Part shown: one piece after another, positions 1 through 64,000 of the stretch
Layout of the letters: every line of letters starts with the position of its first letter
Position numbering within the stretch: the first letter of the stretch is position 1
Assembly: GCA_015067615.1 (NCBI GenBank)
Contig: SVMD01000004.1
Coordinates: forward strand, 787 to 64,786
Source: Oscillospiraceae bacterium
GTDB taxonomy: Bacteria > Bacillota > Clostridia > Oscillospirales > Oscillospiraceae
Direction of reading: 5' to 3'
DNA length: 64,000 nt
The notes under the pieces: model-generated
The model's input: the letters and a program-made list of their open reading frames with translations, nothing else
What the model was told of the DNA's origin: nothing
The model's database searches: none
Position numbers and translations under genes: made by a program

Positions 1-1720
1 CGGTACAGGTTGCTTCAACTGCTGCGTCGATCACTTCCGTGTGACCCAGAGCATCCACAACTTCCTGGGCAACCAGGACTTCATTACAGACAGAGCAGTG
101 CTGGCCTTCCGTCAGACCAGTCTCGGTACAGGTTGCTTCAACTGCTGCGTCGATCACTTCCGTGTGACCCAGAGCATCCACAACTTCCTGGGCAACCAGG
201 ACTTCATTACAGACAGAGCAGTGCTGGCCTTCCGTCAGACCAGTCTCGGTGCAGGTGGGGGCAATTGCTTCATCAATCACTTCGGTATGACCCAGAGCGT
301 CCACAATCTCCTGGACAACCAGAACGTCTCCACAGATTGCGCAGCGCTTACCTTCTGTCAAACCAGTCTCAGTACAGGTAGCGGCCTTTGCGGGGACAAT
401 CTCCTCTTCATGGTCAACGCAAAGATCTTCGCCGCAAACATCACAAATATAGTCAGCATCCTCGTCCTTATGGCCCAAGGCAGCCACTTGCTCCTGAGCA
501 ACCAGGACTTCATTGCAAACAGAGCAGTGCTTGCCTTCCGTCAGGCCGGTGGCGGTGCAGGTGGGAGCAACCGCTGCATCGATCACTTCAGTATGGCCCA
601 GGGCGTCAACAACAGTCTGGGCAACCAGAACCTCATTACAGACAGAGCAGTGCTTGCCTTCCGTCAGGCCGGTGGCAGTACAGGTGGGAGCAACCGCTGC
701 ATCGATCACTTCCGTGTGACCCAGAGCGTCCACAATTTCCTGAGCAGCCAGGACTTCGCCACAGACAGAGCAGTGCTTGCCTTCCGTCAGACCGGTTTCC
801 GTACAGGTGGGGGCAACCGCTGCATCGATCACTTCCGTGTGACCCAGAGCGTCCACAATTTCCTGAGCAGCCAGGACTTCGCCACAGACAGAGCAGTGCT
901 TGCCTTCCGTCAGACCAGTCTCGGTACAGGTTGCTTCAACTGCTGCGTCGATCACTTCGGTATGGCCCAGAGCATCCACAATTTCCTGGGCAACCAGGAC
1001 TTCATTACAGACGGAACAATGCTTGCCTTCCGTCAGACCGGTGTTGACACAGTCAGGTTCCACTGCTGCATCGGTTACTTCGGTATGGCCCAGGGCGTCC
1101 ACAATTTCCTGGGCAACCAGGACTTCATTACAGACGGAACAATGCTTGCCTTCCGTCAGACCGGTGTTGACACAGTCAGGTTCCACTGCTGCATCAATCA
1201 CTTCGGTATGACCCAGGGCATCCACAACAGTCTGGGCAACCAGGACCTCGCCGCAGACAGAGCAGTGTTTGCCTTCCGTCAGACCGGTTTCAGTGCAGGT
1301 GGGGGCAACCGCTGCATCGGTCACTTCGGTATGGCCCAGGGCTTCCACAACAGTCTGGGCAACCAGGACCTCGCCGCAGACAGAACAGTGCTTGCCTTCC
1401 GTCAGACCGGTTTCCGTACAGGTAGCGGCAACGGCAGCGTCGATTACTTCGGTGTGACCCAGGGCATCCACAACAGTCTGGGCAACCAGGACCTCGCCGC
1501 AGACAGAGCAGTGCTTGCCTTCCGTCAGACCAGTCTCGGTGCAGGTTGCTTCAACTGCTGCGTCAATCACTTCCGTGTGACCCAGTGCGTCCACAACAGT
1601 CTGGGCAACCAGGACCTCGCCGCAGACAGAGCAGTGCTTGCCTTCCGTCAGACCGGTGTTGACGCAGTCAGCTTCCACTGCTTCATCAATCACTTCGGTG
1701 TGACCCAGAGCATCCACATA
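1..1720. repeat. Tandem 123-bp (41-codon) direct repeat array within the surface protein, about 13 units with one variant spacer
   Basis: The landmark ccttccgtcagacc recurs every 123 bp (about 107, 230, [353], 535, 658, 781, 904, 1027, 1150, 1273, 1396, 1519, 1642); bases 1-123 and 124-246 appear identical. Confidence 0.95.
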
Positions 1721-4684
1721 GGTATCTACCACGGTGTGGCTGGGGTCGTTTTTACAGGTACGGGTGGTATAGCCCTGCTCCGTACAGGTGGGAGCGGTCA
1801 CCACGCCATCATCCCAGTCGTGGCCCAATTCGTCCACATAGTCTGCAACATAGCTGTCGCCGCAGCTGCAGGTATAGGTCGTATAGCCCTTCTCGGTACA
1901 GGTGGGGGCGGTCACCACTGCCTGATAAGAATGGCCCAGAGCATCCACATAGGTGTCCACCACAATGTGACTGGGGTCATTTTTACAGGTATGGGTGGTA
2001 TAGCCCTGCTCCGTACAGGTGGGAGCGGTCACCACAGATTCATAATCGTGGCCAATGGCAGGACTTTCCTCGGTAAATTCTTTCTTACAGGCCTTACAGA
2101 CAGAAGTCTTCACACCGGCTTCCTCACAGGTAGCCGTATCGCTGATCAACTCCAGCTGGTGGTTATCACCGCAGTCCACGATCCACACACCCTCAGCAAA
2201 TCGGAAGGTGACTGCCGTATTCTCCACATCGCCGGTCTGCACATAGGTGCCGTCCGCGTTCTTCAGCTTGGCATTGGTCAGAGGGATCTCATCATATGTC
2301 TCTGCTTTCTGCCGCAGCTGATAAGTAACGGTCTGGGTGCCGGGATACAGGATTGCAGTACCGCCGCCGGAGGAGAAGATATTGGCACCGCCGGCTGTGG
2401 TGTAGACATAGCCCTGGGTTGCGTCCACGGTACCGTTGATCTCAACGCTGGCATCCACCAGGTCCGCATCGGTACGGGTGTAGGTTTTGCCCGGTGCGTA
2501 AGCTACAGGGACGAAGGTCTTGTCCGTGGAGCTGCAATATGTACCCCACTGGTCCGCATCGTAAACATACACATTGATGCCTGTGCCTACTTTGCAGGTG
2601 GCGCCCGCATCCACGATGATCTGGGAACCGGGCAGGAAGGCCACATCCTGGCTCAGGGTAATGGTGCTGCCTTCGCAGATCCGAACCGTAATATTGCTGT
2701 TGATGCCCAGATCGTAGTTCTTGGAATTGATGGAACTGGGACCCACCTTCATACTGATGGGGGACAGCGTCAGATCACCGTGGGCCTCCACCATCAGTCT
2801 GTCCTTGGAACCGTCATAGTGCTTGACCACATAGCCGGAGGTCAGGTTGAACATAGCACCGCTGGAGGCAATAAAGCCAACAGAGGAACCAAAGGCCGCG
2901 CTGGACATATAGATAGTCGTATACGCATACTCCGTAGCGCCGGAATGGAGGGTCAGGGGGACCTCAATATTCTGGACATAGTACTGAGACAGGGGGAACA
3001 CGCCGTTCTTCATGGTCGTACTCTGGGTGCCGCCACGGAAGTCGGAGAACTGGAACAGTTCGTACACGGAAGCTCCGCTGTTGGCCGTAACGCTGCCGGA
3101 GCCGTAAATGTAACCGTAGACATACAGCACACCGCCGCTGTTGACGGTAATGTTGCTGCTGCCCTCCATCTTCACAAACGCAACACTGCCGGTGGGCGCG
3201 CCGCCATTGACAGCACCGCCATTGGCGTACTTATGCTTTGCCGAAACGCTCACGGCACCGTTAATGGTCAGGCTTGCGCCATCGGCCAGGGTCAGTGTCC
3301 GGTAAGCTGTGGGGGTAGTATAGGTACCCGTGCTGCAGGGTGTGGTAGTATAAAGGGTATTGGCATCATCGAAGGGGATCAACAGGGTAACACCGGCGGG
3401 GATGGTATGATTGCCCGTCAGGGTACCGCTGTTCATCATCACGACAGTCTTGCTGTAGGTACTCTCCTTGGCAGCCGCAGTAGCCGCATCCAGATTGTCA
3501 TACAGATGGGTACCGGATACGGTATAGTAAGTCGCCGTGGTACCTAAGCCACCATCTTTATAGGTAGCGGAAGCAGTGGTGCCGATCATCCACCAGATGC
3601 CATCGCTGGCGGTAAGAAATACAGGCTGCACCGTAATTTCCGCGGTGGGCTTCAGGGTAAAGGTGGTATCCCGGGACAGCAGTTTGTTCTCGTTGTCTAT
3701 CCAGCCCAGGAAGGTGACACCGCTGGCGGGAGTGACAGCCACTTCCACGCCCGCAAGGGGGACAGTCTTCACATCGCCGCTTGCAACAGTTTCTCCTCCC
3801 ACCGTAACACTGCCGCGGGCAGCGTCATACACAAAGGTCACGTTATACTCGCTGGCCAGCGCTTCATACACAAAGTTGGACAGGGTCAGAGTAGTCGTGC
3901 TGTTGCCGGCAGGGGACGACACGCTGAGCTCAATATACGCACCGGCATCCAGCACAAAGGATACACTACCTTCCGCTGTTCCCTGAACCTCACCACCAAT
4001 ACTCACGCTGCCAGTTGCGGAAGTGCTGGATTCTGTTCTGGCCCAGTCGAAGGAAACGTTTGCAGGGCCGGTTCCTTCGTTATAAATGGTGATCTTTGCT
4101 TCCTTTGCCGTACCACCGCCACAGCCGGAACCTGCTGCACCGGTCACGCTCACAGTGACCTTACCATCGCTCATTGTATCACTGGTGGCATCCGTAACGC
4201 CCACAGTCAGATTTTCCACAGGTGTGTAGCTGTTGGTCGCAGCAAGCACCGGGAAATTCAGCTTGACCATCACGTTATAGAAACGCGCAGCCAGCTTGCT
4301 GTTGGTCTCGCTTCTGAGAGTCTCGATTTCGGCTTCGGACAGCTGTTCGCCTTTTTCGCGAATCGCCTCAGCCTCATACCAGGCCGCCATAGCCTCCTGG
4401 CCGTTCATCCGGATGTATACATCAGCCAGAACGGAGTCAGGCATATCAGCAGTCAGCTGATATCTCTCAAGGTACTCACTGACCTCCCGGCGAACTTCGT
4501 CTACCGGAGTCTCTGTGGACGATGCCCCGGACTCCGCCTCAGAGGACTGGGCGGCAGGCTCTTCACTGTGTTCATGGGTATGGTCATCGGACTCCACGGC
4601 AAACGCCTGCGTGGGAAGCATGCCGAAGACCATTACCAGGGCAAGCAGAAAAGAAAGACATCGCCTTAATTGTTTGTCAAGCAT
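1..4684 (-). CDS. Very large secreted surface protein, 3' end beyond window; N-terminal signal peptide, beta-rich region, then tandem Cys-rich [41 protein letters not shown] repeats
   Basis: Reverse-strand translation from ATG at 4684 (RBS GGAGG) gives [32 protein letters not shown]...; the frame reads coherently where I checked it (3600 down to about 1700) and into the repeats. Missing from the ORF track because it has no stop inside the window. Confidence 0.85.
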
Positions 4685-4876
4685 TGTTTTTTCCTCCATT
4701 GCGCTTCTTTGATTTGCTGTATATGTAAATCACGCAAACAGCACGCCGCTGTTTGAGTGAGATTTTTAGTGGGTATAGGGGTACATTTTACGTTAATGTT
4801 TATCATATCATAGTTTTTTTCCATAGTCTACCCATCTTTTCAAATCCTTAGCTTTTTTCCAATCCGGAAGAATAGC

Positions 4877-4908
4877 AAAACCGCCGTTCCCTGCGGAACG
4901 GCGGTTTT
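4877..4908. terminator. Bidirectional rho-independent terminator
   Basis: Perfect hairpin aaaaccgccgttcc-ctgc-ggaacggcggtttt with A/T tails, between the CotH gene and the surface protein gene. Confidence 0.85.
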
Positions 4909-4921
4909 GTATTCGTTGTTT

Positions 4922-7282
4922 TCACGGAATTTCCAAAATCAGTTCACTGAAGAATCGGTATGCCTCACCCGTAATATTGCCGTAAGCATGTACCGCAAGC
5001 ATCGCGTCATCGGAAAAATGATCCAGATCTACTGCGCATTCCCACAGGCCGTCGGCATTTCTCCGCGCATCGGCCCAAACAATGTCCTCCTGGTTGTCGA
5101 GCAAACCCCACACGGCAAAGGACACCGCCCTGGCTCCATGGAAATCATTCAGCACAAGATGCAGTGCATTGCCGTCTTCCGAAACAAATGCCTCCGCCGG
5201 ATAGCTGCGGCGGAACGCAATTCCCTCCAGAAATTCTGACTCGGAATGCTCTTTGCTGCCCCAGACATGCACAAAATAGGTACCTTCCTCCTTCAGCGCT
5301 GCTGCATCCATCGTCACGGCCCACAGTCCATCGGCATTCTGTTCCGCCTCCAGCCAGATCAGATCATCCTGATCGTTTTCTTCACCCCAAAGGGCAAAGG
5401 CCACAGACCGGCAGCTTCCTGTATGGTCCTGCATGGCAATCGTCAGAGTATTTCCGTTATCCGTTAAGTACGCCTCAACGGCGTAATCCCGGGGCACCGC
5501 TGTTTCCACAACATTTCTGCCGGTGGCAAGACTTTCATTTTTCCCCAGCTCCAGTACATCCAGCCGGAACATACCGCTTTCATTGACCCGGGTCATATCC
5601 ACCCGGGCATGCCAAACGCCGTCTTTTTCCTGGGCTTCCACCCAGGTTTTGTTCTCTCCGTCGGAATGCAACGGCCACGCCGCAAATACCAGGGCTTCAT
5701 GGGGCCGATCGTCTTCAAAGAACAGGTCCATGGTGCGGCAGTCATCGCTGACCACACTGTTCACCACCCGGCATTCCGGTATGGTAAACAGCTCCTGCCG
5801 CTTTCGCAGCCAGTCACAGACAGACTCCACCGCTTCGGAATAGGTCGCAGAAAACGCCGTGCTGTGGGGCTTCACGTTGGGCTGTCCCAGGGCCTCCCAG
5901 CGTAGGTAATTCATCCGCGCAGAGGATCCGATCCGGTTTTCCAGCAGTGTCGCTCCCTCTGCCAGGGCGGCAAAATCCGCTTTATACTGCCGATAAATTT
6001 CTTCCGTCCGCTGCCGAAATGCCGGTGAAGCCAAAAGGTAGGTGAACAGCAGATGCTGCTGGCCATAACTGTCCGAAGGCAGTCTGCTGTCGTTACCCAT
6101 GCAGGTGTCAAAATCCCACACCGGGCCCATATGCAGCACATCCGACGCACCGTCCTGATACCAGTAAAAGCTGGTGGCAAAGGATTCGCAATTGAGTACA
6201 TACTCGTTGATCAGATAATATTTCGCGAAGGAATCCACGTCGATGTATCTCCCCAGCCGCTCCAGGGTCACATCCCGGGGCAGCGTGGTGTACAGATAAT
6301 GCATCAGCGAATCCAGTCTGTCGTTGAAGGCCTCCTGCGCCGCAGCAACAGCCGCATCTTCCTCCACGGTGATCTCCTTCACCACAAAGTGCCGGCGTAA
6401 TGAGTTGTTGACGAACCAGTAGTCCTCTTCCGCAAAATAATTTTCATCATGCTCAAACAGCGCTCCAATGTTGCTGTGAAGATTCAGTCTTCCGGTGGCG
6501 ATTTCCGCTTTTTCTCCCAACAGGTAGGTACCCAGGTATTCGCCGTCCACCCACAGGTCCACATGCTCCAGTTCCGGGGTATAGCCCATGTCCATTCCCC
6601 GGGCCAGGTCATGCACCAGTTTCGCCCGGATCATGCTGTCATCACCGGCATTGGCCAGGAGCACCCATTTTTTTGCCCGCTCCATGCCCAGCAACGAAAT
6701 TTTTTCATCGAAGCGGATCTGATAACCCTTTTTCTCATAGAGTTCCCAGCTGGAATTGCCCCGGCCCTTGATTTCCGCTCCGTTGCCCACCGTCAGGTCC
6801 CGGATTCCACCGGGCTCTGTCAGGGAAAAGCGGCTGATCCGAACCCGGGTGTCCTTGTTGTCATGGACAGTTTCCAGCGTTCCTCCGTCCAGCCACAGGC
6901 AGACCGAGGGAAGCTGCGACTGCATCACGGTAACCGTATAGGAGCCGCTGGCTGTAGTGACCGTCACCTGATCGCCGCTGGACCGGAAGGCTCCGGTAAT
7001 TCGGGTAGCCTCCGCATCCGGTGTACCCGCCGACAGCTCCGTGACCGGTTCGGCACAGATGAGAGTTAATGCAGGAATATCCATAGCGGAAGGGACAAAC
7101 AGGTACCACCGATCCTCCCGGGCCGCATACCCCCGGATGATTTCGCCGGAGGTATCCCGGCCATAAATGAACGCATCGACCTGATCTGCGCCGGGCGCAG
7201 CGGGTTGTGCCCCGCAGCCGGTCAGCACAAGGAAAGAGAGCGTAAGCCACAGCAGGATCGCATAAATTCGGTTGTATTTCAC
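4922..7282 (-). CDS. CotH kinase family lipoprotein
   Basis: 786 aa; lipobox LVLTGCG; CotH-type motifs RGNSSWELYEKKGYQIRF, KKWVLLANAGDDSMIRAKL and GPVWDFDTCMGND. Confidence 0.85.
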   Translation of the reverse strand: MKYNRIYAILLWLTLSFLVLTGCGAQPAAPGADQVDAFIYGRDTSGEIIRGYAAREDRWYLFVPSAMDIPALTLICAEPVTELSAGTPDAEATRITGAFRSSGDQVTVTTASGSYTVTVMQSQLPSVCLWLDGGTLETVHDNKDTRVRISRFSLTEPGGIRDLTVGNGAEIKGRGNSSWELYEKKGYQIRFDEKISLLGMERAKKWVLLANAGDDSMIRAKLVHDLARGMDMGYTPELEHVDLWVDGEYLGTYLLGEKAEIATGRLNLHSNIGALFEHDENYFAEEDYWFVNNSLRRHFVVKEITVEEDAAVAAAQEAFNDRLDSLMHYLYTTLPRDVTLERLGRYIDVDSFAKYYLINEYVLNCESFATSFYWYQDGASDVLHMGPVWDFDTCMGNDSRLPSDSYGQQHLLFTYLLASPAFRQRTEEIYRQYKADFAALAEGATLLENRIGSSARMNYLRWEALGQPNVKPHSTAFSATYSEAVESVCDWLRKRQELFTIPECRVVNSVVSDDCRTMDLFFEDDRPHEALVFAAWPLHSDGENKTWVEAQEKDGVWHARVDMTRVNESGMFRLDVLELGKNESLATGRNVVETAVPRDYAVEAYLTDNGNTLTIAMQDHTGSCRSVAFALWGEENDQDDLIWLEAEQNADGLWAVTMDAAALKEEGTYFVHVWGSKEHSESEFLEGIAFRRSYPAEAFVSEDGNALHLVLNDFHGARAVSFAVWGLLDNQEDIVWADARRNADGLWECAVDLDHFSDDAMLAVHAYGNITGEAYRFFSELILEIP

Positions 7283-7304
7283 AGGCGTCCGCTCCCTTTC
7301 TCTT

Positions 7305-10300
7305 TTATTCAGGCAGTCTGATCTTCTGTCCCGTTACGATATCCTGAATATCACCGGGATCAAACCGGTTTTTCAGCCGGATGATAACATCGTATGTCCT
7401 TTCCGGCTCCAGGCAACTGTCATACACATAGCAGACAAAGCCCGTGTAATACAGGAAATGCTCCCTGGGGAAGGTATAGGCCACATCCAGCCGTTCCTCC
7501 GGCTGTACCGCAAATTCCAATGCGTTTCCGTCACCATCCGACAGGATCAGCGTTTTTTCATAGCGGTAATGTCTGTCACCTCTGGGGAAGGCAAAGCCCC
7601 GAATCCGGAAGAAGGAGTCCTGATGGCCCCATTCATCCAGGAACCACTGTACATCCGCCGGTTTTTTCCCTCGGATAAAATCGGTTCTCCGCTCAAACGG
7701 GGCCCCGATGGGCCGGGGTCTGGGATTGCGGAGCAGGGGTGTTTCTCCGCACCAGCGCAGATACCTTTTCCCCTTCGGCGTCACGGACAGCACGCCGATC
7801 TGATAAACCATCAGATCCACCCGCAGGTCAGATTTCGAGACAACGCACTCGTAACCTGCATATCGCAACTTATCATTTCCAAAATGGGCCGCCACATCGG
7901 GCCGAAGCGCGGACATCGCCCTGGCCCCCGTAATTTTTCCGAAGGGGTCCTTAAATACCAGATACCGCTGCATTTCCTCCGGCCGGATATTCCCGGGAAG
8001 GAAGGACCAGCCGATGATCCGCACCCGATCCGTTACTTCCACGGCATCCACGGTGGCATAGTCCGCATGTGCACAGCCTGACAGATCCATCGTTTCCATA
8101 GTATCCCAGCACTGTCTGAGATTCAACCCCGCTGTGAGCGTTTCCAATGCCGGATTCAGATACGGGTCTGCCCGCCGCAGCTCTGGGAAGTCTGCATACA
8201 GCTTTGCCAGCTCCCCATGAAGCCGGATCAGCTTTCGGTCATCCACCTGGTCTGTGCCCCGGCTCAGGGATTCATGGTGATAAGCAACCGCATCATTGCG
8301 GATCACATTGTACCAGCCCAGCCGGTGTAAAGCAAAGCACAGCTTCACATCGTTGTAGGCCACCGGCAGGTCTTCGTCAAAACCGCCCGCTGCCTGGAAT
8401 TTGGATTTGTCCACCATCAGGCAGGCGCCGGTGACAGCAATGCAGTTATTATCCACCCAGTTCCACCCGAAGTAGTAGGGATAGCCGTCATCGCACATGC
8501 TGAAGCTGTGCAGAGGTCCCGCCACCGCGTTGGCAACACCGGTATGCTGCAGGAGGGTAGACTGCGGATAGAGCAGTTTTGCGCCCACGGCGCCGGTATG
8601 CTTCTGCTGGGCGTGGCCCAGCATCCGGCGGAGCCACTGGGGCTGGAAGATTTCGATATCATCGTTCAGGAACAGCAGATACTGACCCTTTGCCCGGGCA
8701 GTGCCGGTGTTGCACATCTTCGAGAAGTTGAATTCTTCCTTATGATAAATGTACTGTGCGCCCACGCCTTCCAGATATTCGGAAATTACGGCCCGGTTTC
8801 GTTCCCTGCTGCCGTTGTCCACCACGATGATCTCGTAGTTGGGATAATCCGTAAACGCCCGGATGGAATCGATGCACTGCTTCAGCACATTGGGATGGTC
8901 CTTGGAGGGGATGATGATACTGACCAGCGGGTCACCCACCACATGGTAGACGATCCGGTACTGATACATTCCCACCACCGGCTCCATATGGGCCTGGATG
9001 CCGTTTCTCTTAATATAATCTTCCTTGGCATAACGGGCTGCCTCGGAAGCATAGTTTTTCGACGACATGGCAAAGGCCACGGATTCCTTCCGTTCCCGCC
9101 AGTGATAAAGCACCCTGGTCACATGGCCCACCCGGCTGTTGTGGGACTTTTCCATAAATCGCAGGGTGAAATCATAGTCCTGGCTTCCGTTGAAAGCCGT
9201 CCGCAGTCCCCCTACTTCCCTGACAAGTGCCGTTCGGTAGGTGGCCAGATGATTGGTGTACATCATGTTCAGGAACAGATCCGGTGACCATTCCGGTTTA
9301 AAGAATGGCATGTGCCGGATCTTTCCGTCTTCGGTCAGCTTGTCTTCGTCACTGTAAATAAAGTCCAGCTCCGGATTTTCATTCAGTTTTTCCGCAAAGC
9401 TGAACAATGCGTCCGGTTCGATCACATCGTCACAGTCCATAAAGACGATAAATTCCCCCGAAGCGATGGCGATGCCATCGTTGGTGGCTACGGAAATATG
9501 ACCGTTGACACTTCTGTAAATAACCCGAACCTTTTCATGATTCTCATATTTCCGCAGGACAGGCACCACATTGTCCCAGGAGGAATGATCATCCACCAGG
9601 ATCAGTTCAAACCGGTCATAGGTCTGGTGCAGCACGGACTGGATGCATTCCTCCAGCTGCGGTGTTACTGTGTTGTATACCGGGATCACCACGGAAAAAC
9701 TGGGCTTATAGCTCAGTTCCCGAATGACCGTCGGTTTCCGGTTCCGAAGCCAGCGGTGATAATTTCGGATACTCTGCTCATCCTCCAGATGATACTCGGG
9801 AACCTCCGGGGGATAGGCAGCACCCAGTCGCCGGGCGCAGTCCGTCTTGAGATCCTCCGGCACATCCGGCCGCTTCAGCAGGCCGTTCAGCCAGTAGATT
9901 TCGAAATTGGGATTCTCCTCCAGCCACTCCCGGGTAACCCAGGCGATCCGCTTGGTCTGTCCCTGCTGGCGGGCAAAGCCATCCACATTCTCAAGGTCAC
10001 CGATGGTAACAGCTTCCTCTTCCGTGGGCAGATGGATCAGCCGTTTCAGATGGCCCACGGAGATTTCCGGCGTCCACTCCACGCCGTAGGTATCCACAAA
10101 GGAAAGTCCTTCTCTGACAAAATCCAGGATACCGGCCAGCAGTTGCTCTTTGTTCCGGTCTCCCGCACCCTCTTCAAACACTGCCTGGCCGCAGTCATTG
10201 TAATAATACACGCTTTCATGGGGGGCAGAGAAGAACAGCTCATACATCGCCACATTCAGACGCATATCGGCCTGCAGCGCGTAGTTTTTATAAAAGTCGA

Positions 10301-11678
10301 ACAGATAGGTATCGTAGTGCATATTCCGCAGCTGTCGGCGGCTCTTTTCGGCGTTGCGGATGCCGAAATAAAGGAAGTCATGGCGCTTTTCACAGCCAAC
10401 TACCTTTTTAAACCGTTCCAGCAGTTCCTGGGAGCTGCCCTGCCAGCCACAGTCAAAGCAAATGGCATCTTCCTGCAAAAAGCCGATTTCTTCGTAATAC
10501 TTCCGGGCGTTTTCCCGCTCGGCTTCACACCGGCGGAGAAATACGGCCTTGTCAAGCAGATACAGCTTCTTAAATGCAGCGATGTCCTCCTGTGTGCGGA
10601 TCACCGTTCGGAAGGAGCGCAGGCCGGTTTCTTCCAGGTGGCGGATTTCAGACCTGTCTACTTTCAGATAATCCAGGATTTCCCCAACAGTCTGACCGAA
10701 GGTATAGGGCGGCAGGCTAAGGATATCCGCTTCATTCATATCCCGAATAGCCGCCATGGTCAGCGCCCGGCGGGAGGTATAGAGGTATTCCACGTTATCC
10801 ATGCCCTGCTGCTTGCAGATGTGGTATAAATTATAGCCGTCCCGGGACAGGAAAAACAGCTTCCTGTTCTGGTTCCGGGTTTTCTCCCGGAGCCAGCGAT
10901 ACAGACCCATGTAGAGTGGTCCGCCAACTTCCACGCCCAGATTATACCAGAAGTCCCTGCTTCCATCGCACAGGATCTTATAGATACCCTTGTCAACGTC
11001 AGAGCCCGGCGCGTTCTTTATCTTCTCCAGGTCGCAGTCTCTGTGATATACGAACGTATCGAAGCCGAAGACTGCGGGAAACTCTCCGTCATCCCGGTCC
11101 TTGTCACCGATGTGCAGGATTTTTTCGCACGGAACATTCTCTTTCCGGGCAACCCGCTCGAACAGGTCCCGGTTGAATTTTGCCTTGTGTTCATCAGCGG
11201 AGCAGTACAGGTGATCCAGCCCGGCAAAGCCCTTTTCCCGCAGGAACTCTGCCAGAATGTCTGCCGTCAGGTACATGTCACTGGTGGCGATCACCCGTTT
11301 TCCCTGCGCTTTCGCATAGCGGAAAAACTCCAGCAGTTCCGTGTTGGGAACCAGAGCATCCCGTTCCAGCTGTATTTCATATGCCTTGACCGCCATCCAG
11401 TCCACAGGAATTTCCGTATGCTCGGACATCACTTCGTAAATCTGATCCATGTCCGCATGGGGATACTGATGGGCGATCCAGGCCCGGCGGCTGGCCTCGT
11501 TCTGGTCATCCATGCGCAGCTTCCGGAAACCGTTGATGCCGAAATGTCTGCCCACCAGATCAAACACCGTTTCCGGCGTGTTGGTCTTACGGAAGAGTAA
11601 GGTATCAAAAATATCGAAGGAGACAACCTCTGCCCGATCGATTTTGCTTCTGAGCAACGCCTTTGTCTGTTCGTTCAT
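7305..11678 (-). CDS. Multidomain protein: HAD-superfamily N-terminal region plus two GT2 glycosyltransferase domains
   Basis: N-terminal SFDIFDTLLFR...IATSDMYLT...HIGDKDRDD (HAD motifs); FSVVIPVYNT...DDHSSWDN and VSIIIPSKDHP...VVDNGSRERN (two GT2 cores). ORF reaches 11699; MNEQTK start preferred. Confidence 0.85.
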   Translation of the reverse strand: MNEQTKALLRSKIDRAEVVSFDIFDTLLFRKTNTPETVFDLVGRHFGINGFRKLRMDDQNEASRRAWIAHQYPHADMDQIYEVMSEHTEIPVDWMAVKAYEIQLERDALVPNTELLEFFRYAKAQGKRVIATSDMYLTADILAEFLREKGFAGLDHLYCSADEHKAKFNRDLFERVARKENVPCEKILHIGDKDRDDGEFPAVFGFDTFVYHRDCDLEKIKNAPGSDVDKGIYKILCDGSRDFWYNLGVEVGGPLYMGLYRWLREKTRNQNRKLFFLSRDGYNLYHICKQQGMDNVEYLYTSRRALTMAAIRDMNEADILSLPPYTFGQTVGEILDYLKVDRSEIRHLEETGLRSFRTVIRTQEDIAAFKKLYLLDKAVFLRRCEAERENARKYYEEIGFLQEDAICFDCGWQGSSQELLERFKKVVGCEKRHDFLYFGIRNAEKSRRQLRNMHYDTYLFDFYKNYALQADMRLNVAMYELFFSAPHESVYYYNDCGQAVFEEGAGDRNKEQLLAGILDFVREGLSFVDTYGVEWTPEISVGHLKRLIHLPTEEEAVTIGDLENVDGFARQQGQTKRIAWVTREWLEENPNFEIYWLNGLLKRPDVPEDLKTDCARRLGAAYPPEVPEYHLEDEQSIRNYHRWLRNRKPTVIRELSYKPSFSVVIPVYNTVTPQLEECIQSVLHQTYDRFELILVDDHSSWDNVVPVLRKYENHEKVRVIYRSVNGHISVATNDGIAIASGEFIVFMDCDDVIEPDALFSFAEKLNENPELDFIYSDEDKLTEDGKIRHMPFFKPEWSPDLFLNMMYTNHLATYRTALVREVGGLRTAFNGSQDYDFTLRFMEKSHNSRVGHVTRVLYHWRERKESVAFAMSSKNYASEAARYAKEDYIKRNGIQAHMEPVVGMYQYRIVYHVVGDPLVSIIIPSKDHPNVLKQCIDSIRAFTDYPNYEIIVVDNGSRERNRAVISEYLEGVGAQYIYHKEEFNFSKMCNTGTARAKGQYLLFLNDDIEIFQPQWLRRMLGHAQQKHTGAVGAKLLYPQSTLLQHTGVANAVAGPLHSFSMCDDGYPYYFGWNWVDNNCIAVTGACLMVDKSKFQAAGGFDEDLPVAYNDVKLCFALHRLGWYNVIRNDAVAYHHESLSRGTDQVDDRKLIRLHGELAKLYADFPELRRADPYLNPALETLTAGLNLRQCWDTMETMDLSGCAHADYATVDAVEVTDRVRIIGWSFLPGNIRPEEMQRYLVFKDPFGKITGARAMSALRPDVAAHFGNDKLRYAGYECVVSKSDLRVDLMVYQIGVLSVTPKGKRYLRWCGETPLLRNPRPRPIGAPFERRTDFIRGKKPADVQWFLDEWGHQDSFFRIRGFAFPRGDRHYRYEKTLILSDGDGNALEFAVQPEERLDVAYTFPREHFLYYTGFVCYVYDSCLEPERTYDVIIRLKNRFDPGDIQDIVTGQKIRLPE

Positions 11679-11680
11679 GA

Positions 11681-12922
11681 TTACCGCTTCACGCTCCATT
11701 CATGGTTCAGGACAACGATACCCTCGGCAATATAGTCCATTTTGACGAAATAGCTTTTGATTCTTGTTCGGTAGTCCAGGTTGACGATTCCCGTCTGATC
11801 GAAGATGCCCACGTCGAAATAGTACTCTCCGCCGATCAGATTAAACTGGGGATAGGTCAGTGTCACTTCATTATAGCCCTTTTTCCAGGGAATTGACATA
11901 TTGTCCAGCTTGGTATTCAGGCCGCAGATATACTCATTGTCGATTCGGCGAATGGCTACACCCAGAACCGGATTCTTCAGAGTCTCATCTCCCACCAGGT
12001 AACTGACCTTCAGCACCACTTTTTCGCCGTGCTGGATTTCCTCGATCTCCCGGCCGGCGGCATTGAACATGTGCAGCTGATGGATCTGCACAAGGTCGAT
12101 CCCCGACATGTCGATCTGTCCCGCCGCGTCTCCACGCTGCGCATGGTTTTCCGCCACACACTGGGCCAGATACTGCTCAATGGGCAGATCACTTTTCAGA
12201 AAATCCAGATACCGGTCCGTGACCTCGTCAGTATTGCCGTCCATCAGCAGCTTTCCCCGGTTAAGCCAGATAGCCCGGTTGCAGAATCGCTTAACGGAGT
12301 TAACATCGTGGGTGACAAAGAGAATGGTCTTCCCTTTCTGGACAAATTCCGTGAATTTGTCCATGCACTTCATCTGGAAGCGGATATCTCCCACCGCCAG
12401 TGCCTCATCCACGATCAGAATATCCGGATCCACATGAATGGCCACCGCAAAAGCCAGCCGCACAAACATGCCGCTGGAATAGGTTTTCACCGGCTGGTTG
12501 ATGTACTCACCAATGTCCGCGAAGGCCAGGATCTGAGGAATTCTTTCCTCGATCTCTTCCCTGCTCACACGCATCATGGTGGCGTTGAGATAGATATTCT
12601 GCATGCCGGTGTATTCCATATTGAAGCCGGTGCCCAGCTCCAGCAGTGCCGCCACCTTTCCATGGATCTGCACATCACCGGAGGTGGGGTTCAGAACGCC
12701 GGTCAGGATCTTCAGAATGGTGGACTTGCCGGAACCGTTGCGGCCCACAATACCCACGATCTCACCCCTGCCGACCTCAAAGGACACTTCATCCAGGGCA
12801 TAACTCTTTTTGTGGTAAACCCTGCCCTTATTCAGGCCCAGAGCCTCCTTCAGCCGGTCCTTGGGCTCGGCATACATTTTATAAACTTTGGTAACTTTAT
12901 CTACTTTAATTACGCTTTCCAT
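11681..12922 (-). CDS. Polysaccharide ABC transporter ATP-binding protein with C-terminal Wzt-like domain
   Basis: Walker A GRNGSGKST, ABC signature TYSSGMFVRLAFA, Walker B DILIVDEAL; about 170-aa C-terminal extension as in Wzt. Confidence 0.9.
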   Translation of the reverse strand: MESVIKVDKVTKVYKMYAEPKDRLKEALGLNKGRVYHKKSYALDEVSFEVGRGEIVGIVGRNGSGKSTILKILTGVLNPTSGDVQIHGKVAALLELGTGFNMEYTGMQNIYLNATMMRVSREEIEERIPQILAFADIGEYINQPVKTYSSGMFVRLAFAVAIHVDPDILIVDEALAVGDIRFQMKCMDKFTEFVQKGKTILFVTHDVNSVKRFCNRAIWLNRGKLLMDGNTDEVTDRYLDFLKSDLPIEQYLAQCVAENHAQRGDAAGQIDMSGIDLVQIHQLHMFNAAGREIEEIQHGEKVVLKVSYLVGDETLKNPVLGVAIRRIDNEYICGLNTKLDNMSIPWKKGYNEVTLTYPQFNLIGGEYYFDVGIFDQTGIVNLDYRTRIKSYFVKMDYIAEGIVVLNHEWSVKR

Positions 12923-12936
12923 ACTGCCCCCGTATC

Positions 12937-13902
12937 TTACAGAACATCAGAAAAATGCGTTTTCAGCCTGTTGAATACTTTTGTACCGATCAGATAAATT
13001 CCGGCACAGATACACCAGAAATACACGCTCCAGGCGGGTTTTTCCCAGAACCACAGTTTCTCCAGCAGAGCATCCCGGAAACCCGCCACAACGTAATAAA
13101 CCGGATTGAGCTTGAAAATCTTTTGCAAGCTCAGGGACATGGTAGCTGCCGGATTCCACATAATGGGCGTCAGCCAGATGCCCATGGTCAGGATGATGTT
13201 CACAATTTGGGACATATCCCGGAAGAACACCGTAAAGGCAGCCGTAATATAGGAAAGACCCGTTGCCAGGAGCGCCAGCGCGCAGGTATAGTACGGCAGC
13301 TGCAGAAGATACAGATCAATGCCATATCCATAGCCCACGCACATCAGCACCACAACGCCCACAAAGAACAGGTGGACAAACAACGCGGAGCACACCTTCA
13401 GCACCGGAAGAATTTCCACATTAAACCGCACCTTTTTTACCAGATAGTTATATTCCAGCAGAGAGTTGGATGCGCCCATCCAGGCTTCGGAGAAATAAAA
13501 CCAGGGCACCAGTCCGGACATCAGGAACAGGATAAAGGGATGATCACTCATATTGCCGGAGCGTAGGCCCACCTGAAATACAAACCAGTACAAAACAATG
13601 GTGATCACCGGCTGAAAAAACGCCCAGAACACGCCCAGATAGGATCCGGCAAACCGTGCCCGGAAATCATTTTTCACCAGTGCCCAAACCACGTCCCGTT
13701 CCCGGAAGAGGTACCGCGGCAGCCGCAGCATGTCCTTCCGGTTCAGCAAACACGCCACCGCGGTGATATTGATGGCTGCGCACAGCGCATAATGCTGATA
13801 AGGCGGGTCCGGAGAAAACCGGGCAGATACCAGCAGCATCAGGTTCAATGCCGCCGTCAGGAAGATCAGGCCGCCGACACCAATTCTTTCTTTATTCTTC
13901 AT
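12937..13902 (-). CDS. ABC-2 type polysaccharide export permease (Wzm/TagG-like)
   Basis: 321 aa, multiple TM segments; LVKNDFRARFAGSYLGVFWAFFQPVITIVLYWFVFQVG. Confidence 0.9.
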   Translation of the reverse strand: MKNKERIGVGGLIFLTAALNLMLLVSARFSPDPPYQHYALCAAINITAVACLLNRKDMLRLPRYLFRERDVVWALVKNDFRARFAGSYLGVFWAFFQPVITIVLYWFVFQVGLRSGNMSDHPFILFLMSGLVPWFYFSEAWMGASNSLLEYNYLVKKVRFNVEILPVLKVCSALFVHLFFVGVVVLMCVGYGYGIDLYLLQLPYYTCALALLATGLSYITAAFTVFFRDMSQIVNIILTMGIWLTPIMWNPAATMSLSLQKIFKLNPVYYVVAGFRDALLEKLWFWEKPAWSVYFWCICAGIYLIGTKVFNRLKTHFSDVL

Positions 13903-15416
13903 CGGCTTCCTCCCCGTTTGATGCGGTTTTTCACTTTCCTTACGACCTTCCGCAGAATCCCGGCAGCACGTTTCACCAGCTTCATGACCACATTATTTTC
14001 ATATCGGTTCAACCTGCGCTCCAGCTCCATGGCGTACAGGTCCTTGCTGTTGGCAAGCGTAATATACGCGCCGATATCCACACGGCACCGGGCCAGTTCG
14101 TCATTCAGCGCCGTAATATTGCTTTGAAGCGTCGACACATAGGCTTCCTTTTCCTCAATGGCCTCATCCAGCCGGAGGATATGCTCCTGAAGTTCCGTTT
14201 CCCGACAGCCCAACCTGGTAATTTCCGAACGCAGCAGTTCCTGTTCTGCCTGAAGCGCCTGAAACGCCCGGCATTTCTCGTCGTACAGCGCAGCCTGTTT
14301 CTGATGCCTGCGCTCCATCTCCTCCAGCAGGCAGGGAATCGCTTCCTCCAGCTGCTTCAGATACGCCTGTCCGGGCAGCAGGATGTCAGCCTCCAAAGTA
14401 ATTGGGCCGGTGCCCGGCAGGGTGTCGGTATAGACCAGAGGGTCCTCGCCCGCAAGCAACAGACCGTCGCCCAGATCATGCCCTTCCGGGCAGATCAGCG
14501 GGATCTCCGCTCCGCCCTGCCGCAGACAGATGCTCCGCAGGATACAGCCCTGCAGTTCCACCGGATCAAAGCGAACACGCTTCACATCTTCATAATTCTC
14601 TGTCTCCCAGCGGGCGTGATAACCATTTTCCGTCAGTTCGGAGACGATCCCGATGACCTCCTCCGGGTTAAAGTCCCGCCCGGTGTCCAGATACACATGA
14701 CTTTGGATCCGGGATTCGGGCAGCACGGGTACTCTGCCCGGCGCCGGATCCTTGTCCAGAGCAAAGACAAACTGGTACACTTCACCGCACCGGCGCTCAT
14801 TCAGGATATTCTCCAGAAGACCAACTCTGGGAAGCTGTTCCGGAAACTGCTCCGTATAGCCGGTGGGACAGCGGGTCCCCTCCACAAACCGCAGCGTCAG
14901 ACCGCAATCCTCCGCCAGTTCCCGCAGGTTTTCCAGTCCCCAGAAACGGACGTGCGAATCATCCAGAATACCGGTAGGCGTATAGTCAAAGCGTTCGCAG
15001 CAGCATTTCAGCAGAATATCATTGTGCGTAATATTCGGCACCGAAGCCAAAATCGTGCCGCTGTCCTTCAGCAGCCGGGCTGCCTGTTTCAGAACCGCCA
15101 CCGGATCCGGCAGATGCTCCAGAACATCGGCAAATAAAATCGCGTCAAACCGGATGTCACCGAAGCGCTGCACCCAGGAATAATCCATGATATCGCCGCA
15201 GACACCGTCCTGTGCGTATTGCAGTGCCGTATCATAGGCTTCCCGGTCGTATTCCACAATATAGACTCTGCAGTTCATCTTTTCCTGCATATACCGGGTC
15301 ATGCGTCCCGTGGCGCAGCCAAATTCCAGGACCACAGAATGATCCCGGATTTTATTTAGAATAATACCTGTGGAGGTATTCAGTGACAAATCTATCTCAA
15401 AATCGTATTTCGACAT
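13899..15416 (-). CDS. Class I SAM-dependent methyltransferase with C-terminal coiled coil
   Basis: VLEFGCATGRMTRYM motif I, DAILFADVLEHLPDP; heptad-rich C-terminus. Start at MSKYDFEIDL chosen so that it does not overlap the upstream gene. Confidence 0.8.
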   Translation of the reverse strand: MSKYDFEIDLSLNTSTGIILNKIRDHSVVLEFGCATGRMTRYMQEKMNCRVYIVEYDREAYDTALQYAQDGVCGDIMDYSWVQRFGDIRFDAILFADVLEHLPDPVAVLKQAARLLKDSGTILASVPNITHNDILLKCCCERFDYTPTGILDDSHVRFWGLENLRELAEDCGLTLRFVEGTRCPTGYTEQFPEQLPRVGLLENILNERRCGEVYQFVFALDKDPAPGRVPVLPESRIQSHVYLDTGRDFNPEEVIGIVSELTENGYHARWETENYEDVKRVRFDPVELQGCILRSICLRQGGAEIPLICPEGHDLGDGLLLAGEDPLVYTDTLPGTGPITLEADILLPGQAYLKQLEEAIPCLLEEMERRHQKQAALYDEKCRAFQALQAEQELLRSEITRLGCRETELQEHILRLDEAIEEKEAYVSTLQSNITALNDELARCRVDIGAYITLANSKDLYAMELERRLNRYENNVVMKLVKRAAGILRKVVRKVKNRIKRGGSR

Positions 15417-15462
15417 GGATGTTTCCTCCATCGTCCTGCCGTGGCAGAACGTAAACGCATGC

Positions 15463-18108
15463 TCAGCGTTTGAACAGTTTGGTATAAACCCGGTAAGCAA
15501 CACCGATCAGCCACTTGATCTGGCGTTTAAAGGGCATATTTTCCCGGTTGAAGAATCTGACCATTTTGTATTCCAGGCTCTGGTTAATGCTTTGCAGCGT
15601 CGCCTCCAGCTGACCGATCCGCTGGATCAGTTCTGCCGCGGAGCCCCCGGTATATCCCCCCTGATCTGCCTGTCCAATCACGTAGGCATTGTACATTGCC
15701 TGGACATCATAATCTCCGTCCTGCTCTCTGGCCGGGGGCAGGGTGCAATAGAGCTGACGGTATTCCTCCGCCATTTGGGCAATGGTCTTGTGCGGGGTTT
15801 CCAAAACACATTTCCGCATATGCGCCAGCTGCTCCCGATCCTCGAATATCTCATCGATCCGTCCCAGAATCTCCCTGGCTGACGCGCTGTGACTGACCAA
15901 CCAGCCGATCTGATCCTGACGCAGCCTTTCACCCAGGGCACCGATATCCGTTGCCAGAATGGGAATTCCCGCTACATGTGCTTCTGACGCGGTATAGCAG
16001 AAGGTCTCAGGACAGATGGGCAGTATGCAGACCAGATCGATCTGATTCTGATTCAGAATCTGCATAACATCTTCTCTGCAATACCAGCCGGTTTTGATCA
16101 CATTCGACTTTTCCAGTGTAATCAGATTGGGGTCCCCGTTTCCGCCGATAATATACCAGTCGTATCGGCTGCCGCTCTGGCGGATCATCTCATAGGCCAG
16201 TGCGCTGCCCTTCGTTTCGTTCATTCCGCCCAGGAAAGCAATTCGGGGCACTTTCTTCTCCCGGTACTTGTAATCTTTCATTCTGATCCAGTCACTGCGG
16301 AATTCTTCCTCACCGCTGCGCAGGATCAGCTGCACCCGCAGCGGTCCGGAAGCAAAACAGCCGTCGGGGATCCGAACCGTGAAGCCGCAGTGCAGATACA
16401 GTGTTCCTATGGACTCCGCCACATCCGGACGGTTGACCGTCCTGGTTCTGTACTGGCAGCGTGTTCCCTTTTCATCCTCCACCAGCAGGAGCATCTGGCA
16501 GAAGCTGCTGTTTATACCCTCCCGGAATGCCCATCCACTGATCGTATAGTCCGCACCGCAGGCCTGTTCAATTTGATACTTCAACTCTGACGTAGTTTTT
16601 TTCATCTCCAGCGGCTGCATGTCAAACCGGTTCATTCCATGACCGATGACCCGGATACGCTCTTTCAGCTGGGGATATACCGCGCTGTAGACTTCCCTTA
16701 CCGCATTGGAAGGCGCAATCAGCTGTTCGCAGGCATTCAGCGCCTGCAGCACATGTTCTCTCCATTCAGACAGATACGTCTGTCCCTGAACATAGCCCAT
16801 CTGGCTGCACAGGCATCGGGCACAATTGTCACTGAATCCACCGCAGTACCTGCTCCCGTTTTCCAGCAGCTTAATAGTGGGACATACATAGAAAAAGTCA
16901 TGCAGTGTCGCAATCAGCGGAATGCCCCGTTCCTTCGCGATTCGGAAGATATCCAGTGACAGGTCCATCACATGATGCACATGTACCACATCGATCCGAA
17001 AAGCGCCAAAAATCTGGTCGATCACTTCTGTCAGCTCCCGGCTGTGGAACATCTGAAACAGCGGTTTCTTCTCCACAAAGAAATGGAAGCTCATCTGACC
17101 GTCTTCCTGATAGATCGTCAGCCGCAGAATCTTGCCATCCCGGGCAAGTACAAATACATTGTGATCCTCCCTAAGCTGGTTCATCAGATCCTTTACATGG
17201 AACTGGGTACCGCCGATGCTGTCACTCGCATCGGCACGAAAATCCATATGCAGCACATAGAGAATATTCTTTTTCCCGTTTTCAAGTCTGGCATACAGCT
17301 CCACGTTGCTGCGCAGGTATTGGTCTGGGTTATCCCGAACGTACTCCGCATTTTCCTGCAGCTGCCGTGGATAGCGCCCCCGCAGGATCTGCTCATGCTC
17401 TGCCATCAGCTTTTTCTTTTCCTCACCGAGGAACGATGCGGAACCGCTGTGAAAAATGTAAGTATCATCACACAGTACATGGTAATACCCCATTTGCTCG
17501 GCACGCCAGCAAAAATCGTTTTCCTCACCATAGCCCCGCTTGAAGGTTTCTTCATCAAACAGTCCGATTTTTTCAATCACTTCCCGCTTGATAAACATGC
17601 AAAAGCCCACAGCCACTGTGATTCTCGGGTACTTTCTCATGCTCCTGCGTTCAATGATTCGGGCATATTCCTCAATGGACATACCGTAGGGAACAGTATT
17701 GTCCTGGCAAAAGTTAGGAATGGAGCACAATGTTGCGTTGTTGGAGAAGGGTGTCACGGTGGCGATAGCCGGATCCGAATAGGCACACCGCAGCATTTTG
17801 TCAATCCACCCGGCAGTCACAATGGTATCCGCGTTCAGCAGCAGTACATCCCTTTGGGAATACTGCAGTCCCCGGTTAATCGTACCGGAGAAACCCAGAT
17901 TCTCTTCATTGTGAAGCACCACAATACCCGGCTGCTCCAGACTGTTCAGATATTCACTGACCTTTTGATCCGGGCTACAGTCATCGATCAGGATCAGGCG
18001 GTCCCGGTTCAGATCCGTATGCTCCTGAATGCTTCTGACGCATACCCGCAAATGCTCAAGTGCGTTGTACACCGGAACAATGATATCAATTCCTTCGCTT
18101 CTGTTCAC
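15463..18108 (-). CDS. Fused GT2 / GT4-type glycosyltransferase
   Basis: GT2 core IDIIVPVYNALEHLRVCVRSI...LIDDCSPD...; C-terminal GT4-like VHVHHVMDLSLDIF...VRVIGHGMN..., LCILPICPETFCYTASEAHVAGIPILATDIGALGE. Confidence 0.85.
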   Translation of the reverse strand: MNRSEGIDIIVPVYNALEHLRVCVRSIQEHTDLNRDRLILIDDCSPDQKVSEYLNSLEQPGIVVLHNEENLGFSGTINRGLQYSQRDVLLLNADTIVTAGWIDKMLRCAYSDPAIATVTPFSNNATLCSIPNFCQDNTVPYGMSIEEYARIIERRSMRKYPRITVAVGFCMFIKREVIEKIGLFDEETFKRGYGEENDFCWRAEQMGYYHVLCDDTYIFHSGSASFLGEEKKKLMAEHEQILRGRYPRQLQENAEYVRDNPDQYLRSNVELYARLENGKKNILYVLHMDFRADASDSIGGTQFHVKDLMNQLREDHNVFVLARDGKILRLTIYQEDGQMSFHFFVEKKPLFQMFHSRELTEVIDQIFGAFRIDVVHVHHVMDLSLDIFRIAKERGIPLIATLHDFFYVCPTIKLLENGSRYCGGFSDNCARCLCSQMGYVQGQTYLSEWREHVLQALNACEQLIAPSNAVREVYSAVYPQLKERIRVIGHGMNRFDMQPLEMKKTTSELKYQIEQACGADYTISGWAFREGINSSFCQMLLLVEDEKGTRCQYRTRTVNRPDVAESIGTLYLHCGFTVRIPDGCFASGPLRVQLILRSGEEEFRSDWIRMKDYKYREKKVPRIAFLGGMNETKGSALAYEMIRQSGSRYDWYIIGGNGDPNLITLEKSNVIKTGWYCREDVMQILNQNQIDLVCILPICPETFCYTASEAHVAGIPILATDIGALGERLRQDQIGWLVSHSASAREILGRIDEIFEDREQLAHMRKCVLETPHKTIAQMAEEYRQLYCTLPPAREQDGDYDVQAMYNAYVIGQADQGGYTGGSAAELIQRIGQLEATLQSINQSLEYKMVRFFNRENMPFKRQIKWLIGVAYRVYTKLFKR

Positions 18109-18499
18109 ACAATCACCTTTTCTGATACGGCACAGTCTGCTGCCAATTCCCGGACCGGTATTTCCGCCGCCTGTTCCTTCGTTATTTTATACAAATGTAA
18201 AAAACATAGTAATTCCAATTTTAATTAAATTATTATACAACCTCCATAAAAATAAGTCAATAATCCGCGCTCTCAAACTCTTTGTCAGTTATTTCCATAT
18301 CCGGCGCTCTCCGCCGTATCTGTTCTCAGAACCAGCAGACGCAAAATATCCGTATTAGCAGGAAAACACAAAAACCGCCGGTATTTACCGGAATGTTCCA
18401 TATTCCGCACCTTCATATCCACGGAAATCCCTTTTTTCAGATTGGCGCGTTCCCGGAATAGTTTTTCTGAGAACGCCTTTGTGTATCACATTTCGGAAA

Positions 18500-20293
18500 T
18501 CATAAGGAATTTCTTGCATCCTCTGCAAAATTCTCTTCCTCAGGCTCCCCACAATCCACCTCCGCAAAGGCTTCCAGAGGTTCTTCTGCACTGATCTCAT
18601 CCTGGTGGCCTAATCTATCATCCATATCAGGGAATTCAATATCACTTTCATCCGCACCAAACAGAACCACATGTGCATTCACGCCGTCCCAGATCACCTT
18701 GTGCACCACAGTGCGGATGGCTGCCCGCTTCTCTTCGATGGACATTCCATCGATGCTGATGCGGAACATGGACAGCATCTGCCGCAGCAGGTCGAACTCC
18801 ATGTCACTCAGGGCGTTGGCCTCCGTCAGACCTTCCAGCTCATGAATGCGGTTCTCGATTTCCCGGTTGGCTTCGCTCAGTTCCTCAATTCGCTTCAGCA
18901 CACGGGGGCGGGCAATGGATTCACCGATCATGCCCATACTGTCGATGAGACCATTGATTGTCTTTTCATTTTCTCCATACTCCGCCCGGAGGTCAGCCAG
19001 TTGGGTCTCATACTGTTCCCGGTTGCCTGTGTAAAACCGACGGTTCTTTTCCAGCTGCGTGATGAAACTGCTGTCATGCTCTCTCAGGGACTTAATCTGC
19101 TCGATGATGGCCGCATCCAGAATATTGCCGCCCGCGTTGCGGCGGTTGCAGCGTTCCCGCTTGCTGCGTTCCTTCATCTTGCACACATAGGTGTAGATCG
19201 GCTGTCCGTCCGCTGTCTTGCGCTGGGAGAGCTTGGGGTACATCCGTTCGCCACAGGAGCAGAACAGCAGGCCGGTCAGCAGGGCCTCATTATTTCGGGG
19301 CTTGCGGTAGCCCTTGGACTTGTTTCTGTCCAGGGACTCCTGCACCTTAATCCACTGCTTGGAGGGAACCAGACCGGGATGCTGGCCCAGTGCGATGATC
19401 CACTCGCTGACAGGCAACAGGACGGTTGCCTTGCCCTTCTCCTGGTCGGTGCGGTTGTAGGCCATGATGCCGCAGGTGCCGTCAAACTCCTCCCGGTCGA
19501 AGCACACATCCGCTTCCCGCTCCGTGAAATAATGGTAGGCGTCCTCATCCGCCACCATGTATACGGGGTTCTGCAGAATCGCTTTGATTGCAAACCGAGT
19601 AAAATCTTTGCCCTGCTTAGTCTTGATACGACGGCGCAGCATTTCCGCTTCCACCGCGGTCAGGGAATCCGTTTCCGTGTAGAGGTCGAAGATCATCTTC
19701 GGAATCTCCGCTTCCTCCGGGATGGGCACCAGCTTGAAGGATTTCCGGGTTTTGCCGTCCACGTTCACTTTGCTGACAGGCTCGGACTTAAAGCCGGTGG
19801 GCGCATTGCCGCCCAGCCAGCGTCCAGTCTTGGCAAGCTCGTGCATATTATCCCGGATACGCTCAGCAATGGTCTCCCGCTCCAGCTGGGAGAACACGGA
19901 GATAATGAACATCATGGCCCGGCCCATGGGGGTACTGGTATCAAACTGCTCCCGGATAGACACAAAGGATACATCCAGCTTGGTCAGCTCATCGATCAAG
20001 CCGGTAAAGTCGCTGATATTTCGGCTGATTCTGTCCAGACGATAGACCACGATGGCCTTGAACTTGCGCTTGCGCACATCTGCCATCATCTTCTGGAAGT
20101 CAGGACGCTTCAGATTACCGCCGGAGAAGCCTTCGTCCTCAAAGACAACACAGCGATCCACATAGCCTTCCCCAAACATATTACGCACATAATCCTTGCA
20201 AAGATCTACCTGATTGCCAATACTCTCACCCTTGCCGGTGAACTTGGATTTACGGGAATATATGGCGATCATATCCTCATTTTTTTGCATCAA
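18500..20293 (-). CDS. Large serine recombinase (resolvase/invertase N-terminal, recombinase and zinc-ribbon domains)
   Basis: IAIYSRKSKFTGKGESIGNQVDLCKDYV, VVYRLDRISRNISDF, FSQLERETIAERIRDNM, CSCGERMYPKL...CNRRN zinc ribbon, coiled coil. Confidence 0.92.
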   Translation of the reverse strand: MMQKNEDMIAIYSRKSKFTGKGESIGNQVDLCKDYVRNMFGEGYVDRCVVFEDEGFSGGNLKRPDFQKMMADVRKRKFKAIVVYRLDRISRNISDFTGLIDELTKLDVSFVSIREQFDTSTPMGRAMMFIISVFSQLERETIAERIRDNMHELAKTGRWLGGNAPTGFKSEPVSKVNVDGKTRKSFKLVPIPEEAEIPKMIFDLYTETDSLTAVEAEMLRRRIKTKQGKDFTRFAIKAILQNPVYMVADEDAYHYFTEREADVCFDREEFDGTCGIMAYNRTDQEKGKATVLLPVSEWIIALGQHPGLVPSKQWIKVQESLDRNKSKGYRKPRNNEALLTGLLFCSCGERMYPKLSQRKTADGQPIYTYVCKMKERSKRERCNRRNAGGNILDAAIIEQIKSLREHDSSFITQLEKNRRFYTGNREQYETQLADLRAEYGENEKTINGLIDSMGMIGESIARPRVLKRIEELSEANREIENRIHELEGLTEANALSDMEFDLLRQMLSMFRISIDGMSIEEKRAAIRTVVHKVIWDGVNAHVVLFGADESDIEFPDMDDRLGHQDEISAEEPLEAFAEVDCGEPEEENFAEDARNSL

Positions 20294-20462
20294 ATTAGCC
20301 CCTCCTGATATGTGATGTTCTTTATGCTATTATATCGCAGCGTAAGACCATGTAAGCAGGAGGCCGGGAATTATGGCAAGTAAACCTCAGAAATGGTCGG
20401 CACCTACGCCCTTGATACAGACAGTTGATAAAGGTGATTTGTTCCATCACGGCTGCGCGATT

Positions 20463-20693
20463 TCAGAGTCTATACCGTATTGTACCAAGCCATTTCCAGA
20501 CGGTGGAGTATATCATTGCCACCAGTTGATGGAAAGCCTGCCATGCTTCTTCGGGTATGTGCTGGGGCAGCTGATATCCCAGCTTTGCGTAAAGATCCAT
20601 TCGCTGAAAATCTCCCACAGTGACGGAGATAGACGTATCCTCGCTTCGATCTGCCTTGCTATCCTCATGTATGAGCAATTCCGGGTTCTGCAA
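20463..20693 (-). CDS. Small hypothetical protein or fragment of one (element-associated)
   Basis: MQNPELLIHEDSKADRSEDTSISVTVGDFQRMDLYAKLGYQLPQHIPEEAWQAF...; the same frame stays open upstream to about 20795 (NQLEQDCGQQAGDYRRQAAYRAAGYAHADGSQILLQNPEL), so the start is uncertain. Confidence 0.35.
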   Translation of the reverse strand: MQNPELLIHEDSKADRSEDTSISVTVGDFQRMDLYAKLGYQLPQHIPEEAWQAFHQLVAMIYSTVWKWLGTIRYRL

Positions 20694-20812
20694 AAGAATC
20701 TGGCTGCCATCGGCGTGGGCGTAACCGGCGGCGCGGTAAGCAGCCTGTCGCCGGTAATCGCCGGCCTGCTGACCGCAATCCTGTTCCAGCTGATTTTACT
20801 ATTGAGTCGAAG

Positions 20813-20831
20813 CCACCTGTATAGCAGGTGG
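20813..20831. other. Perfect hairpin ccacctg-tatag-caggtgg near the recombinase
   Basis: Inverted repeat read directly from the sequence. Confidence 0.6.
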
Positions 20832-20969
20832 TTCTCTTTCTGCCGCACCCTCTGTGCCGGCTTCCGCAATGTATCCGGATGAAACTCCTGTATCTCCATC
20901 GATGTCTGCTCCTCATATCTGCACCGCGTTATGAATAGAATGCATAAGGAGGTGACCGTCATCCGGAAA

Positions 20970-21161
20970 ATGGCGCCAATCAGTCTGGTCGTATACTACC
21001 CCAAAACAGAAAAAGGAACAGAAGAATTGGCACGGCGGGTATCCGATGTCCACGCAGCATCTGTTATCCGGCAGCTCAAGGCACTAAACTGCCCCGCACA
21101 TCAAAAACTTGACCTTCTGGATGCGGTTATCAAGACCGTAAAGGAAAGAAGCAGGGAATAG
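20970..21161 (+). CDS. Small hypothetical protein (MAPISLVVYYPKTEKGTEELARRVSDVHAASVIRQLKALNCPAHQKLDLLDAVIKTVKE)
   Basis: Well-formed ORF convergent with sigK; resembles small proteins found in Clostridia mobile elements (from memory, unverified). Confidence 0.6.
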   Translation: MAPISLVVYYPKTEKGTEELARRVSDVHAASVIRQLKALNCPAHQKLDLLDAVIKTVKERSRE

Positions 21162-21164
21162 ACT

Positions 21165-21626
21165 TTATGCAAAGTCTATTCCCTGCTTTATTATTCCCCA
21201 CCTTTCATACTGATCCATAATTCGGTCAAACTGCGCCATGTTGACGTTTAAAGCCTTGGGGTGCAATCGCTCCGCTCTTAAAGTCGCTGGTGTGAGGATA
21301 GCATTCTCAACGCACCGGGCGGCGTAGGTGGCGAGCCTTGCCCCTTTGGATACATCAAAGGTGGTGATGCCCTTGATCAGGCCGATGGTGCCGATAGAGA
21401 TCAGGTCCTCCTGGTCAGCGCTCTGGGCATAGTATTTTTTCATGATATGGGCCACCAGCCGCAGGTTCCGCTCGATGAGAATATTCCGGGCCTCCAGGTC
21501 CCCGGCGGCGCTTAAGTGAAGATAGTGCTGCTCCTCCTCCTGGGTCAGGGGTCTGGGAAAGGAGCCGGTGGACAGCTGCAGGGAGTAAAACAGTGACCCC
21601 AGCATCAGCCATGGGGCAATGAACAT
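21165..21626 (-). CDS. sigK: RNA polymerase sporulation sigma factor SigK, N-terminal part only, interrupted by a skin-like element
   Basis: GSFPRPLTQEEEQHYLHLSAAGDLEARNILIERNLRLVAHIMKKY...DQEDLISIGTIGLIKGITTFDVSKGARLATYAARCVENAIL matches SigK, then diverges (TPATLRAERLHPKALNVNM...stop). No region 4 in this ORF. Confidence 0.9.
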   Translation of the reverse strand: MFIAPWLMLGSLFYSLQLSTGSFPRPLTQEEEQHYLHLSAAGDLEARNILIERNLRLVAHIMKKYYAQSADQEDLISIGTIGLIKGITTFDVSKGARLATYAARCVENAILTPATLRAERLHPKALNVNMAQFDRIMDQYERWGIIKQGIDFA

Positions 21627-21685
21627 AGAAACCACCTCCACCCTACCATACGCGCCCCGGCCCGTCCTTTTTCCGGCTTTCGCGC

Positions 21686-21716
21686 AAAAAAGCCCGCATG
21701 GCTGTCCATGCGGGCT
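21686..21716 (-). terminator. Rho-independent terminator downstream of malic enzyme
   Basis: Minus strand GCCCGCATG-GACAGC-CATGCGGGC followed by TTTTTT. Confidence 0.85.
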
Positions 21717-21737
21717 TGGGGTGTTGGAAATTACGGA

Positions 21738-22910
21738 TCAGATCCGGGCCACGCCGGTTCTCCGGGCGGCTTCCGCCACGGCCCTGGCAACTGCCGGACC
21801 CACTCTGGGGTCAAAGGCCTGGGGCATGATGTTGTTTTCGTTCAGCTCCTCCTCGGGAACCAGCGCTGCCAGAGCCATAGCCGCGGCCATCTTCATCTCC
21901 TCGTTGATATCCGAGGCCCGGACATCGAAGGCGCCCCGGAAAATGCCCGGGAAGGCCAGAACGTTGTTGATCTGGTTGGGGAAATCGCTGCGTCCGGTGG
22001 AGATGACCTTGGCGCCGCCTGCCTTGGCGTCGTCGGGGAAGATCTCCGGGGTGGGATTGGCGCAGGCGAAGATGATGGCATCCCGGTTCATGGTTTTTAC
22101 CATCTCCGTGGTCACCACGCCGGGGGCGGAGGTTCCGATGAACACGTCGGCACCCACCAGTTTTTCGGCCAGGGAGCCGCCGGTCTGGTCCGGATTGGTC
22201 AGCTTTGCCATCTCTGCCTGGGCCCAGTTCATGCCGGGGCAGCCCTCATAGAGAGCGCCCTGCTTGTCGCACATGGTAATATTGCGGAAGCCCGCAGCCA
22301 GCAGCATCTTCACGATGGCGATGCCGGCGGCGCCGGCGCCCACGGTGACGATCTTCACGTCCTCCTTCTTCTTGCCAACCACCTTCAGGGCGTTGGTCAA
22401 GCCAGCCAGGACAATGACGGCGGTGCCGTGCTGGTCGTCGTGGAAGATGGGAATGTCGCACTTTTCCTTCAGCTTCCGCTCAATCTCAAAGCACCGGGGA
22501 GCGGAGATATCCTCCAAATTGATACCGCCGAAGGAGCCGGAGAGCAGGTAGACGGCGCTCACAAACTCGTCCACCTCCTGGGTTTTCAGGCACAGGGGGA
22601 AGGCGTCCACATCGGCGAATGCCTTGAACAGAGCGCATTTGCCCTCCATGACGGGCATACCCGCCTCGGGGCCGATATTGCCCAGACCCAGCACCGCGGA
22701 GCCGTCGGTGATGACGGCGCAGAGGTTGTGACGCCGGGTCAGCTCGTAGGACTTATTCACATCCTTCTGAATTTCCAGACAGGGACTTGCCACGCCGGGG
22801 GTGTAGGCAAGGGAAAGGTCCTCCCGGGTCCGGCAGGGCACCGTGGCCACCACCTCGATCTTGCCGCCCCACTGGGCGTGCTTTTTCAGGGATTCCTTGG
22901 CGTAATCCAT
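21738..22910 (-). CDS. NADP-dependent malic enzyme
   Basis: MDYAKESLKKHAQWGGKIEVV...LSLAYTPGVASPC...ITDGSAVLGLGNIGPEAGMPVMEGK...HDDQHGTAVIVLAGL. Confidence 0.93.
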   Translation of the reverse strand: MDYAKESLKKHAQWGGKIEVVATVPCRTREDLSLAYTPGVASPCLEIQKDVNKSYELTRRHNLCAVITDGSAVLGLGNIGPEAGMPVMEGKCALFKAFADVDAFPLCLKTQEVDEFVSAVYLLSGSFGGINLEDISAPRCFEIERKLKEKCDIPIFHDDQHGTAVIVLAGLTNALKVVGKKKEDVKIVTVGAGAAGIAIVKMLLAAGFRNITMCDKQGALYEGCPGMNWAQAEMAKLTNPDQTGGSLAEKLVGADVFIGTSAPGVVTTEMVKTMNRDAIIFACANPTPEIFPDDAKAGGAKVISTGRSDFPNQINNVLAFPGIFRGAFDVRASDINEEMKMAAAMALAALVPEEELNENNIMPQAFDPRVGPAVARAVAEAARRTGVARI

Positions 22911-23023
22911 AGCAGTTCTCCTTTTTTCATAGTTACTCCCTTTATATCCCGAATCGAGCCCGGTGTCAATGGGGCAGGCAGTCAAAAAACCGCCCTGTTT
23001 TTTGGACATTTTGCCTTTGACAA

Positions 23024-23053
23024 TTGACGCATCCCCGGCGGAGAGGCTATAAT
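23024..23053 (+). promoter_or_regulatory. Candidate sigma-A promoter (TTGACG-18-TATAAT)
   Basis: -35 TTGACG 23024-23029, -10 TATAAT 23048-23053, upstream of the glycerate kinase RBS AAGGAGG. Confidence 0.6.
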
Positions 23054-23074
23054 GGCGGAAAAGGAGGGATCGTC

Positions 23075-24304
23075 ATGCTGACAGTACTGCGCCGGGATGC
23101 CGAAATCATTGCCCGGGGTGCCGTAGACGCCATGCACCCGGGAACCGCTGTGGCCAATGCTCTGGAGTCCATGGAATTCAGTGGTGAGATTTATCTGGTG
23201 GCTGTGGGCAAGGCCGCCTGGTCCATGGCAGGTGCAGCCCTGAAGCATCTGCCCCGCCCCATCCGAAGCGGCATCGTCCTGACCAAATATGGCCATGTAC
23301 CCGGCCCCCTGCCGGGTGTTATGTGTCTGGAAGCCGGACATCCGGTGCCGGACGATAACAGCTACCGGGGAACCCAGGCCATTTTGCAAATGGTTCGGAA
23401 CCTTTCTTCCACAGATACGGTGCTGTTCCTGCTGTCCGGTGGCGGCAGTGCCCTGTTCGAGCTGCCTCTGTGCGACCCCGGCAAGCTGGCGGAAGTAAAC
23501 AGTCGTCTTCTGGCCTCCGGAGCGGATATCCGTCAGATCAATACGGTGCGCAAGCGGCTTTCCGCCGTGAAGGGCGGCCGTTTCGCCCTGGCCTGCGGCG
23601 AAGCCCGGATAAGAGCACTGATTCTCTCCGACGTTTTGGGTGATCCCATCGACATCATTGCCAGCGGTCCCGCCGCTCCGGACAGCACTACCAGCGCGCA
23701 GGCTCTGGCCATTGCCAAAGAATACGGGTTGCATGATCCGGAGATTCTGGAACTTCTGGCCCGGGAGACCCCAAAAGAGCTGCCCCGGGTAGAAAGCCGG
23801 ATCATCGGAAGTGTCAGCCAAATGTGCCGGGCCGCAGAAGACCTGGCCCGGGAACAGGGGTATGCTCCCATCCTCCTGACGGACCGGATGGCAGGAATCG
23901 CCTCCGAGGAGGGCCGGAATCTGGCCCAGCTGCTTCAAAAAAACCGCCGGGATCACCGTAAAATTGCCCTGATTGCCGGTGGAGAAACGGTGGTCCGGGT
24001 CCGGGGCAACGGGTTGGGCGGCCGAAATCAGGAACTGGCTCTGGCCGCGGCGGAACTACTGGCAGAAATTCCCGATGCCTGCATCATCAGCCTGGGCTCC
24101 GACGGAACCGACGGTCCCACCGACGCCGCCGGCGGCTATGCCGACAGCCACACCCTCCGGGAACTGGCGCAGGCTGGAGTGGACTACAAATTTACCCTGG
24201 AAAACAACGATTCCTACCATGCCCTGGAGGCAGTGGACGCTCTGATCTTCACCGGGCCCACCCTAACCAATGTCAACGACATCACAATCGGTCTGTTGGG
24301 ATAA
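23075..24304 (+). CDS. Glycerate 2-kinase (DUF4147/MOFRL family)
   Basis: LVAVGKAAWSMAGAAL, LFLLSGGGSALFELP, ISLGSDGTDGPTDAAGG. Confidence 0.9.
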   Translation: MLTVLRRDAEIIARGAVDAMHPGTAVANALESMEFSGEIYLVAVGKAAWSMAGAALKHLPRPIRSGIVLTKYGHVPGPLPGVMCLEAGHPVPDDNSYRGTQAILQMVRNLSSTDTVLFLLSGGGSALFELPLCDPGKLAEVNSRLLASGADIRQINTVRKRLSAVKGGRFALACGEARIRALILSDVLGDPIDIIASGPAAPDSTTSAQALAIAKEYGLHDPEILELLARETPKELPRVESRIIGSVSQMCRAAEDLAREQGYAPILLTDRMAGIASEEGRNLAQLLQKNRRDHRKIALIAGGETVVRVRGNGLGGRNQELALAAAELLAEIPDACIISLGSDGTDGPTDAAGGYADSHTLRELAQAGVDYKFTLENNDSYHALEAVDALIFTGPTLTNVNDITIGLLG

Positions 24305-24382
24305 TGCAGGAAGTCATTTCCCGTGTACTTTCCGGATTTTTTGTGGTATGATACCACCAAGACGAACTTTGGAGGAAGACTT

Positions 24383-25099
24383 ATGAAAGACGAACTGCTG
24401 CGCACCGCCATGCTCCTGGGCGAGGAGGCCGTTACCCGGCTGCAAACGGCCCGGGTAGCCATCTTCGGCATCGGCGGCGTGGGGGGCTACACCCTGGAAG
24501 CCCTGGCCCGGGCCGGTGTGGGTCAGCTGGATCTCATCGACAACGACACCGTCAGCCGCTCCAACATCAACCGGCAGATCCTGGCCACCCAGTCCACCGT
24601 GGGCATGGCTAAGGTGGAGGCAGGCAAGAACCGGGTTCTGGACATCAACCCGGACTGCGTGATCCGGACCTGGCAGGTGTTCTACACCCCGGAAACGGCG
24701 GATCAGTTTGATTTTACCCAGTATGACTACATCGTGGACGCCATCGACACCGTCACCGGCAAGCTGCAGCTGATCCAGCGGGCCCACGAATGCGGCACCC
24801 CCGTCATCTCCTGCATGGGCACCGGCAACAAGCTGAACCCCTGGGCCTTTGAGGTTTCCGACATTTCCAAAACCTCCATGTGTCCCCTGGCCCGGATCAT
24901 GCGCAAGGAACTGGGCAAGCGGGGCATCAAACACCTGAAGGTGGTGTACTCCCAGGAGGAGGCCCTGAGCCCCACCGGCTGGGAGGACGAAGCCAAGCTT
25001 CTCGGCAAGCGGCAGATCCCCGGCTCCGTGTCCTTCGTACCCGGAGCGGCGGGGCTGATCCTGGCGGGCGAGGTCATCAAGGACCTGGCCGGAATTTGA
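24383..25099 (+). CDS. tcdA: tRNA threonylcarbamoyladenosine dehydratase (ThiF/HesA/MoeB family)
   Basis: VAIFGIGGVGGYTLEALARAGVGQLDLIDNDTVSRSNINRQILA; DIDPDC-type and C-terminal GSVSFVPGAAGLILAGEVIKDL. Confidence 0.9.
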   Translation: MKDELLRTAMLLGEEAVTRLQTARVAIFGIGGVGGYTLEALARAGVGQLDLIDNDTVSRSNINRQILATQSTVGMAKVEAGKNRVLDINPDCVIRTWQVFYTPETADQFDFTQYDYIVDAIDTVTGKLQLIQRAHECGTPVISCMGTGNKLNPWAFEVSDISKTSMCPLARIMRKELGKRGIKHLKVVYSQEEALSPTGWEDEAKLLGKRQIPGSVSFVPGAAGLILAGEVIKDLAGI

Positions 25100-25108
25100 G
25101 CAGTCCGA

Positions 25109-25134
25109 AGGATGCCCCACGGGGCATCCCTCTT
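25109..25134 (+). terminator. Rho-independent terminator of tcdA
   Basis: ggatgcccc-acggggcatcc-ctctttt. Confidence 0.75.
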
Positions 25135-25143
25135 TTGGAAAAC

Positions 25144-25218
25144 AAGTTCATTTTTGAAATATTTTTCTTGACAAGTCGCATGCTCTGTGCTACACTTAGA
25201 TTGTTCAAAAATGAACTT
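25144..25218 (+). promoter_or_regulatory. marR promoter (TTGACA-17-TACACT) flanked by two inverted operator copies
   Basis: AAGTTCATTTTTGAA (25144-25158) and its exact reverse complement TTCAAAAATGAACTT (25204-25218) flank -35 25168-25173 and -10 25191-25196. Confidence 0.8.
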
Positions 25219-25231
25219 ACGAGGTGTGACT

Positions 25232-25672
25232 ATGGATATCCGCAATATGCGCTTTGATTATTTTGAGACCATGCTCCGGGCCCGGAAGGGCTACACCCGG
25301 GTGATGGACCCCATTTGCAGCCAGTGGGATCTGACCCGCAACGAGCTGGACGTTTTGCTTTTCCTGTACAACAACCCCGACTTTGACCGGGCCTCCGATG
25401 TGGCCACCCGCCGGGGCATGGCCAAGAGCCATGTCTCCCTCTCCGTCTCCACCCTGGAGAGCAAAGGGCTTCTGCGGCGCCGGACGGATCCGGAGGACCG
25501 GCGGACGGTGCATCTGGAACTGCTTGGCGAAGCCCGGGACATTGCCGAGCAGGGCCGCCAGGCTCAGAGTGAATTCTTCGGAAAAATTTATGACGGCCTG
25601 ACCTGCGACGAGCTGAACGCCTGGACCCGGGTGGTGGAGAAGGTCAGCCGCAATATCGCCAACCTGGAATGA
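25232..25672 (+). CDS. MarR family transcriptional regulator
   Basis: winged-HTH GMAKSHVSLSVSTLESKGLLRRRTDPEDRRTVHLELL. Confidence 0.9.
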   Translation: MDIRNMRFDYFETMLRARKGYTRVMDPICSQWDLTRNELDVLLFLYNNPDFDRASDVATRRGMAKSHVSLSVSTLESKGLLRRRTDPEDRRTVHLELLGEARDIAEQGRQAQSEFFGKIYDGLTCDELNAWTRVVEKVSRNIANLE

Positions 25673-25762
25673 AAGCACGCACTGCGTGCTTTTCTTTTTG
25701 GTTGCATTTGCAACCGAAATTTGCTATACTGGAGAAAATCTTATGGAAGGAGCAAACCCGCC

Positions 25763-27463
25763 ATGACCTTTTCCCAGATTCCCTATGTAAGAGCCGACCT
25801 GGCTGCCTGGAAGCAGCAGCAGGAGGACATCACCGCCCGGTTCAGGGCCGCCCAGACCTTCGAGGAGGCTGACGCCATCTACCGGGAGGCCGCCACCTTT
25901 GACGCAGACTACACCTCCATGATGACCATTGCCCGAATCCGCAACAATATCGACACCCGGGATGAATTCTACGATGCCGAGGTGGCCTACTACAACCAGG
26001 AGATGCCCAAGATGCAGGCCGTATCCAAGGCCTGGACCGAGGCCACTCTGGAAAGCCCCTTCCGTCCGCAGCTGGAAGAAAAGTACGGCAAGGTGACCTT
26101 CATCAACGCGGAAATGGCTGCCAAGGCCTTCTCCCCGGAGCTGGTGGCGGAAATGCAGCAGGAAAACGCCCTGAAGGCCCGCTACTCCAAGCTCATTGCC
26201 TCCGCCCAGATCCCCTTCCGGGGCGAAACTTACACCATCAGCCAGCTGTCCCCCTGGAAAGGTGACCCCGATGACGCCATCCGTCTGGAAGCCTGGACCG
26301 CCGAGGGCAACTGGTACAACGAGCACGGCGCCGAGCTGGACGAGATCTACGATGAGCTGGTAAAGCTGCGGACCTCTATGGCCAAGAAGCTGGGCTACGA
26401 GACCTACACCCCCCTGGGCTACCTGAACATGCGCCGCAACTGCTACAACGAAGCCGATGTGGACAAGTTCCGCATGGCTGTGCAGAAGTATCTGGTCCCC
26501 GTGGCCAAGAAGCTCTACATCCGTCAGGCCCAGATGCAGGGCCGGGAGTTCCCCCTGAACTTTGCCGACAAGGATCTGGCCTTCCGTTCCGGCAACCCCA
26601 CCCCCGCCGGCGGCCCCGCCGAGATCCTGGCCATGGGCGACAAGTTCTACTCCGAGCTGAGCCCTGTCACCGACGAATTCTGGAAGTTTATGCGCAGCCA
26701 TGAGATGATGGACGTGGAAAGCAAGCCCGGCAAGGCCGGCGGCGGCTACTGCACCCGCATCGCCAATATGCGCAGCCCCTTCATCTTCGCCAATTTCAAC
26801 GGCACCTCCCACGACGTGGAGGTGGTCACCCACGAGGCAGGCCACGCCTTCGCGGGCTTCGTGAACCGGGACCGGATCCCCGCCTCCACCATCAACCCCA
26901 GCTTAGAGGGCTGCGAGGTCCATTCCATGTCTATGGAGTTCTTCGCCTGGCCCTGGGCCGAGGGCTTCTTCGGTGAGGATGCCCGGAAGTTCCGCTACAA
27001 CCACCTGAAGGGCGCCCTGGCCTTCATCCCCTACGGCACCATGGTGGACCACTTCCAGCACATCATCTACGAATACCCCGAGTTTGATCCCCAGGAGCGG
27101 CATCAGGTCTGGCAGGAGCTGCTTGGCATCTACATGCCCTGGGTCCGGCCCGGCGACGTGCCCTTCTACGGCGAGGGCAAGGGCTGGCAGCGCCAGAGCC
27201 ACATCTATGCCCGCCCCTTCTACTACATCGACTACTGCCTGGCCCAGACTGTGGCCCTGGACTTCTGGGCCCGGATCCAGGAGGACCCCAAGGCAGCCTT
27301 TGAGACCTACATGAAGTACACCAGCCTGGGCGGCACCATGGTCTTTACGGACCTGCTGAAAACCGCCGGCCTGGGCAATCCCTTCGACGAGGAGACCCTG
27401 AAGCGGGTCTGCGCCGCCGCAGACCAGTACCTGAGCGACTACGACCTGACCGGCATCGAATAA
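25763..27463 (+). CDS. M3 family oligoendopeptidase
   Basis: Zn motif VVTHEAGHAFAGF; overall M3/PepF-like sequence. Confidence 0.92.
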   Translation: MTFSQIPYVRADLAAWKQQQEDITARFRAAQTFEEADAIYREAATFDADYTSMMTIARIRNNIDTRDEFYDAEVAYYNQEMPKMQAVSKAWTEATLESPFRPQLEEKYGKVTFINAEMAAKAFSPELVAEMQQENALKARYSKLIASAQIPFRGETYTISQLSPWKGDPDDAIRLEAWTAEGNWYNEHGAELDEIYDELVKLRTSMAKKLGYETYTPLGYLNMRRNCYNEADVDKFRMAVQKYLVPVAKKLYIRQAQMQGREFPLNFADKDLAFRSGNPTPAGGPAEILAMGDKFYSELSPVTDEFWKFMRSHEMMDVESKPGKAGGGYCTRIANMRSPFIFANFNGTSHDVEVVTHEAGHAFAGFVNRDRIPASTINPSLEGCEVHSMSMEFFAWPWAEGFFGEDARKFRYNHLKGALAFIPYGTMVDHFQHIIYEYPEFDPQERHQVWQELLGIYMPWVRPGDVPFYGEGKGWQRQSHIYARPFYYIDYCLAQTVALDFWARIQEDPKAAFETYMKYTSLGGTMVFTDLLKTAGLGNPFDEETLKRVCAAADQYLSDYDLTGIE

Positions 27464-27585
27464 TACGGCAAAGCGCTCCGGTTTTCCGGGGCGCTTTTTC
27501 ATCTGTACATGCACTTCTTGCTATTTTATCCGATTGCTGTTATGATGGTTCTACCGATCAACTACAGAAGGAGCCGTGCAATTTC

Positions 27586-29187
27586 ATGAAAACCATTTAT
27601 TACAATGCACAGGTTTACACCGGGCAGCTGCCCTTGACTGAAGCTTTCATTGTGGAGGCGGATCAGTTTTCCTTTGTGGGCAGCACTGCAGACGCTTTGG
27701 CCCTGGCAGAGGAGGAAGACCGCTGCATCGATCTTGCGAATCAGTTCGTCTGCGCCGGATTTAATGACAGCCACATGCATCTGCTCAGCTATGGCAACGC
27801 GCTGAATATGGCCCCCCTTCACGAACATACCGGCAGCCTGGAAGATCTGATTCAGTGTTTAAAGGACCACAAAACCAGCCGCAAAGGATGGATCCTGGGC
27901 CGGGGGTGGAATCAGGACTACTTTTCCGATAGCAACCGGATGCCCAACCGCTGGGATCTGGACCGTGTCTCCACATCCCAGCCGGTGGTTGCCGTCCGGG
28001 CCTGCGGCCATGCTCTGGTGGTGAACAGTTATGTTTTGGACCTGTTGGGGATTTCCGGTGATACCCCTCAGCCTGAGGGCGGTCAAATCGTAATGGAAAA
28101 CGGTGTACCCAACGGTTTGCTGCTGGATAACGCCATGGACCCTGTTTACGCCGCCATTCCCAGTCCCAGCCGTGAGGATCTGAAGGACATGATCCGGCTT
28201 GCCTGCCGGAAATTGAACAGCTATGGCATTACCAGCAGCCAAAGCGATGACTACTGTGTATTCCCCGATTTGTCCTGGCGGGAAATCAATGCCGCATTTC
28301 AGGAATTGGAAGCTTCCGGGAAGCTGACCGTTCGTGTGAACGAGCAGTGCAATTTTACCAATCTGCCGGTCCTGCAGGAATTTGTCCAGGCGGGCAATCT
28401 CACCGGCGCAGGTTCCAACCTGTTCCGAATCGGTCCGCTGAAGCTGCTGGGTGACGGCGCGCTGGGCGCCCGGACAGCCTTTCTGTCGAAGCCTTACGCG
28501 GATGCTCCGGATACCCGCGGTATCGCCGTCTTTACCCAGGAGGTGCTGGATGACATGATTGGCTATGCCCACGGTCAGGGAATGCAGGTAGCGGTCCATA
28601 CCATTGGTGATGCCTGTCTGGACCGTGTGATTGCCGCCATCGAAAAGGCACAGGCTGCCCATCCCAGGGTTGACCACCGCCACGGCATCGTCCACTGTCA
28701 GATCACCCGTGGGGATCAGCTGGAGAAACTGGCAGAAATGACCCTTCATATCTATGCCCAGTCCATTTTCCTGGATTACGACATTCAGATTGTGGAGCAG
28801 CGGGTGGGCAAGGAAATGGCCGCCACCAGCTACAGCTGGAAAACACTCCAGGAAAAAGGCGCCACTGTCAGCAACGGCAGTGACTGCCCCGTTGAACTCC
28901 CCAATGTACTGGGCGGAATCCAGTGCGCCGTAACCCGCCGCACACTCAGCGGCAATGGGCCCTATCTGCCGAAGGAGGCCTTCAGCGTTTCCCAGGCCCT
29001 GGACAGCTTCACCTCCGGCGGTGCCTACGCAAGCTTTGAAGAGCAGATAAAGGGCAAAATCCAGCCGGGAATGCTGGCAGATTTCGTTGTTCTGGGAGAT
29101 AACCCCTTTGCGGTAACCGCTTCTTCCATCAAGGATATTCCCGTACGGGCCACATATCTCGGAGGTAAGCAGGTGTATTGCGCATAA
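27586..29187 (+). CDS. Amidohydrolase family protein (YtcJ-like)
   Basis: FVCAGFNDSHMHL, VAVHTIGDACLDRVIAAIE, GSDCPVELPNVLGGI. Confidence 0.88.
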   Translation: MKTIYYNAQVYTGQLPLTEAFIVEADQFSFVGSTADALALAEEEDRCIDLANQFVCAGFNDSHMHLLSYGNALNMAPLHEHTGSLEDLIQCLKDHKTSRKGWILGRGWNQDYFSDSNRMPNRWDLDRVSTSQPVVAVRACGHALVVNSYVLDLLGISGDTPQPEGGQIVMENGVPNGLLLDNAMDPVYAAIPSPSREDLKDMIRLACRKLNSYGITSSQSDDYCVFPDLSWREINAAFQELEASGKLTVRVNEQCNFTNLPVLQEFVQAGNLTGAGSNLFRIGPLKLLGDGALGARTAFLSKPYADAPDTRGIAVFTQEVLDDMIGYAHGQGMQVAVHTIGDACLDRVIAAIEKAQAAHPRVDHRHGIVHCQITRGDQLEKLAEMTLHIYAQSIFLDYDIQIVEQRVGKEMAATSYSWKTLQEKGATVSNGSDCPVELPNVLGGIQCAVTRRTLSGNGPYLPKEAFSVSQALDSFTSGGAYASFEEQIKGKIQPGMLADFVVLGDNPFAVTASSIKDIPVRATYLGGKQVYCA

Positions 29188-29229
29188 CCAAACAGCAGCG
29201 AAGCCTTGCTTCCGATTCCGTAAATATAA

Positions 29230-29269
29230 AACCACACCCGAATCGCACTGCGGATTGGGTGTGGTTTTC
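29230..29269. terminator. Bidirectional terminator
   Basis: aaaaccacacccgaatcgc-act-gcggattgggtgtggtttt. Confidence 0.8.
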
Positions 29270-29271
29270 TG

Positions 29272-29405
29272 CTTGTTGTGATGATTCGAAAATGCAAAAC
29301 CGCTGCTTGCGCAGAGGATAAGGGAATCGATAAAATCAAGGTGTCGATCCCGTCGAGCCGGGATTGCCGACAAAGCGCTCATCCTCCGTACACCAGTGCT
29401 GCACT
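29272..29405. repeat. Orphan copy of the tRNA-end multi-hairpin element (locus D)
   Basis: Contains ggtgtcgatcccgtcgagcc, identical to locus A, and a tRNA-Gln-like 3' remnant gcagaggataagggaatcga. Confidence 0.6.
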
Positions 29406-29927
29406 TCAAGGATCCTGTGCGGCAAGAAGCTTGATTTTATCAAAAAACGCCTGTTTCCCGGCTGTATATTTCCTCCTGTCATCAGAATACAGCTTATACA
29501 AATGCTTTTTCAATTCTTCGTATTCTTTTGCATATTCTGAATGTGTCCGTAAAAAATCCCGAAACTGTATTTGCTCATAAAACAGCGTCGTATTCTTTGA
29601 TGCATAGCAGTGAACGTGCTGCAGAGAAACACCATTCTCCCCTTTTTTCAAAAACAAATACTTACCTGGCGCCACTTCGCCATAATAAATGTATTTGTTT
29701 TCTTCCATTCTGCGAAATATATGTTCTGTCATTTTCCGAAACACAATGGCCAAATCCAGCATCGGCTTTGCCATAATCCCTGGGATCGCTGTGCTTCCAA
29801 CATGTTCTATTGCAACTATTTCATCACCAAATTCTGCCAGAAAGTGCTCTTTTACATCACCATATTCCTCCGCCCATGCATCACTGTGAGGCATCAGAAT
29901 CACCTCATTTTTAGGTACACCGAGCAT
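29406..29927 (-). CDS. GrpB family protein (UPF0157 nucleotidyltransferase-like)
   Basis: VEHVGSTAIPGIMAKPMLDLAIV; RDFLRTHSEYAKEYEELK. Confidence 0.9.
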   Translation of the reverse strand: MLGVPKNEVILMPHSDAWAEEYGDVKEHFLAEFGDEIVAIEHVGSTAIPGIMAKPMLDLAIVFRKMTEHIFRRMEENKYIYYGEVAPGKYLFLKKGENGVSLQHVHCYASKNTTLFYEQIQFRDFLRTHSEYAKEYEELKKHLYKLYSDDRRKYTAGKQAFFDKIKLLAAQDP

Positions 29928-30049
29928 AATACACACCTACTTTCTTTATTTTCTTTTTACATCTGTAGGATTGTTTTGCGACATAGGCTAATTATATACT
30001 GCTTCAGATTATAACACAAGGCCGTTGCCATCGCAGCATTTTGCCAGAG

Positions 30050-30500
30050 TGAAACGCCGGCAGATGGGTTCGAGCTTCCCCGTTGAACATTTCTGCAACA
30101 AAAATGTCCCTGCGCCCACACCATCCGGATGCGTTCGCAAGGACATGGATTCTCCCACAGGCCCGCCCTCTTAGGTGCTTGGGAAACCTGGTCGAAGGTG
30201 TCGATCCCGTCGAGCCCTCAGGCATACGCGCTATCCGGCACTACTGCAACCTAAATGATCTTCCGCCTACATCCGTACCGGATGCATTCGGAAGATCATG
30301 GATTCTCCCACGGGCTAAAAAGTGTCCACCGGACACTTTTTGCACCAGTGTGCGCATTGTATTATTGTATGGTTGCCACCGGCAACCATCAAGATTATTA
30401 ATCCGCTGCGCGGAGCACCACTGGTGCCGCCCTTTCGAATCCGTCCTCATCCTCTGCCAAAAAGAAAAGCCACCCTGTCGGGTGGCTTTTCTTTTTGGCA
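30050..30500. repeat. tRNA-end multi-hairpin element (locus A), adjoining tRNA-Gln
   Basis: Nested stems GATCTTCC/GGAAGATC, AAAAAGTGTCC/GGACACTTTTT, GCACCAGTG/CACTGGTGC, ATGGTTGCC/GGCAACCAT, bounded by GGATTC/GAATCC matching the tRNA T-arm. Confidence 0.8.
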
Positions 30501-30569
30501 GAGGATGAGGGATTCGAACCCCCGCGAACGGAGTCAGAGTCCGGTGTGCTACCGTTACACTAATCCTCT
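30496..30569 (-). tRNA. tRNA-Gln (anticodon CTG)
   Basis: Minus strand AGAGGATTAGTGTAACGGTAGCACACCGGACTCTGACTCCG...GGTTCGAATCCCTCATCCTCTGCCA folds as a cloverleaf. Confidence 0.92.
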
Positions 30570-30646
30570 TGGTGGAGACAACAGGACTCGAACCTGTGAC
30601 CTCATGCGTGTGAAGCATGCGCTCTAACCAGCTGAGCTATGCCTCC
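30570..30646 (-). tRNA. tRNA-Val (anticodon CAC)
   Basis: Minus strand GGAGGCATAGCTCAGCTGGTTAGAGCGCATGCTTCACACGCATGAGGTCACAGGTTCGAGTCCTGTTGTCTCCACCA. Confidence 0.93.
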
Positions 30647-30783
30647 ATACGGAACATTCAAGATTATACCATAAAAAACAAAAAAGTCAATACCCTTTTT
30701 CGGATTTTGCTCCCAATATTCCGGTGGAAAACCGACAGCGCTTATGCTATAATCGGTTCAGAACGAGAAAGAGAGGATCACTT

Positions 30784-32073
30784 ATGCTGCCTGAGGCCTT
30801 TTTGGAGCGAATGAAGCAACAGCTTGGGGAGGAATACCCGGAATATCTGAATTCTCTGGAGCGGCCCCGGGCGGTGGCGCTGCGGTTTAACCCTTTAAAG
30901 GGCAACGCGCCGGAGCTTCCCTTTGTGGGCCGGAGCATCCCCTGGGAGCCCCAGGGCTTCTACTACGACCCGGAGGCCCGGCCGGGACTGCACCCTTACC
31001 ACGAGGCAGGCGTCTACTATCTCCAGGAGGCCAGCGCCATGGCCCCGGTTTATCTGCTGGATCCCCAGCCCGGTGAGCGGGTCCTGGACCTCTGCGCCGC
31101 TCCCGGCGGTAAGACCACCCAGATCGCCGGACGGATGGGCGGCAAAGGCTTCCTGCTGTGCAATGAGTGGAGTCCGAAACGGGCCAAGATACTGTCCCGG
31201 AATATAGAACGTCTGGGTGTTGCCAACGCCCTGGTGACCAATGAGCATCCGGAGCGTCTGGCCGACCGGCTCCCCGGCTTCTTTGACCGGGTACTGGTGG
31301 ACGCCCCCTGCTCCGGTGAGGGTATGTTCCGCAAGGAGGAGGCCGCCGTCACCGACTGGAGCCAGGAGACTGTGGAGATGTGCGCCCGGCGGCAGGCGGA
31401 GATCCTCCATTCCGCCGCACAGATGCTGAAGCCCGGCGGGCGGCTGGTGTACTCCACCTGCACCTTTGCCCCGGAGGAGGACGAAATGGCAGTGGCCGCC
31501 TTCCTGGAAGCCCATCCGGAATTTGAGCCGGAGGTCATTGAGGCCCCCTGGTTCCAGCCTGTGGAAAACGGCGGCCACCGGCTTTGGCCCCACAAGCTCC
31601 TGGGCGAAGGCCATTTCGCCGCGGTGCTGCGCAAAGTGGGCGGTGAAGAGGGCGATGTCCCCACTATGGCCGGGGAAAAGCTGCCCAAGGAGTGGCTTTC
31701 CTTCGCCAAAGAGCTGGGCATCCGGCTGCCGGAGGGCAAGGCGGTGTCTTTCGGCCAGAACCTGTTCTGGGCCCCGGAGGAGATGCCCGACCTGCGGCGG
31801 TTAAAGGTCCTGCGTCCCGGTCTGGAGCTGGGCGAAGTGAAAAAGGGCCGCTTCGAGCCTGCCCACCATCTGGCCCTGTGGCTGGACAGCTGCGCCAATA
31901 CGGTCAGCTTCGGTGCGGAAAGTGCCGAGATCCGGGAATATATGCACGGCAATGTGCTGCCCGGCAGTCAAAAGGGCTGGTGCCTCATCAAGGCCGGGGA
32001 CTACTCCCTGGGCTGGGCCAAGGGCGACGGCCAAACGCTTAAAAACCACTACCCCAAGGGATTGAGACGGTAA
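30784..32073 (+). CDS. rsmF: RsmF/NOL1-NOP2-sun family rRNA (cytosine-C5) methyltransferase
   Basis: LDLCAAPGGKTTQIAGRM, VDAPCSGEGMFRK, LVYSTCTFAPEEDE. Confidence 0.92.
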   Translation: MLPEAFLERMKQQLGEEYPEYLNSLERPRAVALRFNPLKGNAPELPFVGRSIPWEPQGFYYDPEARPGLHPYHEAGVYYLQEASAMAPVYLLDPQPGERVLDLCAAPGGKTTQIAGRMGGKGFLLCNEWSPKRAKILSRNIERLGVANALVTNEHPERLADRLPGFFDRVLVDAPCSGEGMFRKEEAAVTDWSQETVEMCARRQAEILHSAAQMLKPGGRLVYSTCTFAPEEDEMAVAAFLEAHPEFEPEVIEAPWFQPVENGGHRLWPHKLLGEGHFAAVLRKVGGEEGDVPTMAGEKLPKEWLSFAKELGIRLPEGKAVSFGQNLFWAPEEMPDLRRLKVLRPGLELGEVKKGRFEPAHHLALWLDSCANTVSFGAESAEIREYMHGNVLPGSQKGWCLIKAGDYSLGWAKGDGQTLKNHYPKGLRR

Positions 32074-32248
32074 ATTATCGTTGGCGGCGGAACGTAATGT
32101 CGTGAATGTAGGGGCGCTCAGTGAGCGCCCGTGCGGTACATACTGCGAATTCGCCCGAAGCCTAATGCGAACTCGTATATTTCTCTGACGGGCGATCAAT
32201 GATCGCCCCTACGCTATCCACGGAAGATGGTACTGCAAACGATAATTT
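32071..32248. mobile_element. MITE-like intergenic element 1, TIR TAAATTATCGTT/AACGATAATTT
   Basis: Inverted termini read directly; inner palindrome gtaggggcgctcagtgagcgccc. Confidence 0.75.
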
Positions 32249-32368
32249 GGCTGTATCATCGCCAATTTCGGGCCGCGTAAATTAGACTTTACATAATCTT
32301 GATTCTATGGTATATTATTATAGCCTATGTACAGCTTACCGAAAATTCTTACAAGGAGATGAGCATCC

Positions 32369-33634
32369 TTGGCCAGATATGAAATTCACGGCGGCAACCT
32401 GCTGAACGGTTCCGTTACCATAAGCGGTGCGAAAAACGCTGCCGTTGCCATCCTTCCCGCGGCCCTGCTGGTGCCGGGCAAATGCCGGATCGAAAATGTC
32501 CCCGATATTTCTGACGTCCGGATCCTGCTGGACATCATCCGGGGCATGGGCGCAAAAATTGAACAGCCCGAGCCCAATGTGGTGGAGATCGACAGCTCCA
32601 GCATCCATTGCACCCGACCCGACGATACCCTGGTCAAGAAAATGCGGGCCAGCTACTATCTGATGGGTGCCCTGCTGGGCCGCTTCGGCCATGCCCACGT
32701 GGCGCTGCCCGGCGGCTGCAACTTCGCCTCCCGGCCCATTGACCAGCACATCAAGGGCTTCATCTGCCTGGGTGCCGATGTGGACGAGACCGACGATTAT
32801 GTGGCCCTCACCCCCGGTGAGGACGGCCTCCACGGTGCCCGGATCAGCCTGGATATGGCCTCCGTGGGTGCCACTGCCAACCTGATGATCGCCGCCGTGC
32901 TGATGCCCGGACAGACCGTCATCGAAAACGCCGCCAAGGAGCCCCACATCGTGGACCTGGCCAACTTCCTGAACACCATGGGTGCCAGAGTTTACGGCGC
33001 CGGTACCGACACTGTGAAGGTCCGGGGCGTCAGCGCCCTGAAGGGCGGCACCTATGCCATCATCCCCGACCAGATCGAGGCAGGCACTTACCTGGCTGCG
33101 GTTGCAGCCGTAGGTGGAAATGTTCTGGTTCAGAACGTGATTCCCAAGCATCTGGAATGCATCACCACCAAGCTTCAGGAAATGGGCTGCCGTGTCATCA
33201 ACTACGATGACGCGGTACGAATCCAGAAGACCAATCGCCTGCGCCGCACCACCGTCAAGACCCGCCCCTATCCCGGCTTCCCCACGGATATGCAGGCCCA
33301 GATCTGTGTGTGCATGAGTCTGGCCAGCGGCGTCAGCCGCCTGACCGAGAGTGTCTACGAGACCCGGTTCTTCGGCTACTGCTCGGAGCTGGAACGGATG
33401 GGCGCCAACATCCGCATTGAGGGCAAGACAGCCACCGTGGTGGGTGTGGAGCAGCTTTACGGCGCAGAAGTCACCGCCAACGACCTCCGGGCCGGCGCAG
33501 CACTGGTCATTGCGGGTCTGTCCGCCCAGGGCACCACTCTAATCAAGAATATCCACTATGTGGAGCGGGGCTATGAGAGCATCATCGAAAAACTCACCGC
33601 CCTGGGCGCTGATATCAAGCGCATTGAAGATTAA
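32369..33634 (+). CDS. murA: UDP-N-acetylglucosamine 1-carboxyvinyltransferase (TTG start)
   Basis: GGNLLNGSVTISGAKNAAVAILPAALL, LPGGCNFASRPIDQHIKG, TDMQAQICVCMSLASG, RAGAALVIAGLSAQG. Confidence 0.95.
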   Translation: MARYEIHGGNLLNGSVTISGAKNAAVAILPAALLVPGKCRIENVPDISDVRILLDIIRGMGAKIEQPEPNVVEIDSSSIHCTRPDDTLVKKMRASYYLMGALLGRFGHAHVALPGGCNFASRPIDQHIKGFICLGADVDETDDYVALTPGEDGLHGARISLDMASVGATANLMIAAVLMPGQTVIENAAKEPHIVDLANFLNTMGARVYGAGTDTVKVRGVSALKGGTYAIIPDQIEAGTYLAAVAAVGGNVLVQNVIPKHLECITTKLQEMGCRVINYDDAVRIQKTNRLRRTTVKTRPYPGFPTDMQAQICVCMSLASGVSRLTESVYETRFFGYCSELERMGANIRIEGKTATVVGVEQLYGAEVTANDLRAGAALVIAGLSAQGTTLIKNIHYVERGYESIIEKLTALGADIKRIED

Positions 33635-33696
33635 AAGAATCAACGGCCCCGGATTTTCATCCGGGGCCGCTTTTTGCTTTGCGACTATTTAGTGTG

Positions 33697-33921
33697 GTAA
33701 ATTATCGTTTATGCGCGAAGCGCAACCCTTCCCCCGGGAGGAAGGTGGGCCGCCGTAAGGCGGGTCGGAAGAGGAACGGCGAAATCTGAAGTGCAGAAAA
33801 AGCCTGGTAAGGATGCGAAATCGTTAGATTTCTGCCCGCATTCCTCTTCAGTCTCGCTGACGCTCGACAGCTTCCCCCCGGGGGAAGCGTGAGCGGCTTA
33901 CGCCGCTAAACGATAATTTAC
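33697..33921. mobile_element. MITE-like intergenic element 2, perfect 15-bp TIR GTAAATTATCGTTTA
   Basis: 33697-33711 and 33907-33921 are exact inverted copies. Confidence 0.85.
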
Positions 33922-33969
33922 CCAAGTAACCGGAAAAGCCGCCCTCCGTGAAAGAGGGCGGCCAAAATT

Positions 33970-35625
33970 TTATCTCCACAGGTACACTCTGGTCTCGTAG
34001 GGCTGCAACTTTTTGGGGTTGGGATTTTCGTAATTGCACAGCTCCAGCCGGGCGGTGTCCACCGGGAAATCACGGGGCTCCTTGAAGCGGACGGGCTTGT
34101 CCGAGAAGGAGCAGACCACTAAGATCCGCTGGAAGCCGTTCTGCCGGGAGTAGCAGTAGAGCTTTTTGGAGCCCTTGAAATGCTCGATATAATTGCCGTC
34201 CCGGACGCAGGAGAGCTTCCTGCGCAGAGCGATGGCCTTCCGGTAGAAATTCAGGATGGAATCCGGATCCTCCTCCTGCTGGGCCACATTGATATCCTTG
34301 TAGTTCTGGTTTACATAAAACCAGGGCGTATCGGAGGTGGTAAAGCCTGCGTTGGGGCTGTCGTCCCACTGGACCAGGGTCCGGGCGGAATCCCGGGAGC
34401 AGCGCCACAGCCGCTGAAGCCGCTTCTTGTCGCTCTTTCGGGTGGCGTGATTGGCGTATTCCCACTTTGTCTGAACATCCTCGTACATATCGGGGCTTTC
34501 AGGCCGCCAGTTCAGCATGCCGATCTCCTGGCCCTGATAAACGAAGGGGGTTCCCTTCTGGAACAGGTAGGACACCGCCAGCATCTTACCGCTTTCTTTC
34601 CAGAACTTCTCGCTGCCGTAACGGGAGATGATCCGGGGGTGGTCATGATTTTCCATGTAGAGCATATTCCAGCCCCTGCCGTCCAGCTTCTTCTGCCAGT
34701 TGGTAAAGGCCTTTTTCAGCTTCTTCAGGGAGAATTTCATGGGGTAGTAGTCAGAGAGGAAGGAGTCGGCGCACTGGGTCTGGAACTGGATCATCATGTC
34801 GATCTCCTGATCCGGTCCCTCCTGAATGTAGGTCAGGGCGGTCTTGGGATTCACCATGGGGGCTTCCGCCAGGGTTACGCAGTCGTAGTGGTCCAGCACG
34901 TCCTTCCTGAACTCTGTCAGGTACTCATGGATATGGGGGCCATGGTTATACAGGTTCAGACCCTTGGAGGCGGGCATGATATGGTCATCCGGCAGGCCCT
35001 CGGTCTTGGAGATGAAGGTGATCACGTCCTCACGGAAGCCGTCCACGCCCAGATCCAGCCAGAATTTCAGGATTTTCTTGACCTCCTCCCGGACCAGGGG
35101 GTTATCCATGTTCAGGTCCGGCTGCTTGATGGCGAACAGGTGCATGTAGTATTCGCCCCGGACCTCGTCGTAGGTCCAGGCCTTGCCCTCGAAGAGGGAG
35201 TCCCAGTTGTTGGGCAGCTTGCCGTTTTTCTTGGCGGGGCGCCATATGTAGTAATCGGTGTAGGGATCAATGCGCTGCCGGGATTTCTGGAACCACTCAT
35301 GCTCGTCAGAAGTGTGGTTCACCACCAGGTCCATGATGATCTTCATACCCCGCTGATGGGCGCCGTCCAGAACCTTTTTAAAGGCCTCCATGCCGCCGAA
35401 TTCCGGGGCGATGTCCATGTAGTCGGCGATATCGTAGCCGCAGTCGGCGCCGGGAGAGGGGTACAGGGGGGAGAACCAGATGCCGTCACAGCCCAGGGAC
35501 TGGATGTAGTCCAGCTTTTCGTAGACGCCATGGAGGTCGCCCATGCCGTCGCCGTCACCGTCCTTAAAGGACCGGGGCCAAATCTGATAGAATACCTTGT
35601 CTTTATACCACTTTGTCCGTTCCAT
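33970..35625 (-). CDS. GH13 alpha-glucosidase (oligo-1,6-glucosidase-like)
   Basis: WYKDKVFYQIWPRSFKDGDGDGMGDLHGVYEKLDYI, MDLVVNHTSDEHEWF, DGFREDVI, MENHDHPRIISRYG. Confidence 0.93.
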   Translation of the reverse strand: MERTKWYKDKVFYQIWPRSFKDGDGDGMGDLHGVYEKLDYIQSLGCDGIWFSPLYPSPGADCGYDIADYMDIAPEFGGMEAFKKVLDGAHQRGMKIIMDLVVNHTSDEHEWFQKSRQRIDPYTDYYIWRPAKKNGKLPNNWDSLFEGKAWTYDEVRGEYYMHLFAIKQPDLNMDNPLVREEVKKILKFWLDLGVDGFREDVITFISKTEGLPDDHIMPASKGLNLYNHGPHIHEYLTEFRKDVLDHYDCVTLAEAPMVNPKTALTYIQEGPDQEIDMMIQFQTQCADSFLSDYYPMKFSLKKLKKAFTNWQKKLDGRGWNMLYMENHDHPRIISRYGSEKFWKESGKMLAVSYLFQKGTPFVYQGQEIGMLNWRPESPDMYEDVQTKWEYANHATRKSDKKRLQRLWRCSRDSARTLVQWDDSPNAGFTTSDTPWFYVNQNYKDINVAQQEEDPDSILNFYRKAIALRRKLSCVRDGNYIEHFKGSKKLYCYSRQNGFQRILVVCSFSDKPVRFKEPRDFPVDTARLELCNYENPNPKKLQPYETRVYLWR

Positions 35626-35629
35626 AGGG

Positions 35630-36808
35630 TTACTCCTTTATCAGCGCTGCAAACACAGGCAGACTCTTCTGGATCATGTCGTAGCTGACGCAGTAGCAGA
35701 TCCGGAACCAGCCGGGGCAGCCGAAGCCGTCGCCGGGCACCAGCAGCAGATCCTTCTGCTTGGCCTTTTCGGAGAAGGCCATGGCGTCGCCGCCGGGGGC
35801 CTTGATGAACAGGTAGAAGGCACCGTCTGGCTTGGCCATCTCATAGCCCAGGGCCGTCAGACCTTCGTAAAGAGTCTTCCGGTTCCGGTCGTAGGCTTCC
35901 AGATCCGGCCGCAGATGGGTACACCGGGCGATCACCTTCTGCCACAGGCTGGGGGCGCAGACATGGCCAGCCTGCCGGGCGGCACCGGCCACGGCGGCGT
36001 AGAGGGCCTTGGCATCGGCAGCGGTTTTGGGTACGTATACGTAGCCGATACGCTCGCCGGGCAGGGACAGGGACTTGGAGTAGGAGTAGCAGACCACCGT
36101 GTTGGGGTAGAAATGGGGCACCCAGGGGGTGACGATGCCGCCGTAGGTCAGCTCCCGGTAGGGCTCGTCGGAGATGATGTAGATGGGATGGCCGTAGGCT
36201 TCGCTCTTGGCAGTGAGCAGGGCGCTCAGCCGCTGCAGCGTCTCACCGGAGTAGACCACGCCGGAGGGGTTGTTGGGGCTGTTCAGGATCAGGGCCTGGG
36301 TTTTTTCCGTCAGCAGGGCTTCCAGGGCCTCAAAATTGATCTGAAAATCCGGCACATCCGGGGGAACCACCTTGAAGGTCAGTCCGGCGCCCTCGGCAAA
36401 GGGCTTGTACTCCGGGAAGTAGGGGGCCACAGTCAGCACCTCGCCGCCGGGCACTGCCAGAGCCTTCAGCACCGCCACCAGTTCCGGAGCCGCGCCGCAG
36501 CCGATGAAGAAATCCTCCGGTTCGGCACCGGCATTGTAGCGGGCGTTCAGGTCATCGGCAATGGCCTTCCGGGTGGCGTAGTCGCCCACGGCAGAGGTGT
36601 AGCCATGGACCACCAGGGAATCGGTGTCCGCCAGGACCTGCCGGATGGTTTCGTTCACCTGGGCAGGAGAAGGGATGGAGGGGTTGCCCAGAGAGAAGTC
36701 GAACACGTTCTCCTCCCCCACCAGGGCTGCCCGGCCCCGGCCATATTCAAAGAGGTCCCGGATGACGCTGCGGTTTGCGCCGAGACCATAAGCGGTTTGG
36801 TTGATCAT
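35630..36808 (-). CDS. Pyridoxal-phosphate-dependent aminotransferase, class I/II
   Basis: FDFSLGNPSIPSP, LNSPNNPSGVVYS, ISDEPYRELTYGG, YSYSKSLSLPGERIGY. Confidence 0.92.
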   Translation of the reverse strand: MINQTAYGLGANRSVIRDLFEYGRGRAALVGEENVFDFSLGNPSIPSPAQVNETIRQVLADTDSLVVHGYTSAVGDYATRKAIADDLNARYNAGAEPEDFFIGCGAAPELVAVLKALAVPGGEVLTVAPYFPEYKPFAEGAGLTFKVVPPDVPDFQINFEALEALLTEKTQALILNSPNNPSGVVYSGETLQRLSALLTAKSEAYGHPIYIISDEPYRELTYGGIVTPWVPHFYPNTVVCYSYSKSLSLPGERIGYVYVPKTAADAKALYAAVAGAARQAGHVCAPSLWQKVIARCTHLRPDLEAYDRNRKTLYEGLTALGYEMAKPDGAFYLFIKAPGGDAMAFSEKAKQKDLLLVPGDGFGCPGWFRICYCVSYDMIQKSLPVFAALIKE

Positions 36809-36828
36809 AATAATTCCTCCTTGGTAAG

Positions 36829-37002
36829 GAAAATTGTCGTTTAGCGGCGCAGCCGCCTTGCCTCCCCTTGAGGGGAGGTGGCCCGAAGGGCCGGAGGGGT
36901 GAAAGCCGAAAGTCATTGCAATCTCCTACTTTTCACCCCTCAGTCAGCTTCGCTGACAGCTCCCCTCAAGGGGAGCCTTTGGTACGCTAAACGATGATTT
37001 AC
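36829..37002. mobile_element. MITE-like intergenic element 3
   Basis: Termini aattgtcgttta / taaacgatgatttac; interior gcctccccttgaggggaggtggcccgaagggccggagggg...cccctcagtcagcttcgctgacagctcccctcaaggggagcc. Confidence 0.8.
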
Positions 37003-37682
37003 ATTTCGTACAGCGGTTTCTTGGGATCGTAGGGCTGGGGCTTATAGGTAACGGAGCCGATGGGCTTGCCGTCGATGCCGTATTTGGGATTGTAGCCGAA
37101 AAGGTTTACATAACGTATCAAGTCATCCTTTTCCTTCTCCATCTGCTCCATAACGGCCACCGTGGCCAGTACATCGTCCACCGCCCTGTGGGAATTGACC
37201 ACCTTTCCGGTGAGACCGTACGCCTCAATGGCGTTGCAGAGCTTGTGGGGATAGGGCTTCCGGTCCCGGTAGACCGTATACAGGTCCAGCTTGTCCTTGC
37301 CCTTTAAAATGGCAGGATCGCCGTGGCGCAGCAGGAAATAGAACAGAAAGCTCAGGTCAAAATGGGCATTGTAGGCCAGCAGCAGGGTGTTTCCCCGGAT
37401 CATCTCGGCGATATCCCGGGCTACCCTCGCCTTGGGCAGGCCCTTTTCCCGGAGGTCCTGGGTGGAGATGCCGGTAAGCTGCTCGATCTTCGGAGGCACA
37501 AAGCCGCCGGGAGACATGGCAATCAGCTCATCATACTCCTGCACCACCTTGGGGATTCCGTTGACCTTCTCCACCACCACCGCGGCAAATTCAATGATCT
37601 CATCCCGGCTGTAGAGCAGACCCGTGGTCTCCGTGTCGAAAAGCATCAGCCGGTCGTATCTGGAAAACAGGGAATCAAACAT
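36999..37682 (-). CDS. 3'-5' exonuclease (DnaQ/DNA polymerase III epsilon-like)
   Basis: LMLFDTETTGLLYSRDEIIEFAAVVV, YNAHFDLSFL, SHRAVDDVLAT. Confidence 0.9.
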   Translation of the reverse strand: MFDSLFSRYDRLMLFDTETTGLLYSRDEIIEFAAVVVEKVNGIPKVVQEYDELIAMSPGGFVPPKIEQLTGISTQDLREKGLPKARVARDIAEMIRGNTLLLAYNAHFDLSFLFYFLLRHGDPAILKGKDKLDLYTVYRDRKPYPHKLCNAIEAYGLTGKVVNSHRAVDDVLATVAVMEQMEKEKDDLIRYVNLFGYNPKYGIDGKPIGSVTYKPQPYDPKKPLYEM

Positions 37683-38262
37683 CGTACTCACCTCTTGCAA
37701 GGCCCAGGGCCCGTCGGTATTTGCTGCGTTTTTCGGGGACCAGGCCGTATTTTTCCGCAAGCTGTCCGGCAAAGGCTACCGCGCGCTCGTCGCTGCCTGC
37801 CTTCAGCTCCACTTCCACCTCCAGCAGGGGCAGTTCCCGGCTTCCGGCGGTGAGTTTGCCCCGGTCCAGGGCCAGCTCCAGGGTGGCGCCGGGGATTTCC
37901 AGAACCAGAGCCAGCCGGGTGAATTTGGCGCCGCAGACCGGGCCAACACCGCTGACGCACATGGCCATCAGTTCCACAGGGGCGCCCTGATGGTACAGCT
38001 CCGGAATGGCAGCCATGATGCTGCCGCATTCCACTTCCCACTCGCAGCGGCTTCCGTCGGCTGCGGGGGTTTTCAGGGTGCAGACGGACCTGCCGTTTTC
38101 CAGACGGCGGCGGAGAGTCCAGCGGCGGACACCCAGCTTGCCGTCAAAACTATCGTAGTAGGTGGTCTCCATTTCGATGGGAGAAAAGCCTGCAAAATCC
38201 TGCTGCAAAGCGCCGAAGGCGGCCTCGGTGCAGCTGTATTTCAGTTCAAATTCACGTCCCAT
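37675..38262 (-). CDS. CYTH domain protein
   Basis: N-terminal EFELKYS, TTYYDSFDGKLGVRRWTLRRRLENG, CTLKTP. Confidence 0.82.
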   Translation of the reverse strand: MGREFELKYSCTEAAFGALQQDFAGFSPIEMETTYYDSFDGKLGVRRWTLRRRLENGRSVCTLKTPAADGSRCEWEVECGSIMAAIPELYHQGAPVELMAMCVSGVGPVCGAKFTRLALVLEIPGATLELALDRGKLTAGSRELPLLEVEVELKAGSDERAVAFAGQLAEKYGLVPEKRSKYRRALGLARGEYDV

Positions 38263-38283
38263 GGCGGTTCCTCCTTGATCGTA

Positions 38284-38464
38284 TCAATTGTCGTTATCAA
38301 TAGGAACTTGGCTCCCCCTCTGGGGGAGCTGGCACCGCCTTTGGCGGTGACTGAGAGGGCAAAAGACGTTACGACACCCTCTCCGTCAGTCCTTCGGACT
38401 GCCACCTCTCCCAAAGGGAGAGGCAAGGCTCCTGCGGTGCGGTAGTACGCTAAACGACAATTCA
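38284..38464. mobile_element. MITE-like intergenic element 4
   Basis: Termini tcaattgtcgtta / taaacgacaattca; interior ctccccctctgggggagct...ccctctccgtcagtccttcggactgccacctctcccaaagggag. Confidence 0.75.
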
Positions 38465-38562
38465 TATTTCCCCCATCATAGCACAGATTTTGCGCTTCGT
38501 CACCAAAAATCTCGTTGACACCGCAATTTTCCACAGGTACAATGATTTCAGAGGTGAAAACT

Positions 38563-40809
38563 ATGATTTTACACGACAACGGCCTGTTTCTTCTGAAAAA
38601 CGATTCTTTTTCCTATCTGTTTAAGGTGGGCAAGTACGGTGAACTGCAGCACCTGCATTTCGGCGCCCCGGTGGAGATCACCGATGCGGACTGCTTTGCC
38701 TGCATTCCCGGCCCCGGCTGGGGCAGCAATCTGGTGATGGACGACGCCGATCCCCACAGCTGTCCCGATTTCATCCCCCTGGAATGGAGCGGCAGCGGCC
38801 GGGGCGATTACCGGGAGAGTCCCCTGGAGATCGGCAGAGCCACGGACCTGCGTTATGTAAACCATCGGATCTTGGAGGGCTCCCAGCCCATGGTCTGCGG
38901 CCTGCCCCAGGCCCACGGAGACTGCGAGACCCTGGAGATCACCCTGGAGCAGCCGGGTCTGCGCCTTAAACTGTACTACAGCCTGTTCGATACCGCCCTG
39001 GTCCGCCGCACAGTGGTGGAAAACACCGGCGATGGAGAAATCAGCCTGCACAAGTGCATGAGCTTCTCCATGGATCTTCCCGGAAACTACATCATGACCA
39101 CCTTCCACGGCGGCTGGAGCGCGGAAATGCGGCGCATGGACAACCGGGTGGGCGGCGCGAAAATCACCAACGAGAGCCGCACCGGCGCATCCAGCAACCA
39201 GCACAACCCGGGCTTCTTCCTCCGGGAGGCGGGCACCACTGAAAACGATGGCGTGGCCTATGGCTTCAATCTTGTTTACTCCGGCAACCACTATGCCGCC
39301 GCTCAGCAGTCCCAGACCGGTCTGACGAGAGTGATGCAGGGCATCAACCCCGCCAATTTCTGCAAGGTTCTGGCCCCCGGCGAAGTGTTCGAGACGCCGG
39401 AAGCGGTGCTGTGCTGGTCGGACGCGGGCCTGAACGGTCTGTCCCGGGCCATGCACAAATTCGTCAATGACCACATCGTGCCCGAATACTGGGCAGGCCG
39501 CCCCCGGCCTGTGCTGTACAATAGCTGGGAGGGCTGCGTTTTTGATTTCAACCAGCACCGGCTGCTGAATCTGGCAGACCGGGCAAAGGACTTGGGCTGC
39601 GAACTGTTCGTGCTGGATGACGGATGGTTCGGCGTACGCAACAATGACCACTGCAGCCTGGGTGACTACAATGTGAACCTGAAAAAGCTCCCCGACGGCA
39701 TGGACGGTCTGGCAAAGCGCATCACTGCCAAGGGAATGCAGTTCGGTCTCTGGTTCGAGCCGGAATCCGTGAGCCCCGACTCTGATCTGTACCGGGCCCA
39801 CCCGGACTGGGCCCTGACCGACGAATTCACCCCCATTCTGGGCCGCCACCAGCTGCTGCTGGACCTGACAAAGCCGGAGGTCCGGGACTATATCGTTTCT
39901 TCCGTCACCGGGATTCTGGACACTGCCGCCATTTCCTACGTCAAGTGGGATATGAACCGGCACTCCGTGGCCCTGGGTGCCAAGGCCCACGACTATATTC
40001 TGGGTCTATATGACATTCTCCGCCGGATTTTCGGCCCCCGGCCGGAGATCCTGCTGGAAAGCTGCTCCTCCGGCGGCAACCGGTTCGACCTGGGTATGCT
40101 CTGCTTCTCCCCCCAGGTCTGGTGCAGCGACGATACCGACCCCATTGAGCGGCTGACCATCCAGGGGAACCTGAGCTACCTGTACCCCCAGTCCACCTTC
40201 GGCGCCCATGTCTCCGCTGCCCCCCATGCCCAGACCCTCCGGGCCACGCCCCTGAGCACCCGGGGCAACGTGTCCTTCTTCGGCTGCCTGGGCTACGAGC
40301 TGGACCTGAAGCATCTGTTTCCCGTGGAGATCACCGAGATCAAGAACCAGATCGCCTTCTACAAGCAGTACCGGGCCCTGTTCCAGTACGGCCGCTTTAC
40401 CAGGCACGCCCTGGGCTGGCAGGTATCCGACAGCAATATGGCCATTTCCGGCGTGTTCCACCAGCAGGTCAGCGCCGCGCCCCCCTACGAGCGGCTGCGC
40501 ATCACCGGCCTGGAAAAGGAAAAGACCTACCGCTTCCGCTCTTTGGAGCAGAAGATCCGGGTAGGCCAGTTCGGAAATCTTTTAAAGCATGTGGTGCCCT
40601 TCTCCGTCAGTCCCAGCGGCCTTCTGGTCCGCACTGCCGACGCTCACTACGCTATGCCCGACGGCGGCGAGGACCGGACCGCCACCGGCGCCGCCCTGGC
40701 CTCCGGCGTGATGCTCAAGCCTCTGTTCCGGGGCACCGGCTATACCACCGACCAGCGCAACCAGGGTGACTATGGCTCTAATGTCTACATCATCGAGCCT
40801 GTGGAATAG
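38563..40809 (+). CDS. GH36 alpha-galactosidase
   Basis: NSWEGCVFDFNQHRLLNLA, FVLDDGWFGVRNND, LWFEPESVSPDSDLYRAHPDW, YVKWDMNRH, ESCSSGGNRFDLGML. Confidence 0.94.
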   Translation: MILHDNGLFLLKNDSFSYLFKVGKYGELQHLHFGAPVEITDADCFACIPGPGWGSNLVMDDADPHSCPDFIPLEWSGSGRGDYRESPLEIGRATDLRYVNHRILEGSQPMVCGLPQAHGDCETLEITLEQPGLRLKLYYSLFDTALVRRTVVENTGDGEISLHKCMSFSMDLPGNYIMTTFHGGWSAEMRRMDNRVGGAKITNESRTGASSNQHNPGFFLREAGTTENDGVAYGFNLVYSGNHYAAAQQSQTGLTRVMQGINPANFCKVLAPGEVFETPEAVLCWSDAGLNGLSRAMHKFVNDHIVPEYWAGRPRPVLYNSWEGCVFDFNQHRLLNLADRAKDLGCELFVLDDGWFGVRNNDHCSLGDYNVNLKKLPDGMDGLAKRITAKGMQFGLWFEPESVSPDSDLYRAHPDWALTDEFTPILGRHQLLLDLTKPEVRDYIVSSVTGILDTAAISYVKWDMNRHSVALGAKAHDYILGLYDILRRIFGPRPEILLESCSSGGNRFDLGMLCFSPQVWCSDDTDPIERLTIQGNLSYLYPQSTFGAHVSAAPHAQTLRATPLSTRGNVSFFGCLGYELDLKHLFPVEITEIKNQIAFYKQYRALFQYGRFTRHALGWQVSDSNMAISGVFHQQVSAAPPYERLRITGLEKEKTYRFRSLEQKIRVGQFGNLLKHVVPFSVSPSGLLVRTADAHYAMPDGGEDRTATGAALASGVMLKPLFRGTGYTTDQRNQGDYGSNVYIIEPVE

Positions 40810-40917
40810 GCTGAACAGTCAGGCAACCTTCGATGGGATTTGTAGGGGCGCGCACAGTGCGCCCCTACAATGTAAATCGTAAGGCTGTTAAACAAACTTG
40901 AATTTGGAGGAATTGAT

Positions 40918-41103
40918 ATGAAGCAGTATAAGGTTGTCAGAGTTAAAATGACTTTTGAGGAATTAGGAACTGTAAATTTTACAAGACTTGAAACTATAAT
41001 GAACGATATGGCAAAAGAGGGGTGGGATGTTGTATGCCTATCTCCTCAACCAGGAATATCTACGAATTTCATGCTTATAACTTTTTGCAAGGATGATGAA
41101 TAA
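40918..41103 (+). CDS. Small DUF4177-like protein
   Basis: 61 aa; MKQYKVVRVKMTF...LETIMNDMAKEGWDVVCLSPQ; RBS ggagga. Confidence 0.55.
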   Translation: MKQYKVVRVKMTFEELGTVNFTRLETIMNDMAKEGWDVVCLSPQPGISTNFMLITFCKDDE

Positions 41104-41212
41104 TTAATTTCGGTTTGACAGAGTGATAAATTCCAATTTATCTAACAGCTTCTTCCCTTACACAAAGCAACCCCTCCGCTTTATGCGGAGGGGTTTTGCA
41201 TTGCAATTGGAT

Positions 41213-41890
41213 TTACAGCTTCACGGGAACCCTGAGCCGGATATCCATAGAGTCAATCTCCACGGCACAGTCCATGGCCATGACCACGACACCGTTTTCG
41301 GCGGCTTCTCTGAGGGCCGCGCCGAAGGCCGGGTCCCGCTCATCATGGGGCCGCAGGTATTTCACATCCGCCATCTGAATGACGAAGAGGACGTAGGCTC
41401 CGAAGCCCTCCTTCGCCGCCTGGGTCAGCCCCTTCAGGTGCCTTGCGCCCCGCTCCGTGGGAGCATCGGGGAAGGCGCAGACGCCGTCTTCCTCCAGGGT
41501 CACGCCCTTGACCTCCAGGAAGCATGGCTTGCCGTCCTTCACAAAGGAAAAATCGAACCGGGAGTCCCCGTGGAAGGACTCTGCTTTCAGGTTCTCGATT
41601 TCCCCCAATCCGCCGGAGCGAAGCCACTCCCCGGCGGCGGTATTCGGGGCCTGGGAGTCCATATTGATGAGCCGCTCCCCTTTTTGCACGGTGATCAGGT
41701 CGTACTTGGTCTTGCGGTTGGGGTTGTCGGATTTCTGGCACCAGACCTGTGCCCCGGCGGGCAGCAGTTCCCGGCACCTGCCGGTATTTTTCACATGGAC
41801 CGTCTCCTCCACGCCCTCGATCAGGACCTTGGCAATGAAGCGGTTAGGCCGGGACAGGAAGATCCCCGGTACCATATTGGAATAACGCAT
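41213..41890 (-). CDS. sfsA: DNA/RNA nuclease SfsA
   Basis: FLSRPNRFIAKVLIEGVEETVHVKNTGRCRELLPAGAQVWCQ; SRFDFSFVKDGKPCFLEVKGVTLE. Confidence 0.93.
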   Translation of the reverse strand: MRYSNMVPGIFLSRPNRFIAKVLIEGVEETVHVKNTGRCRELLPAGAQVWCQKSDNPNRKTKYDLITVQKGERLINMDSQAPNTAAGEWLRSGGLGEIENLKAESFHGDSRFDFSFVKDGKPCFLEVKGVTLEEDGVCAFPDAPTERGARHLKGLTQAAKEGFGAYVLFVIQMADVKYLRPHDERDPAFGAALREAAENGVVVMAMDCAVEIDSMDIRLRVPVKL

Positions 41891-41910
41891 GGGGATAGCT
41901 CCTTCTTCGT

Positions 41911-42093
41911 GTAAATTATCGTTTAGCGGCGCAGCCGCCTTGCCTCTCCTTGAGGGGAGGTGGCCCGTAGGGCCGGAGGGGTGAAAGCCGAAAACCTTTG
42001 CTAACCCCAACCTTTCACCCCTCAGTCACGGCTATGCCGTGCCAGCTCCCCTCAAGGGGAGCCTTAGGGAAACTCTTATAAACGATCATTTAC
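41911..42093. mobile_element. MITE-like intergenic element 5
   Basis: Termini gtaaattatcgttta / taaacgatcatttac; interior nearly identical to element 3. Confidence 0.82.
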
Positions 42094-43025
42094 CGCTGAA
42101 TCTTATCGTTCCAGTTTTCGCAGGGGGTGGGGCATGTGGCGCAGTTGCGCTGCTTGAACTGCAGTTCCTGGCTCTTGATGGACACAGTGGTGGCCTCGGG
42201 GATGGAATGGGTGATGAAGGCGTTGGCGCCGATGACACTTTCCCGGCCGATGACCGTGTCGCCGCCCAGGATGGAGGCGTTGGCGTAGATGGTCACATTG
42301 TCCTCGATGGTGGGATGGCGCTTCTTGCCCCGGAGACCCTGGCCCGCCCGGGTGGAGAGACCACCTAAGGTCACGCCCTGGTAGACCTTCACATTCTCGC
42401 CGATGATGGTGGTCTCGCCGATGACGATGCCGGTGCCGTGGTCGATGAAGAAGAAATTGCCGATGGTGGCGCCGGGGTGGATGTCGATGCCGGTAAGGCC
42501 GTGAGCATGCTCGGTCATGATCCGGGGCAGCATGGGCACGCCCAGATCGTAGAGCACATGGGCCAGCCGGTAGACGGTGATGGCAAAGAGACCCGGATAG
42601 CAGAAGATGATCTCATCGGTGCTGGTCGCTGCCGGGTCTCCGGCGTAGGCCGCCTCCACGTCCGTCTGGACCGTGGCCCGAACCTGAGGGATCCGCCGGA
42701 AGAATTCCAGAGAGATCTCCTGGGCCTTCAGTTTGGCGTCCTCGTCATCCATGCCGGACTGGAGGATCAGGGTGATCTGCTTATTTAAGTTGTACATCAC
42801 GTCCTCAATGAGCATGGAGAGGCTGTGCTTGGTGTTGTACATCCGGTAGCCCTTTTCCCGGGAGTAGCCCGGGTAGACAATCCGCAGGAGCTTACCGATC
42901 ATATCGATGACCACGTCCTTATCCGGGTGGCGCTTTAAGTCCATTTTATCAATATCGCGGCCGTTCTGGTAGTCGCCCAGAATGGAATCCACCAGATTCT
43001 CGATCTGCATTTCAATTGCGTTCAT
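42090..43025 (-). CDS. cysE: Serine O-acetyltransferase
   Basis: GIDIHPGATIGNFFFIDHGTGIVIGETTIIGENVKVYQGVTLGGLS...KRHPTIEDNVTIYANASILGG hexapeptide region. Confidence 0.92.
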   Translation of the reverse strand: MNAIEMQIENLVDSILGDYQNGRDIDKMDLKRHPDKDVVIDMIGKLLRIVYPGYSREKGYRMYNTKHSLSMLIEDVMYNLNKQITLILQSGMDDEDAKLKAQEISLEFFRRIPQVRATVQTDVEAAYAGDPAATSTDEIIFCYPGLFAITVYRLAHVLYDLGVPMLPRIMTEHAHGLTGIDIHPGATIGNFFFIDHGTGIVIGETTIIGENVKVYQGVTLGGLSTRAGQGLRGKKRHPTIEDNVTIYANASILGGDTVIGRESVIGANAFITHSIPEATTVSIKSQELQFKQRNCATCPTPCENWNDKIQR

Positions 43026-43050
43026 AGGTCATTTCCCCCTTTGGGACAGT

Positions 43051-43599
43051 TTATTTCACGATCTGCCGGTAGGTGCGCCAGTCGTAGATATCGTATTGGT
43101 TCCGTTTGCCGGTGAGCTTTGCCCAGAGGCTTTTGGGCGATTCGATTTGTTCCACCGCCTCCCGGAAGCCGGGCGCGCCGAAAACGGAGTCGGAGTCCGT
43201 GGGATCAAAGCAGAGGCTGCTCTTCCAGCGTTTTTTCTTCAGGTCATTGACCTCGATAACCGCCAGCTTTCCCTCCACGATCTGGCCGATATAATCCATA
43301 ATATCCGCTTCTATCAGGTCCGGGTCATAGTCGAACATCTCGAAGCAGTGTGCGCCGAACCAGAGTTCGTCAAAGACGTACTCGCCGTGAAGGCGGCTGA
43401 ACTGGATCTCAATATTCTTCACGCCGTTCACCGCGGGGATCACCAGGGCAGTGATGCGGCATTTCCGGGCGCTGTCCGCATAGGGAAAGGGCATGCAGTG
43501 GCGCCAGTAGGCGGCTTCGTCCTCATACTGGGCAGTCTGGTAAGGGATCCGGCGGCGCTCCAGGAGCGTTTTGGCTTCGGTCAGGGTCATAGTGTTCAC
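43051..43599 (-). CDS. Hypothetical protein
   Basis: 182-aa ORF in a gene-dense minus-strand context; no family recognised. Confidence 0.6.
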   Translation of the reverse strand: MNTMTLTEAKTLLERRRIPYQTAQYEDEAAYWRHCMPFPYADSARKCRITALVIPAVNGVKNIEIQFSRLHGEYVFDELWFGAHCFEMFDYDPDLIEADIMDYIGQIVEGKLAVIEVNDLKKKRWKSSLCFDPTDSDSVFGAPGFREAVEQIESPKSLWAKLTGKRNQYDIYDWRTYRQIVK

Positions 43600-43679
43600 C
43601 TCGCAGGGATGATTGTATCACATACCGCGGACAATTGCCACTGTTTTTTATGGGATGGCAGGAAAATGCGTAGTCTGGA

Positions 43680-43900
43680 GAGTGGACGATATAGGACTCG
43701 ATAGAATTAAGGTGTTGCGCCCGTCGATGTATTATTGAATGGTTGCCACCGGCAACCATTCGGATTTTGATCCGCTGCGCGAAGCACCACGGGCGCAAGC
43801 AGGTGTCCACCGGACACCTGCATTTAAATTGTTCGAGTCCTATTTCTAATACCATACCAAAAAGAAAAACCACGCCGAAAGGCGTGGTTTTCTTTTTGGT
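43680..43900. repeat. tRNA-end multi-hairpin element (locus B), adjoining tRNA-Val
   Basis: Stems TTGCGCCCGT/ACGGGCGCAA, ATGGTTGCC/GGCAACCAT, GCAGGTGTCC/GGACACCTGC; bounded by ATAGGACTCGA / TTCGAGTCCTAT copies of the tRNA T-arm. Confidence 0.82.
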
Positions 43901-43973
43901 GGACGATATAGGACTCGAACCTATGACCTTCCGCACGTCAAGCGGATGCTCTAGCCAGCTGAGCTAATCGTCC
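43897..43973 (-). tRNA. tRNA-Val (anticodon GAC)
   Basis: Minus strand GGACGATTAGCTCAGCTGGCTAGAGCATCCGCTTGACGTGCGGAAGGTCATAGGTTCGAGTCCTATATCGTCCACCA. Confidence 0.93.
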
Positions 43974-44040
43974 GAAGCACTCCGTTAGTATATACGAAGT
44001 GCCGCTGTTTGTCAAGACATTTTTTCGAATTCTGCCGAAT

Positions 44041-44967
44041 TTATCCCAAAACCTGGTTGACGAACTCGATGAGGCCGGCCTCCACTTCGTCCCGGATGGC
44101 CAGTTCGTTGTGAATTTCGTGGCGGTAGCCGGTGTAGGCCCGGGTGATGGTCTTGTTGCCGGTGCGGGCCAGCAGGTTTGCCACGTGGTACAGTCCCTCG
44201 CCGTAGTTGCCGCAGGGGTCCTGGTCGCCGGCGATCAGATAGGTGGGGATCCGGCTGGGGACCATGGGTGCCCACTCATCACTTTCGATGAAGTGGTACA
44301 GCTGGACGAAGTCCCACACCAGCTCCAATGTGGTATCGAAGGTGTTGAACATGTCGCCTGCGTGGTCAGCCACCACTCTGGGATCATTGGCGATCCAGTC
44401 GGCGGAAGAATTTGGATTCTCGATCCGGTCGGTCATGCCGGAGAAGACCCGACCGAACCACTCACCGGCGTTCTGATTGGGGTCAGAGTCAAAGGCGGCC
44501 TTGAATTCCTCGTTCACATAGGCATCGTCACAGCCCTTCCACTGGGAGCAGAGGCCGCAGAGCATCAGACCCACGATATCCTCGCCATAGTGGGCGGCGT
44601 AGGCCCGGGCCAGCATGGAGCCCCAGCTGTGGCCGAAGACGAAATAGGGCACGTCCGGGTAGTCCGCCACGGCGATGTCATGGAGGGACTTCTCGTCCTT
44701 GACGTAGGTTATGTAGCCGCCGGAATGGGGATCGCCCAGGGTGCCGCCGTCGTAGCCGGTCTTGCCGTGGCCGATGTGGTCATCGGCGTAGACCACGAAG
44801 CCTGCGGCATTGAAGGCGCCGATCATGTGCAGGTAGCGGCGGGAATGCTCGCCGTAGCCATGGATCAGCTGGATAATGGCCCGGGGCTTGCCCAGGGGGG
44901 AATAGGCCCAGGCCTTGACCGTATCCCGGCCATTGGCAGAGGGGAAGCTGATTTCACGAATGGACAT
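44041..44967 (-). CDS. Alpha/beta hydrolase (serine aminopeptidase S33 / monoacylglycerol lipase-like)
   Basis: IIQLIHGYGEHSRRYLHMI, VFGHSWGSMLARAY nucleophile elbow. Confidence 0.88.
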   Translation of the reverse strand: MSIREISFPSANGRDTVKAWAYSPLGKPRAIIQLIHGYGEHSRRYLHMIGAFNAAGFVVYADDHIGHGKTGYDGGTLGDPHSGGYITYVKDEKSLHDIAVADYPDVPYFVFGHSWGSMLARAYAAHYGEDIVGLMLCGLCSQWKGCDDAYVNEEFKAAFDSDPNQNAGEWFGRVFSGMTDRIENPNSSADWIANDPRVVADHAGDMFNTFDTTLELVWDFVQLYHFIESDEWAPMVPSRIPTYLIAGDQDPCGNYGEGLYHVANLLARTGNKTITRAYTGYRHEIHNELAIRDEVEAGLIEFVNQVLG

Positions 44968-45071
44968 AGTGGTTCCTCCTTGTGTTTTGATGTTACCATC
45001 ATTTTATCATGGAAGAAAATGGTTCACAACATGGCAATAACAACGGAAAAAGGCCCCGAAAATTGGACAAG

Positions 45072-46427
45072 TTATCCCCTATATTCCCGCAAAACCTCGT
45101 ACAGGGTGCCGGTGGCGCAATGCTGGGTCCGGGTGGCCTCGCAGGCGGCAATGAATTCCTCATAAGTACAAGAAGAAACGTTGCACTTGGGGGTATCGGT
45201 CAAATTCAGCTGGCAGGTGTACACACCCCAGGAGGAGGTCCACCAGCCGGTGACGGTGGTTTTGTAGTTCCAGATAGTCCAGTTGTAGTTTCGTTCGTCG
45301 TAGAGCTTCAGCTCCTTGGCCCAGGCATCCCGGTCCTCGAAGCAGGTAAACTCGCCGATGAGCACCGGTACATCGTAGTCCCGGCCGATATTGGACAGGT
45401 CCTGGTAGCCGTGGAACAGCTCGTAGGGCAGGATATCATGCTTCCAGTTGTACCAGTGGTATTCGTACTGGACATTTTCCCAGCCGTAGTCACTGGGGTC
45501 CGGCAGGTTCGAAAAATCCCAGCAGCAGCCCAGGGTGATCACATGTTCATCCTCCTGCGCCCGGATGGCGTCGTAGAGAACGTCGAAAAAGTCCCAGCAT
45601 TCCCGGGTGGTGACACCCTTGTAACCATAGGTAGGCTCGTTCAGCAGATCGTAGGAAGCGATCCGGGCGCCCAGGTCGGGCCGGGTGACCGTGTAGTGGT
45701 GGGAAACGGCCTTCCACAGTTCCACCGTGGCGTCCCGGTTTGACTGATTATCCCAGAGATTTTCCACCCGCTCCGCTGCGCCGGAGTGCTCGTAGCCATT
45801 CTGGCTGCCCGGGGCACCGTGGAGGTCCAGAATCACATACAGTTCATTCTCCGCCGCCTGGGAGATGAACCAGTCCAGGTAGGCGAAGGTCTCAGCCTCC
45901 TCTTTCAGGGACAGATCTTCGTTGAGGATGTTTAAGTAATAGAAGGGCAGGCGGATGGTGTTCAGGCCCAGCTCCTCCCGGATGATCCGGAAGTCCTCCT
46001 CCGTAAAGAAGCAGCTGTAATAGTATTCCATCAGTTCTTCCGGATCATAGCCCGCCAGATTGGGATTGGCCTTTAATCCTGCCCGGAACTGATCCTCGGA
46101 AAATTCCGGGTACTGGAGGTTACCATCGGCATCGGTGACGTAGCTGCCGTCCTCGTTTTTCAGGGGCTCCAGGGCGAAGGGGCTCATCCAGCCCTCCTGG
46201 AGCAGGATCTGGCCCGCGTTGATACCCTTCAGCTGCAATTTCCGTCCCTGGGCGTCATAGAGGGAGCGGCCATAGGCCCGGACCAGCCCTGTATCATTTT
46301 CGATGGAAGCCGCCTGCTCCGGGACGGAATAGTTCAGGGAGTACAGCAGCGCGCCGCCCACAAACAGGGCAGCCGCCGCCACGATGACGGCCAAAACCAG
46401 CAGAATTTTCTTCAGAACTTTTTTCAC
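45072..46427 (-). CDS. Membrane-anchored GH5-family glycoside hydrolase (GTG start)
   Basis: N-terminal TM helix; LQLKGINAGQIL, VILDLHGAPGSQNGYEHSG, YDLLNEPTYG, VLIGEFTCF. Confidence 0.88.
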   Translation of the reverse strand: MKKVLKKILLVLAVIVAAAALFVGGALLYSLNYSVPEQAASIENDTGLVRAYGRSLYDAQGRKLQLKGINAGQILLQEGWMSPFALEPLKNEDGSYVTDADGNLQYPEFSEDQFRAGLKANPNLAGYDPEELMEYYYSCFFTEEDFRIIREELGLNTIRLPFYYLNILNEDLSLKEEAETFAYLDWFISQAAENELYVILDLHGAPGSQNGYEHSGAAERVENLWDNQSNRDATVELWKAVSHHYTVTRPDLGARIASYDLLNEPTYGYKGVTTRECWDFFDVLYDAIRAQEDEHVITLGCCWDFSNLPDPSDYGWENVQYEYHWYNWKHDILPYELFHGYQDLSNIGRDYDVPVLIGEFTCFEDRDAWAKELKLYDERNYNWTIWNYKTTVTGWWTSSWGVYTCQLNLTDTPKCNVSSCTYEEFIAACEATRTQHCATGTLYEVLREYRG

Positions 46428-46559
46428 GGAGACCACTCCTTTCCTGTTTGAAAATATTATAGCGTAATATGGATAGAATTTCCATGGGAATTGACAAAAT
46501 ATCGTCTTGTCGGCCTCTGTGCCGGGGTGCGCCGGACCGTCCAGTGCGCAGCGCGAAAT

Positions 46560-46937
46560 AAAAAAGGGATTGCGTCTACCGAACTCTCTGCAAAGTCTGA
46601 ACGGCTTCAATCCACATCCGTACCGGATGCGTCTTGAAGCCAGAGGGACTCTCCCACGGCCTAAAAACAGTCCACCGGACTGTTTTTACCCTCCCTTCGG
46701 TCGGGCCGGCCTTTCGAGTCCCGTCCGGTCCAAAAAGAAAAAAGGGAGGCCGAAGCCTCCCTTTTCTTTTTGGTACACCGGAAGGGACTCGTTTGCATTT
46801 CTGCCCCGTTGGGGCAGAAAATATTGTGTTGCCGCCGTCGAGCCGGCGGCAAGCGGCGCTCATCCGCACCGCATTGAAATGTTCGAGTCCCTCCGGGCAG
46901 CAAAAAAGCGGCTGCCCGAACGGGCAACCGCTTTTTT
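46560..46937. repeat. tRNA-end multi-hairpin element (locus C), two modules in tandem adjoining tRNA-Arg
   Basis: Stems GGCTTCAA/TTGAAGCC, TAAAAACAGTCC/GGACTGTTTTTA, TTTCTGCCCC/GGGGCAGAAA, TTGCCGCCG/CGGCGGCAA; two copies of GGTACACCGGAAGGGACTCG and two terminator hairpins. Confidence 0.82.
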
Positions 46938-47012
46938 GGTACACCGGAAGGGACTCGAACCCCCAACCCTCGGAACCGGAATCCGATGCTCTATCCATTG
47001 AGCCACCGGTGC
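46937..47012 (-). tRNA. tRNA-Arg (anticodon CCG)
   Basis: Minus strand GCACCGGTGGCTCAATGGATAGAGCATCGGATTCCGGTTCCGAGGGTTGGGGGTTCGAGTCCCTTCCGGTGTACCA. Confidence 0.93.
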
Positions 47013-47197
47013 ATCTGCTTGATAGCCTGACTATTATAGCAGGCTTTTCTCCCTTTGTAAAGAGCAAAACAGAAATTTTTTCTTCCACGCTTTGGCAATC
47101 TTCTGTAAAAGGCGGTTGTTTTCCCCGAAATGTTATGGTATAATCAGTTTTATCTGAAATTGATTATCTCTCTGCTATTTTAAGGAGGTATTTTCAT

Positions 47198-47839
47198 ATG
47201 TCCGACACTTTCAATTTCCGCAGTGCCTTCAACGGCTTTCACCGGGAGGATGTGGTCCACTACATCGAGTACCTGAACGCCAAGCACACTGCCGAAGTCA
47301 ATCAGCTGAATACCCAGCTGGAGCTGCTGCGCGTTCAGAATGCCTCCGCCGATGTAGCGGCACTGCAGGCACAGCTCTCCGCTGCCCAGGAGATCAATGA
47401 CCAGCTTCAGGCTCAGGTAACTGAGCTGGAGAGACGCTGCAGCGTGATGGATGCGCAGCACACGGCTGTGTCCACAGATGCGGCACCCCACAGCAACGAG
47501 CTGGAAGCACGCTGTCTGGATCTGGAGCAGCAGCTGCGGGACCTGAAGACCAACGCTGTCCAGTATCACGTCACCCAGGAACTGGAAGCTTACCGCCGGG
47601 CTGAGCGGACCGAGCGGGAAGCCAGGGAGCGGGCCGAGCTGGTCTATCGTCAGGCCAACGGTGCCCTGGCAGAAGCCACTGTGAAGGTGGATGAGGCCTT
47701 TTCCCAGATCGGTGACATGGCAGACAAGCTCAACGAACAGCTGATGCATCTGCAGTCCGCTGTCACCGTCAGCCGTCAGGCCCTGTCCGATGCCACCGCA
47801 TCTCTGTATTCCATCGCCCCCGGTACCCAGCAGAACTGA
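47198..47839 (+). CDS. DivIVA-like coiled-coil protein
   Basis: N-terminal FRSAFNGFHREDVVHYIEYLNAKH followed by a long heptad-rich region. Confidence 0.7.
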   Translation: MSDTFNFRSAFNGFHREDVVHYIEYLNAKHTAEVNQLNTQLELLRVQNASADVAALQAQLSAAQEINDQLQAQVTELERRCSVMDAQHTAVSTDAAPHSNELEARCLDLEQQLRDLKTNAVQYHVTQELEAYRRAERTEREARERAELVYRQANGALAEATVKVDEAFSQIGDMADKLNEQLMHLQSAVTVSRQALSDATASLYSIAPGTQQN

Positions 47840-47899
47840 TTTTCCGGCGCGCATACGTTATTCCGTATGCGCGCCTTTTTGCCCGAAAAGGAGGCACCC

Positions 47900-48337
47900 A
47901 TGGAGCTTACCTTCTCCCCCGCCGCAGCAGAGGACGCGGCTGAAATCTTTCGGTTTGCCCGGGAGCTGATCGAAACCTACGAAAATCCCCGGGAAATGGA
48001 CCTGGACCGGGCACTGAAGTGGACCCGGCGAAAAATCGAAACCCACATTGGCCAATACCGCTGCGTGTATTTCTGTGGACAGAAAGCGGGCTTTTTCCGG
48101 TTCGTGCCCTGCGAGGGCGGCATGGAGCTGGATGACCTGTACATTCTCCCGGAATACCGGGGCCGGGGCATCGGCACCGCCGTTGTGGAGCGCTGCTGCG
48201 CCGAAACCGCGCTGCCGGTCATGCTCTACGTCTTTATCCAAAACACCGGAGCCCTGGGTCTTTATCAAAGACTGGGCTTTACCATCACTGAGCAGGTCAG
48301 CGCCACCCGCTGCATCCTGCGCCGGGAGGCACCATGA
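47900..48337 (+). CDS. GNAT family N-acetyltransferase
   Basis: LDDLYILPEYRGRGIGTAVVERC...YVFIQNTGALGLYQRLGFTI. Confidence 0.9.
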   Translation: MELTFSPAAAEDAAEIFRFARELIETYENPREMDLDRALKWTRRKIETHIGQYRCVYFCGQKAGFFRFVPCEGGMELDDLYILPEYRGRGIGTAVVERCCAETALPVMLYVFIQNTGALGLYQRLGFTITEQVSATRCILRREAP

Positions 48338-49329
48338 AAATCAAAAAACCCAGTTATTTTGACAGCTTTCACTGTATCGCCTCCGCCTGCCCCGACTCCT
48401 GCTGCAAGGAGTGGGACGTGCAGGTGGATGCCAAAAGCGCCGCCTGTTACCGCAGCTTGCCCGGTCCCCTGGGGGATGACCTGCGGCGGCTTCTGAAGGA
48501 CGAGGATGGAGAAACGGTCATGACCATTGTGGAGGGCCGCTGCCCCATGTGGCGCACCGACGGCCTGTGCCGGATCCAGGCGGAGCTTGGAGAACAGGCC
48601 CTGTGCAAGACCTGCCGGGAATTCCCCAGGCTGACCCATGACTACGGCGACTTTGTGGAGCGGGGCCTGGAGCTCAGCTGTCTGGAGGCGGCCCGGATCA
48701 TCCTGTCCGCCCCCATCGTCGAACCCATCGTGGAAGAAATTCCCGGCGGGGAGGCCGAATATGATATGGAGGCCATGGCGGTGCTGCTGCGCACCCGGAA
48801 AACCGTGCTGGACATTCTGGCGGACACCACCCAGCCGGTCAACGAAGTCCTGGCCCTGGCCCTGCTCTATGGCTACCAGGCTCAGGCTGAACTGGATGGG
48901 GACGAGGAAATGCCCTTCGACCCGGATTCCGCTCTGGACAGCGTCCGGGAATTTGTAAAGGTGCCAGAAATCACCGAATTGCCGAACTTCTTTGCCGGAT
49001 TGGAGATTCTCACGGACACCTGGACCCATCGGCTGAATGCCCCCTCCCCCGCCCCCTGGAATGACCGTTACCGGAATCTGGCCCGTTATTTTGTGGAGCG
49101 GTACTGGCTCCAGGCGGTTTCGGATTATGACCTGTACTGCCGGGTAAAATACTGCATCGCCTCCTGTATTCTGATCCGTCAGCTGGGCGGCGACCTGCTG
49201 ACCACCGCCCAGACCTACTCCAAGGAAATCGAAAACAACACCGACAACGTGGAGGCCCTTCTGGACGCTGCCTACAGCCATCCGGCCTTCACCGACGACA
49301 AGCTTCTGGGGCTGCTGCTCCAAGATTAA
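48334..49329 (+). CDS. Flagellin lysine-N-methylase (FliB) family protein
   Basis: PSYFDSFHCIASACPDSCCKEWDV...CPMWRTDGLCRIQAELGEQALCKTCREFPR Cys cluster. Confidence 0.85.
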   Translation: MKIKKPSYFDSFHCIASACPDSCCKEWDVQVDAKSAACYRSLPGPLGDDLRRLLKDEDGETVMTIVEGRCPMWRTDGLCRIQAELGEQALCKTCREFPRLTHDYGDFVERGLELSCLEAARIILSAPIVEPIVEEIPGGEAEYDMEAMAVLLRTRKTVLDILADTTQPVNEVLALALLYGYQAQAELDGDEEMPFDPDSALDSVREFVKVPEITELPNFFAGLEILTDTWTHRLNAPSPAPWNDRYRNLARYFVERYWLQAVSDYDLYCRVKYCIASCILIRQLGGDLLTTAQTYSKEIENNTDNVEALLDAAYSHPAFTDDKLLGLLLQD

Positions 49330-49341
49330 GGAGGAAATCTC

Positions 49342-50268
49342 ATGATCTACACCTCTGTGACCCAGCTTATGGGCAGAACGCCCCTGCTGGAGCTGACCAA
49401 TATCGAAAAGAAGGACCACCTCTACGCCCGGGTGCTGGCAAAAATCGAGGGCTGCAACCCCGCAGGCTCCGCCAAGGACCGGGTGGCCCTGAACATGATC
49501 CTTACCGCCGAGGAAAAGGGCATTCTGACCCCCGGCGCCACCATCATCGAGCCCACCTCCGGCAATACCGGCATCGGCCTGTGCGCCGTGGCCGCCGCCC
49601 GGGGCTACCACTGCGTCATCGTCATGCCCGACTCCATGAGCATGGAGCGGCGGCTGCTGATGACCGCCTTCGGCGGTGAGCTGGTGCTGACCCCCGGTAG
49701 CGAGGGCATGTCCGGCTGTATCGCCAAAGCGGAAGAACTGAAAAAGCAGATCCCCGGCAGCATCATCGCCGGACAGTTTACCAATCCTGCCAACCCGGAG
49801 GCCCACTACAAGACCACCGGCCCGGAGATTTGGGAGGACACGGAGGGAAACGTGGACATTTTCGTGGCCGGCATCGGCACCGGCGGCACCATTACCGGCA
49901 CCGCCCGGTACCTGCGGGAAAAGAAGCCCAATGTGACCATCATCGGCGCGGAGCCCGCCGACTCCCCCCTGATCACCCAGGGCGTCAGCGGCCCCCACGG
50001 CATCCAGGGCATCGGTGCCAACTTTATCCCCGAAATCCTGGACCTGAAGCTGGTGGATGAGGTGGTCACCGTCACCACCGAAGAATCCTACGCCGCAGGC
50101 CGCCGCATGGGCCGCGAGGAAGGCATCCTGGTGGGTATTTCCTCCGGCTGCGCCCTCCACGTGGCTCTGGAGCTGGCGAAAAAAGAGGAAAACAAGGGCA
50201 AGACCATCGTGGTCCTCCTGCCTGACTCCGGCGAGCGGTACCTGACCACGCCCATGTATCAGGAATAA
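49342..50268 (+). CDS. cysK: Cysteine synthase A
   Basis: EGCNPAGSAKDRVALNMI, EPTSGNTGIGLCAVAAARGY, GTGGTITGTARYL. Confidence 0.95.
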   Translation: MIYTSVTQLMGRTPLLELTNIEKKDHLYARVLAKIEGCNPAGSAKDRVALNMILTAEEKGILTPGATIIEPTSGNTGIGLCAVAAARGYHCVIVMPDSMSMERRLLMTAFGGELVLTPGSEGMSGCIAKAEELKKQIPGSIIAGQFTNPANPEAHYKTTGPEIWEDTEGNVDIFVAGIGTGGTITGTARYLREKKPNVTIIGAEPADSPLITQGVSGPHGIQGIGANFIPEILDLKLVDEVVTVTTEESYAAGRRMGREEGILVGISSGCALHVALELAKKEENKGKTIVVLLPDSGERYLTTPMYQE

Positions 50269-50394
50269 TCGTGCTATGCGCAATCAAAGCCCTCCGCTTG
50301 AAGCGGAGGGCTTTCGTTTTAATAAATGTGCCGATCAATCCGTTCGACCAAGTCGGAATTCGGCTCTCGGAATGTTACGTTCTAAGACATAGCA

Positions 50395-50797
50395 GGTGTT
50401 CATTTCTTGTGTCCGCACAAGAAACGAACCAAAGAAAGCGGCTGGGGGATGTGCTGACCGCAAAGCCTTTCGTTACCGCATTGCAAATCTAACATTTATG
50501 GCCCGACTTTGAGCCGCCCTCCCCCAGACCCCCACCCGGCCCCCGTCGAGGTCTGAGTAATGATCGCTTTTGTTATCGGGACTGCCTGCGTATGATTGAT
50601 GCTGCGGCTGTCCGTCTTAAAATCGTCTACTGCCAGTCTTCCGACCAATGCCGGAAGGGGTACATAGGGGAGGGCGGCTCGAAGCCGGGGGAATAAGCTG
50701 ATAAACAAAAGAAGTTTCGATAGGCTTCGCGGTCAGCGCCTCCCCTATGCCATCTTCTTTGGTTACTTTCTTGCATGGTTGCAAGAAAGTAACACCT
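50395..50797. repeat. Long imperfect inverted repeat (arms about 130 bp) in an intergenic region
   Basis: Left arm ...ctgggggatgtgctgaccgcaaagcctttcg... versus reverse complement of right arm ...ataggggaggcgctgaccgcgaagcctatcg...; each arm also has its own hairpin (cttgtgtccgcacaag; ttactttcttgcatggttgcaagaaagtaa). Confidence 0.75.
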
Positions 50798-50901
50798 GTC
50801 AATGCGTGAGCGGCAACAAAGAAGAACCTTCTTTCGACAAATTCCAGTTTGTCTGAACACACAAGTAAAGGCGCGGCAGATCACTGCCGCGCCTGTTTGC
50901 G

Positions 50902-51510
50902 TTACATATTGGCTTTGATGGTTCCAATCAGAATATCCGCCGCCACCACCCGGTCTTCGGCGGTGAAGGAAGCGGCGAAATTGTCGGAATAGAGGATCTG
51001 GGCGTTGGGAGGGAACTCGTCATCGCCTTCCCAGACTAGGATGCGCATTTTATAGTTGCCCATGAGGGTAAACTCGTAACCTGCGTCGCCGGGGCTTACC
51101 GGGGTGCCGCCGAGCTTTTCACAGGCGGCACGGAAGGCATCCAGCCGGGTGCCGAAGGTGAAGGCGGCCCGTTTCAGCACCCGTCCGGTGTAGGGGGTGT
51201 TGTACATCTCCCCCCAGGGCATCTCCCGAAAGGTCTTCCACTGACCCAGCCATTGGGTCACCCGGGCTTCCAGCAGCCAGCGCAGCAGGAAGGTCTGGGT
51301 GGGCAGAGGGGGCAGCGCGCCGCCGTCCAGAGCCCGGATGGCGTAATCCGGGTGGGAAATGGCAAATTCCCGCCCCAGCAGGTTTACATAAAATTCCTTG
51401 CCGTCCCATTTTTCCCCGGCGCGGACTGCCGCTTCAGCAGGCTCCAGTTCCCGGAACCGCTGCACATAATGGGCAAAGGGGACTTCTTCCTTGTGGTTTT
51501 CGAACTGCAT
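50902..51510 (-). CDS. DUF3786 domain-containing protein
   Basis: WDGKEFYVNLLGREFAISHPDYAI...LLRWLLEARVTQWLGQWKTFREMPWGEMY. Confidence 0.75.
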   Translation of the reverse strand: MQFENHKEEVPFAHYVQRFRELEPAEAAVRAGEKWDGKEFYVNLLGREFAISHPDYAIRALDGGALPPLPTQTFLLRWLLEARVTQWLGQWKTFREMPWGEMYNTPYTGRVLKRAAFTFGTRLDAFRAACEKLGGTPVSPGDAGYEFTLMGNYKMRILVWEGDDEFPPNAQILYSDNFAASFTAEDRVVAADILIGTIKANM

Positions 51511-51612
51511 AGTTTTTCCTTTGATTACAGCGCTTCTTCGTCACCGGGCACAATCAGGATGCGCCGGTTCACCACCGGGGTGCGAAGCGAATTGTCCGCG
51601 GCCACTGGCCGC

Positions 51613-51996
51613 TTACTCGTGGAGCTCCAGGGGCAGGCCGTCGGGATCGTAGAAGAAGGCGATCCGCTTGCCGTTGGAAGCGTTGACCATGATGGGGTCG
51701 GTGGCGATGCCCTTTTCGTTCAGCTCGGCGATGGTCTTTTCCAGCTCGGGAGCCCAGAAGCACAGGTGCCACATGCCGCAGTGGGTGGGCTTGGTGGCGG
51801 CATTGGGCTGGGGATCCTTCTTGCCGAAGATCTCCAGCATGCAGTTGCCCAGCTGGACCTCCAGCTTCATGTCATTCTGCACAGGGCGGTACTCTTCCCG
51901 GATCACCTGGAAGCCCAGCTTGTCCACGTAGAACTCCCGGGACTTCTGATAGTCGGATACGATGATGGCGACGTGATGAACATTCTGTACGATCAT
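51613..51996 (-). CDS. VOC family protein (glyoxalase-like)
   Basis: VQNVHHVAIIVSDYQKSREFYVDKLGFQVIREEYRP...GLPLELHE. Confidence 0.88.
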   Translation of the reverse strand: MIVQNVHHVAIIVSDYQKSREFYVDKLGFQVIREEYRPVQNDMKLEVQLGNCMLEIFGKKDPQPNAATKPTHCGMWHLCFWAPELEKTIAELNEKGIATDPIMVNASNGKRIAFFYDPDGLPLELHE

Positions 51997-52009
51997 AATG
52001 AATTCTCCT

Positions 52010-52390
52010 TTATTCATGTAATTCCAATGGTAAATCGTCCGGGTCCCGGAAGAAGGTGAAGCGTCCGCCGTTGACCTTATCCTCCCGGATGGGCTCCGTT
52101 TCAATGCCCTGATCCTTCAGCCAGGCCACAGCGGCTTCCATATCCGCCACATGGAAGGCCAGGTGCCGCAGTCCCATGGCTTCCGGATTGGTGACCCGGG
52201 CCGGAGCCTCAGGCCGGATGAACAGCTCCAGGACCGTATCCCCCTGCCGGAGCAGCCGCAGATAATCCTTCTGGTCAGGACGCCAGACCTCCCGGACCAG
52301 TTCAAAGCCCAGTTTTTCGATATAGAATTCCCTGGCCTTGTCCCAATCGGACGAAATGATGGCAATATGGTGCTGTTTTTCCAGGAACAT
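52010..52390 (-). CDS. VOC family protein (glyoxalase-like), paralog of the neighbour
   Basis: KQHHIAIISSDWDKAREFYIEKLGFELVREVWRP...DLPLELHE. Confidence 0.88.
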   Translation of the reverse strand: MFLEKQHHIAIISSDWDKAREFYIEKLGFELVREVWRPDQKDYLRLLRQGDTVLELFIRPEAPARVTNPEAMGLRHLAFHVADMEAAVAWLKDQGIETEPIREDKVNGGRFTFFRDPDDLPLELHE

Positions 52391-52391
52391 A

Positions 52392-54311
52392 TCATACCTC
52401 CTGGCAGGAATGGGGGAACCGATTGCTGTCGGTATGGGGAATGAAACAGGCGGCCACAAAGGCGTCCATGTAGCCGGGGCAGGTGGAAAGCTCCACATAG
52501 GTCATATTGGCCGCCACTTCGGCGCATTTTTCAACGGCGCTGTCACTCATGACCAGGGCGTAGGCACCGGTGAGGGAGGTATTTCCCACATAGCAGAAGG
52601 TGTCCGGGGCCAGGTCCGGCAGCATGCCGATGCTGACGGCATGGCGCATATTGATGCCGGAGCCGATACCGCCGGCCACGCAGACCTTTTCAATGCAGCC
52701 ATCATCCATACCCACGCTTTGCAGCAGGGTATCGATGGCGGAATAGATGGCACCCTTGGCCCGGATGAAATTGTCGATGTCCACCTCGGTCAGGGCAACC
52801 TCCCAGCCGGTGGCGCTCTCCTCGGGGAAAGCCAGCACATATCTGCCCATACCGTGGGCATTGCGCTTGACCCGGCTTCCCTCCCGGACGAAATTGCCCC
52901 GGGGGTCGATGATGCCGGTGCGGTACAGCTCCGCCACCAGGTCGATGATGCCGCTGCCGCAGATGCCCACGGGCTTGCCCCCGCCGATGACATGGATGGT
53001 GGGTTCCATGGAGTCTGCGTCGATGGAGACAGTCTCCACCGCGCCGTCGGTGGCCCGCATGCCGCAGGAAATATCGCCGCCCTCAAAGGCGGGACCGGCG
53101 GAGCAGGCGCAGGCCATGAGAAATTCCCGGTTGCCGAAGACGATCTCGCCGTTGGTGCCCAGGTCGATGAACAGGCTCATGGCATCTTCGTCCCAGATCC
53201 CGGTGGCCAGGGCACCGGCGGTGATATCGCCGCCCACATAGGAGCCGATATTGGGGGCCAGGATCACCGGGGCCTCCGGATTGGCGTACAGCCCCAGATC
53301 CCCCGCCCGGAGGCCCTCCCAGGAGAAGAAGCTGGGAATATAGGGCTCCATGCGGATACTCCGGGCATCCAGGCCCAGCAGCAGGTGGCTCATGGTGGTA
53401 TTGGCCGCCACCGCCATCCGCAGCACCGATTCCGGCCGGACGCCGGATTCCGCGCAGAGGGTCTGCATCAGGGGCGTCAGGGTCTCGGCGATGATGGCAT
53501 GCCGGAGTTTTTCCACGCCGCCGGGGCGGCCCTGCTGGATGATCCGGTTAATCACGTCTGCGCCGTAGCGGATCTGGCCGTTGCCGGAGGAGCCCTTGGC
53601 CAGAATGGCGCCGGTTGTCAGGTCCGTCAGCACCAGGGTGACGGTGGTGGTGCCGATATCCACAGCACAGCCCACCAGGGTCTGATCCATGGGGGCACAG
53701 ATCTCCATGCACCGGAAGGAATCCCCCTCCCGGACGCCCTTGACGCAGACGTAAAAATTGTTCTGCCGGAGGGTGGCCGCCAGCTTACGCATGACGCAGA
53801 AGGCAATGGTTACCTGCTCCACCCCCAGCTTTGCCCGGATGGCCCGGATCAGCCGCTCGTTGTCCGGCATGGTGTCGTCCAGGGTGGGCGGATCCATCAT
53901 CAGCTCCAGAGCCATAAAATTGTTGGAAAAATCAATGCCGCTGCCCAGCAGCTGGGCCTTGGCCTCTTCAAAAATGGCGATCTCCTTGGGAGAGGACAGG
54001 TCCGCTGTCTTCATCCGGCTGCGGTAGGCCGAGGCGATATCCGGCACAAGCACCAGGCAGTCGGACATTACACGGCTGCAGCAGCTTAAGCGCCAGCCCT
54101 CGGCGTATTCCGCTTCGCTGATGTGACGGCTGGGCAGGCTGTCCAGCTGTCCCTCCAGGAGTTTCACACGGCACTTGCCGCAGGAGCCGTTGCCGGAGCA
54201 GGGGGCATCGATGGCCACATTGGCTCTTCTTGCCAGCTCCAGCAGATTGTCTCCCGCACCGCATTCCGCAATCACCGGCGCGGCATTTTCTATTTGGAAG
54301 GTTACTTTCAT
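52392..54311 (-). CDS. Corrinoid protein reductive activator (RACo-like; 2Fe-2S ferredoxin plus ASKHA domain)
   Basis: PCSGNGSCGKCRVKLLEGQ 2Fe-2S motif; CAVDIGTTTVTLVLTDL, DLGTNGEIVFGN. Confidence 0.9.
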   Translation of the reverse strand: MKVTFQIENAAPVIAECGAGDNLLELARRANVAIDAPCSGNGSCGKCRVKLLEGQLDSLPSRHISEAEYAEGWRLSCCSRVMSDCLVLVPDIASAYRSRMKTADLSSPKEIAIFEEAKAQLLGSGIDFSNNFMALELMMDPPTLDDTMPDNERLIRAIRAKLGVEQVTIAFCVMRKLAATLRQNNFYVCVKGVREGDSFRCMEICAPMDQTLVGCAVDIGTTTVTLVLTDLTTGAILAKGSSGNGQIRYGADVINRIIQQGRPGGVEKLRHAIIAETLTPLMQTLCAESGVRPESVLRMAVAANTTMSHLLLGLDARSIRMEPYIPSFFSWEGLRAGDLGLYANPEAPVILAPNIGSYVGGDITAGALATGIWDEDAMSLFIDLGTNGEIVFGNREFLMACACSAGPAFEGGDISCGMRATDGAVETVSIDADSMEPTIHVIGGGKPVGICGSGIIDLVAELYRTGIIDPRGNFVREGSRVKRNAHGMGRYVLAFPEESATGWEVALTEVDIDNFIRAKGAIYSAIDTLLQSVGMDDGCIEKVCVAGGIGSGINMRHAVSIGMLPDLAPDTFCYVGNTSLTGAYALVMSDSAVEKCAEVAANMTYVELSTCPGYMDAFVAACFIPHTDSNRFPHSCQEV

Positions 54312-54379
54312 TTAGGGAATATTTCCTTTCGGAAGTAATCGGTGACCGGTTCGGAGGCAACCGGCGCACCAGGTTATCT

Positions 54380-55036
54380 TTATTTCTGGTTCAGAAACCG
54401 CACATAGTCGAACCGGTTCAGGTAGCGTGTTCCGTATTTTCCGGGCACATAGTCAAGAATCAGGCCAGGGCGGTAATTTCCCCTGTAGATGCCAATAGGA
54501 ACTACCTCTTCATCAGAAAAGTCCACCGGATCTGTCAACAAACGCTTATGCTTAAAGTCCAGTGACCGAAACTGCTGCCAAATCCGGTCTTTCACATGGA
54601 GCGTACTGGGATATTCCCACAGTACATACAGGTTATCCAAATTCACGCGGGCTCCACGCTCAACCCATTTGTCTCTGGCTTCTTCGAAAGAAGCATAGTG
54701 CATGAAATACACCTTAACTTCCTCCTCTTCCTTCCGAAGAACACCCACGGGGAATGGGTGCGGATCATCTGCCACCGGCTCCGGAATACAATGCAAATAA
54801 TATTCCAGACTGCGCAGAAACTTATAGTAGTCCTCCGTTTCAAAATACAGATTGATTGTGGGAGAACGAAATTTAAGTCCCAAATCATGGTATATGATGC
54901 CCGCAGTGCAGTTGTTTGCAATAATTGATGGATTTACATTGCGAAGTCTTAACCGCAGCAGCATCCTGTACACCAGAGCCCTGCCCAGTTCTGCAAACCT
55001 GAAGATTCGCAATTCTTCTTTTTTTGCTGATTTCAT
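54380..55036 (-). CDS. DUF1919 domain-containing protein
   Basis: NPSIIANNCTAGIIYHDLGLKFRSPTINLYFETEDYYKFLRSLEYYL, characteristic of DUF1919; ORF trimmed to MKSAKKEEL. Confidence 0.82.
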   Translation of the reverse strand: MKSAKKEELRIFRFAELGRALVYRMLLRLRLRNVNPSIIANNCTAGIIYHDLGLKFRSPTINLYFETEDYYKFLRSLEYYLHCIPEPVADDPHPFPVGVLRKEEEEVKVYFMHYASFEEARDKWVERGARVNLDNLYVLWEYPSTLHVKDRIWQQFRSLDFKHKRLLTDPVDFSDEEVVPIGIYRGNYRPGLILDYVPGKYGTRYLNRFDYVRFLNQK

Positions 55037-55047
55037 GTGTGCTTGCC

Positions 55048-57174
55048 TTACATCAAGGGCTCCAGGCCCAGGACCGGGTGGCCCTGCTCGGACAGCCACT
55101 CCAGCAGCTCCTCGCAGTCGGTGGTGACGGTCTCGTCGGCAATATAGTCGGTAAAGTTCTCGATGCCGTACAGCTCGAAAACGGTCTTGTTCAGCTTTTC
55201 GCCCACGTCCTCCTTCAGCTCCCTGGGCATCCAGACGATGCGCTGGCTGCCGCCCTCGGCGGCGATGAACTTCTTGGAGGAGATGAAGTGGCGGCCGTGG
55301 CCCATATAGCCGGGGGTCTGGACGCCGCCGCCGGTGCAGGAGGCCAGCTCGCCGAAGGTCATGCCCGCAGGGGTCATGCCCTTGAACTCCCGGTTGACGA
55401 TGATGAAGCCGCCGGACATGGGCTCGATGCCGCAGATGCACTCGAAGCAGCCGCAGGAGGTCATGGGGTCCTCCAGAATGGAGTAGAGGGTCACATTCTC
55501 CACAGCGCCCTGGGTGGCGGTGCGGATCACCTGGTCCACGGACTCGTAGCGGCCGGTCCGCTCGTCCAGGCAGCCCTCCTTGGAAACCGGCTGGCAGGGG
55601 CCGTTGGGGTCCAGCTCATTGGTGGCCTTGGCATCCAGCCAGCTGACTGCGCCGCAGAGGCCCAGGCGCTCGGGGGTGACCACGCAGCAGTGGGCCGGGG
55701 CGAAGGACTGGCAGAGGATACAGGTGTAGTAGCGGTCCACAGCCTCGTCGGTCATGGAGGCCAGCCGGTCATCCCGCTGGGCATACCGGGGCATGGCCAG
55801 CTCATCCCGGAATTTGGCCGCTTCAGTCGGGTCGGTGATGATGGTGATCTGGCACTTGTCCACTACGGCGTCGAACTCGTCCATGATCATGAAGTACAGG
55901 GCTTCGGCAAAGTGCTTCACAGTCAGGCCCGCCTCGAAGGCGGCCTTGGAGACCCGGACCCGGACCAGGTTCCGCTGGCCGGTGTGCATGACGCCCTCCA
56001 TATAGTTGAACCAGGAGTGGAACTTACGCTCGATGACAGCTTCAAAGTCCACCTGCATCTTCTTGCCGGCCACCTCCACGAAGGTGCCCAGGGCCAGGTC
56101 CCGGGCATCCGCCAGGTCGGGGCCGATGACGGTGATCTTGTGGTCCTCAATTTCATCCGGCTGCCGCATGACCACCAGCTCGGCGGTGGGATTCTTGCCG
56201 GAGTAGAACTCGTTGTGCATATCCGCCTTGCGGATGATCTCGCCCTCAAAGGCGGCGGCAAAGGCCACAGGGATGGGCAGCTCCTTCACCTTGATCTTGA
56301 TGCCGCGCAGCTCCAGAGACTTTTTCACCGTCTCAGTGTGGTCCGTGACGGATTCCAGAGCGCCGGGGACCTGATTTTCCGCCAGGTCGATATCCACCAC
56401 CACTGGGAAGCCCAGGGCAATGGCACCGGCACCGGCAGAGACCACCACGGAATCAATGGCGCCGAAGGTATTGACAAAGGCAGGGACTCTTGCCTTGGTG
56501 TATTCCAGCAGGCCAGCCAGGTCGCCGGGCTGGATATTGCCGAAGATCAGGGCGGCACGGATGGCCACGGTGACCACATGGATCACGGAGGTCACGTCAT
56601 GGCCCAGGGGGATGACCCGCAGCTCCAGGCCCATTTTCACGCCGCCGTTCATGCACTGCTCGATGACATCGCCCACCAGGAAGGTCATAATGCCCTTGCT
56701 CTGGTAGTCCTTGACCACCTGCACCACATCGTCGGCATTTTCCGCCTTGCCCAGCACCACGGCCACGCCGGGGATATCGCCGGTTACCAGGGGCACACCC
56801 AGAGAGCGGATCACCGGGTCCGGCACAAAGCCGATGCCCGTATCATGTTCGTAGGGGTTCTCATTGGCCACCCATTTCAGGCCCTCGATGATCTCAGCGC
56901 CCACGGCGGTGGCAAGTCCGGCATTCAGGGCATCACCCAGATCCTCCTGATTTGTGATCAGACTCTTCATCACATCCACACAGGCGGTCAGGTCCCCAAG
57001 ACTGCGGACCTTCACGCCGGTGGCGGCGTAGATGGTGGGGAAAAAGTATGCGGTATCGGGGAAGGCGATCTCCTGATCGGCACCGTATTTGGCAACGGCA
57101 GTGTTCACTGCGCCCTCGGTGAGGCCCGCAACGGCGTTGGCGCCGCCATAGATCAGATCGGTTAAGACACTCAT
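55048..57174 (-). CDS. acsB: CO-methylating acetyl-CoA synthase
   Basis: 708 aa; A-cluster region DPMTSCGCFECICGIEP; YTCILCQSFAPAHCCVVTPERLGLCGAVSW. Confidence 0.95.
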   Translation of the reverse strand: MSVLTDLIYGGANAVAGLTEGAVNTAVAKYGADQEIAFPDTAYFFPTIYAATGVKVRSLGDLTACVDVMKSLITNQEDLGDALNAGLATAVGAEIIEGLKWVANENPYEHDTGIGFVPDPVIRSLGVPLVTGDIPGVAVVLGKAENADDVVQVVKDYQSKGIMTFLVGDVIEQCMNGGVKMGLELRVIPLGHDVTSVIHVVTVAIRAALIFGNIQPGDLAGLLEYTKARVPAFVNTFGAIDSVVVSAGAGAIALGFPVVVDIDLAENQVPGALESVTDHTETVKKSLELRGIKIKVKELPIPVAFAAAFEGEIIRKADMHNEFYSGKNPTAELVVMRQPDEIEDHKITVIGPDLADARDLALGTFVEVAGKKMQVDFEAVIERKFHSWFNYMEGVMHTGQRNLVRVRVSKAAFEAGLTVKHFAEALYFMIMDEFDAVVDKCQITIITDPTEAAKFRDELAMPRYAQRDDRLASMTDEAVDRYYTCILCQSFAPAHCCVVTPERLGLCGAVSWLDAKATNELDPNGPCQPVSKEGCLDERTGRYESVDQVIRTATQGAVENVTLYSILEDPMTSCGCFECICGIEPMSGGFIIVNREFKGMTPAGMTFGELASCTGGGVQTPGYMGHGRHFISSKKFIAAEGGSQRIVWMPRELKEDVGEKLNKTVFELYGIENFTDYIADETVTTDCEELLEWLSEQGHPVLGLEPLM

Positions 57175-57320
57175 GATATGTTCCTCCCAAAGCTCGTTAT
57201 GATAAAGCGGCAGGTTTGCCGCAGACTGTCCTACCGTTTATTATCCATCAAATCCGGTAAAAAGTCTATACCTAAAATGGAAAAGGCCGGGAAGGATTTT
57301 CCTTCCCGGCCTGGGGTATG

Positions 57321-59582
57321 TTACACATCAAGGTAAGAATCCGAGTACAGCACGTGATTCAGGAAAATGTCGCAGGACTTGATGGTCTCCATGAGCCGCT
57401 TGTCGTTGGGGTTGACGATGGCGGAGGTGAGGCCCTGCATCATGCACATGGCAATCAGGGCAGAGTCCATAACGGGCCGGACAGCCTTGGGCGCGCCGTT
57501 GGAGTTGTTGGACAGGCCGCCGGTAGACTTGAGGCCCTCGTCGGAGAACAGCTTGATGGCCTGCAGCACCTCCATCTGCTTGTCCTGCATGCCCTTGACC
57601 ACCAGGAACAGGGGGTCGAACCACAGGTCGTCGGAGGTCATGCCCAGGGCAAGGCCCCGCTCCAGCATATTGTGGCAGTGCTTCATCCGCTCCTCGTTGT
57701 CCCTGGCGATGCCGTCAGCGGAACAGAGAGCGATGCAGATGGCATCGTTGGCGGCGGCCAGGTCGATGTAGTCGATCCGGGAACCGGCGTCGGCGGAGTT
57801 CACCACGGGCTTGCCGTGGGTCCGGTTGTAGACACGGATGCCCGCCTCGATGGCCCGCTTGTTGGCGGTGTCCAGCACCAGGGGCACATTGTTGAAGTTC
57901 TCCTGCAGCAGCTTCACGGCCCAGATCATCCGCTCGGGACCGTCCTTTTCGGCGGGGCCGATGTTCACGTCCAGGTAATTGGCACCGGCAGCGATCTGCT
58001 GAGCGGCCCGCTCCAGGATGGGCTTGGGGTCCCGCTCGTCCATGGCCTTGCGGATGGCGGGGGCGATGCAGTGGATCCGCTCGCCGATGACGGTGAAGGC
58101 CCGGCTGGCGGGATTGCGGCCCTTGTAGCTGACGCCCATGTCCATCAATTCGATCCTGGGCACCTTCTTTTCCAGCAGTTCCGTGAAGGTCAGCTCCTGC
58201 TGCTCCTGCTCCACAGCGGCGGCATTTCCGGCTGCGGCCTTGGCGGCGGCCTCATACTCCCGGTCACGCATGTACCGGGGCAGCTGGATGGCCTCCTGGG
58301 GGCCCACCACCACGTTCCAGCCCGGAAGCTTCTCCTGGATCTCACCCTTCAGAACAGCCACCTTGCCGGGGATGATCAGGGTCCGGTTTTTGATCTTATT
58401 TTCCACGTCCAGGGTCTGGAAGGTTTTCTGGATGGTGGTGGCGGAGAGCTTTCCGGCGGCCCAGGCGGTCAGCACGGACATGCCGGAGGCATCGGTGATG
58501 ATCAGGTTCACCGGCTGGCCGGACCGTTCCAGCTCACCGGAGACCAGGAAATAGGTCAGGGCAAAGTCCACCGTCAGGGCGCAGGGAGAATTCTCGTCGG
58601 CACCGTTGATGGGGTAGATCTTGGCCTCCACCTTCATGGGCTTCTGGGGGTCGGTGTAGATATTCTGACGCAGGCCGTACAGGGGCAGGGCCTGGGCATA
58701 GCGCATATTGCCCATGACAATGATGGATGCGTACTTTTCAATGAACATGGAGGCGTAGGCAGTCTGGAGTCGGTCATCCCCCTTGGCAAGCTTTGCCACA
58801 TTGACAATGGAGGGGTAGCCGAAGGTCCGGTCGCCGTCCCGCAGGGCGGTGCGGCGGACCAGCACTGCATTTTTCAGGGTCTCCTTGGCGGTGGCAGCCG
58901 TCACGTCCAGGATCAGGTTCCGGTTGCCCTTGGCTTCCAGCTTCTTAACGGTGTCGTACAGGTCGGAAAGATTCTCCGCCCAGACGCCCAGGGTGACCCC
59001 GGACTTCACAGCCAGGGCATTCATGCCTTCCCAGTTTTCGGGGGTGGCGCCGTCCAGGATGCAGTTCTTGCCCGCAACCGCCAGAGCCGCTTCCGCGCAG
59101 GCCACGTCCCAGCACTCCAGCACCAGGCTCCGGCCGGTGGCGGCGGCCTTCTTTACCAGCTCAGCGTAGACAGCGGGATCAGACTGCTTGTTGGACACAA
59201 AGACGAACTCAACGTACATCCGCTCGTTGATCCGCTCGTAATCCACCTTTTGCAGGTCGGCCAGCTTCTTTTCCACCTTCTCCGCACTGCAGTCGGTGCA
59301 GACGCAGACAGCGAAGAGGTTCTTGTTCACCAGGGTCTTTTCGTGGCGGTACAGGACGGTCTCGCCGCCCAGCTTATGGCCGCCCACGGTGATGGTCTTC
59401 ATGGGAGGGGCGGTCTGCTCATTCAGCATAGCCTTGGCCTCTTCGGAGAAGTAGGGGCACTTGTCGATGGACACGGAGCCCTGGGCCACCTTCATGCAGA
59501 AGGCCATGCAGGTGGGCACGCCGCACTCCTTGCAGTTTTTCTTGGGGGACATTTTAAAAATGTCCAGACCTTTTAATGCCAT
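57321..59582 (-). CDS. Fusion of corrinoid iron-sulfur protein large subunit (AcsC) and methyltetrahydrofolate:CoFeSP methyltransferase (AcsE)
   Basis: N-terminal MALKGLDIFKMSPKKNCKECGVPTCMAFCMKVAQG (4Fe-4S of CoFeSP) ... linker AAAKAAAGNAAAVEQEQQ ... FTVIGERIHCIAPAIRKAMDERDPKPILERAAQQIAAGANYLDVNIGPA (pterin-binding MeTr); one uninterrupted ORF of 753 aa. Confidence 0.9.
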   Translation of the reverse strand: MALKGLDIFKMSPKKNCKECGVPTCMAFCMKVAQGSVSIDKCPYFSEEAKAMLNEQTAPPMKTITVGGHKLGGETVLYRHEKTLVNKNLFAVCVCTDCSAEKVEKKLADLQKVDYERINERMYVEFVFVSNKQSDPAVYAELVKKAAATGRSLVLECWDVACAEAALAVAGKNCILDGATPENWEGMNALAVKSGVTLGVWAENLSDLYDTVKKLEAKGNRNLILDVTAATAKETLKNAVLVRRTALRDGDRTFGYPSIVNVAKLAKGDDRLQTAYASMFIEKYASIIVMGNMRYAQALPLYGLRQNIYTDPQKPMKVEAKIYPINGADENSPCALTVDFALTYFLVSGELERSGQPVNLIITDASGMSVLTAWAAGKLSATTIQKTFQTLDVENKIKNRTLIIPGKVAVLKGEIQEKLPGWNVVVGPQEAIQLPRYMRDREYEAAAKAAAGNAAAVEQEQQELTFTELLEKKVPRIELMDMGVSYKGRNPASRAFTVIGERIHCIAPAIRKAMDERDPKPILERAAQQIAAGANYLDVNIGPAEKDGPERMIWAVKLLQENFNNVPLVLDTANKRAIEAGIRVYNRTHGKPVVNSADAGSRIDYIDLAAANDAICIALCSADGIARDNEERMKHCHNMLERGLALGMTSDDLWFDPLFLVVKGMQDKQMEVLQAIKLFSDEGLKSTGGLSNNSNGAPKAVRPVMDSALIAMCMMQGLTSAIVNPNDKRLMETIKSCDIFLNHVLYSDSYLDV

Positions 59583-59595
59583 GTCGTTACCCTCC

Positions 59596-60537
59596 TCAGA
59601 TCAGTTCCGCAATGAATTTGCTGACAGCGGCCACAGCGGCAGGGTGCCGCAGGATCACCGCGTCGGCGCCGCCGGTGAGGTTGGCGGCGGCGGTGGAGAT
59701 CTCCATGTGGATGGCCCGCTCCTCCGCATTGCCCCAGGCGGGTTCGTCCTCCTCGGTAGCGGAGGATTCCTTCACGGTCCAGGTGTCGGTGGACACCGGG
59801 GCGATGATGGGCATCTGCAGGTCCGCGTCGCCCTGGGTCAGGGCAGCCAGCCGGATCCGGTCCAGGGTGGAGGCCACGTACTCATAGCCGTAGCCCACGG
59901 CGGCGGTGCCGATGTTCATGACCAGCTGCTCCGGCTTCACGGACAGCTGTTTCAGCATGATGTTCAGCTGCTTGGCCAGGTTGATATCGTCGGCGGTCTC
60001 GGCGCAGACCTTCTGGCCGTATGCCAGGGCCGCGGCGGCGCCCACGGTCTTATAGTCCTCGTTCTTGGCGGACATCACCAGGATGTTCTTTCCCTGGAGA
60101 GCTTCGGAAATTTTGGTGAACAGCTCCGCGTCCTTCTCCATATTCTTGCAGCCCATGATGACGATGGGCAGGTTCACGGCCTCCGCCACCGCCACCGCAT
60201 CGGCTACGCAGTGGGAAACCGGGCGGTTGGCGCCGTTGGGATCGGCACCCTCAAAATTCAGGGCCAGGAAATCGGCGCCGGCCATGGAGGCAGCCTTCTG
60301 CGCCCGCTGGGCCATGGTGCTGCAGCCGGCATAGAAGTCCACCAGACCCGGTGCGGTCCAGGCGTCGGCCAGATCGGAAATCTCCACGCCGATTTTGGGC
60401 GGATTTTCGATGGGGCCGTCAAAGGTATGGAAGGGCAGCACGTTCTGGCCGCCCAGAACGATGGCGGCATCGCCGGTGCCCAGGGTCACGGCGTTGATCC
60501 TGCCGGAGCAGGCAGCAGTCTTGGGAGTGAATGCCAT
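59596..60537 (-). CDS. acsD: Corrinoid iron-sulfur protein small subunit
   Basis: VLGGQNVLPFHTFDGPIENPPKIGVEISDLADAW...VMNIGTAAVGYGYEYVASTLDRIRLAALTQGDADLQMPII. Confidence 0.93.
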   Translation of the reverse strand: MAFTPKTAACSGRINAVTLGTGDAAIVLGGQNVLPFHTFDGPIENPPKIGVEISDLADAWTAPGLVDFYAGCSTMAQRAQKAASMAGADFLALNFEGADPNGANRPVSHCVADAVAVAEAVNLPIVIMGCKNMEKDAELFTKISEALQGKNILVMSAKNEDYKTVGAAAALAYGQKVCAETADDINLAKQLNIMLKQLSVKPEQLVMNIGTAAVGYGYEYVASTLDRIRLAALTQGDADLQMPIIAPVSTDTWTVKESSATEEDEPAWGNAEERAIHMEISTAAANLTGGADAVILRHPAAVAAVSKFIAELI

Positions 60538-60594
60538 AGGTAAATATCCCCCTTGTCAGTTAATGCAGAATGTAGAATGCAGAATTGATTAATT

Positions 60595-61362
60595 TTATAG
60601 GCTGATGGATTTCAGAATTTCCTTCAGGGCGGCCTTCATGGGGTCGCTGTCCGGCAGGCAGGCGGAGGGCTCTCCATCGCAGTCGCAGCGGTACACCGCC
60701 TCGTCCTGGGGCAGGACACCGAAGAGGGTCAGGCCCTGCTTTTCGATCTCAGCCAGGATTCCCGGGTCCAAACGGCCATTGGGAGCCCGGTTGACGATGA
60801 GGCCCATTCTGCCGGGCTTCAAGTCCAGCTCCCCCACCATCTGGGCGATCCGGGCAGCGGCCTGGATGCCCCGGCGGGAGCAATCGGAGATCAGCAGCAT
60901 GGTGTCCACATGGGGCAGGGTTCCCCGGGCCACATGCTCCAGGCCCGCCTCGTTGTCCATGACCACATAGGCATAGTTTGGAACATATTTGTCCATCTGC
61001 CGCTTGAGCATGGAGTTGACATAGCAGTAGCAGCCCTCGCCCTGGGTCCGGCCCATGACCAGCATATCAAAATCGTCCTCTTCGATGAGGGCCTCGGAGA
61101 ATTTCATCTCCGCGTAATCCCCCTTGGTCATTCCGGCGGGGATGGTCTTTTTCAGCTCCGCCTGGGCCATCTCCTCCCGGATCTGTCCCAGGGAGGTTTC
61201 CAGCTCCACGCCCAGGACCTCGTTCAGGTTGGCATTGGCGTCCGCGTCCACCACCAGTACCGGGCCGTCGCCCTTTTTGCACAGGTGGTCGATGATCATG
61301 CCGCAGGCGGTGGTTTTTCCCACGCCGCCCTTACCGGCCACAGCAATGGTATGAGGTGCCAT
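60595..61362 (-). CDS. CooC/AcsF-like nickel-insertion ATPase
   Basis: TIAVAGKGGVGKTTACGMI deviant Walker A; YVVMDNEAGLEHVARGT. Confidence 0.9.
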   Translation of the reverse strand: MAPHTIAVAGKGGVGKTTACGMIIDHLCKKGDGPVLVVDADANANLNEVLGVELETSLGQIREEMAQAELKKTIPAGMTKGDYAEMKFSEALIEEDDFDMLVMGRTQGEGCYCYVNSMLKRQMDKYVPNYAYVVMDNEAGLEHVARGTLPHVDTMLLISDCSRRGIQAAARIAQMVGELDLKPGRMGLIVNRAPNGRLDPGILAEIEKQGLTLFGVLPQDEAVYRCDCDGEPSACLPDSDPMKAALKEILKSISL

Positions 61363-61374
61363 AGCAGTTCCTCC

Positions 61375-62316
61375 TTATACTTTGGCGTCTTCCCGGAGAA
61401 GTCCCGCTTCCCGGGCGATATAGGCCACGTCCTCGAACCGGTTCAGGGCATACAGATGGATGCCCGCGATGCCGCACCGGCGGTACTGATGGATCTGGTC
61501 GATGGTATATTCCACACCGGCCTCCCGGAAGGCGGCCTTCTTCTGGTGGTACTGGGTATCCGTCTCGGGATTTGCCGTAAAGGGATCCGGGAAGATCCAG
61601 TGCTTGGAGATCAGCACACTTAAGCTTCGGGGCATGACACAGCCGTTGCGGGACAGGGCCATGTTGATGGTGGCCTTCTGGTCCAGGATGGGCATGATGC
61701 CCACATCCACCGGCAGCCACACGCCCGCCGCCCGGATGGCATCCATCCACCGGCAGAACTGGTCCATATCCCAGCACAGCTGGGTCATGATGTAGTCGGC
61801 GCCCAGGTCCTGCTTGCGCTTGAGAAATTCGATGTCCGCCTCCAGAGAGGTGCAGGAGATGTGCCCCTCGGGAGAGCCCGCCACGGCGATGGTGAACTTG
61901 TCGCCGAATTCCCGGCGGACGAATTCCACCAGCTCACCGGCGTAGTGCAAATCGCCGCCGGTGCCGGTACAGCCCATGGGCAGGTCGCCCCGGAGGGCCA
62001 GCAGATGGTTGATTCCGTTGTCCAGGTAGCCGTTCAGCTGCTCCCGGATCCGCTCCCGGCTATTGCCGATGCAGGTGAAGTGGGTCACCGGGATGGTCCT
62101 GCCATCCTGGGCGATCTTCTGCAGAACCTCTAAGTTTCTGCCCACGTTGGTACCGCCTGCGCCGTAGGTGCAGGAGATGTAGTCAGGGTTTAGGGTATAC
62201 AGCTTATCCAGAACGCCGCCCTTGCCGCAGAGCCGGTCCATACCGGCCTCGGTTTTCGGGGGATATACTTCAAAGGACAGCACGTTCCTGCGTTTGAGCA
62301 TTTCAATCAGGGACAT
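61375..62316 (-). CDS. metF: Methylenetetrahydrofolate reductase
   Basis: VLSFEVYPPKTEAG, DYISCTYGAGGTNVG, HFTCIGNSRERI, GADYIMTQLCWD. Confidence 0.93.
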   Translation of the reverse strand: MSLIEMLKRRNVLSFEVYPPKTEAGMDRLCGKGGVLDKLYTLNPDYISCTYGAGGTNVGRNLEVLQKIAQDGRTIPVTHFTCIGNSRERIREQLNGYLDNGINHLLALRGDLPMGCTGTGGDLHYAGELVEFVRREFGDKFTIAVAGSPEGHISCTSLEADIEFLKRKQDLGADYIMTQLCWDMDQFCRWMDAIRAAGVWLPVDVGIMPILDQKATINMALSRNGCVMPRSLSVLISKHWIFPDPFTANPETDTQYHQKKAAFREAGVEYTIDQIHQYRRCGIAGIHLYALNRFEDVAYIAREAGLLREDAKV

Positions 62317-62329
62317 AAATTGTTGACCT

Positions 62330-62460
62330 CCTAAGATCAGGCAGGCACATTGCCTGCAAGGGATATGGGCCCAGCCCATATCGGCACGCTCTCCGGCGTG
62401 CCCGGTATAGCCTCCCAAGGCCCCCTGCTTGACTGGCCGGGGTTTCGGAGCTATAATTTG
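62330..62460 (-). promoter_or_regulatory. Candidate structured 5' leader of the metF-acs operon
   Basis: Three back-to-back perfect hairpins (62341-62357, 62362-62382, 62383-62402) just upstream of the metF RBS, and a GC-rich segment that could form a pseudoknot. Confidence 0.45.
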
Positions 62461-62594
62461 TATACCATTATAATGGATTTTATCGGAAAAAGATAGACTC
62501 CGCTTTGCATAAATATGTACAAAGAAATCCATATCCCGACACACGAAATACACATTTCCCGGCTATGATACCGGTAAGGAAGGAGGAATGGCCC

Positions 62595-63266
62595 ATGTCT
62601 TGCCGGATTCTCATTGCGGAGGACGAACCGAAGCTTCTGGAAGTGCTCTGCGACTATTTTGAAAGCAAGGGCGTTACGCCCATCCCCGCCGCCGACGGTG
62701 CCAAGGCCCTGGAGCTGGCACAAAGCGAAGCCTTTGACGGCGTTTTGCTTGACATCATGATGCCCAAATTAAATGGCCTGAGTGTCTGCCGGGAGCTGCG
62801 GAAATCCTCCGACGTGCCCATCATCTTCCTCACCGCCCTGTCCGACGAGGAGGATAAGCTCTTAGGCTACGAGCTGGGGGCTGACGACTATGTGACCAAG
62901 CCCTATTCCCTGGCGGTGCTGTATGCCAAGCTGATGGCGCTCATCAACCGGAGCCGGGGGCACATCCTCAGCGGCGATCTGATCACCGCCGGGCCCATCC
63001 GCATCCGGGTCTCTGCCCAGCAGGTGTGGGTGCAGGAGCAGCCCATCACCCTGACCCCCAAGGAGTATTCCCTGCTCCTGTGCCTGGTGCGAAACCGGGG
63101 CATGGTCCTTTCCCGGGAGCAATTGCTCATCAAGTGCTGGGGCTACGACTATGAGGGCGACTCCCGGGCGGTGGATACCCACATCAAGCGGCTCCGTGAA
63201 AAGCTGGGTTCTGCCGCCGGGTGCATCAAGACCGTCATCAAATCCGGTTATAAGCTGGAGGTGTGA
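62595..63266 (+). CDS. OmpR-family response regulator
   Basis: ILIAEDEPKLLEVL, VLLDIMMPKLNGLSVC, C-terminal winged helix RAVDTHIKRLREKLG. Confidence 0.93.
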   Translation: MSCRILIAEDEPKLLEVLCDYFESKGVTPIPAADGAKALELAQSEAFDGVLLDIMMPKLNGLSVCRELRKSSDVPIIFLTALSDEEDKLLGYELGADDYVTKPYSLAVLYAKLMALINRSRGHILSGDLITAGPIRIRVSAQQVWVQEQPITLTPKEYSLLLCLVRNRGMVLSREQLLIKCWGYDYEGDSRAVDTHIKRLREKLGSAAGCIKTVIKSGYKLEV

Positions 63267-63269
63267 TAA

Positions 63270-64000
63270 ATGGATAAGGAGAAGAACCGCCCGAAAACTT
63301 TTAAAACCATCGCAATCCGCATCACCGCCCTGGTGCTTTCCGTCTGGCTGGTGTTCATGGTGTTACTTACCTGGGCCGTGGCGAAGGATTTTCAGCAGCA
63401 GATCGAAACGAAGGCCCACGAGCTGACCGCATTAAGCAACCATATCCGGTTCAGTTCCCATCTTGACCCGGAAATTCCCGGCTATGCTTCCCTGCTGCGC
63501 TGTATGCGTCTGAGTGATTTCTATTATTACCTTTCTGCGGATCAGCTATTTCCCTTTGTGCTGCCCCAGGTGCCCGACAGCTATGGCAGCGATGACTGGT
63601 TCTACGGAAAATGGGATCTGCTGTACGGCTTTCATCCTGCAGTGATATTCTACGATGCAGATCAGAATGTGCTGATGCAAAGCGGCAATGTTCTGACGTT
63701 TACCTATTGCACCGAAGCAAGCTGGCATGCTCAGAATCTCCTGGCGGAAGGCTATAGCTGGATCGATATCGATGCGCTGCCCCAGGGCCGGGAACGGATG
63801 ATGGGTTATCTCTGGGGCGGTGTGCAGGCAGATATGCCCAGCTCCTTTTATCTTTGGGGCGGCGGTGTACTGCGGTTCACAGGCTATTTTGAGGGGGAAC
63901 GCTTTGAGCCCACATCCGTGGATTACGGCCGTCCTTCCTACTTTCACACGGAACCAACTACGCAGCTGCTGGCAAAAATCGACGCAGCCACCGGGCTGAA
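63270..64000 (+). CDS. Sensor histidine kinase, N-terminal part (truncated by window end)
   Basis: ATG at 63270 immediately after the response regulator; N-terminal TM helix then an extracytoplasmic domain; no stop in the window. Confidence 0.75.
   Translation, partial: MDKEKNRPKTFKTIAIRITALVLSVWLVFMVLLTWAVAKDFQQQIETKAHELTALSNHIRFSSHLDPEIPGYASLLRCMRLSDFYYYLSADQLFPFVLPQVPDSYGSDDWFYGKWDLLYGFHPAVIFYDADQNVLMQSGNVLTFTYCTEASWHAQNLLAEGYSWIDIDALPQGRERMMGYLWGGVQADMPSSFYLWGGGVLRFTGYFEGERFEPTSVDYGRPSYFHTEPTTQLLAKIDAATGL

Follow-up and report, generated by a model that had tools for sequence, protein, structure and literature searches.

Behind the tRNA-Gln(CTG) gene of an Oscillospiraceae bacterium lies a run of hairpins whose outer ends match the T-arm of that same tRNA, and the locus raises the question of whether such a structure is an RNA, a mobile DNA element or a by-product of replication. 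The window analyzed here is the whole 64,000-nt stretch surrounding it (GCA_015067615.1, contig SVMD01000004.1, positions 787-64,786 of the forward strand), and all coordinates refer to this window. The multi-hairpin element reported in the preliminary description, with its T-arm-matching ends and its tRNA-like right end, was found in place [Table 1]. The array to which it belongs reaches farther than first described, from about 30500 to 29310, and includes a GrpB-family gene and a displaced tRNA-Gln 3' end. Read in the sense of the tRNA, the gene closes with ...GGTTCGAATCCCTCATCCTCTGCCA and the terminator hairpin comes next, forming a palindrome of two perfect 31-nt arms (30445-30475 and 30480-30510) that extends into the tRNA-Gln 3' end and is the longest hairpin of the locus. 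The first hairpin of the element (30342-30427, minus strand) is closed by a stem pairing 30342-30350 with 30419-30427, and a conserved GCCCGTGGGAGA separates the AAAAAGTGTCC-GGT-GGACACTTTTT hairpin from the direct T-arm half. Over the whole window, perfect inverted repeats with 9-nt arms fell into 26 groups, compared to 0-2 in Markov-1 random windows, an excess of approximately 10-fold or more.

Table 1 Features of the tRNA-Gln, tRNA-Val and tRNA-Arg arrays in the 64,000-nt window.
Feature	Coordinates	Strand	Basis
tRNA-Gln(CTG), host tRNA of the array	30496..30569	-	ARAGORN + Rfam RF00005
Palindromic terminator: tRNA 3' end, CCA, A/T-rich terminator hairpin, inverted acceptor-end copy	30445..30510	.	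repeat search
Inverted T-arm copy GGATTCGAA, left end of the element	30434..30442	-	sequence; matching test over 64 elements
Type II element at tRNA-Gln	30300..30442	-	covariance model R2, 65.9 bits
Element Y insert (dispersed repeat) in the loop of the 30342-30350/30419-30427 stem	30351..30418 (approx.)	-	sequence
Hairpin AAAAAGTGTCC-GGT-GGACACTTTTT, conserved CC-GGT-GG loop	30317..30341	-	repeat search
Direct T-arm half GAATCC, right end of the element	30300..30305	-	sequence
Third hairpin, locus-specific stem ATGATCTTCC/GGAAGATCAT	30255..30299	-	repeat search
Degraded second copy of the right half of type II	30088..30162	-	direct repeats
GrpB-family gene inside the tRNA-Gln array	29406..29936	-	Pfam PF04229, E 6.8e-35
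Type I element, distal half (second hairpin + right end)	29323..29384	-	model R1, 22.9 bits; sequence
Displaced tRNA-Gln 3' end TCGATTCCCTTATCCTCTGCG	29310..29330	-	sequence
Type I element behind tRNA-Val(GAC) 43897-43973 (locus B), element Y in second loop	43694..43840	-	model R1, 86.4 bits
Displaced tRNA-Val 3' end	43682..43701	-	sequence
Type I element directly behind tRNA-Arg(CCG) 46937-47012 (locus C)	46785..46890	-	model R1, 64.4 bits
Displaced tRNA-Arg 3' end with CCA, then next terminator	46771..46791	-	sequence
Type II element, second unit of the tRNA-Arg array	46646..46721	-	model R2, 100.3 bits
Third hairpin of the second tRNA-Arg unit, stem GGCTTCAA/TTGAAGCC	46603..46641	-	sequence

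The two sister loci of the preliminary description, located behind tRNA-Val and tRNA-Arg, proved real, and both (the latter with two units) are built in the same way as the tRNA-Gln locus. The dispersed repeat that we call element Y has entered the hairpin loops of two tRNA elements, that of the tRNA-Gln locus [Table 1] and the H2 loop at the tRNA-Val locus (43730-43800). It reads GGTGGTGCTCCGCGCAGCG...hairpin with GCCGGTGGC..., has the same CC-GGT-GG hairpin loop as the tRNA elements, and occurs in about 15 copies away from tRNAs (L007-L028), where it sits inside MITE-like units flanked by AAATTATCGTTTA and TAAACGATAATTT.

Each unit measures about 150 bp, carries neither an integrase nor any other gene, and consists, in order, of a terminator, an inverted copy of the host T-arm, two to three perfect hairpins and a direct copy of the tRNA 3' end, the terminator standing between tRNA and element. 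The loops of the hairpins are conserved and their stems covary freely. Two types share this architecture: type I, GGAYTYGAA-linker-AAATGC-hairpin(CC-GGT-GG)-hairpin(GCTCGA loop)-CACCTTAATT-...-CRARTCC, and type II, GGAYTYGAAAGGCCG-hairpin-hairpin(CC-GGT-GG)-GGCCGTGGGAGA-RTCC. The fidelity with which the ends follow the local tRNA was scored on 64 distinct type I elements having a tRNA less than 500 nt upstream, a set that covers 24 tRNA kinds at a median distance of 51 nt. As proposed from the tRNA-Gln locus, the ends copied the adjacent T-arm: the first seven bases of the left end were its exact reverse complement in 57 of the 64 elements, and the last seven bases of the right end an exact copy in 58, compared to maxima of 25 (inverted) and 24 (direct) over 1000 shuffles of the tRNA assignment. 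These shuffles and the Markov-1 windows exclude chance as the source of the end matches and of the inverted repeats. The inverted copy spans the T-loop and T-stem only. The direct copy has an abrupt start at C56, within the T-loop, behind 24 tRNA kinds; it agrees with its own tRNA in 81-98% of cases over 15 positions (91-98% just after the start), and in ~67-75% from there up to the end of the acceptor stem. Site-specific integration into a tRNA gene is recognized by a whole tRNA and, beyond it, a displaced 3' fragment that starts sharply (PMC4383910).

The compensating stem changes around conserved loops that had been noted at the three loci of the window were recovered in 112 distinct aligned sequences, in which 96.7% of the cells were paired and 22 of the 26 pairs showed two-sided changes. 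The covariation score amounted to 0.579, compared to 0.163 upon shuffling and at most 0.082 with slid partners; fitting the alignment to the model favors the structure somewhat, and the slid controls were nonetheless far off. RNA under selection tolerates G-U pairs on its own strand. The stem cells of the elements comprised 2717 Watson-Crick pairs, 20 G-U pairs and 22 A-C mismatches, whereas 115 tRNAs of these genomes yielded 1248, 121 and 3, respectively, in their acceptor and T-stems. Because G-U and A-C are equally rare, unlike in tRNA stems, the pairing is maintained in DNA, be it through recognition of a hairpin or cruciform or through template-switch correction, and a small RNA finds no support here. 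The stems are the variable part (mean pairwise identities of 0.63 and 0.50), as is the 3' linker (0.62), in contrast to the conserved 5' linker (0.93), inner CC (0.99) and loops (0.82 and 0.77). We read this pattern as pointing to recognition of the folded structure together with loop and linker sequence, since the loops are spared, which mutation alone would not do.

That the elements are nevertheless structured non-coding RNAs, or 3'-trailer elements that regulate tRNA maturation or capture readthrough transcripts, would agree with the strong covariation around conserved loops and with the constant position behind the tRNA. We consider this very improbable in view of the G-U pairs being no more frequent than A-C mismatches, of the terminator that separates tRNA from element, and of the units missing behind the same tRNA in congeners. 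Nor does any Rfam family describe them; none reached its cut-off on the element, and the only matches elsewhere were to tRNA, 5S rRNA and a purine riboswitch. The element is a clear example of how a structure can pass RNA covariation tests and yet be kept at the DNA level; comparing G-U with A-C separates RNA from DNA pairing and should be run on other candidate structured RNAs.

The further copies expected in this genome and its relatives were abundant. A reading of the sequence past every tRNA gene of this genome (39 by model count; element copy counts come from model searches) showed an element ~50 nt beyond the 3' end of at least 18 of them, some with two to three units. Most members of an uncultured Oscillospiraceae genus carry related elements: the type I covariance model matched in 29 of 36 congeners and in none of 24 genomes from other families of the order, while type II was found in 17 of the 24 congeners searched, in this genome and in one genome of another family. 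The latter match is genuine, since it is located behind a tRNA-Tyr with a matching T-arm. A scan of 85,488 species with the type I pattern returned 24 places. Of these, 21 were in MAGs of Oscillospiraceae or of other Clostridia, many of which bear names pointing to ruminant gut samples; the remaining three (in Paraburkholderia, Pandoraea and one Bacillota MAG, L141) lie within coding sequence and were dismissed as chance matches. In one 99%-complete congener, no elements were detected and ordinary terminators follow the tRNAs. Presence was patchy at tRNA-Val(GAC), which is followed by an element in some congeners and by a plain, unrelated terminator in others. The terminators of the element carriers resemble one another at this locus, and the terminator thus appears to belong to the element. 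Across several species, elements found at one and the same tRNA seem orthologous, and movement may therefore be rare.

Tandem arrays of tRNA-end/terminator/element units also occur, with regular spacing and near-identical units; one behind tRNA-Ser has three units of ~165 bp, and another, with tRNA-Trp ends, has four of 170 bp. Arrays without genes, just 150-700 bp in size, are numerous. In others, genes lie between successive elements, encoding a DUF4417 protein (L158), a short-chain dehydrogenase (SDR; L162), an HTH regulator (L238), small membrane proteins and proteins of unknown function (L234), or a barnase-type RNase and Barstar (L140). In this last cassette (L140:474-1474), a Phage_Mu_F-like domain is fused to the barnase-type RNase and the Barstar gene follows, in the manner of a toxin-immunity pair. 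PADLOC returned no anti-phage match on ten cassette proteins. The DUF4417 cassette stands behind tRNA-Leu(GAG) in one genome and behind tRNA-Arg(CCG) in another, with 94.5% identity over 1750 nt. The identity runs from the tRNA 3' end to inside the closing CNCGNACCA, the boundaries fall at CCA ends, and the inner T-arm/acceptor copy is of the tRNA-Leu type in both genomes. This was the only clear transfer between tRNAs, and it could instead represent a rearrangement. The displaced tRNA 3' fragment, the tandem arrays, the gene cassettes and the genus-wide occurrence all go beyond the preliminary description.

Other features of the arrays were seen in passing. An element with a tRNA-Ala-type end lies ~700 nt behind tRNA-Ser(GCT) (L092/L108; G000:C7, ~12465), a possible second transfer or else a rearrangement. 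Conserved modules near the cassette ends of tRNA-Leu/Arg arrays (L162, L156, L158, L251 and L096) and of tRNA-Tyr arrays (L234 and L094), such as a hairpin GTTGGTA...AAAAGTCCTATAAGAACACTCGCACCA (Leu) and ATTTAGTTCAAA...TACATTAAGTTCAAAACTGCC (Tyr), may be second recombination sites.

Displaced tRNA fragments being the normal mark of island integration (PMC4383910), the units might be attachment-site scars left by larger phages or mobile elements that use tRNA T-loops, the genes between them being ordinary island debris. A viral contig with an element at its edge and a transposase and phage integrase beyond, as well as a recombinase-like C-terminus directly before one array, are in line with such an origin. 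We nonetheless hold it to be distinctly unlikely: the units behind 24 tRNA kinds belong to a single structural family with common hairpins, a likeness not to be expected among leftovers of different integrases, and many arrays are short and without genes. A phage origin of the elements themselves was rejected, phage records having yielded no match; two viral contigs fitting the type I pattern were discarded, one resembling a host tRNA-Gly locus and the other a prophage edge, and 12 viral matches to the type II pattern had no tRNA gene and looked like chance.

The main rival requires neither a recombinase nor a function. A stalled polymerase that switches template would copy the tRNA end backwards across the quasi-palindrome of terminator and tRNA; inverted copies and perfect stems would be made and repaired in this way, and unequal exchange between the direct tRNA ends would then produce tandem duplications. 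The perfect 31-nt palindrome through the terminator and the near identity of tandem units fit this process, and DNA-level correction would give stem pairing free of G-U bias; perfect stems are known to arise and persist through template switching (PMC8794818). As a full explanation, we judge it rather unlikely: mutation alone fails to predict loops and a 5' linker that stay conserved across ~30 species while the stems diverge, or one and the same T-loop start base for the direct copies behind 24 tRNA kinds, and it leaves unexplained the genes between units and the passage of a cassette from tRNA-Leu to tRNA-Arg. Even if recombination is real, template switching probably helps to keep arms and stems perfect.

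On balance, we think it somewhat more likely than not that the units are very small, non-autonomous integrative DNA elements (~150 bp each) that are anchored at the 3' ends of tRNAs and double as a platform for gene cassettes. This reading is based on the T-arm matches, the C56 start, the covarying stems with pairing at the DNA level, the arrays and the genes between units, the Leu/Arg cassette and the patchy presence at tRNA-Val. Speaking against it are the failure to find a dedicated recombinase, the lack of excised circles in the assemblies, the single clear transfer between tRNAs and the orthologous look of elements at one tRNA. A recombinase acting in trans would cut in the T-loop or near the acceptor/CCA end, would recognize the folded or cruciform hairpins as the integron integrase does folded attC, and would add, remove or transfer units together with gene cassettes. 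The enzyme has perhaps been lost, in which case the present arrays are perhaps sedentary.

No dedicated recombinase was found. The tyrosine recombinases seen in this genome resemble XerC/XerD or are integrases of the usual island kind, and XerC/XerD-like genes were present in genomes with and without elements. The best score to the integron integrase model TIGR02249 among four tyrosine recombinases of this genome was 124 bits (cut-off, 265), all four fitting XerC/XerD or island integrases better. No integrase was found in the cassettes examined, nor was an excised circle visible in the assemblies. A mover of the RAYT/IS200 type was rejected, the Y1 transposase (PF01797) being present in two and missing from five of the seven element-bearing genomes tested. 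G034, a 98%-complete congener devoid of type I elements, showed a single tyrosine recombinase and no XerC/XerD-like match. At L164 and L165, read by eye, one array is preceded by the apparent C-terminal part of a gene for a large serine recombinase and a second by a similar terminal sequence, an arrangement that may reflect an integrative element targeting the tRNA/array junction. Host Xer, a large serine recombinase and a lost enzyme are all candidates for the mover.

A bolder, tentative extension of the integrative reading, which we regard as possible, is that of a new gene-capture system in which tRNA genes act as anchors (the role of attI) and T-arm-copying hairpin units as cassette sites (the role of attC), served by a recombinase other than that of integrons, with nearly every tRNA gene able to grow its own array. 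If so, a common group of gut bacteria would hold many small cassette arrays distributed over its tRNA genes rather than one integron, a hitherto overlooked route of gene acquisition. Our literature search, which covered few subscription journals, found no published description of these elements.

How, then, do the elements relate to known systems? They resemble tRNA-integrated islands of the Islander type in that the tRNA is kept whole, a 3' fragment beginning at a fixed point of the tRNA is displaced downstream, and tandem arrays occur. They differ in their small size, in having neither integrase nor genes of their own, in the single structural family found behind 24 tRNA kinds, and in adding an inverted half-site and conserved DNA hairpins. 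The Islander search, as summarized in PMC4383910 from Williams 2002, required an integrase gene and therefore would not list them; any island finder making this demand would miss them. REP/BIME and other bacterial stem-loop repeats are likewise short, dispersed hairpin DNAs, but the strict tRNA location, the T-arm copying and the gene cassettes set the present elements apart, as does the absence of the Y1 transposase from most genomes tested. IMEX-type elements, which use the host XerC/XerD, similarly need no integrase of their own, but no dif-like site was established at the element junctions beyond a resemblance by eye. With integrons and CALIN arrays, the elements have in common tandem units, genes between structured repeats, folding at the DNA level, the frequent lack of a nearby integrase, and cargo that includes a toxin-antitoxin-like pair. 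Genes and folded sites alternate in tandem at L158, L162, L140, L234 and L238, and may move as single units. The core boxes of attC are RYYYAAC and GTTRRRY, whereas the outer arms of the elements, GGAYTYG...CRARTCC, copy the host T-arm, and the arrays are anchored behind tRNA genes. Because no integrase, no attC end and no integron integrase was found, we place the elements as a variant of these systems, one that falls outside the definition of both tRNA-integrated islands and CALIN-type arrays while mixing the features of the two.

Follow-up and report, generated by a model that had tools for sequence, protein, structure and literature searches.

In three examined genomes from a group of gut bacteria, gene-less cassettes occupy the 3' flanks of about half or more of the operon-terminal tRNA genes, and each carries copies of its local tRNA in both orientations. 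tRNA genes are classic docking sites of mobile DNA, and their known guests carry genes. The units described here are probably a new kind of footprint, likely the mark of a mobile sequence aimed at tRNA genes. One of them lies in the window (the whole stretch of 64,000 nucleotides of Oscillospiraceae DNA that was analysed), where the order behind tRNA-Val(gac) is A-t-A'-E-A (43682-43896, minus strand), A being the tRNA 3' end, t a terminator, A' an inverted copy of the T-arm and E a structured cassette.

All four tRNA genes of the window lie on the minus strand. Gln and Val occupy 30496-30646, Val(gac) occupies 43897-43973 and Arg 46937-47012. tRNA-Val(gac) is intact (ARAGORN; Rfam tRNA model, 68.9 bits) and its T-loop is read as the insertion target. 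The interval between the tRNA and A' is occupied by t, a symmetric, bidirectional-looking intrinsic terminator hairpin (43860-43896, minus strand; arms 43860-43876 and 43881-43897). Past the terminator lies A' (GTTCGAGTCCTAT, 43831-43843, minus strand), an inverted copy of tRNA positions 53-65, with tRNA numbering counted back from A76 throughout. The left end of a cassette of type E1 follows (CAATTTAAATGC in tRNA sense, 43820-43831, minus strand); its first base is the last base of A', and the motif recurs in 39 units and in their alignment. Two hairpins on the same strand, both backed by covariation, make up the body of the cassette. The first, hp1 (43799-43821), is a stem with a CC-GGT-GG apex (GCAGGTGTCC-ACC-GGACACCTGC), and the second, hp2 (43715-43798), has the arms TTGCGCCCG (43715-43723) and CGGGCGCAA (43790-43798) and a loop swollen by a nested dispersed repeat, D (43728-43788), which has a hairpin of its own (ATGGTTGCC-ACC-GGCAACCAT, 43739-43759). 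The right end of E1 (CACCTTAATTCTA in tRNA sense, 43702-43714, minus strand; end motif CACCTTAATTCTAT) has the same tail as other units and adjoins A, a direct copy of tRNA positions 55-74 that forms the far flank of the insertion (43682-43701, minus strand). There are just two occurrences of the sequence GTGGACGATATAGGACTCGA, one at 43682-43701 and one within tRNA-Val at 43899-43918, and RNA folding of 43681-43973 (minus strand) gave z = -11.7 relative to shuffles. The tRNA-Val 3' end copy, its inverted partner and the hairpin arms named in the original prediction are thus all present, the copy starting at 43682, one base from the predicted position of about 43681.

Related units, also on the minus strand, stand behind two other tRNA genes of the window. 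At tRNA-Gln(ctg) (locus A), a terminator and a near-perfect inverted copy of the tRNA 3' end form a palindrome with perfect arms of 31 nt (30434-30495), followed by a cassette of a second type, E2 (30250-30433), which consists of a hairpin with a GTCC-GGT-GGAC apex, an GTGGGAGAATCC tail and a copy of D nested in GCACCAGT/ACTGGTGC. Behind tRNA-Arg(ccg), an E1 unit (46771-46937) comprises a terminator, A' (46881-46892), E1 and A (46771-46791, tRNA positions 56-76), and a second, distal unit (46640-46771) adds a second terminator, a second A' (46729 down to 46713) and an E2-type cassette.

The Gln and Val loci had been described as holding the same modules in permuted order. D is indeed nested in both, but the cassettes that host it are of different types, E2 at the Gln locus and E1 at the Val locus, and the difference in order arises because E1 and E2 each host a nested D. 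The usual hp2 loop is GCTCGA, and at the Val locus D occupies that loop. A 350-bp query returned 30 matches in the window's own genome, and about ten more copies of D (~43728-43788 in the window; hairpin GGTTGCC-ACC-GGCAACC) lie away from tRNAs in that genome. Copies of D share a GCC-GGT-GGC hairpin and an GCTGCGCGNAGCACC core (L010-L019, with further copies in relatives); the copy at the Gln locus is at 30357-30430 of the window (C8:31144-31213). Hairpin loops seem to be where D resides. At two loci (L227 and L140), hp1 of E1 hosts a larger nested repeat, E3. E3 is structured, ~130-180 nt long (GGGAGCGAAGGGAGCGC..GGGCACCGCAAC; L191, L217, L227, L140 and L293), and is also found behind tRNA-Met.

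The A-t-A'-E-A architecture recurs in the window's own genome behind Val (two loci), Gly, Gln, Arg, Leu, Pro, Ser, Asp, Tyr and other tRNA genes and behind tmRNA; 40 distinct tRNA/tmRNA genes were listed for this genome in the fetched loci. In a first test of 30 terminal loci, an inverted 14-mer (at most 2 mismatches) was found at 17 of 30, compared with 58 of 862 queries made from other tRNAs, and a direct 18-mer (at most 3 mismatches) at 13 of 30, compared with 3 of 862. Among operon-terminal tRNA/tmRNA genes of this genome, A' was present at 21 of 32, the direct copy at 14 of 32 and both at 14 of 32. The corresponding counts were 18, 15 and 13 of 32 operon-terminal loci in G054 and 17, 14 and 12 of 28 in G011, two relatives rich in E, and 0/22 for A', direct copy and both in the E-less relative G356; most tRNA places of these three relatives were fetched. 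Three genomes of other genera gave inverted and direct counts of 0 and 2 of 19, 0 and 0 of 14, and 1 and 0 of 13 loci; from G073, G131 and G096, chosen operon-terminal clusters were used.

Queries from other tRNAs matched the direct copy in 3/896 cases in the window's genome, 4/894 in G054, 0/676 in G011 and 0/434 in G356. For an inverted 11-mer the same controls gave 370/896, 262/894, 152/676 and 1/434, respectively. Because T-arms are nearly universal, an 11-base inverted T-arm copy is not by itself locus-specific, and since other tRNAs match the inverted 11-mer so widely, only the acceptor part was used to judge whether the inverted copy is specific to its locus. At 21 of 56 loci (5.6 expected), A' past the T-arm matched the acceptor of its own tRNA better than the acceptors of at least 90% of other tRNAs. 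The claim that the ends follow the local tRNA is therefore borne out by Val, Gln and Arg in the window and, genome-wide, by the comparison with other-tRNA queries. A chance repeat was considered and ruled out by the recurrence of the units and by the excess of local over other-tRNA matches.

The boundaries of the copies are sharp. Of 43 direct copies, 37 begin at tRNA position 55/56 and 20 reach A76, and the inverted copy ends within positions 51-54 in 51 of 60. A flanking direct repeat of the tRNA 3' end that starts in the T-loop, as in tRNA-targeting integrative elements, is thus present. Some units depart from this pattern. The direct copy begins at position 49 at Pro(ggg) in G054 and G011, where the inverted copy corresponds to positions 40-56 or 40-58, and at position 44 at Met in G054, where the inverted copy corresponds to positions 37-49. 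In G073, of genus g2, Pro and Gly units have the same layout and an inverted copy that spans the T-loop back to the anticodon arm. From these Pro, Met and g2 exceptions it follows that the inverted copy can derive from different parts of the tRNA. Pro and Gly units with an inverted copy of the part from anticodon stem to T-loop are L255 and L264 (G073), L189 (G054) and L222 (G011).

Sites without the unit locate the insertion. In four relatives, tRNA-Val-CCA is followed by a terminator, A', E1 and then CGAGTCCTATATCGTCCACCA and TACATGAAAAATCCGAAC, and in three others tRNA-Val runs straight into TATAAG, TATATG or TACATG, with the same AAAAATCCGAAC tail; compared with one another, these sites indicate an insertion that has the tRNA 3' end as a direct repeat on either side. 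The empty tRNA-Val sites foreseen for close relatives were found insofar as tRNA and tail match, but the flanking genes do not correspond, so the sites are tail-matched and not proven orthologues; as candidate orthologues they were set aside, the match being confined to tRNA and tail. The Gly-Arg-His operon is orthologous by both order and sequence, and the unit in its Arg(tct)-His spacer varies among genomes. This spacer measures 14 nt in G356 and is short and unit-free in the window's genome. In G054 it holds a terminator-less E1 unit whose direct repeat measures 21 bp, and in G011 it contains a decayed remnant of a unit. The missing terminator in G054 suggests that t is not an obligatory part of the unit. 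Site-specific acquisition at T-arms, as originally proposed, is supported in that the unit-free sites show precisely where insertion took place and that 21-22 bp of the tRNA 3' end were duplicated; both empty sites and tRNA-specific matching, whose joint absence would have spoken against it, were found.

The units measure ~65-250 nt and are gene-less, with a cassette core of ~65-110 nt that has conserved end motifs and two or three hairpins and occurs behind many unrelated tRNAs. Insertion leaves the tRNA intact and places a second copy of its 3' end on the far side, up to CCA in young copies. The interval between tRNA and cassette usually holds an intrinsic terminator and, in E1 units as extracted, the inverted T-arm copy. 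Units also stack in tandem, the distal ones often being more decayed. For alignment, 41 distinct units were extracted by requiring a seven-base match between A' and A, so that A'-A pairing is not itself evidence; 39 of the 41 were aligned, leaving out the window's own unit, with its nested D, and one reverse reading of another unit. The arms of the two hairpins are varied, with 20 (hp1) and 31 (hp2) distinct 5' arms among the 39 units. Covariation was computed on the 27 units of the commonest layout, for which 93.2% of 512 stem cells were paired, compared with 73.2% in shuffles and 28-50% in slid controls, a percentage that holds for that layout. Both sides had changed in 15 of 19 pairs, and double changes were seen in 98 cells against 26.4. 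The 12 units outside this computation (L090, L102, L111, L130, L133, L142, L144, L150, L151, L154, L155 and L157) mostly have variant hp1 or hp2 lengths or loops. The stems of E have thus changed rapidly in sequence, with pairing kept nearly perfectly.

The mean similarity of E was 0.64 within a genome (45 pairs), 0.56 between genomes for the same tRNA type (69 pairs) and 0.56 for unrelated pairs (627). This pattern points to a cassette that spreads or is homogenised within genomes, the within-genome similarity being modest. At tRNA-Val of G054, two tandem copies of E are nearly identical and their terminators differ. The terminator t resembles the far terminator of its own locus, t0, beyond the 95th percentile of other pairs in 11 of 36 units, where 1.8 were expected; at other loci, such as the tail-matched Val sites, t and t0 are unrelated.

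The left-end motif of E1 (one mismatch allowed) was found in 1 of 295 genomes of the order, namely the window's own, in a draw that included only two other members of its genus. Within the genus, 79 of 136 genomes had it, as did 20 of 40 of good quality. Since this motif misses most cassette types, its absence elsewhere denotes absence of E1 and not of all such units. A longer exact motif was found in 41 stretches of named genomes, all labelled as Oscillospiraceae, Clostridia, Clostridiales or Bacillota MAGs, and 28 of its 43 matches sit 48-64 nt behind a tRNA or tmRNA gene. When a plasmid collection was queried with the Gly unit, a match to a Vescimonas plasmid comprised the tRNA and the first tail bases, with the cassette uncovered; in a phage collection the same query matched mostly tRNA sequence and never the cassette. 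In IMG/VR, one contig carries an E1 unit (L172) together with two large serine recombinase genes and is probably a provirus/host border, and another carries E3 among phage structural genes (L293). The L171 match in IMG/VR fell in a region with neither tRNA nor unit, and E2 had no match there.

No Rfam family other than tRNA and tmRNA reached its gathering score in the window and five unit loci; a known RNA family was also sought by a permissive search of six more loci, which beyond tRNA returned only sub-threshold matches. In the open-licence papers searched, no description of such units was found. The units do have the features of REP/BIME-like palindromic repeats in that they are multi-copy, short, structured and gene-less.

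Several candidate mobilising enzymes were considered. Reverse transcriptase (RVT_1) had no match at 1e-8 in the window's genome, G054 or G011, and its presence was not associated with E across 136 genomes (Fisher p = 0.48). An origin by reverse transcription, self-primed on the terminator and copying the tRNA 3' end to the T-loop, is disfavoured by the lack of RVT_1 matches in these three E-rich genomes. Y1 transposase at the same threshold was absent from G054 and G011 and present in one copy in the window's genome, with no association with E across the 136 genomes (p = 0.56); an IS200/IS605 or REP transposase is disfavoured by this scarcity. Neither enzyme is required. Tyrosine recombinase domains gave 5, 8 and 5 matches in the three E-rich genomes. 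The E-less genome had 24 (some of them split), about three to five times that number, and among the tyrosine integrases counted in these four genomes no candidate tracked E. The gene-less units carry no integrase, and none was linked to E. Several tRNAs adjoin an integrase and lack a unit, among them Ala(ggc) in the window's genome, Leu(cag) and Thr(ggt) in G054 and Trp in G011; tRNAs beside a tyrosine recombinase (L304, L305, L307 and L313) tend to be unit-free. On these few loci, units and integrases may compete for the same T-loop. Tandem units and a shortened integrase frame nearby occur together at tRNA-Val of G054.

Four explanations can be ranked: mobile cassettes come first, template switching alone second, a selected RNA or decoy function third and remnants of integrated elements last. 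At somewhat under an even chance, we favour a genus-restricted family of gene-less, non-autonomous cassettes that target the T-loop and are moved as DNA by an agent acting in trans, with the match to the local tRNA due in part to fold-back copying. The cassette would move as DNA, probably as a folded single strand in which A' and A pair and so rebuild a double-stranded T-arm, and strand exchange would take place at TCGANTCC with a recombinase supplied in trans. Template switching during replication, by fold-back on the terminator hairpin, would then make or repair the inverted copy and the perfect stems, and thereby the ends would stay matched to the local tRNA. Two processes seem to be needed: a dedicated T-loop agent on account of the conserved core, the fixed ends, the fixed T-loop boundary and the narrow host range, and fold-back template switching on account of the inverted copies of the local tRNA, the perfect but drifting stems and the occasional duplicated terminators. 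The cassette explanation draws on the census, the 55/56 boundary, the unit-free sites, the covariation, the likeness of E within genomes, the tandem copies of E, the reach of A' into the acceptor and the nesting of D and E3. Against it stand the absence of a recombinase linked to E and the small number of tyrosine-recombinase matches in E-rich genomes (one E-less genome being compared). Furthermore, an inverted tRNA copy is not what a classical attachment-site model would predict, and the likeness of t to t0 at 11 of 36 loci is more readily explained by duplication or template switching than by a terminator borne by the cassette. The modest similarity of E within genomes also counts against it, and no movement was seen at the population level.

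A more specific form of this explanation appears doubtful. It holds that the cassettes are programmed by tRNAs: folded single-stranded DNA, in which A' and A form a T-arm, would recombine with the T-loops of tRNA and tmRNA genes used as integron-like platforms, each insertion regenerating the 3' end and delivering a terminator, and the stems would drift because only structure is recognised.

Template switching alone is a possible but less probable account. A nascent strand would fold on the terminator and retrace the tRNA 3' end in reverse as far as the T-loop, giving A'. Microhomology at TCGA/T-arm would let it jump to a different tRNA that serves as donor of E, from which it would return to A, leaving E as a passenger spread and homogenised by ectopic switching at T-arms with no dedicated enzyme. 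Inverted copies that reach the local acceptor at 21 of 56 loci agree with it, as do the 31-nt perfect palindrome at Gln, the Pro, Met and g2 units with inverted copies of other tRNA segments, the t/t0 matches at 11 of 36 loci and the lack of association of reverse transcriptase and Y1 families with E. Switching at quasipalindromes is reported to create and maintain perfect hairpins (PMC8794818), and it makes inverted copies beside a hairpin. However, it predicts neither a conserved dispersed core nor a fixed T-loop boundary. It does not explain E, and a further cause would be required for the conserved ends of E and for the sharpness of the 55/56 boundary. Moreover, terminators and T-arms are universal, yet the units occur in part of one genus in the sample, and t and t0 are unrelated at many loci, including the tail-matched Val sites.

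A selected function is improbable. Structured RNA or DNA behind tRNAs might act as a read-through regulator, as a decoy attachment site against integrating elements or as a bidirectional insulator, the tRNA copies being part of that function. Strong covariation and the presence of units behind many different tRNAs and tmRNA would suit such a role, and a decoy would also suit the several integrase-adjoining tRNAs that are unit-free and the fewer integrase matches of E-rich genomes. The decoy idea nevertheless rests on one E-less genome and meets the combination of tandem units and a shortened integrase frame at tRNA-Val of G054. In general, a function is hard to reconcile with the absence of units from G356, their presence at a few loci only in the three other genera sampled, the free decay of direct copies and the position of the units past the terminator in all but one operon (Arg-His). 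Ordinary remnants of deleted islands or prophages once attached at these tRNAs are very improbable, for although tandem stacking and direct repeats that reach from T-loop to 3' end are traces of tRNA-targeting integrases such as that of Ms6, which exchanges strands in the T-loop (PMC1762012), the same gene-less structured core with conserved ends lies behind many tRNA types, the inverted T-arm copy is present with no gene remnants, and deletions would have needed identical stopping points every time.

Comparison with known systems places the units among several of them. Phage Ms6, which uses tRNA-Ala, has T-loop strand exchange and a 26-bp core towards the tRNA 3' end (PMC1762012). Tyrosine integrases of this type share with the units the T-loop target, the direct duplication from T-loop to 3' end, the intact tRNA and tandem stacking. 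The units differ from Ms6-type integration in being gene-less, in occupying many tRNA types and tmRNA in one genome, in having an inverted T-arm copy within the insert and in their structured core with drifting paired stems. They can be classed as structured, presumably non-autonomous insertion repeats at tRNA genes, and belong by half among tRNA-integrating elements, having the flanking repeat of such elements and not the integrase. REP/BIME and MITE-like palindromic repeats are short, gene-less, hairpin-forming, multi-copy and intergenic and form nested mosaics, all of which is true of the units; unlike REP/BIME repeats, the units are fixed behind tRNA 3' ends, their ends copy the local tRNA, and no Y1 (RAYT-type) match was found in two E-rich genomes. 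In integron cassettes with attC sites, hairpin structure rather than sequence is conserved, and cassettes stack beside a fixed site with the oldest distal. The units likewise keep structure over sequence and stack next to a fixed site, but that site is a tRNA gene and the cargo is a terminator only; judged by eye, the core motif of integron recombination sites had no match in the units. Finally, tRNA-derived SINE-like retroposons are short and structured and are linked to tRNA 3' sequence and flanking duplications. The units resemble them in each of these respects and differ in that no reverse-transcriptase domain match was found in E-rich genomes.

If the units are mobile, they offer a natural replicated experiment, with many targets per genome and ~136 genomes, on how a recombination system retargets between tRNAs without destroying them. 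If template switching produced them, the birth and upkeep of perfect hairpins and inverted copies are recorded in them with unusual clarity. Additionally, the units create spurious tRNA 3' fragments and can mislead the annotation of attachment sites.

Two further observations concern individual loci. On contig C31 of the window's genome (L098, 109-300), a unit with Cys/Thr-type ends and a terminator stands at the contig start with no tRNA upstream, which suggests a lost tRNA or an assembly effect. In G054, the Leu(caa), Arg(acg) and Leu(tag) loci (L194, L184 and L199) have a common terminator family (GGGTTATCCC..GGGATAACCC) and different E cassettes, as if t and E were shuffled independently.

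Follow-up and report, generated by a model that had tools for sequence, protein, structure and literature searches.

The tRNA-Arg(CCG) gene of the window (the whole 64,000-nucleotide stretch of Oscillospiraceae DNA that was analyzed) is followed by two palindromic modules in tandem, which belong to different classes. This arrangement is probably a serial-insertion array at a tRNA gene, built of non-autonomous, site-specific DNA modules, with less confidence attached to the enzyme. The evidence counted for insertion includes tRNA-specific arms, covariation without an excess of G.T mismatches (class 1), variable copy number, comparisons of occupied and unoccupied sites, restriction to one genus, defence and toxin-antitoxin genes between modules, a tail shared by gene units, and signs that interiors have passed between tRNAs of one genome. 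The tRNA genes of this gut-bacterial genus would then be anchors for growing DNA arrays.

The array behind tRNA-Arg(CCG) and the two module classes

The anchor tRNA-Arg(CCG) (46937..47012; ARAGORN and Rfam tRNA) lies on the minus strand, as do the module parts of the window located below, and T copy 1 corresponds to its 3' portion (46937-46957). The sequence TTTTTGGTACACCGGAAGGGACTCG occurs exactly at 46767-46791 and 46933-46957, i.e., over 25 nt at a spacing of 166; by our own estimate, 700 bp would contain such a repeat by chance with an expectation on the order of 1e-10. Read along the minus strand, the tRNA end CGAGTCCCTTCCGGTGTACCA is followed by a terminator palindrome, an inverted T-arm CCGGAGGGACTCGAAC and three hairpins, and then by a second CGAGTCCCTTCCGGTGTACCA, a second terminator palindrome, an inverted T-arm ACGGGACTCGAA and a different hairpin set that closes on GAGTCCC.

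Module 1 is of class 1. Its terminator palindrome (46901..46938; inverted repeat I2) is a terminator-like site on the plus strand, and the inverted T-arm copy (46881..46897; inverted repeats I3 and I7) forms the left arm of the base stem. Hairpin A (46853..46872), supported by its fold and as covarying helix 2, is an atypical version, while hairpin B (46829..46852; fold and covarying helix 3) has the stem TTGCCGCCG/CGGCGGCAA. Hairpin C (46798..46820), with the stem TTTCTGCCCC/GGGGCAGAAA, was found by folding and in the scan for terminator-like sites, and is optional in the class. The far end of the module is T copy 2, CGAGTCCCTTCCGGTGTACCA, at 46771..46791 (direct repeat D1). The module folds with z scores of -6.4 and -5.0 on the two strands, relative to shuffled sequence.

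Module 2 is of class 2, with a folding z score of -4.2 against shuffled sequence. It has a terminator palindrome that is terminator-like on both strands (46730..46773; inverted repeats I4 and I6) and an inverted T-arm copy (46713..46729; inverted repeat I1). The module body (46640..46720) rests on a fold, on covariation and on a match of R1, the class-2 covariance model, at G000:C8:47386-47508; it closes on GAGTCCC at 46645-46651, near which lies a partial third T copy. The tail hairpin (46600..46640) is part of the same match, and the distal tail present in the class-2 units of relatives is missing here. A first-pass annotation of this DNA had described the two tandem modules, two terminator hairpins and the two stems between the T copies, and all of these are borne out, the tRNA-end repeat being exact over the 25 nt given above. 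It lacked the inverted T-arm after each terminator, the difference in class, the partial third T copy, and the presence of the same architecture at tRNA-Val and tRNA-Gln.

At tRNA-Val(GAC), a class-1 module (about 43682..43896) is matched by the class-1 covariance model R2 at G000:C8:44479-44627, and class-2 modules lie behind tRNA-Gln (about 30100..30495; R1 match at G000:C8:31041-31229). A hairpin repeat of ~65 nt (GTGGTGCTTCGCGCAGCGGAT..GGTTGCCGGTGGCAACC..) lies within hairpins of two of these modules, at 43727-43790 in hairpin B of the tRNA-Val module and at about 30360-30425 in one of those behind tRNA-Gln. It was considered as part of the tRNA-linked system and rejected; it is a dispersed repeat with no tie to tRNAs, and its copies (13 matches in the genome of the window, G000, 23 in G002 and 18 in G009) are mostly away from tRNA loci.

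In general, a module consists of a terminator palindrome, an inverted T-arm copy, two or three hairpins, and a direct copy of the tRNA 3' end. The majority of such units measure 140-230 nt and contain no integrase. The direct copy runs from C56 to CCA and regularly begins near T-loop position 55/56, and the tRNA itself remains intact next to the module. The class-1 layout is NNNNNTCGAA, ATTTAAAT, hairpin A (loop usually GGT), hairpin B (loop often GCTCGA), CACCTTA, the optional hairpin C and CGANNNNN. The class-2 layout is NNNNNTCGAAAGGGC, two hairpins, GCCCGTGGGA and GAGTCCC, followed by the tail hairpin and the distal tail. It was first supposed that TCGYACCA, the end of the class-2 tail, always derives from the target; this was dropped, as the unit behind the tRNA-Arg(ACG) of genome G060 has a tRNA-Leu-like end. 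The hairpin AAAACAGTCCGGTGGACTGTTTT is also present in viral contigs (L213-L216) that seem unrelated, with no tRNA in the fetched stretch; since it is found there, it is a wider repeat and is not diagnostic on its own.

tRNA-matched arms and covariation

The right arm of the module is identical to positions 56-63 of its own tRNA in 51 of 60 first modules, and the left arm in 46 of 60. Exact arm matches to the T sequences of other tRNAs are limited to 1 in 720 comparisons for the right arm and 3 in 720 for the left. These first modules represent 25 anticodons, and 58 of the 60 start 40-63 nt past the tRNA end.

Standard pairs make up 95.8% of the paired cells in class 1, where double-change cells number 699, compared to 162 in shuffles, and the covariation score is 0.636, compared to at most 0.099 when slid. 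Class 2 shows similar covariation behaviour. Strong covariation and the presence of terminator palindromes beside the tRNA could suggest a structured RNA or a regulator in the tRNA trailer, for which G-U wobble should be kept in the stems of the transcribed strand, as it is in tRNA. Class 1 does not meet this criterion. G.T and A.C mismatches are equally rare in its aligned helices (39 and 35, respectively), and 9 G.T and 8 A.C mismatches are found in independently located hairpins, whereas 97 tRNAs at these loci have 113 G.T and only 2 A.C in their acceptor and T stems. The tail stem of class 2 (alignment A4, helix 5) is a partial exception that lends the RNA reading some support, with G.T outnumbering A.C, which sets it apart from the other helices. 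The block is also placed past the terminator, is missing from many tRNAs, occurs in zero to four copies and is often truncated. Rfam searches at gathering and relaxed thresholds returned only tRNA, with the remaining matches being chance matches to palindromes, so there is no credible match to a known RNA family in Rfam. An RNA function is thus very nearly untenable. Because selection on RNA structure should leave G-U pairs, what is conserved is more likely a DNA palindrome, or arms homogenized by template switching. The structure conserved in the modules appears to be one of DNA rather than RNA; the modules do meet the integron criterion of a palindromic site that has variable stem sequence and folds, by both covariation and predicted folds.

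Template switching during replication, with no dedicated enzyme, might also build such units. The polymerase would snap back first at the terminator palindrome and then at the hairpin block, leaving direct, inverted and direct copies of the tRNA end; quasipalindrome correction would keep the stems complementary and homogenize the arms to each tRNA, and unequal exchange between T copies would expand the arrays. This fits the direct-inverted-direct order of the copies and the near-identical tandem duplicates seen in L047 and L155. The near-perfect Watson-Crick stems, with G.T and A.C equally rare, are as expected from the homogenization of inverted repeat arms, a process described in PMC8604942. 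However, template switching does not account for a genus-wide conserved family of hairpin loops inserted beside many tRNAs, for gene units with shared tails, or for the insertion of a module of a different class beside the tRNA in the window. As the sole explanation it is unlikely, though the main contender besides insertion, and it may well act in addition to insertion. Should it both make and maintain the arms, the modules would preserve a natural record of template switching at tRNA genes across the genome.

Probable serial insertion, spread and cargo

The genome of the window (2.26 Mb in 31 contigs) has a module or truncated module at ~20 tRNA transcription units, with tRNAs for Arg, Val, Gln, Gly, Asp, Glu, Tyr, His, Pro, Leu, Ser, Ala and Lys, and the arms bear the T-arm sequence of the tRNA concerned. 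The units without a module include Asn beside rRNA, Met and Leu(TAG), and two further module-free tRNAs look occupied by ordinary integrated elements. Among 60 relatives, 27 have class-2 matches and 29 have class-1 matches, every one of them in the genus of the window. The near relatives with titled records are uncultured Oscillospiraceae, several of them from animal guts. In an order-wide sample of 298 genomes, matches to the class-1 model were confined to this genus, apart from one weak hit outside. The two covarying classes are thus found essentially only in this genus, where many tRNAs still have no module and truncated modules are frequent. The sample consists of draft MAGs with one genome per species, no reads and no strain pairs; contigs break at identical modules, and module counts cover the fetched stretches only.

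The serial insertion proposed by the first-pass annotation is supported by the variation in copy number, which it had suggested comparing across strains; the comparison of occupied and unoccupied sites made here is between species of the genus. tRNA-Arg(CCG) is followed by no module in the stretch read (e.g., L040, L043-L046 and L048-L049), by one in some relatives, by two in G000, G002 and G019, and by four in G035 and L155. The DNA past the second T copy of the window resembles the tRNA-adjacent class-2 module of G018 (L073; 86% over 119 nt) of G029 (L033; 81% over the same length) and of L042 (77% over 130 nt), and it also aligns, at the same spacing, with L035 (79% over 70 nt). Since the class-2 unit is adjacent to the tRNA in three of these relatives, it appears to be the older one, with the class-1 unit inserted later between it and the tRNA; this is the simplest order that the alignments suggest. 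G008 has a module exactly between tRNA-Arg and the terminator that directly adjoins the tRNA in G011 (L050; 90% over 40 nt), and the DNA past module 1 in G009 (L038) matches the tRNA-adjacent terminators of L035 and L044. The newest module adjoins the tRNA in both the window and G008. Remnants of ancient tRNA gene duplication, the simpler origin against which the annotation had set its proposal, do not fit; only the 3' part with the T arm and acceptor is found again, both direct and inverted, flanking a conserved hairpin set behind 25 anticodons. The annotation also had each event regenerate a terminator. Whether an insertion carries the terminator along or regenerates it is not shown, and neither is the enzyme.

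Modules appear to be inherited at a tRNA and also to spread between tRNAs, since both kinds of nearest relative are in excess. The nearest relative is in the same genome at another tRNA for 26 of 117 modules, and has the same T sequence in another genome for 19 of 117, with about 7-8 expected from pair counts in each case. The interiors behind tRNA-Gly and tRNA-Val in G000 are nearly identical save for a nested insertion, and their arms and terminators differ. Taken alone, the import of a tRNA end leaves unexplained how an interior acquires arms for a new tRNA.

Neighbouring units enclose genes in some cases, over distances of about 0.6 to 8.6 kb and possibly 34 kb. At tRNA-Arg(CCG) in G008 (L191, G008:C44:23500-29700), the 4.7 kb between two modules encodes a HaeIII endonuclease (PF09556, 369 bits), two C5-methylases and the Shedu protein SduA. 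At tRNA-Tyr in G018 (L194, G018:C53:4500-7109), ~1.1 kb between two modules encodes a ParE toxin and a Phd/YefM-like antitoxin, the latter scoring 26.7 bits, slightly below the Pfam cut-off of 29.8. The tRNA-Tyr of G008 has three modules separated by ~2.1 and ~1 kb with unknown ORFs, and an HTH gene lies between modules at tRNA-Val in G011. Seven gene units with different cargo from six genomes (L062, L064, L065, L067, L071, L072 and L163) have a common tail of ~95 nt, GAAATCCGAAAAACCGTTGG..CCTATAAGAACACTCGCACCA, that ends in CCTATAAGAACAYTCGCACCA or nearly so, and a leader with GTTGCAYGTTTATGTGCAAC is also common to three of them. Some cassettes start with an apparent native tRNA terminator, so some of the cargo may have reached arrays already in place by a different route.

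Larger intervals are also present in G018, with two modules 8.6 kb apart at tRNA-Gly(GCC). Among three contigs of this genome (L171-L174), C43 ends in tRNA-Leu(CAA) and a module, C41 spans 34 kb and carries identical modules at its two ends, and C51 starts with the same module, possibly representing a large insert or an assembly break. In an IMG/VR prophage contig (L212) and in G027 (L187), a tyrosine integrase gene ends at the 3' part of the tRNA and a module follows directly, so ordinary tRNA-integrating elements do sit between a tRNA and a module. One prophage in the viral contigs is inserted upstream of a module. Accretion of ICE and IME elements at tRNA genes is known (PMC5704250), and the arrays could be the decayed remains of tRNA-targeting phages or ICE/IME/CIME elements, each of which left an att copy of the tRNA 3' end. 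The prophage integrases of L187 and L212 agree with this, and the large G018 arrays may contain ICE/IME remnants. None are found in the short units, most of which are 140-230 nt without an integrase, and accretion leaves unexplained the conserved hairpin block, the inverted T-arm and the occurrence of the same block behind 25 anticodons. Such an origin is quite improbable.

If serial insertion is correct, the modules may move as folded DNA, either cruciform or single-stranded, that would be recognized in trans by a recombinase, perhaps one of the tyrosine type; this is inferred, and no such enzyme has been identified. The crossover would be in the T-loop near position 55/56, with the tRNA 3' end in the role of attI and the module in the role of attC. 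If the arms were re-copied or underwent gene conversion, the interior could pass from one tRNA to another. All genomes examined have generic tyrosine recombinases. The integron integrase IntI (NCBIfam TIGR02249) was above cut-off in none of 40 genomes, the sub-threshold matches being generic tyrosine recombinases, and genes for Y1 (REP-associated) transposases are absent from several module-rich genomes (G002, G011 and G012). Neither enzyme is supported as a helper.

It is possible that a single unidentified recombinase system underlies a tRNA-anchored analogue of the integron. It would anchor at the near-universal T-loop (GTTCRA) that at least 25 kinds of tRNA gene provide, insert folded-DNA modules and gene cassettes (restriction-modification, Shedu, toxin-antitoxin) beside the tRNA, and have the tRNA-matched arms rebuilt at each site. 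This is a tentative proposal with a little less than an even chance of being right. If a single trans-acting recombinase is indeed responsible, gut bacteria would possess a platform for gene capture that offers dozens of anchor sites in each genome and is linked to defence and toxin-antitoxin genes.

Comparison with known systems

We know of no earlier description of insertion repeated behind most of the tRNA genes in a genome, with inverted arms that match the tRNA and covariation at the DNA level, and no paper on tRNA-linked palindromic modules was found among open-licence papers. Integron arrays (attI/attC, IntI) are similar in having an anchor site and an array of units that end in a palindromic site with variable stems, in the position of the newest unit beside the anchor, and in their toxin-antitoxin and defence cargo. 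They differ in that the modules lack the integron integrase, use many tRNA anchors rather than one attI, mostly have no gene, and have a base stem that matches the anchor tRNA. The attC core boxes are also nearly absent from the module base, with RYYYAAC in 1 of 117 modules and GTTRRRY in none of 117. Membership among the integrons fails on the integrase and the core boxes.

Like MITE and REP-BIME elements, the modules are short, non-coding, palindromic, multi-copy and non-autonomous, but they are bound to tRNA 3' ends, have tRNA-specific arms, and occur in abundance in several genomes without the Y1 transposase. Tycheposons, the tRNA-targeting elements of marine bacteria, carry a tyrosine recombinase and likewise have cargo inserted at tRNA genes; we know of no Tycheposon hairpin modules with tRNA-matched arms. 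The modules share one criterion of CIME-type units, in that direct copies of the tRNA 3' end lie on either side and recombination genes are lacking, and resemble CIME/IME/ICE accretion in their tandem arrangement between such copies (PMC5704250). They differ from it in their length of 140-230 nt, in the conserved hairpin block and the inverted T-arm, and in their occurrence at 25 anticodons of one genus.
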